Made by a program: the position numbers and the translations under genes. A stretch of 23,148 bases of DNA from a virus, in the IMG/VR virus record IMGVR_UViG_3300031565_007827, positions 1 to 23,148 of that record, one strand, 5' to 3'. Position 1 is the stretch's first letter, and every line of letters begins with the position of its first letter. Positions 1 through 23,148 of the stretch are shown here, one piece after another. Under the pieces are notes generated by a model, which did not search any database, was not told where the DNA came from, and saw only the letters and a program-made list of their open reading frames with translations.

Positions 1-212
1 ATTTTGATTGCGCTTCAGCGCACCCTTTTACGAAACACGATTTTTTTTTGGGGGTTGTCTTTTGAGCCGGTTGTCATTTTTGTCACTTTCTATCGACAAC
101 TCTCTTTTGATCCCAAAATTGGCGGGCTCTCTAGACTGACAACTGTTTTCCAGACGCGCCCCAAACCAAAACTTGATCACCATTTTTAAACTGACAATAA
201 AACAGACCAATC
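1..212. other. Non-coding left edge before the methyltransferase
   Basis: No convincing gene. The stretch holds a small perfect stem-loop (TGCGC, loop TTCA, GCGCA at 9-22) followed by CCCTTTT, which could be the weak terminator of a gene lying outside the window. A run of nine T then five G lies at 41-54. The motif TTGTC or its complement GACAA recurs several times up to position 200. No promoter with both boxes near consensus could be placed before the gene at 213. Confidence 0.5.
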
Positions 213-896
213 ATGAGCCAAATTGAGATATACAATCAAGATTGCAATGAATTCATGACACACTGCAAAGATAAACAGTTTGATTTGGCGATTGTTGATC
301 CTCCTTATTTTGACGGACCCAACAAACTCGGTTATTTTGGCGCTTCTATTTCTTCGCGTGGCGTCGTTAGAAATGGATATAAAAAGACTTGTGATTGGGA
401 AGTCCCCGGTCAGGAATATTTTGATGAATTAATAAGGGTATCAAAACATCAAATTGTGTGGGGAATTAACTATTTCAACATTAAAAATATTGGGCCTGGC
501 AGAATAATTTGGGACAAGGTTAACCAAAAATCATCTTTCTCTGATTGCGAAATAGCTTATTGTAGCATGCATGATAGTGTAAGATTATTCCGGTACATGT
601 GGAACGGGATGCTTCAGGGCAAAAGTATAGCGGAAGGGGCAACACCGCGCGGTGATAAGAAGCTGAACGAGAAGCGGATACATCCGACACAGAAGCCTGT
701 ATTGCTTTATGATTGGCTTTTGATGAAATATGCAAAGCCAGGAATGACGATACTGGATACTCATTTGGGGTCCGGAAGTATTTGTATTTCTGCGCATAAG
801 TCCGGAATAAACCTTATCGGATGTGAAAAGACAGAACAGTATTTTCTCGATGCAAAAAGCAGATTAGAGCAATTTAGAAATCAGATGAGCTTTTAA
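213..896 (+). CDS. Beta-class DNA methyltransferase (probably N6-adenine)
   Basis: Transfers a methyl group from S-adenosylmethionine to DNA, probably to the exocyclic amine of adenine. Of 227 residues, the catalytic DPPY motif is at 29-32, near the N terminus. The SAM-binding motif I (ILDTHLGSGS) is at about 180-189, near the C terminus, preceded by a typical HPTQKP segment. This order (IV, then target recognition, then X and I) defines the beta class. Length is normal for phage solitary methylases. No restriction partner is visible, so it may protect phage DNA from host restriction or mark it for regulation. The ATG lacks a clear Shine-Dalgarno site, but no better in-frame start exists. N4-cytosine specificity cannot be excluded; the target sequence is unknown. 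Confidence 0.9.
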   Translation: MSQIEIYNQDCNEFMTHCKDKQFDLAIVDPPYFDGPNKLGYFGASISSRGVVRNGYKKTCDWEVPGQEYFDELIRVSKHQIVWGINYFNIKNIGPGRIIWDKVNQKSSFSDCEIAYCSMHDSVRLFRYMWNGMLQGKSIAEGATPRGDKKLNEKRIHPTQKPVLLYDWLLMKYAKPGMTILDTHLGSGSICISAHKSGINLIGCEKTEQYFLDAKSRLEQFRNQMSF

Positions 897-978
897 TATG
901 GGCGATAACTGGTCAACTAAGTAACGCAGATGACCCACTTTTTGTGATTTTTCGTTAACCTATGTTGCAAGGAATAAA

Positions 979-1224
979 ATGCCAAAATACAGTATAAGCT
1001 ACGATGTGGTAAAGGCAGAGGGTACAGTCATATATACTGTTGAAGCTAAGACAAGGTCAGAAGCGGTTGAAAAGCTGAAAAACGGCCACGGAGATATCAC
1101 TTATTACGAGGTTGAGCCTGGATTCTCAAGCGTAGATTGCGAAAAAGAAGTGTATGAAGACCCTGATGCTATCCCCATTGAAGAGCAAAAATCAAGGCTA
1201 ACAATGGCTAATAAAAAAGGATAA
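979..1224 (+). CDS. Small hypothetical protein, 81 aa
   Basis: I do not recognise this 81-residue protein. It is acidic in the second half and has no membrane segment or cysteine cluster. The first 45 residues look like a small alpha/beta fold, with alternating hydrophobic strands around YSISYDVV and VIYTVEA and then a helix. The start is supported by AAGGAA five bases before the ATG. It lies between the methyltransferase and the ParB-like gene, six bases before the latter, so the two are probably co-transcribed. Confidence 0.65.
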   Translation: MPKYSISYDVVKAEGTVIYTVEAKTRSEAVEKLKNGHGDITYYEVEPGFSSVDCEKEVYEDPDAIPIEEQKSRLTMANKKG

Positions 1225-1230
1225 GAACCG

Positions 1231-1836
1231 ATGGAAACACTAAAAATAATGTGCACCGGGGAAATTCAGGTCGATTTTCATGATCTGATAGATCTCCAAA
1301 TGACAGAATCAGGCAAGAGCCTGAAAAAGACAGATGATGGTAAAATCAATAAACTGGCAAAGTCTCTGAGAGAATACGGGATAATCAACAATTTGCAAGT
1401 CTGGATTCACGACGATAAAATCTATTGTTTCGATGCTCATCATCGGAAAATAGCATTGTATCAACTTGAGCGTGAGGGAATGAAAATTCCATTGCTTCCT
1501 GCAACGCGATGTCTTGCCAAAGATTTCAATGAGGCAAAGAAATTGTTATTGCTAAAAGAATCTAAAAACTCTTGGATTGATGTTGATGCAATAGACGATT
1601 TCTTAGCTGATATCGACTTCGGAATTGATGAAGCAAAGGTTGTTATTGAAATACCAGATTTTGAGTGGACAGAAGATAGATTTGAAAAATTGACAGAGAA
1701 AGAAATTGAATTAGTAGCATATAAAAAAACTCATATATTAATCAGTTTTAGTCCTGAAATAATAAGTAAAATACAAAAATATATTGAAGAAATAATTAAA
1801 ATCGACGGGGTTGAATATGAGCAAAGCAGCAACTGA
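1231..1836 (+). CDS. ParB-like (ParB/sulfiredoxin fold) protein
   Basis: The 201-residue protein matches the ParB N-terminal domain in outline. It opens with a strand (GEIQVDFHDLIDLQ), then a helix (KINKLAKSLREYGIINNLQVW), a strand with aspartates (DDKIYCFDA) and HHRKIAL in the place of the GxRR nucleotide-binding box of ParB. The domain covers about residues 5-125; the remainder is charged and unassigned. Proteins of this fold can bind CTP and slide on DNA, cut DNA, or act with methylases. In phages they often neighbour DNA methyltransferase genes, as here. No ParA is present, so a partition role is unlikely. AGGA lies nine bases before the ATG. The gene overlaps the next one by 20 bases. 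Confidence 0.7.
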   Translation: METLKIMCTGEIQVDFHDLIDLQMTESGKSLKKTDDGKINKLAKSLREYGIINNLQVWIHDDKIYCFDAHHRKIALYQLEREGMKIPLLPATRCLAKDFNEAKKLLLLKESKNSWIDVDAIDDFLADIDFGIDEAKVVIEIPDFEWTEDRFEKLTEKEIELVAYKKTHILISFSPEIISKIQKYIEEIIKIDGVEYEQSSN

Positions 1837-2359
1837 CAATAGTTATTTTTTTGATAAAGTCATGCTACGAATTAATCATTTGCCAGAGAAAAGACAAATA
1901 AATGTACTTGATGCATTTTCAAGCACTGGTAAAATCTGGAATGAAATAAAATCGACATCAGAAAAGACAATTAATGTCACTAGAATAGATATAGCAAAAA
2001 GACAAGGTGTGTACCTTAAAGGAGATAATATCAAATTTATGAAGATGCTTGATCTTAGTTCATTTGACGTGATTGATCTTGATGCATACGGAGTTCCATT
2101 TAAGCAACTCGAAATTATTTTTAAAAGTAAATATCAGGGAGTCGTTTTTGTGACATACATTCAAACAATGTTCGGCATACTCCCTATGGATATGCTAGAA
2201 AAGATCGGTTACAAAAAGCAAATGGTTAGAAAGGTAAAAACAATATTTACTAAATATGGCATGGAAAAAATGAAGCAATACATCGCTTTTAATGGTGTGA
2301 AAAAAATATGGTTGCGCTCAGAAGGCAAAAAAAACTACTTTTTTTTCAGAATTGAATAG
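1817..2359 (+). CDS. Rossmann-fold methyltransferase-like protein, degenerate
   Basis: The 180-residue protein looks like a short SAM-dependent methyltransferase fold. VLDAFSSTGKIW near the N terminus stands where motif I (D-F-G-G) belongs, an acidic strand end follows (VTRIDIAK), then GDNIKFMKMLDLSSFDVIDL, and DLDAYG recalls the DPFG motif of Trm1-like RNA methyltransferases. The glycines of motif I are partly lost, so activity is uncertain. I chose the ATG at 1817 because GGGG lies six bases before it; an upstream in-frame TTG at 1811 is less likely. The gene overlaps the ParB-like gene, so the two are probably translated together. A role in nucleic-acid modification is inference only. Confidence 0.6.
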   Translation: MSKAATDNSYFFDKVMLRINHLPEKRQINVLDAFSSTGKIWNEIKSTSEKTINVTRIDIAKRQGVYLKGDNIKFMKMLDLSSFDVIDLDAYGVPFKQLEIIFKSKYQGVVFVTYIQTMFGILPMDMLEKIGYKKQMVRKVKTIFTKYGMEKMKQYIAFNGVKKIWLRSEGKKNYFFFRIE

Positions 2360-2635
2360 CCTATTTGTCATATAATTTATTCAAAAACTACATAATTGTC
2401 GAACACACAGTTTCATCACTCGACGATATTGACTAACGTGTAAGTACTATAAACATTATGATTGAAGAGTAAATGTGATTAACTGTCATTTTTAGCGAAA
2501 ATCTGTCGACTAAATTGTCGACTGTTTTTTATTGCAATCGCCCGCAATCGCAATAAAATAGCAGAAATAATTGTGGCACACTTTTCGCACTAGTATATAT
2601 AACACATCATTAAAACACTCAAGCAGGAGAACGAG
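2360..2635. other. 276-bp intergenic control region with GTCGAC elements
   Basis: This is the largest gap between genes in the window. It holds GTCGA at 2398-2402, TCGAC at 2420-2424, and two complete GTCGAC palindromes at 2505-2510 and 2517-2522 inside a direct repeat of TGTCGACT 12 bases apart. GCAATCGC occurs twice around 2534-2552. A promoter lies at 2571-2599. The layout is that of an operator or binding-site array; the binding protein is unknown. Confidence 0.5.
2571..2599 (+). promoter_or_regulatory. Sigma-70-type promoter before the radical SAM operon
   Basis: The -35 box TTGTGG (2571-2576) and the -10 box TATATA (2594-2599) are exactly 17 bases apart. The gene at 2636 begins about 30 bases after the expected start of transcription, behind a good ribosome site. 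It should drive the genes at 2636, 2941 and 3671. Confidence 0.6.
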
Positions 2636-2941
2636 ATGATTATTTTAGAAAAATTGAATGAATCAGAATATTTAGCCAGAAGAGAGAATGCCGGTTGGAA
2701 TTACAGAGTAATTGTATGTTGCGGCGAATCGTTGGAAATCGGAAAATCATATACTAGAAGGTCATCCGTAAATATAAATGGCATTATGTCACTATGTGAA
2801 AAATGTTCAGAATTGCTGGGAGTAGAACACGATAGCAACGCAGTCTACACAGATCTTGAAAAAGAGGATGCATTGGCAGTCCTCACTGGTGATATGAGCG
2901 CTGAGGAATATGTAGGATATTATTCAACTGAGGAGCAATAA
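2636..2941 (+). CDS. Small cysteine-containing hypothetical protein, 101 aa
   Basis: I do not recognise this protein. It has 101 residues and four cysteines: a CC pair in VIVCCGES near residue 30 and a CEKC pair near residue 60, which together could bind one metal ion. The C-terminal third is acidic. AGGAG lies about six bases before the ATG. Its stop codon overlaps the start of the radical SAM gene (TAATG), so the two are translationally coupled and may act together. A direct link between them is inference from position only. Confidence 0.7.
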   Translation: MIILEKLNESEYLARRENAGWNYRVIVCCGESLEIGKSYTRRSSVNINGIMSLCEKCSELLGVEHDSNAVYTDLEKEDALAVLTGDMSAEEYVGYYSTEEQ

Positions 2942-3669
2942 TGATAATCTATGAACCAAGAGGAAAGGCTCTTGAATACAGTCCGCTTGCAGCTAATTTA
3001 TACAGAGGCTGTTCGCACGGTTGCACGTATTGTTATGCACCGAGCGCAACTTTCAAGGACAGATCATTGTTTCATTCAGAAGAATTCATTCAGCCGCGAA
3101 AAGATGTCCTTGCTCAATTTGAAAAAGATTGCTGTAAGTTTTCAGGAGATCCGAGAGAATGTTTGTTTTCGTTCACGACTGACCCTTACCAGCCGATTGA
3201 AATTGATAATAACCTGACGAGAGACGCGTTAAAAATAGGGTTGAAATATAATATTTTCCCGGTGATTTTGACCAAAGGTGGCAAACTGGCAACCCGTGAC
3301 TTTGATATTCTTAAGAAATTTAAGAATAGAAAATTTGGGGCCACATTAACAACTGATTCTGATGTTGAATCAAAAGAATGGGAACCAGGGGCAAGCTTGC
3401 CATGTGATCGAATTGAATCGCTTGAGGACGCGTGGACGCTTGGTATTTTTACATTTGTGAGCTTTGAGCCAGTCATAAATCCTAACGCAGTCTTTAGATT
3501 GATCGATGAGACACACGAATTTGTTGATTTTTATAAGGTCGGAAAATTGAATTATCACCCACTTTCTAAAACAATTGATTGGGTCCGATTCCGCGAGTCA
3601 GTGATGGAAAAACTTGAATCTCTTGGAAAGCGATACATGATTAAAAAAGATCTTTTGAAGGCTTCGTGA
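2941..3669 (+). CDS. Radical SAM protein, spore photoproduct lyase (SplB)-like
   Basis: Radical SAM enzymes use a 4Fe-4S cluster to split S-adenosylmethionine and form a 5'-deoxyadenosyl radical. The cluster motif CxxxCxxC is visible as GCSHGCTYCY, with cysteines at residues 24, 28 and 31 of 242. The N terminus (EPRGKALEYSPLAANLYRGC) is typical of a family found in many phages and prophages and related to SplB, which repairs UV-induced thymine dimers. At 242 residues it is shorter than bacterial SplB and keeps mainly the barrel. Repair of, or chemistry on, phage DNA is the family-based guess; the substrate is not known. It is coupled to the small Cys protein upstream. Confidence 0.85.
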   Translation: MIIYEPRGKALEYSPLAANLYRGCSHGCTYCYAPSATFKDRSLFHSEEFIQPRKDVLAQFEKDCCKFSGDPRECLFSFTTDPYQPIEIDNNLTRDALKIGLKYNIFPVILTKGGKLATRDFDILKKFKNRKFGATLTTDSDVESKEWEPGASLPCDRIESLEDAWTLGIFTFVSFEPVINPNAVFRLIDETHEFVDFYKVGKLNYHPLSKTIDWVRFRESVMEKLESLGKRYMIKKDLLKAS

Positions 3670-3670
3670 C

Positions 3671-4729
3671 ATGCAAAATATAGTTGATAATCACCTTTCT
3701 GATTTTGATGAGCTAATTAAAACGGCAGACGGTATTGATCGTGGCAAGCTTATGAGGATTAGAAAGGCAATCAAGAGCAAGAATCCTGATTTGATTTTAC
3801 TTGAGCTTCAAAAAGAAGGCGCCCTGTCTAAATATTACACGTATTGGGCCTATCAATCACCACGCAAAGAAGAGGATATCAAAAGCACATACCAAGACGC
3901 AAATAGACCGGCAATTGAAGTCTTGATTGATCAACATGTTTTAATATCGATGAATGGCGGATCATCAAAAATTGTCTGGAAAAATCCGAATATAATCAAC
4001 CCGCAAGCAGGATCACAACATAAACCCGTTTCGATTGGAAAAAAACAACCAGACTATAACAATCAAGCAAAAACCGCCCGTATGCTAGGAGTCACAAAGC
4101 AGGCGGTTCAGAAACAGTGCAGAGAAGGCGGCAAAGTTTCGCATGATGCGATTAATGAGAAGGGCAAAATCAATTGGTGGCATCCATCGGTTCAGGCATG
4201 GAAAAAAGAACGCGAAGAAGAGGCGGCGGCAAAAGGTCAGCCGGTAGAACAGATAAAATCAGGAAATCCCACCGCAAAAAAACTAAATGAAGGATCACGG
4301 CATATCAACACGGAAGTAACATTTCAAGAAATTGAGGACCTAACAATCAAAGAAGTTGTGGAGCGTTACGGCGGTATGATCGGATTTAAAAACTTTGTAG
4401 ATGCTCTAAAATCAATGTCTGACTGGAAAGCTAAAGAGACCAAATATCAGGAGATTCGAGGCAAGCTTGTCTCAATCAATCCGGTTGCAGATTCTTTATT
4501 TTCGATTTTAAATACCTGTCTGCGCTGGATTGTTGGGGAATACCCCGTGGCGATTACTGACAGGCTAATAGCAATTGCAAAGAGTGACCGGGATACAGCA
4601 AGAATTGAAATCATAGAGCTGCAGGAAGAAGAGCTTTCAAAGCGAATTAAAGAGACTAAAGAAGATGTCACTAGAAAGCTCAGAGATGGAGGTTCGCTAT
4701 TAAATGATTCCAATGTTCAGCAGTCTTGA
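3671..4729 (+). CDS. HTH DNA-binding protein, possible Nu1-type small terminase
   Basis: The 352-residue protein has an unassigned N-terminal third. A helix-turn-helix follows at about residues 132-152 (QAKTARMLGVTKQAVQKQCR), then a short wing ending in INWWHPSVQAW. This resembles the winged HTH of lambda Nu1, which binds cos. The C-terminal part (about 225-340) has the pattern of Nu1-like proteins: an RGKLVS segment, a stretch of helices with a conserved-looking proline (GEYPVAITDRLIAI), then a charged tail. If correct, it would pair with the GpA-like terminase at 16973, about 12 kb away, an unusual separation. It could instead be a regulator. It starts two bases after the radical SAM gene and its last 13 bases overlap the convergent gene on the other strand. 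Confidence 0.55.
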   Translation: MQNIVDNHLSDFDELIKTADGIDRGKLMRIRKAIKSKNPDLILLELQKEGALSKYYTYWAYQSPRKEEDIKSTYQDANRPAIEVLIDQHVLISMNGGSSKIVWKNPNIINPQAGSQHKPVSIGKKQPDYNNQAKTARMLGVTKQAVQKQCREGGKVSHDAINEKGKINWWHPSVQAWKKEREEEAAAKGQPVEQIKSGNPTAKKLNEGSRHINTEVTFQEIEDLTIKEVVERYGGMIGFKNFVDALKSMSDWKAKETKYQEIRGKLVSINPVADSLFSILNTCLRWIVGEYPVAITDRLIAIAKSDRDTARIEIIELQEEELSKRIKETKEDVTRKLRDGGSLLNDSNVQQS

Positions 4730-5058
4730 GCAATCTTGATCATCTCATTCTTTAATCTTAAATATTCTGGATCAAACGGAGCTTCGATAAACGACATAGG
4801 AATTGGATAGATCGAGTAGAATTCACTATAGAGCACGTCAGTGAATTGATTCATTTTCATTCTCCCATCGGAATAAAAAAATCTCTCAAGTCTAATCACG
4901 CGCCCCGATAAAGAAATGTCTATATTGTTCAGTAAACGGGTATATTTTAAGATTTTCCGCCTATTTTTCGCAAAATCCTTGTATAATTTATTCAAAATTC
5001 TCTTATATCTATTCCACTTCTTTGTATTGTACGGGTATGTGTTTATTAGCAATAACAT
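4717..5058 (-). CDS. Hypothetical basic protein, 113 aa
   Basis: I do not recognise this 113-residue protein. It is rich in lysine, arginine, tyrosine and asparagine in its first 60 residues, which suggests nucleic-acid contact, and has no membrane segment. I chose the ATG at 5058 because AGAGGA lies just before it; a TTG at 5082 would extend it by eight residues and overlap the gene upstream. It is the last gene of the minus-strand block and converges on the HTH gene at 3671-4729, with 13 bases of tail-to-tail overlap and no visible terminator between them. Confidence 0.55.
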   Translation of the reverse strand: MLLLINTYPYNTKKWNRYKRILNKLYKDFAKNRRKILKYTRLLNNIDISLSGRVIRLERFFYSDGRMKMNQFTDVLYSEFYSIYPIPMSFIEAPFDPEYLRLKNEMIKIAQDC

Positions 5059-5071
5059 AAGTCCTCTTAGA

Positions 5072-5440
5072 TTATATCTCAACCCAACGAATTAAATTCT
5101 GAATCTCAGATAAAATAGCAATATTCCTGCTTTCTCCGGCCGTGCCTGATTTTATTTTAATTTTTAACGTTAACTGATTGATGGTTTTTCCATCGTTGGC
5201 AGGGCTAAAAACAGCAACAACAACAGATTCTGACGATTCTGTTTTAGTATTACCGTTTATTTCAGACATTACGCTCTCGACCAGACTGTCCGGAATTTCA
5301 GTTTTTTCTCTGCGCAGATAAAGAGCAGCAGCGTATTTTTCACTGATTCCCATTCTTTTACCGATTGCCCCATAAGAAAGCTTTTCTCCATCTCGTAACG
5401 CCTTAACCTGCTTAATCAGCTCCATTGTTTTTGGTCTCAT
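5072..5440 (-). CDS. Putative HTH regulatory protein, 122 aa
   Basis: The 122-residue protein has a likely helix-turn-helix in its first third (KLSYGAIGKRMGISEKYAAA), after a helix with the sequence MELIKQVKALRDG. The remaining two thirds form a Ser/Thr-rich linker and a strand-rich domain (VVVAVFSP, LTLKIKIK) I cannot assign. GGAG lies eight bases before the ATG at 5440. A start at 5476 adds 12 residues but has a weaker ribosome site. It sits between the ribbon-helix-helix gene and the unknown basic protein, all on the minus strand, so the three probably form one regulatory operon. A repressor or toxin-antitoxin role is possible but not shown. Confidence 0.6.
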   Translation of the reverse strand: MRPKTMELIKQVKALRDGEKLSYGAIGKRMGISEKYAAALYLRREKTEIPDSLVESVMSEINGNTKTESSESVVVAVFSPANDGKTINQLTLKIKIKSGTAGESRNIAILSEIQNLIRWVEI

Positions 5441-5481
5441 TATCGATCTCCGTAATTGTTTTAGACTTGTGAACATAAATT

Positions 5482-5667
5482 TTACTCTTTTTCATTGTGT
5501 GAATTAGGATATTGAGCCTTATTTTTCCCTCCATGCTTTTTGTTGTACTCCTTAAGAGCCTGCTCAATCCCGCCCGAAACCGTGAAGCCTTTTTCTTTAA
5601 AAATCTTTTTTGATTCCTTGGCAACTTCAGAATCAATCCTTACATATGTGCTTGTCTTTTTTGTCAT
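5482..5667 (-). CDS. Small ribbon-helix-helix (RelB/Arc-like) DNA-binding protein
   Basis: The 61-residue protein has the ribbon-helix-helix pattern: a short N-terminal strand (TSTYVRID) followed by two helices (SEVAKESKKIFKEKG and TVSGGIEQALKEYNKK). This is the layout of RelB/DinJ antitoxins and Arc-type repressors. Such proteins bind palindromic operators as dimers, and a suitable palindrome lies 95 bases upstream over the minus-strand promoter, so autoregulation is plausible. No recognisable RelE/YafQ-type toxin follows, although the next two genes are unassigned. AAGGAA lies five bases before the ATG. The start codon overlaps the stop of a nine-codon leader ORF (ATGA). Confidence 0.7.
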   Translation of the reverse strand: MTKKTSTYVRIDSEVAKESKKIFKEKGFTVSGGIEQALKEYNKKHGGKNKAQYPNSHNEKE

Positions 5668-5710
5668 GCGTTCCTTTTGTAAATGCCCCGCATTACACGG
5701 GGCGTTGCAT
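5664..5710 (-). other. Two tandem coupled leader mini-ORFs with hairpin
   Basis: On the minus strand GGAGGT (5720-5715) precedes an ATG at 5710 by four bases. It opens a five-codon ORF (M-Q-R-P-V) whose TAA at 5695-5693 overlaps a second ATG (TAATG). The second ORF has nine codons (M-R-G-I-Y-K-R-N-A) and its TGA overlaps the ATG of the ribbon-helix-helix gene (ATGA). A 9-bp hairpin with one G-T pair (arms 5682-5690 and 5698-5706) covers the first ORF. The layout suggests translational coupling or attenuation. No homology is claimed, and chance cannot be excluded. Confidence 0.4.
5682..5706 (-). repeat. Leader hairpin GCCCCG/CGGGGC
   Basis: The perfect six-base arms GCCCCG and CGGGGC enclose a seven-base loop; three further pairs, one of them G-T, extend the stem to nine. 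It is the most GC-rich element in an AT-rich gap. No T run follows on either strand, so it is not a rho-independent terminator. It lies in the leader of the ribbon-helix-helix gene, over the first mini-ORF. Confidence 0.6.
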
Positions 5711-5743
5711 AGTGACCTCCAAATACAAGATTAAAAAAGTCAG

Positions 5744-5780
5744 GTTTTGATCACTACTATAATTAGACTCTAATCAAAAC
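5744..5780. promoter_or_regulatory. Candidate operator: nested inverted repeats in divergent region
   Basis: The palindrome ATTAGA-C-TCTAAT occupies 5762-5774. A second, partly overlapping inverted repeat has arms GTTTTGAT (5744-5751) and ATCAAAAC (5773-5780). The inner palindrome covers the -10 box of the minus-strand promoter, the position expected for a repressor site. The ribbon-helix-helix or HTH protein encoded just downstream is the natural candidate to bind it. Confidence 0.55.
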
Positions 5781-5795
5781 ATTGAAAAACGTCAA
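5767..5795 (-). promoter_or_regulatory. Minus-strand promoter for the regulatory block
   Basis: On the minus strand the -35 box TTGACG (5795-5790) and the -10 box TAGAGT (5772-5767) are 17 bases apart. Transcription would start near 5760 and give a leader of about 50 bases before the GGAGGT site. The -10 lies inside the palindrome at 5762-5774. Confidence 0.45.
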
Positions 5796-5817
5796 TAAAA
5801 TTTTTGCAAATAAACAG

Positions 5818-5846
5818 TTGACAATAATAAATGATAATGTAAATCT
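5818..5846 (+). promoter_or_regulatory. Weak rightward promoter candidate
   Basis: A perfect -35 box TTGACA (5818-5823) points at the excisionase-like gene 45 bases after the hexamer region. No good -10 lies at 16-18 bases; the hexamer at 17 is AAATCT. It may need an activator, or it may be a chance match. It is the only candidate seen for rightward early transcription here. Confidence 0.3.
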
Positions 5847-5890
5847 GTACCTGTAAAAACAAATCAGCCAATCTTAACTAATGAGGAACG

Positions 5891-6121
5891 ATGGAAAAAA
5901 ATAAAACAATTGAAGAAATTCAAAGAGAAATTGCTGCTTCTGCCTGGCTTGATGAGAAGCAGGCGTCGATCTATGCTAATGTCACTGTTTCCGCACTTCA
6001 GTCATGGAGGCATCAATCCAGGGGTTTTGCTTATACTCGCGCAGGCCGCAAAATTCTGTATAAAAAAACCGACATTGATAAATACCTGGAAGGTAACCGG
6101 GTGGAAGTGGCTGCCAGTTAG
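5891..6121 (+). CDS. Excisionase/AlpA-like helix-turn-helix protein
   Basis: The 76-residue protein follows the small winged-HTH (HTH_17, excisionase) pattern: WLDEKQASIYANVTVSALQS forms the helix-turn-helix, a wing with SRGFAYTRAGRKILY follows, and KKTDIDKYLE closes the domain. Such proteins act as excisionases, AlpA-type activators or small regulators. It is the first gene to the right of the divergent control region, the place where lambdoid phages keep early regulators. GAGGAA lies five bases before the ATG. No integrase is in the window, so excision versus transcription control cannot be decided. Confidence 0.75.
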   Translation: MEKNKTIEEIQREIAASAWLDEKQASIYANVTVSALQSWRHQSRGFAYTRAGRKILYKKTDIDKYLEGNRVEVAAS

Positions 6122-6132
6122 AGGGAAAGATC

Positions 6133-6210
6133 ATGCCAAGTCCAAAAAAAGGCCCCTGGAAGGATACTAGAAACCGGGGGCCAAAACCACAACGCATAAA
6201 TACAGGGTAA
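6133..6210 (+). CDS. Very small basic ORF, 25 aa
   Basis: A 25-codon ORF rich in lysine, arginine, proline and glycine (it begins MPSPKKGPWKD) follows the excisionase-like gene by 11 bases. GAGGG lies seven bases before the ATG, a good ribosome site. It has no recognisable domain. It may be a real micro-protein or a spacer; the ribosome site is the main support. Confidence 0.4.
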   Translation: MPSPKKGPWKDTRNRGPKPQRINTG

Positions 6211-6218
6211 AATGAAAA

Positions 6219-6404
6219 ATGGACTATAACAGATTTATTTTTTCTCTGCTTTGCGATGAGTGGCTGCAACGTGTAAGCGGAAAATTCCGGTCAATCCGGG
6301 GAAAATTAACCGCAGCCAAATTGGCAAAACGGAACCGCACAGTTGTAGGCTGTGTATGGGGCGCCAGCCACATAAGTCCCTTTAAGCTAAAAAAAAGCGA
6401 ATAA
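6219..6404 (+). CDS. Possible small basic protein, 61 aa
   Basis: An open frame of 61 codons gives a strongly basic protein (central part RSIRGKLTAAKLAKRNRT) without a recognised domain. The ribosome site is poor: AGGG lies about 11 bases before the ATG. Competing open frames exist on the other strand. The same DNA contains several perfect inverted repeats (GTGGCTG 6260-6266 with CAGCCAC 6365-6371; GGCTGC 6262-6267 with GCAGCC 6312-6317; CACAG 6338-6342 with CTGTG 6350-6354), so it could be a structured RNA instead. I keep it as a low-confidence gene. Confidence 0.35.
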   Translation: MDYNRFIFSLLCDEWLQRVSGKFRSIRGKLTAAKLAKRNRTVVGCVWGASHISPFKLKKSE

Positions 6405-6417
6405 AAATAATTAAGGG

Positions 6418-6446
6418 GGAGCGGTAAGTGCAAGCACGGCCGCTCC
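6418..6446 (+). repeat. Stem-loop just before recT
   Basis: The perfect seven-base arms GGAGCGG (6418-6424) and CCGCTCC (6440-6446) enclose a second small stem, GTG/CAC, with loop CAAG. No T run follows, so it is not a terminator. It sits 30 bases before the start codon at 6476 and could affect mRNA stability or translation of recT. Confidence 0.5.
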
Positions 6447-6475
6447 TGTCCAACAAACATTAAAAAGGAAACTAA

Positions 6476-7717
6476 ATGAGGAAAGAGCATATTATTGAAA
6501 AGTCTATTGCTTTTCCACAGGCGTTTAAAATTTTACCCATTGTTAACGGAAGGCCTGAAGAAAGAGGGACTTGGGCAGCATATCCGAACGATGAGTCTAC
6601 TATTTTTTGGGTGGATACTTCCCACACTGAAGCTCAAAAATTTTACTTTGAACAATTAAAAAACGAGGAGATGTACAAAATGTCAAAAGAATTAACCGTT
6701 ACTGAAGATCGGACGATCAAAAGCATGATCGCAGAAAACATGAAAGCGATAAAAAGCATTCTTCCGAAGCACATCACACCGGAAAGATTTGCTCGGATTG
6801 CTTACACGGCAATCGTTTCAAATCCTATTCTCGCAAGATGTTCACAATTATCTCTCATCAACGCGATTATAGAGTCGTCGATACTTGGTCTTGAAATAGG
6901 GGGATCAATGCATGAGGCATCACTAATACCTTTTAAAAATAATAAGACTAATCCGGCGACCTATGACGCCACACTTGTTGTCGAGTATCCAGGACTTATT
7001 AAGCTGGCAAAAAACACAGGAGATGTAAGGAATATATCGGCACATCCTGTCTTTGCTAATGACCAATTCAGATACAATTACGGTATCAACCAAGACCTTG
7101 TTCATATCCCTACAACTGGCATAAAAGGGGATCTCATAAACGCTTATTGCATTATTTGGTATATAAACGGTGGAATTGATTTCGAAGTTGTCGGGCCTCA
7201 TGAAGCCGAAGCTGCAAAAAATAAATCGGCGACTAAATTCAAAAAAGATTCTCCCTGGAATCAAGAAGAAAATATTCCAGCAATGTGGGTTAAAACAGCA
7301 ATTCGCAGAATTATGAAACGAGTTCCAAAAGCGGCAGAGCAGCGATTTATCCAAGTTGACGGCATGTCTGGTTCTGATATGGGTCACCTGAAAGATAATG
7401 CTGGGATAGTAAATATCACAGTAGATGATTTGCACAGTATTTCAATCGATGGTGAAAAAAAGACACCGCAATCTGAAAAAAAACAGACTGGTAAATCAAA
7501 AGCAAATCAAGATGATTCTGCAGATCCATCAGTAGAAGCATCTGAATTGCAAAAAGAAGTCAGACAAGCAATCTATCTCGCCGCGCAATTCCCAGAAATA
7601 TTTGCGGAAGCACTCAATTTTTTTGGGATTGAAAAATTACCGGTTGAAAAATTTGATACTGTAACAGCTGTTAAAGTTTGTCAAAAAATCAGTGAACTTG
7701 TTGACTCTCAAAACTAA
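6476..7717 (+). CDS. RecT-family single-strand annealing protein
   Basis: RecT proteins bind single-stranded DNA and anneal complementary strands in phage recombination and replication. The core lies in about residues 80-310: LPKHITPERFARIAYTAI, then NPILARCSQLSLINAIIESS, the LGLEIGG segment, YPGLIKLAK, and AMWVKTAIRRIMKRVPK near its end, all typical of RecT. The C-terminal 100 residues are charged and variable. The 413-residue ORF carries about 68 extra residues at its N terminus. The long start at 6476 has a good site (AAGGAAA), but ATG 6680 also has GGAG nine bases upstream and would give a normal-sized RecT of 345 residues. No RecE, lambda Exo or YqaJ exonuclease is adjacent; the next genes encode a split ATPase. 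Confidence 0.9.
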   Translation: MRKEHIIEKSIAFPQAFKILPIVNGRPEERGTWAAYPNDESTIFWVDTSHTEAQKFYFEQLKNEEMYKMSKELTVTEDRTIKSMIAENMKAIKSILPKHITPERFARIAYTAIVSNPILARCSQLSLINAIIESSILGLEIGGSMHEASLIPFKNNKTNPATYDATLVVEYPGLIKLAKNTGDVRNISAHPVFANDQFRYNYGINQDLVHIPTTGIKGDLINAYCIIWYINGGIDFEVVGPHEAEAAKNKSATKFKKDSPWNQEENIPAMWVKTAIRRIMKRVPKAAEQRFIQVDGMSGSDMGHLKDNAGIVNITVDDLHSISIDGEKKTPQSEKKQTGKSKANQDDSADPSVEASELQKEVRQAIYLAAQFPEIFAEALNFFGIEKLPVEKFDTVTAVKVCQKISELVDSQN

Positions 7718-7726
7718 AGGTAAATC

Positions 7727-8809
7727 ATGATTACACACATTCGTACAAAAGGATTCAAGGGCTTAGATATTGATGAAGATATCCCGGATAAAGTCATTTA
7801 TAACGGTAAAAACCGGTCTGGTAAATCAACCAGGTCTGAAGCCATAGCATTTGCCATCCTTGGACATGTCCCGTTTTCACTGACCGGAAAGCTTCCAAGT
7901 GACATTCTAGATAGTTTCGGAACGGATTCTATCTCATCAGCAGTTACAATAAAAGGGGTAGAATTCGGGCGTAAAATTTGGCGAAATGATGCCGGAAAAG
8001 TTTCAACCTCTTTGCAGATCGATAAAAAAAGAGCAAGCGCAGATATATTTTCAATGGCTCTCGGAAGGGTTGGAGCTCCAAAAATTGTCGACGTCTCACA
8101 ATTCATGGCTCAGTCGGATGCTAAAAAAGTTGATACACTTTTTGACCTTTTCCCCAATCCTGAATTGTCAGAAATTGATCAAGAAATATCTAATGCAAAA
8201 GAGGACGTCAGCAGGATTGAAAAGCAAAAGGATGGAGCTGAATCGACAATTACCAGACTAACTAATTCAAAGAACGCTATCGAAAAACCCGCCGGAACAA
8301 TTGCAGAGATCCAGGCTTCGATTCTTGAATATGATAATAAGATTGCTTATGTGCGGGAGCAGATCAAGCAGGATGAAATCAAGGAAGCTGAGCGCAAAGC
8401 TATAATCGAAGGAGAAAGGCAGGAACGGGAAAGGGCTGAGAAAGAAGCGGCTGACATGCGCGTCATCGCAGAAACTAAAATTAATGTAATTGAAGAGAGT
8501 TTCCTTCCCGACGATGAAATCACTCTCAAAACAGATGAAGACTGGACGCGGCACAATATTGATAATATGCCTGATAGTCCTGAGATGGCTAAGAATGACC
8601 GGATAATTTCAGGGCTTGAACAGCAAATTTCAAAATTAGATCCGCCGTGTATCGAATTTGAAAATTTTGATCAAAAAAAATCGGATTACGCGATAGTGTC
8701 TGATTCGATCCTGACAATCATTGAAGCTTTGACCGGTGCTGGTTGTGAAGCATGCGCGGCTCTTGTCGTTGCCAAAATGGAACTTAAAAAATTCAAGGGG
8801 ATATCATGA
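7727..8809 (+). CDS. SbcC/Rad50-like ATPase, N-terminal half with Walker A
   Basis: The 360-residue protein begins like SbcC/Rad50/SMC ATPases: a strand-rich start (ITHIRTKGFKGL), then a Walker A motif GKNRSGKST at residues 27-35. From about residue 150 to 250 it is coiled coil (IDQEISNAKEDVSRIEKQKD and later ERERAEKEAADMR). Near the C terminus is a CxxC (GCEAC, cysteines 340 and 343) in the place expected for a Rad50 zinc hook. There is no ABC signature and no Walker B; both are in the next gene, which overlaps by ATGA. The two products should assemble into one ATPase head with the coils meeting at the hook. The position after recT suggests a role in end processing or recombination. AAAGGT lies six bases before the ATG. 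Confidence 0.8.
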   Translation: MITHIRTKGFKGLDIDEDIPDKVIYNGKNRSGKSTRSEAIAFAILGHVPFSLTGKLPSDILDSFGTDSISSAVTIKGVEFGRKIWRNDAGKVSTSLQIDKKRASADIFSMALGRVGAPKIVDVSQFMAQSDAKKVDTLFDLFPNPELSEIDQEISNAKEDVSRIEKQKDGAESTITRLTNSKNAIEKPAGTIAEIQASILEYDNKIAYVREQIKQDEIKEAERKAIIEGERQERERAEKEAADMRVIAETKINVIEESFLPDDEITLKTDEDWTRHNIDNMPDSPEMAKNDRIISGLEQQISKLDPPCIEFENFDQKKSDYAIVSDSILTIIEALTGAGCEACAALVVAKMELKKFKGIS

Positions 8810-9372
8810 GCGATATTGAGACAATGAACAATATTATTACCGGTCTGACGCAAAAAAAGAAAAACCTGCAAGCCGATGTAGAGGTTTTACTGAAGCTATC
8901 CGGAATTAATGAAGAGATTGAAAAGGCGATTCAGGACCGTGACGGATATAATTCTGTTCTGATTGAAGCCAAAAAACGCCGGGATGATGCTAAGAAAAAG
9001 AAAGCCGGATCAGTCAGTAAAACCATGTCGGCAATTGCTGAAAAGATGAATTCAGTACTTCCCCATGGGAAAGCTGTTTTTTCCTACGATGAAGACGACG
9101 ACGGAAAAAGAACTATGTTGATCGGCTGGGAAAACGAAGGAAAGACAACTCCGTACAAGGGGCTTTCAGGCGGTGAGGGAAAGATCTTTGATGCCGATTT
9201 GGCCCACGTTCTGGACGCAAATATTATCATCGTCGAGGCTGCGGAGCTTGATTCGGAAAACCTGGAAAAAACGCTTATTGAACTGGCAAATCTGGACAAG
9301 CAGGTGATTGTTAACACTTGTCACCCGATTAAATTTAAAATTCCTGAGCCGTTTGTGAAAATGGAGGTGTGA
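8806..9372 (+). CDS. SbcC/Rad50-like ATPase, C-terminal half with ABC signature
   Basis: The 188-residue protein supplies what the upstream protein lacks. Residues 1-66 are coiled coil (IEKAIQDRDGYNSVLIEAKK). Then come the ABC signature KGLSGGEGK at about 118-126, a Walker B-like strand ANIIIVEAAELD at about 138-149, and an H-loop-like VIVNTCH with histidine 173. In the Walker B the usual aspartate is valine (VE instead of DE), so hydrolysis may be weakened. AAGGGG precedes the ATG by six bases and the start overlaps the stop of the first half, so equal production by coupled translation is likely. The combined length of 548 residues is close to T4 gp46. No SbcD/gp47-type nuclease gene is seen nearby. 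Confidence 0.8.
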   Translation: MSDIETMNNIITGLTQKKKNLQADVEVLLKLSGINEEIEKAIQDRDGYNSVLIEAKKRRDDAKKKKAGSVSKTMSAIAEKMNSVLPHGKAVFSYDEDDDGKRTMLIGWENEGKTTPYKGLSGGEGKIFDADLAHVLDANIIIVEAAELDSENLEKTLIELANLDKQVIVNTCHPIKFKIPEPFVKMEV

Positions 9373-9374
9373 TT

Positions 9375-9779
9375 ATGAAAATTATTAAAATAAAAGCCGC
9401 TGATCCGATGCCGGAAGGTTGCAAGCAGCCGGAACCAGTTATGATTGAAGTTTCCGGTAATATAGCTGAATTGACATATAAACATAATGAAGCATGCCGT
9501 CTAAGTCTGAAAGAAGTGAAAAAAATATTTGACATGGAGGCAACAAAGCTTTTTTATGCACTTATTGAGTCTTTACCACAAGGGGTTATAGAGCCACTTA
9601 TCATAAAACTTTTGCAACACAAGGTATCACTGTACCACGGAGTTATCGGCCAAAGTTATACCACAAAGCCTGTTTTTGTTAAAAAAGCGGTTAAAAATCC
9701 ATGCCCGGAATGCGGCGGAGAATGGGATGCGACAAAAACTCATCCTTGCCCACATTGCGGAAACGAAATACCTTTTTAG
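9375..9779 (+). CDS. Hypothetical protein with C-terminal zinc ribbon
   Basis: The 134-residue protein ends in a clear zinc ribbon, CPEC at 110-113 and CPHC at 125-128, each followed by a Gly. The first 100 residues have no assignment; they include a strand-rich start and helices (SLKEVKKIFDMEATKLFYAL). I chose ATG 9375 because GGAGG lies seven bases before it; the GTG at 9369 has no room for one. It directly follows the split ATPase, so it may be an accessory factor in recombination, but that is inference from position. Confidence 0.65.
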   Translation: MKIIKIKAADPMPEGCKQPEPVMIEVSGNIAELTYKHNEACRLSLKEVKKIFDMEATKLFYALIESLPQGVIEPLIIKLLQHKVSLYHGVIGQSYTTKPVFVKKAVKNPCPECGGEWDATKTHPCPHCGNEIPF

Positions 9780-9788
9780 CGAGGAAAA

Positions 9789-9989
9789 ATGACCAGGTTA
9801 AGGCTTGTTGCTCAATCCAAATTAGATGGACGCGATACATGGAATGACGAATTCTGGTCATATAATCCAGCTGTTTTTCGTAAGGCTTTCGAAGAAGAAA
9901 AAAGGAAAGAATACTTAAATTTGCGTGCGGTCTTACGTATTATTGAGGAAAAAACTTTTAAACAAATACAACTAGAACAAGGAAAATAA
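9789..9989 (+). CDS. Small charged hypothetical protein, 66 aa
   Basis: I do not recognise this 66-residue protein. It is rich in charged residues, with a probable long helix in the second half (FEEEKRKEYLNLRAVLRIIE). GAGG lies six bases before the ATG. Its stop overlaps the helicase start (TAATG), so it is translated together with the helicase. Confidence 0.6.
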   Translation: MTRLRLVAQSKLDGRDTWNDEFWSYNPAVFRKAFEEEKRKEYLNLRAVLRIIEEKTFKQIQLEQGK

Positions 9990-11755
9990 TGCAACTAAGC
10001 CAGGAACAAAGCAAAGCTGTTCTAACCGAATCAAAACAAGCCCTATGCCTGGCCGGTGCCGGTTCAGGAAAAACGAGGGTGTTGATAAGCAGAATCAATC
10101 ATCTGCTCGAAAATTGTCACGCAAGCCCTTATGAAATTTTAGCGTGTACATTCACGCGCGCGGCTGGGACGGAAATGAAAGAGAGATTGGAAAAGCTTTC
10201 CGGTCCCAAAGCGCACAATGTCACAATCGGAACCCTTCACTCAATAGCACTAAAAATGATCCAGCGTTTTGGTGAAATGATCGGATTAAACCCTGGGAAA
10301 ATCACTATTTATTCAACCTGGGAAGAAAGCTTTTTATTAAAAAACGTCTGCCTGGAGCTTGGATATCACACCGGGAAGACTTTTAAAGGCGTGAAAAAAT
10401 CTGAGATAGACGATGCTTTCAATCTATTTTATACGAAAAAACAACGCAATGAACGCAATTATATTCCGAATGAAATTATGGATGCCTTTTTCGGTCGTTG
10501 CCGCGAAAATAACGCGCTGACTTATGGCATGATCATGACCAGTTTTCTGGATCTGATTCCAAGAATTGGCCACTTTCTAAAATTTAAACATGTGCTGGTA
10601 GACGAGGTTCAGGATTTAGATTCGGTACAATGGAGAATTGTCAAGTTGATTTGTTCGATCTGTGATGCCTCACTGTTTGCAGTCGGTGATCAACAGCAAT
10701 GCATTTACCAATGGCGTGGATCAGATCCAGGCTACTTGATCCGGAACCAGGATAAGTTCGATATTTACAAATTGCGTGATAATTACCGGTCCGATGGCTA
10801 TATTGTTGAAGCCGCAAATCGATTGATCAAGCGCAATGTCAACCGGCTTGATTTGAAAATGAATGCTATTTTGGAAAAGGTTAATAAAGTTAATATTTTC
10901 CAAAACTTTAATTCAGCTACAATTGCTTTTGAAATAGAAAAAACTTTGAAAGAATCCGACGGTACACTAGAAAAAAGCGGATCTATAGCCGTTCTAGCCC
11001 GCAATCATTATCTCTTGGAAAAGCTGTCAGCATTACTCACGGCATCCAAAATCGATCACGAATATCTTGGTAAGAAGACAAAATTCACACAGTCAGAACC
11101 ATTCCGCCGAGTTCACGCTCTTTTGAAATTGGCTGTCAATCCGTTCGATAATTTCTCGTTTCTGCTCGCGAAAGATTATCTTGATTTAACGCCGATAGAA
11201 TATATATCAATCAGGTTGCAGGCAGTCAATAAAAACAAGAGTCATTTCCAAGTCTGGCGCGATGATTATGCTTTTCTACTGCAACATTTAAACGAATTAA
11301 ACGAAGCGATTCGCGAGGAGTCTTTTGAAAAAGTTTTGGATTGGATGCTCGGAGTCACGTTTGAATTTGATTCTGTCCCTGTTTTTGATTTTATCAATGA
11401 ATATCTTGAATCAGCGCACGAACCGACAATCAGAGATTATCTTGACTGGCTGGCGCTCTATGATGTTCAAGACGAGATATCAGACGAGCCTAAAAAGCTA
11501 CAACTTATGACAATTCACGCATCGAAAGGGCTTGAATTTTCGGTGGTGATCATTGCCGGATTGAACGAAGGGATCCTGCCATCTCTGAGAGCCCTAAAAA
11601 GTCAGGACGAGCTTGAAAGTGAAAGGCGTCTGGCTTATGTCGCATTTACGCGGGCGTGTGATCACTTAGTTTTAACATCACGGCCTGTTGAAGTTGAAGG
11701 AAAGTCATCAACCCCAATTTCGCGATTTATCAACGAATCGTTAATTAATACATGA
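9989..11755 (+). CDS. UvrD/PcrA-type superfamily 1 DNA helicase
   Basis: An ATP-dependent 3'-5' DNA helicase of the UvrD/PcrA/Rep group. All core motifs are visible in 588 residues: Walker A AGAGSGKTR at 22-30, DEVQD (Walker B) at 205-209, motif III GDQQQCIYQWRG at 233-244, motif IV LRDNYRS at 262-268, motif V IHASKGLEF at 509-517, and motif VI ERRLAYVAFTRA at 545-556. It is about 130 residues shorter than UvrD (720), mainly in the accessory domains. It stands in a recombination and replication block and may unwind DNA for phage replication or recombination. AAGGA lies six bases before the ATG, which overlaps the preceding stop. Confidence 0.93.
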   Translation: MQLSQEQSKAVLTESKQALCLAGAGSGKTRVLISRINHLLENCHASPYEILACTFTRAAGTEMKERLEKLSGPKAHNVTIGTLHSIALKMIQRFGEMIGLNPGKITIYSTWEESFLLKNVCLELGYHTGKTFKGVKKSEIDDAFNLFYTKKQRNERNYIPNEIMDAFFGRCRENNALTYGMIMTSFLDLIPRIGHFLKFKHVLVDEVQDLDSVQWRIVKLICSICDASLFAVGDQQQCIYQWRGSDPGYLIRNQDKFDIYKLRDNYRSDGYIVEAANRLIKRNVNRLDLKMNAILEKVNKVNIFQNFNSATIAFEIEKTLKESDGTLEKSGSIAVLARNHYLLEKLSALLTASKIDHEYLGKKTKFTQSEPFRRVHALLKLAVNPFDNFSFLLAKDYLDLTPIEYISIRLQAVNKNKSHFQVWRDDYAFLLQHLNELNEAIREESFEKVLDWMLGVTFEFDSVPVFDFINEYLESAHEPTIRDYLDWLALYDVQDEISDEPKKLQLMTIHASKGLEFSVVIIAGLNEGILPSLRALKSQDELESERRLAYVAFTRACDHLVLTSRPVEVEGKSSTPISRFINESLINT

Positions 11756-11765
11756 GGATAAAAAT

Positions 11766-11999
11766 ATGAAATCAAGATCAATATGGGAAACTCGTTTTTA
11801 TGCATTATGTGAGATGATGAGAGCTAAAAAAGACATGCTTGAGCACAAGGTTTCTCGCCTTGCGCTTGAATGTGCCCTTACTTCACAGGATCGTGAAAAC
11901 TTAAAAAATAGGATTGAAATACTGGATCAAATGATTTCACAGTCTGAAGATATTGAAAAAAAGAGTGGTGATACTATCATTCTTTTTCGGGATTTTTGA
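11766..11999 (+). CDS. Small coiled-coil hypothetical protein, 77 aa
   Basis: An unrecognised 77-residue protein, mostly helical. A likely coiled coil runs from about residue 17 to 62 (MMRAKKDMLEHKVSRLALEC and LKNRIEILDQMISQSEDIEK). GAGGAT lies about eight bases before the ATG, ten bases after the helicase. No function is suggested beyond small-protein partner of the replication block. Confidence 0.6.
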   Translation: MKSRSIWETRFYALCEMMRAKKDMLEHKVSRLALECALTSQDRENLKNRIEILDQMISQSEDIEKKSGDTIILFRDF

Positions 12000-12001
12000 T
12001 C

Positions 12002-12247
12002 ATGAAAACAAACAAAAATTTTAATAATACACCAAAAAAAAAGGGAATTAAACAACGTTTTTGTCCTGACCGGAAGTATGTAAAAGAGAAAATGGATGAG
12101 TTTTTAAAAAATGGTGGTAAAATAAGCAAGATTAAAAACTCATTTGATTTGACAAAACCGTCGGATCAAAGATTGGTGGATGAATACTTGTGCGATTCTG
12201 GAAGATTAACGCCTATCACTAATCTGTTTAACTATTTTCAAAATTAG
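12002..12247 (+). CDS. Small basic hypothetical protein, 81 aa
   Basis: An unrecognised 81-residue protein with a very basic N-terminal half (KTNKNFNNTPKKKGIKQRF). The C-terminal half looks helical (SDQRLVDEYLCDSGRL). I start it at ATG 12002, two bases after the previous stop; a TTG at 11996 would overlap that gene and is less likely. The ribosome site is weak, so translation may depend on coupling to the upstream gene. Confidence 0.5.
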   Translation: MKTNKNFNNTPKKKGIKQRFCPDRKYVKEKMDEFLKNGGKISKIKNSFDLTKPSDQRLVDEYLCDSGRLTPITNLFNYFQN

Positions 12248-12260
12248 AGGAGAAACTATC

Positions 12261-12464
12261 ATGCTGGAAAAAATTTATATTATAGTAGAAAAAGATTTTA
12301 CTGGACACCGTGTTGTCCAATCGTATGAACAAGTTATTTCGTCGGTAAGCGATGGCGACTTGGTTTATGAAGTAAGAGAAGCGTTTAAAGTGGTGAAACA
12401 GGAAGTAAAACTGCAAGAAATTTCTCAAAAAGATTTGAATTTAGAAGATCATAATTATAAATAA
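12261..12464 (+). CDS. Small hypothetical protein, 67 aa
   Basis: An unrecognised 67-residue protein. It begins with a hydrophobic strand (MLEKIYIIVEKDF) and ends acidic. No cysteine cluster or membrane segment is present. AGGAG lies eight bases before the ATG, a strong site. It is followed by the structured stretch at 12471-12547. Confidence 0.6.
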   Translation: MLEKIYIIVEKDFTGHRVVQSYEQVISSVSDGDLVYEVREAFKVVKQEVKLQEISQKDLNLEDHNYK

Positions 12465-12470
12465 CTAAAC

Positions 12471-12547
12471 GGCTCTCCATAGTTTAAGTGATGGCCACAC
12501 TTGAAAACACCGTATACGGCAATCCTGGTAAATCCGGGTGGAGAGCT
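12471..12547 (+). other. Cloverleaf-like structured RNA element (candidate)
   Basis: A 77-base stretch folds on paper into a closed multibranch structure. The outer stem of nine pairs joins 12471-12479 to 12539-12547 (core GCTCTCCA with TGGAGAGC). Inside are an eight-pair hairpin (12483-12490 with 12498-12505, loop ATGGCCA), a short CCG-TATA-CGG hairpin (12510-12519) and a five-pair hairpin CCTGG-TAAAT-CCGGG (12524-12538). It is tRNA-sized, but lacks the TTC of a T loop, a D-loop GG pair and a 3' CCA, so I do not call it a tRNA. It overlaps the earliest possible start of the next gene. Confidence 0.4.
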
Positions 12548-12854
12548 ATCGACAACTAACAAGGTAGTTGAAGCTATGACTATGTCTATTTTAGATGATC
12601 AATGCGATATTTGCGGGCATCAATTGTCAGCGAAAAAGCCGTTTTCTGAACTGTGTGATGGCGATGACATTTTTTGCACTCATTGTCCTGCTGCCGGATA
12701 CATGGCAGTTGACGAAGACGGTTCACATAATTGTTATGTCGAAGTAGTGCTGAAAAGTGATAACGTTTCAAATGTTATACGTTTTCGGAAAAAACCTTTT
12801 GACATTATCGGATTTGCAAAAAAGATGCTGGGATATTTTGATAAAGACAATTAA
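12501..12854 (+). CDS. Hypothetical zinc-binding protein, up to 117 aa
   Basis: An unrecognised protein with two CxxC pairs, CDIC and CTHC, about 25 residues apart, likely forming one zinc site, plus a further cysteine in SHNCYVEVV. The C-terminal 30 residues are basic and aromatic. The start is uncertain. The TTG at 12501 gives 117 residues but has no ribosome site. The ATG at 12576 has AAGG 11 bases upstream and gives 92 residues that keep both CxxC pairs. If the later start is right, the structured stretch before it is untranslated leader. Confidence 0.55.
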   Translation: MKTPYTAILVNPGGELSTTNKVVEAMTMSILDDQCDICGHQLSAKKPFSELCDGDDIFCTHCPAAGYMAVDEDGSHNCYVEVVLKSDNVSNVIRFRKKPFDIIGFAKKMLGYFDKDN

Positions 12855-12873
12855 AATCGGAGGATTTGAGACT

Positions 12874-13080
12874 ATGAGAGAGAAAGAACAGCTCAACTCG
12901 AAGCTGAAGCGAACCCTTGACCGCATATCTAAAGAGATTGGGAAAGGCATACTTGCAATGTCAGACGATGAGATTTTTGAAGAGTTCAAACTTCTTGGCC
13001 TCAATTTAAAAAAAGAGGCTGAGAAGTTGAGAAGCGCCATTCGTGAGAACATCAAAAAATTAAAATCGGAAAACAGTTGA
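12874..13080 (+). CDS. Small charged helical protein, 68 aa
   Basis: An unrecognised 68-residue protein, almost entirely helical and rich in Lys and Glu (REKEQLNSKLKRTLDRISKE, then KKEAEKLRSAIRENIKKL). GGAGGA lies nine bases before the ATG, which decides this start over the longer frame that opens at 12757 inside the gene upstream. Its stop codon lies within the -35 box of the promoter for the next gene. Confidence 0.65.
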   Translation: MREKEQLNSKLKRTLDRISKEIGKGILAMSDDEIFEEFKLLGLNLKKEAEKLRSAIRENIKKLKSENS

Positions 13081-13105
13081 CAGGTGTTTTTTTGCTCTAT
13101 AACTT
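13077..13105 (+). promoter_or_regulatory. Promoter before the XRE-type regulator
   Basis: A perfect -35 box TTGACA (13077-13082) is followed by TATAAC at 13098-13103 (15-base spacer) or TAACTT at 13100-13105 (17-base spacer). The gene at 13149 starts about 40 bases later. It would drive the regulator and the replication genes beyond it. Confidence 0.55.
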
Positions 13106-13148
13106 GTAGAAAAAGCAGTAATACACCAAATAAACGTAAGGTAGAAAT

Positions 13149-13343
13149 ATGATAAATAGAGAGACAGCAGGGAAAGAACTGCTTGAATTAAGATTAAAGC
13201 ATAAATTGACTCAGATACAATTGGCTGAAAAAACTAATATTAGCGTTAAAACGATATCAGCAATAGAATCAGGTGGAAACAAACCACAATCAATGACTCT
13301 TTATAAACTTAACAGGTTTTTTCTAACATATAAATTGGTGTAA
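13149..13343 (+). CDS. XRE/Cro-CI-type HTH regulator
   Basis: A 64-residue single-domain DNA-binding protein. The helix-turn-helix is the classic XRE type: LTQIQLAEKTNISVKTISAI at about residues 20-39, followed by ESGGNKPQSMTLYKLNRFF, which completes the five-helix bundle. The size suits a Cro-like repressor with no dimerisation or cleavage domain. It has its own promoter, and AAGG lies nine bases before the ATG. It stands directly before the replication initiator-like gene, so it may control that operon. Confidence 0.85.
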   Translation: MINRETAGKELLELRLKHKLTQIQLAEKTNISVKTISAIESGGNKPQSMTLYKLNRFFLTYKLV

Positions 13344-13344
13344 T

Positions 13345-14151
13345 ATGAGATGGTTCAAACATCTCTCCACTGCTTCGGACGATGAAAAACTATCAGAAGT
13401 TCTGGAGCTTCACGGGCTTGAGGGATATGGAGCGTATTGGCTTATATTGGAAAAGATTTCTTTTTTGATGGATGGGTCTAACAGCACAAAAGCAAGATAT
13501 TCTTTAAAAAAATGGTCAAAGTTTTGCGGAAAAAGTCCGAAAGTTTTCAGAAAATTTCTGGAAACTTTTGAGAAACTTTCTCTATTTAAAATAGAATTTT
13601 GCAAAAATAATCCAGAATTTTTAATAATTGATTGTCCTAACTTACTGAAATATAGAGATGAGTACTCAAAAAAGTCAGGAGACAATCAGGAGAGTGTCGG
13701 AAAAAAATCTGGCAAATATCAGGAGCAAGATACAGATACAGATACAGATACAGATACAGATACAGATAATATTGGTACACAAAAAGCAAAAGGAATAAAT
13801 CAAAACATTGATTTTATCATAAATCTTTCTAATAAACTTTTTACTCGGGACGGGTTTCAAATCAATTTAAAAGACTTCAATGCCAGAAATATGATTGGTC
13901 TTAGAATAGCAGAACAAGGATTTGATGTCGTGAAATCAGCTGTAGAACATTCAGTAAGCGCTTATTATGGATCTAAAAAAATGTATAAAATGTGTCACTG
14001 GGATAAGCTTTTTAGAGATACAACAATTAGAGATTTATACACTCAATCAAAATTATCACCACCAGCGGAAGAAAGTTCAGGAAACACAATCGCAGATCGG
14101 ATGACAAAACAATCTGATTTAACATCACAGGCAACAAGAGAGATACTTTAG
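13345..14151 (+). CDS. DUF4373 (Lin1244/Lin1753-type) replication protein, helicase loader-like
   Basis: The N terminus (MRWFKHLSTASDDEKLSEVL, then GLEGYGAYWLILEKI) is the Lin1244/Lin1753-like domain common in phage replication proteins. A linker carries six Asp-Thr pairs (residues 129-140) encoded by a perfect hexamer repeat. The C-terminal part (about 150-268) ends in a segment (KMYKMCHWDKLFRDTTIRD) like those of DnaD/initiator proteins. Position directly before dnaB fits an initiator or helicase loader, comparable to lambda O and P. Length 268. The function is inferred from domain and neighbourhood. It starts one base after the XRE gene. Confidence 0.75.
   Translation: MRWFKHLSTASDDEKLSEVLELHGLEGYGAYWLILEKISFLMDGSNSTKARYSLKKWSKFCGKSPKVFRKFLETFEKLSLFKIEFCKNNPEFLIIDCPNLLKYRDEYSKKSGDNQESVGKKSGKYQEQDTDTDTDTDTDTDNIGTQKAKGINQNIDFIINLSNKLFTRDGFQINLKDFNARNMIGLRIAEQGFDVVKSAVEHSVSAYYGSKKMYKMCHWDKLFRDTTIRDLYTQSKLSPPAEESSGNTIADRMTKQSDLTSQATREIL
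13729..13764 (+). repeat. Hexanucleotide repeat GATACA x6, in frame
   Basis: Six perfect tandem copies of GATACA, followed by a partial one (GATAAT), encode (Asp-Thr)6 in the linker of the DUF4373 protein. The unit is two codons, so gain or loss of copies keeps the frame. This allows length variation of the linker without inactivating the protein. Confidence 0.95.
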
Positions 14152-15507
14152 ATGAATTCTATAAACAACCAGGCATTATTAATCCCTCATGATTTTGAAG
14201 CTGAGCAGGCCGTGTTGGGTTCATTAATTTCAAATAATGGACTATTTAGCGATATTGCAAACATATTAACTCCGAATTCATTTCACATAGAAGCACATCG
14301 AAATATTTATCGCGCCATGCTTGATCTGATTGAAAAAAATGATCCTGCGGATGAAATCACTATAGGCGATCAGTTGAAAATGTTAGGTAAGTTGGAAGAA
14401 ATTGGGGGATATGCTTATCTGGCCCAGTTGGCTGAATGTGCTCCCGTCTCAGGCAATATAAAATATTATGCTAAAATCATTCAGGAACACGCAACTGTTA
14501 GAGATCTGATAAGCGGATTTACTGATATCACGAGAAAGGCTAGAGATCCACAACAAAACATTAGGGATTTACTCATCGAGGCGGAATCTATTTTAAACAA
14601 AGTGTCGCTTCAAAACAAAACAAACAAGACGGTCAGAATCGATGATTCGATTTCAAAAATCAGGGAAAAATTAGAAGAAAGAGAAAAAACGGGGGCCATA
14701 ATTTCAGGGATTCCAACGTGCTACGAGGAACTTGATAAGCTTATATCAGGATTATGCGCCCCTGATTTAATCACAATAGCCGCAGATTCAGGACAAGGTA
14801 AGACAACGTTTGCTTTGAATATCGTCGAAAATATCTACACGCTCACCCAAGAAAAAAAAGCTACATTGATATTTTCAAGAGAAATGGCTCATACACAACT
14901 AGCCGGCAGGATGCTTGCCAGTGTCGGAAAGTTTGATTCTAGAAAAATCAGAACTGGTAAATTTAGTCAAAATGATTGGGATAAATTGACTTATGCCGGG
15001 GAAAGAATTGGGGATAAACCAATTTATTTCAACGATAAAATCAGAGACTTTGATGAAGCGCTGTTTGAAGTTAGGCGACTTCACAGAGAAATAGAAATAG
15101 GGGCTGTTATTTTTGATTATCTTCAGCTATTTTCTGCGAAAAATTGTGGAAATCGCGAGAGGGAAATTGCTTATATGTCAGGATCTTCGAAGAATATTGC
15201 AATACAATTGAACATCCCCGTCATCCAGCTTTCGCAATTGAACAGGGGAGTTAAAAACAGAGAAGATAATGTCCCAGAGCTTTCAGATCTCAGAGAATCA
15301 GGAGCCATTGAGCATGATTCTGATATTATTCTTTTCGTTTATCGGCCGGGAGAATATAAGCCTAATATTGAAAATCTCAAAGGAAAGGCTTGGATAATAG
15401 CAGCTAAAGTCAGGGGAGGTCCGAAAGGTACTATTCCGATGCATTATAAAGGTTGGTGTAATCGATTTGATTCTTCTGATGATCCGAGCATGCAATCAAG
15501 ATTTTAA
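14152..15507 (+). CDS. Replicative DNA helicase, DnaB family
   Basis: The hexameric helicase that unwinds the replication fork. Of 451 residues, about 10-105 form the N-terminal DnaB domain (PHDFEAEQAVLGSLI at the start). A linker follows, then the RecA-like C-terminal ATPase. The Walker A is ADSGQGKTTF at 211-220, SREMA (the SLEMS position of DnaB) at 242-246, Walker B IFDYLQLF at about 320-327, LSQLNRGV and DLRESGAIEHDSD follow, and the arginine-finger region (AAKVRGGPKG) is near the end. Size and motif order are normal; no intein is present. It abuts the loader-like gene without a gap and has only a weak GAGAGA ribosome site, so translation is probably coupled. Confidence 0.95.
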   Translation: MNSINNQALLIPHDFEAEQAVLGSLISNNGLFSDIANILTPNSFHIEAHRNIYRAMLDLIEKNDPADEITIGDQLKMLGKLEEIGGYAYLAQLAECAPVSGNIKYYAKIIQEHATVRDLISGFTDITRKARDPQQNIRDLLIEAESILNKVSLQNKTNKTVRIDDSISKIREKLEEREKTGAIISGIPTCYEELDKLISGLCAPDLITIAADSGQGKTTFALNIVENIYTLTQEKKATLIFSREMAHTQLAGRMLASVGKFDSRKIRTGKFSQNDWDKLTYAGERIGDKPIYFNDKIRDFDEALFEVRRLHREIEIGAVIFDYLQLFSAKNCGNREREIAYMSGSSKNIAIQLNIPVIQLSQLNRGVKNREDNVPELSDLRESGAIEHDSDIILFVYRPGEYKPNIENLKGKAWIIAAKVRGGPKGTIPMHYKGWCNRFDSSDDPSMQSRF

Positions 15508-15510
15508 AAA

Positions 15511-15615
15511 ATGATGGATTCGATAAAAAGGATGATTTTTTCCGATGGTTCAATAATGGTTTTGATGGCAAAGCCATTCATTGAACCCATTTTAGTTATT
15601 AAACATTTTAAATGA
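15511..15615 (+). CDS. Possible micro-protein of 34 aa after dnaB
   Basis: An open frame of 34 codons, beginning MMDSIKRMIFSDGSIMVLMA, fills the gap between dnaB and the clamp-like gene. It starts three bases after the dnaB stop and its TGA lies in the ribosome-site region of the next gene. It has no Shine-Dalgarno site and would depend on coupling. The same DNA forms an inverted repeat, so coding is uncertain. Confidence 0.3.
   Translation: MMDSIKRMIFSDGSIMVLMAKPFIEPILVIKHFK
15547..15587 (+). repeat. Nested inverted repeat between dnaB and clamp-like gene
   Basis: The arms GGTTCAAT (15547-15554) and ATTGAACC (15580-15587) are perfect. Inside them ATGGC (15565-15569) and GCCAT (15573-15577) form a second stem with loop AAA. 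The downstream CATTTTAGTTATT is only moderately T-rich, so a weak terminator or an mRNA-processing hairpin are both possible. Confidence 0.5.
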
Positions 15616-15623
15616 GGAAAGTT

Positions 15624-16262
15624 ATGATTTTAGATCGTATGGAAGTTTTTTCAATGCTCAAATTCATTGAACCGGTTATTTCTTCTAAATCGGAATCTGG
15701 TAAAAATTGTCTGTTTGTTCGGTATGATGAAGGAAACCTGATTTGCTGCGGTGGTAACGAATTTTCGATAAAGAAAGTAGTTCTTACCGGAACAGGCGCT
15801 ATTGAACAATCTGGCAGGGCGCAGAAAAAAGGGACACTTCCAGGAACGTTTATGATCCCACGTCCTGAACTATTGGCATTTATCGCAATGATGGATGAAC
15901 ACAAAGTATACTGTAAAAAGATGGCTAAGAATGACCCAAGTTATTTACAGGTCGAAATCACCGATTCGGAGCTAATATCACATGACGGCTGTATCCCGTA
16001 TCATCAGCCGAAATACGAATTTAAAAATCTTGAAGTTTTTTTTCAAGTGAAGAGAGAAACTATTACGGATATTAACATCATGCAAGCTGATTTTTCCGCA
16101 TGTTTGACCGGGTTTAAAAAATCAGAAGTGATCGAAATAACTTTCACTGGGATTCAAAAACCAGTGCTGTTTCAGCAAGGCGACTATGAAGCGGTGATGA
16201 TGCCCCCTGTTGAAAAGAAAGAAGCCGAAAACACAAACGAACAAACCAGCATCGATGAGTAA
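15624..16262 (+). CDS. Putative short sliding-clamp (DnaN)-like protein
   Basis: The last structured part (residues about 154-196) follows the pattern of the final domain of the bacterial beta clamp. It has a helix (ADFSACLTGFKKSEVIEITF), then a strand carrying KPVLF, and it ends in YEAVMMPPV, like the YVVMPMRL end of DnaN. The middle (IPRPELLAFIAMMDEHKVY) also fits a clamp-like helix and strand. At 212 residues it is far shorter than DnaN (about 366), perhaps two clamp domains rather than three. It would tether a polymerase or other partners to DNA, which fits its place after dnaB. GAGG lies six bases before ATG 15624, preferred over ATG 15612. The assignment rests on pattern only. The C-terminal tail is acidic. 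Confidence 0.45.
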   Translation: MILDRMEVFSMLKFIEPVISSKSESGKNCLFVRYDEGNLICCGGNEFSIKKVVLTGTGAIEQSGRAQKKGTLPGTFMIPRPELLAFIAMMDEHKVYCKKMAKNDPSYLQVEITDSELISHDGCIPYHQPKYEFKNLEVFFQVKRETITDINIMQADFSACLTGFKKSEVIEITFTGIQKPVLFQQGDYEAVMMPPVEKKEAENTNEQTSIDE

Positions 16263-16731
16263 TCGGCTAACATTTGATGATCTCCTGGATAGGGGATCAT
16301 CTGAAAAATTTGAAGTTTCGCCGGATAAAAAAACTGGTCGACTTCGAGTTGTAAAAAAAAGTCAGATGCAGGCAAAACCTGAATTATATAAAAATGAGAC
16401 CGAGCTTAAAAAAGCTGCTGCCGATTTTCTTCAACGAATACCGAGATGCGAATTGTTCAAAACTGACAACGGAGCGCTAAGAGTTCGCGGTGGTGTCAGG
16501 GTGAGAAGCAGGGAACCAGGGATGACAGACCAACATTTATGCATACGTGGGTTATTTGTCGCGCTCGAAGGTAAAATGCCTGGAAAAGACCTGGACCCTA
16601 AATTAAAGCAACCTGAATACAGGGATAAAGTGCACCGGGGCGAGGGAATCCATATTACTTATCATTCACTTGCTGAGCTAGTTTCAGAGATGAAAAAACA
16701 TGGGCTATTAAACAAAAACTTTGAAATATGA
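16255..16731 (+). CDS. VRR-NUC domain nuclease
   Basis: A PD-(D/E)XK-type nuclease of the VRR-NUC family, known for structure-specific DNA cleavage and Holliday-junction resolution. Of 158 residues, the domain lies in about 47-150. An ETELKKAAADFL helix carries the first acidic residue, GMTDQHLCIRG holds Asp 92, and FVALEGKM gives the E-x-K pair at 105 and 107. A glutamine follows at 119 (LKQPEYRDKV), and GIHITYHSLAELVSEM ends the fold. It is just before the terminase, a common place for a nuclease that trims branched DNA before packaging. I chose ATG 16255, which overlaps the end of the clamp-like gene; the ribosome site is weak. Confidence 0.75.
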   Translation: MSNRLTFDDLLDRGSSEKFEVSPDKKTGRLRVVKKSQMQAKPELYKNETELKKAAADFLQRIPRCELFKTDNGALRVRGGVRVRSREPGMTDQHLCIRGLFVALEGKMPGKDLDPKLKQPEYRDKVHRGEGIHITYHSLAELVSEMKKHGLLNKNFEI

Positions 16732-16976
16732 AAACGCTAATTGAATTAGTTAAAGAAGATAAAAATATTTTCGATACTCCATTTGAATTTCATTCAAGCG
16801 TTTCATTTATGTCCGAAGACTTAGAGGATCTTTTCCGGTCAATCGTTACTGATTATGATTTAGAACTTGAAATAGATGAAAATAGCGTTTTGCATGCGAT
16901 TGATAGTTTCGGTGAATTATCATTCAAGCGGTTTGAATCAACAGCTTTTTTAAAGTGGGCACCGATAATTAAATGA
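16728..16976 (+). CDS. Small acidic hypothetical protein, 82 aa
   Basis: An unrecognised acidic protein of 82 residues (EDLEDLFRSIVTDYDLELEI) without membrane segment or cysteines. Both ends overlap neighbours by ATGA: the VRR-NUC gene before it and the terminase gene after it. It has no ribosome site of its own. Its place directly before GpA is where lambda has the small terminase gene, but it has no helix-turn-helix, so I do not call it Nu1. Confidence 0.6.
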   Translation: MKTLIELVKEDKNIFDTPFEFHSSVSFMSEDLEDLFRSIVTDYDLELEIDENSVLHAIDSFGELSFKRFESTAFLKWAPIIK

Positions 16977-18934
16977 TTGATACTTTTTTAAAGCAAGATA
17001 TTGACTATGCTGTTTCATCTGTAGAATCGCTCATAGATAAAAAGTTACGGCTACTCGTTTCAGAATGGGCTGCAAAAAAAAGATATCTCCCCCCAGAACT
17101 GACTTCAAAACCTGGCGCCTGGGATAATGATTACACAAAATATTTAGTCAAAATCATGGATTGCTTATCCCAGCGCTCTCCAATTCGTAAAGTCGCTATT
17201 CTTAAAGGGGCACAGGTTGGAGCATCAACCGGAATTATAGAGAATTTTCTAGGATACAAAATAGACCACGATCCGTCTGGAGTTTTATACATCAACGGAG
17301 ACGCGAACCTTGCAAAACGTGCGTTTGAAGTCAAGTTTGACAGAATGATTTCAAATTGCGGGCTATCCCATAAGATCAAAAATTTTGATCCTAACTCGAA
17401 AAAAACTGGATCAACAGCGGATAGAAAAGATTTTGACGGCGGTTATATCCTTGGTTATGGCGCAAATAGTCCAACAAAATTGAGAGATATTTCTGTCCCG
17501 GTAGCTATTGCTGAGGAGTTTGAATCATGGCCAGACACGGCAGGGAAAGAGGGTACTATCAATAAGTTATTTGAAAACAGGACCAAGAGTTTTGAGAATA
17601 CCCGCAAAATTCTTTATCAATCCACACCCCTCATCCTCCAGACATCAAAAATCTATAAACAATATCTTAGAGGGGATCAGCAGCATTATTTTATCCCGTG
17701 CCCGCATTGTGGACACATGCAATATTTACGGCTACAGGGCGTTAGAGAAGATGGTAAAAAGTTTGCCTTTCATTACGAAGTTGACGAAGAATTTAATTTA
17801 ATTATCGAATCTGTTTGTTACCTCTGCGAATTCTGCCTTAAACCCATTAAAAATTATGACAAAGAATGGTTTATCAAGCGTGGAGAATGGAGGCCAACAG
17901 CAAAACCGAAAGAACCTAATTTCGCCAGTTTTTGGCTACCGTCATTTTATGCCCCTGTTGGGATGTATTCATGGGAATCAATGGCGATCGAGTGGCTTGA
18001 CTGGTGGGATGAGAAGAATCAGAGAGTTAAAGACATTGAATCCTACAAAACATTCAAAAACACGGTTGAGGGTTGGCCATTCGAAGAACGCGGAGCTGCT
18101 CCTAAATATGAGAAAGTGATAACTCATAGGCGCGCAACTTATAGCCGGAATCAGATAAAAAATCTAATGTCGCTGAAGGAAACCGGGTCAAGAATTTTAG
18201 TTATCACTTGCGCAGCCGACGTTCACAAAGACCGGATCGACGTTGAAATATTGGGATGGTGCAGGGATGGGCGCACATACTCGATTGACTGGCGCAATCT
18301 TGAGGGCGACACGGAAGACCTGACTTCTGTAAAATCCCCCTGGGTAAAACTTTCAAAAATTATCGAACAAGAGGTTTGGAATTCGGATGACCATCAAGAC
18401 TATCGAGTCGATATCACGTTTATTGACGCTGGATACCGTACAGACGAGGTTTATCAATTCACGGCTCAATACTCAGAAGGCGTTTATCCGATTTTTGGAC
18501 GTGATAGTCTTCCAAAAAACAAGACATACAAAACACTATTTCACGAGTCAAAAAATAAATATGGAAATCCGTTTTACACGCTAAACGCCAATACCTACAA
18601 AGACAGAATTGCTTCTTGGCTTCGGTCAGACTGGAATTCTGGTGAACAGCAGCCATTTGGGTACCCGAATTACCCGGAGGACTACGGCGATGATTATTTT
18701 AGAATGTATGAAGCTGAAGAGAAAGTGACCGAATATCATAAGAAAACAAAACAGAGACTAGGGTTTTATTGGCGTCCAATCCCGAACAAAGCCAATCATG
18801 CCTGGGATTGCAGGTGCTATAATATGGCCGCGTTAGACTTTTTTGCTTATAATATTTGCGTCACTGAGCTAGGCCACGAGGGCATTGATTATGACGATTT
18901 TTGGAAACACATGGAACAATTGAGAGCTGCTTGA
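16973..18934 (+). CDS. Terminase large subunit, lambda GpA family
   Basis: The packaging motor and cos nuclease. Of 653 residues (lambda A has 641), the ATPase domain has a Walker A variant KGAQVGAST at 78-86 and a Walker B region VAIAEEFESWP at about 177-187, where the usual DE is EE. A zinc-binding insert follows with CPHC at 242-245 and cysteines 281, 284 and 287. The nuclease domain begins with ITCAADVHKDRIDVEILGW, Asp 415 being a likely metal ligand, and continues to GDTEDL. The family implies lambda-like cos packaging. The gene overlaps its upstream neighbour by ATGA. No adjacent Nu1-type small subunit is evident. Confidence 0.93.
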   Translation: MIDTFLKQDIDYAVSSVESLIDKKLRLLVSEWAAKKRYLPPELTSKPGAWDNDYTKYLVKIMDCLSQRSPIRKVAILKGAQVGASTGIIENFLGYKIDHDPSGVLYINGDANLAKRAFEVKFDRMISNCGLSHKIKNFDPNSKKTGSTADRKDFDGGYILGYGANSPTKLRDISVPVAIAEEFESWPDTAGKEGTINKLFENRTKSFENTRKILYQSTPLILQTSKIYKQYLRGDQQHYFIPCPHCGHMQYLRLQGVREDGKKFAFHYEVDEEFNLIIESVCYLCEFCLKPIKNYDKEWFIKRGEWRPTAKPKEPNFASFWLPSFYAPVGMYSWESMAIEWLDWWDEKNQRVKDIESYKTFKNTVEGWPFEERGAAPKYEKVITHRRATYSRNQIKNLMSLKETGSRILVITCAADVHKDRIDVEILGWCRDGRTYSIDWRNLEGDTEDLTSVKSPWVKLSKIIEQEVWNSDDHQDYRVDITFIDAGYRTDEVYQFTAQYSEGVYPIFGRDSLPKNKTYKTLFHESKNKYGNPFYTLNANTYKDRIASWLRSDWNSGEQQPFGYPNYPEDYGDDYFRMYEAEEKVTEYHKKTKQRLGFYWRPIPNKANHAWDCRCYNMAALDFFAYNICVTELGHEGIDYDDFWKHMEQLRAA

Positions 18935-18993
18935 TCGTTAAAAATGCTCTCCATCCTGCTAAATAAAATCAAAAACCATACCTAAAAATAAAT

Positions 18994-19022
18994 TTGACAG
19001 ATAAAAAATCATATCATATCAT
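18994..19022 (+). promoter_or_regulatory. Strong promoter directly before the head operon (leaderless)
   Basis: The consensus -35 box TTGACA (18994-18999) and the -10 box TATCAT (19017-19022) are exactly 17 bases apart. The next start codon is at 19029, six bases after the -10, where transcription itself should begin. The -10 lies in three tandem ATCAT units (19008-19022). No ribosome site precedes the start codon. Confidence 0.7.
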
Positions 19023-19028
19023 CAAAAT

Positions 19029-19283
19029 ATGGCTGAAAATACTTTCTGGATTACTGAAATTGCAAAAGCTCAGGCTCAGGTGTCAGCACTTAGTGACGCT
19101 ATAACCTTTCTCTATGCCAATCCACACAAGAGCTACACGCTTGACACCGGACAATCCAGTCAGCAAGTCTCAAGACCTGATCTTGACAGTCTACAGAAAC
19201 AATATGACAGCCTTTTGAATCGCATAGCGACATTAGAGGCGCGTTGCTATGCCGGAGGTCAACAAATAATCCCAGGATATTAA
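19029..19283 (+). CDS. gpW-like head-tail joining protein
   Basis: The 84-residue protein lies between the large terminase and the portal, the position of lambda gpW, and has a similar build. It opens with a helix (KAQAQVSALSDAITFLYANP), then a strand pair (SYTLDTGQSSQQVSR), then a second helix (LDSLQKQYDSLLNRIATLEA) and a short tail ending in a tyrosine. It would seal the portal and provide the site for the tail. There is no ribosome site; the promoter six bases upstream suggests translation from a leaderless mRNA. Its stop overlaps the portal start (TAATG). Confidence 0.7.
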   Translation: MAENTFWITEIAKAQAQVSALSDAITFLYANPHKSYTLDTGQSSQQVSRPDLDSLQKQYDSLLNRIATLEARCYAGGQQIIPGY

Positions 19284-21043
19284 TGCAAGAAACCGTTTCA
19301 AGGCGAAACGTATCTAAAGCAATGGATAGTTTGTATGGCTCACCGCGTCCCCAAAAAGTTGTAAAAAAAAAGATTGTCAAAAAACCTGCAAGACAAGAAT
19401 CACCTAATCTGATCCAGCAATCAATCTATCAAGTTTATACCAGAAATCTTTTCTCTTCCCTCTTCGATGGAGAAAAATTTCCAGGCGGTTTCTCTTCAAA
19501 ATTTGGTGGCGCTGGATATGAATATATTGATTATTGGGAATTGAGAGCAAAATCTGTTCAGCTCTTCACTGAAAATCTTTACGCTGCAGGTCTTATCAAT
19601 CGCTTAGTAACAAACATAATCAATACAGGCTTAAGCCTTGAAGCTACTCCGGTGACTGATATTCTTGCATTCACTGATGATGAAATGAATGATTGGTCAG
19701 AAAATGTTGAAAATCTTTATCGGATTTGGGGAAATCGAAAAGATTTAGTCGATTGGAAACAGCAAAATACAGAGGGTGAACTCCAGTCGCTTGCAAAGAA
19801 AACCGCTTATATTTCAGGTGATGTACTTGTAGTCATGCGCCAATCCCCTGTCACTGGATTGCCGATCACTGAAATCATCGACGGACAATATATTCAAGAT
19901 CCGGTACAAGGTGATTACAAAAAACAAGCGCAAACACGCGGTAATAAAATTGTTCACGGTGTTGAGATTGATAGCAATGGCAGACATGTAGCATTTTACA
20001 TCAATAAAACTGAAGGTTTAAAAGTCGTCTCCCGAAGAATCCCAGCCAATGGCCCTAAATCCGGTAGAAAATTAGCATGGTTGATTTATGGTTCTAAGCG
20101 ATTACTTGATGATGTTCGCGGCATCCCGCTCTTGGGACTTGTTGCCCAATCATTAAAAGAAATTGATCGGTACCGGGATAGCGAACAACGTGCAGCAGTC
20201 ATTAATTCAATGCTTGCAATGTTCGTCCGCAAAGATCAAGACAAGCCGGGCACGAGGCCCTTGAGAGGCGGCGCTCAAAGACGTGATCAAGTCGATATTG
20301 AGCAAGGAGACGGAACAAAAAGGGAATTTGCTGTTGATAAATGGCTTCCTGGAATGACTATTGATGAATTGCAGGTTGGTGAAGAACCTGTATCATTCGA
20401 CACCAAAAGACCGTCATCCGGGTTTCACGTCTTCGAAGAGGCGATTATTTCAGCAATCGGCTGGGCAAATGAGATTCCGCCAGAGATTTTAAAGCTTGCC
20501 TTTTCTTCAAATTATTCCTCTTCACGTATGGCAAATTCTGAGTTCAAGATTTTCTTGGACAAAGAAAGATTATGGTTTTCATCAAATTATCTCAAGCCAA
20601 GGTATGAGAATTGGCTAATTTCGATGGTATTAACGGACAGGCTCAAGGCTCCTGGACTGCTTGAGGCGTGGCGCGATATTACAAAGTTTGAAATTTATGG
20701 AGCTTGGATAGACAGTGATTGGGCCGGAGCTATTAAGCCTCATGTTGATCCGCAAAAAGAAACAAATGCTTATAAACTCAAGGACGAACAGGGATACTCA
20801 ACAAAAGCACGTTCTACTCGCGAATTGACCGGGATGAAATACTCTCGCAATATCAGACAACTTAAAAAAGAGAATCAACAACTTGCAGAAGCTCATAAAC
20901 CATTGATTGAAGCAGGACTGATGAAAACACCTGGGCAGCAAGTAGCTGAAGCTGATCAAAAAGCATTATTGACAGAAATGTTGGGAGATGTTGTAAAAAG
21001 TCTCGTTACAGAAACGATTGAAGAAATGAAGCTTATAAATTAA
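19283..21043 (+). CDS. Portal protein, lambda gpB family
   Basis: The dodecameric ring at the capsid vertex through which DNA enters. The 586-residue protein has the lambda-type portal features: a helix around LFTENLYAAGLINRLVTNII near residues 80-100, and the core with VDWKQQNTEGELQSLAKKTA and ISGDVLVVMRQ. Later segments are IDGQYIQDP, the RGIPLLGLVAQSLKEIDRY stem helix, and GWANEIPPEILKLAFSSNYS, followed by a charged helical C terminus. It is somewhat longer than lambda gpB (533). I chose ATG 19283, which overlaps the gpW-like stop with AGGA just before it, over an in-frame ATG at 19244 inside that gene. Confidence 0.93.
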   Translation: MQETVSRRNVSKAMDSLYGSPRPQKVVKKKIVKKPARQESPNLIQQSIYQVYTRNLFSSLFDGEKFPGGFSSKFGGAGYEYIDYWELRAKSVQLFTENLYAAGLINRLVTNIINTGLSLEATPVTDILAFTDDEMNDWSENVENLYRIWGNRKDLVDWKQQNTEGELQSLAKKTAYISGDVLVVMRQSPVTGLPITEIIDGQYIQDPVQGDYKKQAQTRGNKIVHGVEIDSNGRHVAFYINKTEGLKVVSRRIPANGPKSGRKLAWLIYGSKRLLDDVRGIPLLGLVAQSLKEIDRYRDSEQRAAVINSMLAMFVRKDQDKPGTRPLRGGAQRRDQVDIEQGDGTKREFAVDKWLPGMTIDELQVGEEPVSFDTKRPSSGFHVFEEAIISAIGWANEIPPEILKLAFSSNYSSSRMANSEFKIFLDKERLWFSSNYLKPRYENWLISMVLTDRLKAPGLLEAWRDITKFEIYGAWIDSDWAGAIKPHVDPQKETNAYKLKDEQGYSTKARSTRELTGMKYSRNIRQLKKENQQLAEAHKPLIEAGLMKTPGQQVAEADQKALLTEMLGDVVKSLVTETIEEMKLIN

Positions 21044-21400
21044 ATGCATATATCTTATTTAATTACTTTCAATGATGGAAATATATTCACATCCGGGGAC
21101 GGTCAATCAACATTTGGAGCAAGGTTAAAAATAATGCCAAATCCTGTAAACGTACCATGCAATGCGGATCAATGGACAAAAATTGCATCAGGAGTAACTG
21201 ATATCATGATCATAAAATTAGATGATACTCCTGATACTTCATTTCTGACTTATAAAGTTGCAGATGATCCTGAACCCATTGATGAAGACTTATCAAACGC
21301 TTTACGAATGGGATACATGAATCAATTCGCTTTTAGTGAGCCTGTTGATATATATGCACAGCCGCTTTCACTTTCGGCATCTTTTTCCATCTGGGCTTGA
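21044..21400 (+). CDS. Hypothetical protein after portal, 118 aa
   Basis: An unrecognised 118-residue protein, strand-rich, with no membrane segment or signal peptide. Segments such as HISYLITFNDGNIF and TDIMIIKLDD suggest a beta-rich virion protein. It starts directly after the portal stop and overlaps the next start (TGATG). A structural role is inferred from the head-gene context only. Confidence 0.6.
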   Translation: MHISYLITFNDGNIFTSGDGQSTFGARLKIMPNPVNVPCNADQWTKIASGVTDIMIIKLDDTPDTSFLTYKVADDPEPIDEDLSNALRMGYMNQFAFSEPVDIYAQPLSLSASFSIWA

Positions 21401-21762
21401 TGATTGAGAAAACACAGACATTGGAAAAAATGTTTGACAGACTTTTTTTGGATCTGGCTGAAATAAAAGAATCGATCAGACGAATACATACAAAACTTGA
21501 TGAAACAACGAGACAAACAACAGTGAATAATACAGCAATTATCTATATGCGCGAGCAAATCAAAGAGAATGCCAAAAAGGTTGAAAAAGAAGTAAAATTG
21601 ATAGATTCAAAGATCATTAAAAGCAAACAAGAGGCTATTCAAGAATCGCAAAGCAAAATAACTATAAAATTTTATTCAGCCTTGCTGGTTGGCTCTTTAG
21701 GATTGATATGTGGCTTAGTATCAATAATCGGTGTATTTTTAAAATTAAGATTAGGTTTATAA
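21400..21762 (+). CDS. Coiled-coil, tail-anchored membrane protein (XhlA-like)
   Basis: The 120-residue protein has a long charged helical part (about 1-90, for example KMFDRLFLDLAEIKESIRRI) and a single C-terminal membrane span (SALLVGSLGLICGLVSIIGV). This layout resembles the XhlA/holin-accessory family of phage lysis modules. It is out of place here, between portal and head protease, so a lysis role is doubtful; it may anchor head assembly to the membrane or be a moron. The ATG at 21400 overlaps the preceding stop; a TTG at 21397 is not needed. The following gene starts directly after it. Confidence 0.6.
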   Translation: MIEKTQTLEKMFDRLFLDLAEIKESIRRIHTKLDETTRQTTVNNTAIIYMREQIKENAKKVEKEVKLIDSKIIKSKQEAIQESQSKITIKFYSALLVGSLGLICGLVSIIGVFLKLRLGL

Positions 21763-22995
21763 ATGACAATATTGCTTATTGATCCCGCCTGGCATGAAGG
21801 ATTTTTGCAGCGAGTTGAGAAGGCACCGCAACTAACAGCAGAATCTATTAAAGAGCTTTATTCTGAAGGCAACGATTCTCCAAAATATCAGATCGATTTA
21901 AAATCACCGAATATAGCAATAACTAAGATTCTTGGACCGTTAACAAAGCAGAAAGACTTCTTTTTCTCTATGTTCTCGAATAATTCTACAACGTATACCG
22001 GAATTATTGATTCGATTCAAGCAGCCGAAGGAGATGACGAAATTGAAGAGCATGAATTGCATATTAATTCACCGGGTGGCGATTGGATAGGTTTAACTGA
22101 GGCTGCAAATGCAATCGCAGGGGCAAAAAAGCCTGTGAGAGCTAAAATCACAGGAATGGCTACAAGTGCGGCTTATGTTTTGGCCTCACAAACTGATGAA
22201 GTCGTTTCAACAACAGATGGAAATGAAGTCGGCGGGCTGGGCGTTGTTGTTCGGCACACAAAATGGGAAGGTGAAAAGACAGTCCGCAGCTCAAACGCTC
22301 CAAAGAAAAACCCGGACGCTTTCACAGCCCAGGGCGAAAAAGATCTCAAAAAAGAATTGGATGCCATCGAAACAAAAGTTTTTAAAATGGTGTCTGAAGG
22401 GAGGACAGCAGCTACAAGAAAAAATATAACAGAAAAAGTTGTTTCGAAAGATTTTGGACAAGGCGCTCTGATGCTAGCTGATGAAGCATTGGAAAAAGGT
22501 TTGATTGATTCAATAATACCTCCTCCTCCAAGAATATCTAATTCAAAACCCGTCGCGAACTCGGGTAAAGCTCGCAATCTACAAAGCACCGGGACAGGCC
22601 CGGATAACTCAAATCAAAGAGGTAAAACTATGGATTTGAACCAATTAAAACTAGAACACCCGGAGCTTTGCACTCAGTTAGTTGCAGAAGGTAGAGCAAT
22701 CGAGCGTGATCAAGTCAAAGGCCATATTACCATGGCAAAACAAACCGGCGCTGTTGATTTTGCGCTCGATTGTCTGGATGCAGGAAAGAGTCTTTCGAGT
22801 CAGGAAGTTATCGCCGGATATATGTCAGCCGGAATGAAAAAGAAAGATCTCAAAAATCGGGAAGACGATAATCCCGATGGGGACCTTAACAACGGTTCTG
22901 GAGGCGGGGCTGAACTTTCCGAACAAGAAAAAGAAAAAGCTCTACTCTCAAAAGTGCTTGAAAGAAGCTCACAACCTGCAAGAAAGGGGGTATAG
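21763..22995 (+). CDS. Head maturation protease, S49/ClpP-like, with scaffold region
   Basis: A serine protease that processes the procapsid, like lambda gpC. Of 410 residues, the protease fold is at about 50-255. HINSPGGDW (100-108) is the oxyanion strand, TGMATSAAYVLAS holds the likely nucleophile Ser 135, and EVGGLGVVVRHT follows. A lysine-rich segment around 181-197 fits the S49 Ser-Lys dyad type. Residues 255-290 are a Pro/Asn/Ser linker. From Met 290 on the protein is acidic and helical, as in lambda Nu3 scaffold. AGGT lies eight bases before the ATG. Confidence 0.88.
   Translation: MTILLIDPAWHEGFLQRVEKAPQLTAESIKELYSEGNDSPKYQIDLKSPNIAITKILGPLTKQKDFFFSMFSNNSTTYTGIIDSIQAAEGDDEIEEHELHINSPGGDWIGLTEAANAIAGAKKPVRAKITGMATSAAYVLASQTDEVVSTTDGNEVGGLGVVVRHTKWEGEKTVRSSNAPKKNPDAFTAQGEKDLKKELDAIETKVFKMVSEGRTAATRKNITEKVVSKDFGQGALMLADEALEKGLIDSIIPPPPRISNSKPVANSGKARNLQSTGTGPDNSNQRGKTMDLNQLKLEHPELCTQLVAEGRAIERDQVKGHITMAKQTGAVDFALDCLDAGKSLSSQEVIAGYMSAGMKKKDLKNREDDNPDGDLNNGSGGGAELSEQEKEKALLSKVLERSSQPARKGV
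22630..22995 (+). CDS. Nested in-frame scaffold protein (Nu3-like), 121 aa
   Basis: Within the protease gene, AAAGAGG (22616-22622) stands seven bases before an in-frame ATG at 22630, codon 290. Translation from here would give a 121-residue acidic helical protein (MDLNQLKLEHPELCTQLVAE and so on) identical to the C-terminal part of the protease. This is the arrangement of lambda C and Nu3, where the scaffold is made from an internal start. The strong site, placed just at the end of the linker, supports it. Confidence 0.65.
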   Translation: MDLNQLKLEHPELCTQLVAEGRAIERDQVKGHITMAKQTGAVDFALDCLDAGKSLSSQEVIAGYMSAGMKKKDLKNREDDNPDGDLNNGSGGGAELSEQEKEKALLSKVLERSSQPARKGV

Positions 22996-23148
22996 ATGAA
23001 TCCAGAAATCATAAACAACGATAATCTTCAATTGGAAGTCTTTAATCCAAAATATGAAGATGCAATCCTGGCCTTTCCCGGTGTTGCAACCTGGGCAAAA
23101 GGCGTAATCATGGCAAAAGCTTTGGTTGCTGCTGGCGCTATCACTCCC
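22996..23148 (+). CDS. Probable head decoration protein (gpD-like), partial
   Basis: The window ends after 51 codons of this gene, so the product is incomplete at its C terminus. AAGGGGG lies five bases before the ATG, a strong site for an abundant protein. The start (NDNLQLEVFNPKYEDAILAF) is followed by AKGVIMAKALV. In lambda-like phages the gene after protease and scaffold encodes the decoration protein gpD, and the strand pattern here would fit. The identification is mostly from position. Confidence 0.5.
   Translation, partial: MNPEIINNDNLQLEVFNPKYEDAILAFPGVATWAKGVIMAKALVAAGAITP

Follow-up and report, generated by a model that had tools for sequence, protein, structure and literature searches.

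Phages of sulfate-reducing and related bacteria carry a two-chain SMC/Rad50-like ATPase beside an annealing protein and a UvrD helicase

Introduction

Rad50, SbcC and SMC proteins are known as single polypeptides that fold back on themselves at a hook or hinge. Rad50 of Pyrococcus furiosus also exists in two-chain form (PDB 1ii8, 3qkr), as laboratory constructs. In the Gabija system, GajA carries a TOPRIM nuclease domain. Archaea-specific SMC-related proteins (ASRP) have been described (PMC9389158), and SMC genes have been mentioned near recT in Firmicutes phages (PMC8093625). Our literature search found no paper on a natural Rad50 split or on the module described here.

The sequence analysed, hereafter the window, is an IMG/VR virus record of 23,148 bases. 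An earlier note, made from its letters, had proposed that a Rad50/SbcC-like ATPase is divided between two genes at a putative zinc hook, next to recT. Here we compare this pair with related loci (numbered L) in viral contigs and genomes.

Results and Discussion

The two ATPase genes of the window

The pair and its motifs are arranged as follows.

7727..8809, + strand: N-chain (ORF1) of the split SMC/Rad50-like ATPase, 360 aa, assigned through its homologs, with AAA_23 above the gathering score in L136, L154 and L155
7805..7828, + strand: Walker A motif GKNRSGKS, N-chain residues 27-34
8741..8755, + strand: hook-like GCEAC motif, N-chain residues 339-343, followed by 17 residues and the stop, with a helix-turn-helix around the motif in the model
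8795..8800, + strand: ribosome-binding site AAGGGG for the C-chain, read from the sequence
8806..8809, + strand: ATGA overlap of N-chain stop and C-chain start, read from the sequence
8806..9372, + strand: C-chain (ORF2) of the split SMC/Rad50-like ATPase, 188 aa, starting with a helix
9163..9177, + strand: ABC signature LSGGE, C-chain residues 120-124
9223..9252, + strand: IIIVEAAELD, spanning the Walker B-like strand and the D-loop; only one acidic residue occupies the active position
9319..9324, + strand: H-loop, the CH of NTCHP

The features that the earlier note had assigned to the first protein (Walker A, a coiled coil, here beginning at about residue 146, and GCEAC 17 residues before the end) are all present, as are the coiled-coil start, LSGGE signature and H-loop of the second; the ATGA overlap with AAGGGG ahead of the second gene was confirmed in the sequence. 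The window N-chain scores 13.0 bits against AAA_23 (PF13476; cut-off 27), and the corresponding proteins of L136, L154 and L155 reach 36.6, 36.4 and 27.9 bits. It also matches the ASRP profile NF045487 weakly (E 0.001), and folded alone (P0001) it gave a poor model (pLDDT 52). A profile built from five C-chains finds the SMC3 head at E 1e-4 and C-lobe chains of Rad50 at E 0.009-0.02. Single-protein scans of the viral contigs returned only L002, whose M15-type peptidase-like protein (2008-2442), from an unrelated virus, has in common with the N-chain the octapeptide HNIDNMPD (8552-8575, N-chain residues 276-283); this looks like chance.

The Walker B-like strand described earlier is there, but the canonical acid pair is not: IIIVEAAELD has one acid where Rad50 has D-E. 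In all C-chains the strand ends in a lone Glu, and the residue before it is V, Q, F, I, L or Y. Because the loop from this position to the D-loop Asp is shorter than that of Rad50, the Glu may be the counterpart either of the Walker B Asp or of the catalytic Glu. A single acid also occurs in the single-chain relatives L145 and L114 (L141 has DD and L158 DN), and thus the loss of a Walker B acid may be older than the split. With one acid only, the ATPase cycle is probably atypical, and hydrolysis may be weak, altered or even absent.

A conserved split in phages of sulfate-reducing and related bacteria

The first relative, L117 (on the same contig as L135), was found by a DNA pattern for an unusual RecT motif, MWxKTAxRR; the same pattern gave L104, whose N-chain start is identical, and alignment found further loci in viral contigs and genomes. 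Both ORFs recur, their conserved ends unchanged, in 15 loci besides the window, at about 28-54% identity, and this pattern is therefore far beyond chance. These are L135, L136, L137, L139, L144, L147 and L149-L153 in viral contigs and L154-L157 in genomes (the count includes L135 and leaves out the L104 copy; for L137, L150 and L157 the available sequence either stops inside the pair or has only one of the chains). L154 and L155 are deltaproteobacterial MAGs, L156 is from Desulfovibrionaceae and L157 from Desulfovibrio sp. ZJ369; the closest relative of the window N-chain is that of L137 (50-54%). The two-chain ATPase is carried by phages of sulfate-reducing and related bacteria. Searches elsewhere were negative: tblastn with either chain against 50,697 phage records gave no match, a plasmid search gave a chance match to the C-chain only, and among the 80 viral RecT loci closest to the window RecT (P0003; alignment scan) there was no pair, the only ATPases being single chains in RecET loci.

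Walker A is kept in all 15 N-chains compared, and in all 15 GCxxC lies 13-23 residues from the C-terminus, with the variant C-x3-C in L153. Every C-chain that reaches that far has the LSGGE-type signature, and most have in common a starting helix with a consensus near MDxxxMxxxIxGLxxxxxxLRxxxxxFxKAxGL. The junctions themselves differ by lineage. ATGA overlaps are found in the window, L147, L149, L151 and L153; an eight-base overlap, ATGGATAA or ATGGATAG, in L154, L156 and L157; abutting or close genes in L135, L139 and L155; and intervening genes in L136 (one, of 181 aa) and L152 (two ORFs).

Two observations could be taken to mean that the split is a sequencing error, a recent mutation or a pseudogene, namely the existence of single-chain relatives and the common frame of both halves in L135, L139 and L155. 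We regard this as hardly conceivable, given the same split position in 15 other loci, the separate ribosome sites of the halves, the other genes between them in two loci, and dN/dS values of 0.12-0.30 in near pairs, which indicate purifying selection. The split proteins group as one branch, with moderate support (70/41 and 77/85), in the trees of both halves, so that a single ancestral split is likely though not proven. Close relatives with one continuous chain, which the earlier note had named as speaking against a genuine division, were not found: all loci of the split branch are split, and single chains occur among the outgroups only. A programmed frameshift was also considered as a common mechanism and rejected, since in the window the ORF2-frame stop TAA at 8785 leaves few bases for it, junctions differ by lineage, and genes lie between the halves in L136 and L152. 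Conservation of the split, intervening genes in two lineages, selection and trees together exclude sequencing error, a recent break and a shared frameshift.

Single-chain relatives and the position of the hook

The single-chain relatives, of 620 aa in L114, 701 in L145, 710 in L141 and L142, and 686 in L158 and L159 (Nitrospirota), stand in the gene order SSAP-ATPase-UvrD, as in the split loci. The CPIC hook of L114 aligns with the GCxxC of the N-chains, which places the split point directly behind the hook; the coil that comes next in L114 has been lost. The gene break at the hook, as suggested earlier, is thereby borne out: it falls directly after a conserved helix-GCxxC-helix, in register with CPIC. 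GCxxC between two predicted helices is a putative zinc hook, or at least a hook-like motif.

A predicted composite head

As a proxy for the pair we used L155, in which the two genes lie in one frame with only a TGA between them and can be read through (NCBI table 4). The joined protein was modelled with AlphaFold2 from an alignment of 26 rows containing single chains and separate halves. The read-through model has a mean pLDDT of 85.6 (about 96 in the head) and a pTM of 0.65. In order, it comprises an N-lobe (residues 1-146), two helices spanning 149-186 and 194-259, a linker of low confidence (260-316), a tip in which a helix (317-330), a turn with GCSAC (332-336) and a second helix (337-347) follow one another, the C-chain helix to 438, and the C-lobe. 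The helices around the GCxxC are of modest confidence (pLDDT 63-84), and the coiled coil on the C-chain side is about 80 residues long. No SMC hinge was seen in the model; helix-GCxxC-helix stands in its place.

Residues of both halves make one head of SMC/Rad50/RecF type in the model, which agrees with the composite ATPase head expected in the earlier note. The structure matches are SMC (5xei, Z 17.5), MukB (16.8), Rad50 (4ncj, 15.8), RecF (15.7) and SbcC (15.7), and Foldseek gives a probability of 1.00 against SMC, RecF and Rad50 heads. The model shows that the halves are predicted to fit as one head when joined; being a fused proxy, with natural single chains in its alignment, it is no proof that separate chains associate. 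There is a precedent in the PDB, where Rad50 C-lobes are deposited as chains of their own (1ii8_B, 174 aa; 3qkr_B).

An annealing protein with an exchanged core

The stop codon of the window recT lies 9 nt upstream of the N-chain gene. The protein is chimeric.

6476..7717, + strand: RecT annealing protein, 413 aa, chimeric; PF03837 E 2.3e-26 over residues 103-297, with SSAP2-like flanks
6491..6670, + strand: N-terminal extension of RecT, related by homology to the central part of SSAP2 proteins (FPQAFKxLP...TWAxYPxDE); SSAP2 profile residues 6-65, E 2.6e-12
7538..7714, + strand: C-terminal tail of RecT in common with SSAP2 (AVKxxxKxSELVDxQN); SSAP2 profile residues 322-412, E 7.7e-9

The window protein is a clear RecT (NCBIfam rect 140.9 bits, cut-off 52.65). 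Most relatives have in its place SSAP2 (about 400 aa; phrog_32428, of unknown function, matches part of it), at 4644-5861 in L136, 6454-7662 in L137, 6760-7998 in L139, and also in L144, L147, L149, L152 and L154-L157 as well as in the single-chain loci L141, L145 and L159. The N-terminal extension of the window RecT is 37% identical to L137 SSAP2 over 82 aa by BLAST, and its tail matches the L137 tail with E 3e-14; L137, the closest N-chain relative, thus has an SSAP2 with the same C-tail as the window RecT. The SSAP2 profile matches the window RecT only outside the RecT core, likewise the RecT of L135 but not that of L114. Profile comparison of SSAP2 with RecT revealed no common core; SSAP2 matched no RecT-like profile and had no convincing match in the PDB by sequence profile.

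The simplest reading of these sequences is that a RecT core replaced the SSAP2 core while the flanks stayed, perhaps as the flanks contact something constant in the module. Position and the pieces in common with RecT suggest that SSAP2 is an annealing protein, possibly of a new, undescribed SSAP family. The C-terminal part of Red beta is needed for recombination beyond annealing and for binding Red alpha (PMC5052646), and the core swap points to the tail of the annealing protein as a docking part here as well. Of the earlier suggestion that the pair may be the partner of RecT, adjacency to an annealing protein holds, but not RecT specifically, which is a minority choice among loci that mostly have SSAP2.

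Module neighbours and the missing nuclease

Downstream of the pair the window continues with two further genes.

9369..9779, + strand: small zinc-ribbon protein; L135 and L150 have homologs in the equivalent position (E 4e-10 and 2e-7)
9989..11755, + strand: UvrD/Rep-type helicase, 588 aa, the conserved last member of the module; UvrD-helicase PF00580 E 8e-52

In the window and most loci the pair is followed by a UvrD homolog, the most constant neighbour besides the annealing protein; the order is annealing protein, N-chain, C-chain, UvrD helicase. In L139 (9580-11509) and L152 (10257-11455) the UvrD gene is broken into two ORFs, possibly by a frameshift. A radical SAM protein resembling spore photoproduct lyase is encoded at 2941-3669 of the window, with a homolog downstream of the module in L136 (11430-12182, E 2e-53). 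L144, a Desulfovibrio-type virus, has repetitive GC-rich sequence of GGCAAGGCACGGC-like units upstream of SSAP2 (6392-6850) and between its two ATPase genes (8990-9160).

The lack of an adjacent SbcD/gp47 or RecE/Exo nuclease, remarked on earlier, extends to 16 virus records including the window, some of which are fragments: Mre11/SbcD (Metallophos, PF00149), YqaJ (PF09588), DUF3799 (PF12684), PDDEXK_1 (PF12705) and RNase_T were all absent from them, and the controls for YqaJ, DUF3799, PDDEXK_1 and RNase_T were positive. As a control, PF00149, a family much broader than SbcD, was detected in 14 of 14 named genomes. The module might still draw on a nuclease from a different family or on one supplied by the host. 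That the pair is a phage Rad50 borrowing a host Mre11/SbcD nuclease for end processing would suit its Rad50-type head and the SbcD-type phosphoesterase that bacterial hosts usually have (as far as the broader PF00149 speaks for it), yet we consider it improbable in view of the altered active-site residues of the ATPase, the lack of any phage Mre11 in the 16 records, and UvrD as the constant partner.

The missing nuclease partner also bears on a second reading, that the pair is a RecF-like mediator, a clamp recognising DNA that is gapped or coated with SSB and loading the annealing protein, with no action at ends and no working hook. In favour are the high rank of RecF among the structural matches, the short coiled coil, the atypical Walker B and the possibility that UvrD strips proteins from DNA. 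The helix-GCxxC-helix tip, which RecF is without, is nevertheless conserved in every N-chain, and the coiled coil on the C-chain side still measures about 80 residues; the mediator reading is accordingly unlikely, if the less so of the two.

An ATPase next to a UvrD helicase further recalls defence, and the two could form a phage-carried module of Gabija or Lamassu type. In PADLOC the helicase matches GajB models best (E 2e-80), but these are themselves UvrD-family helicases, so that this match is generic; the matches of the ATPase are weak (LmuB/JetC), and GajA models match the relative L155 at Walker A only (E 0.002). No TOPRIM or effector nuclease domain was found (for TOPRIM, no Pfam match above cut-off in either window chain), and an annealing protein adjoins in nearly all loci that reach that far. 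We therefore think a defence role very unlikely.

Proposed working of the module

That the pair represents the N- and C-lobes of one SMC/Rad50-type ATPase, acting in an annealing protein-UvrD module in the manner outlined here, is in our judgement rather probable; support is good for the two-chain ATPase and for the module, and the order of action is what we infer. The ATPase was probably split once, just after the hook, and its two chains would come together as a single head bearing a short coiled coil. ATP would close two such heads on duplex DNA or a DNA end, and the N-chain tips, on their flexible linker, may pair through the Cys motifs. The UvrD helicase would unwind the DNA, and the annealing protein, held by its conserved tail, would coat the exposed strand and anneal it, such that clamp and helicase would replace the exonuclease of RecET or Red. 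In this scheme the composite head is a prediction, and we infer assembly of separate chains, zinc binding and loading of the annealing protein. More tentatively, and as a possibility we would not yet favour, these loci may encode a nuclease-free phage recombination machine in which a two-chain clamp and UvrD generate or expose single strands and hand them through a conserved tail to an interchangeable annealing protein. SSAP2 would then be an undescribed annealing-protein family, its core exchanged for that of RecT in some phages.

A natural split at the hook, conserved over a long time, would mean that the covalent link is not essential, and it provides a natural tool for studying head assembly and hook function apart. 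The module also raises the question of how a phage without its own exonuclease feeds its annealing protein.

Comparison with known systems

Like Rad50/SbcC (T4 gp46), the pair has Walker A in its N-lobe, LSGGE in its C-lobe, a coiled coil between them, a CxxC near the tip and the same predicted head fold. It differs in its two genes, short coiled coil, GCxxC instead of the usual CPxC, one Walker B acid, and the lack of a detected Mre11/SbcD. It may work like a Rad50/RecF-type clamp, and we do not class it as Rad50 because it departs from Rad50 in chain number, Mre11 partner and Walker B acid pair. RecF, a recombination mediator, has an SMC-type head (Z 15.7) but is one chain without a hook, whereas the window pair is two chains with a conserved Cys motif. 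ASRP belong to the SMC superfamily and have a zinc hook, and differ in being archaeal and single-chain. Gabija (GajA and GajB) resembles the module in combining an ATPase with a UvrD helicase.

RecET and Red alpha-beta likewise place an annealing protein, RecT in the window, in a phage operon; the window has no detected exonuclease and has a two-chain ATPase and a UvrD helicase instead. Pseudomonas-type RecET loci (L010, phrog_77) also have an SMC-like ATPase near recT in phage DNA, but in L010 it is one chain (580 aa) with a CPHC hook, recT is preceded by a YqaJ-type RecE, and an RNase_T-family exonuclease lies downstream. Across L010-L030 this 580-aa ATPase (e.g. L010, 5915-7657) lies between recT and the exonuclease and has a degenerate signature, LSESE. 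Similar in chain arrangement is the catalytic domain of P. furiosus Rad50 (PDB 1ii8, 3qkr), in which N-lobe and C-lobe are also separate polypeptides; the split of the window type differs from it in being natural and conserved.
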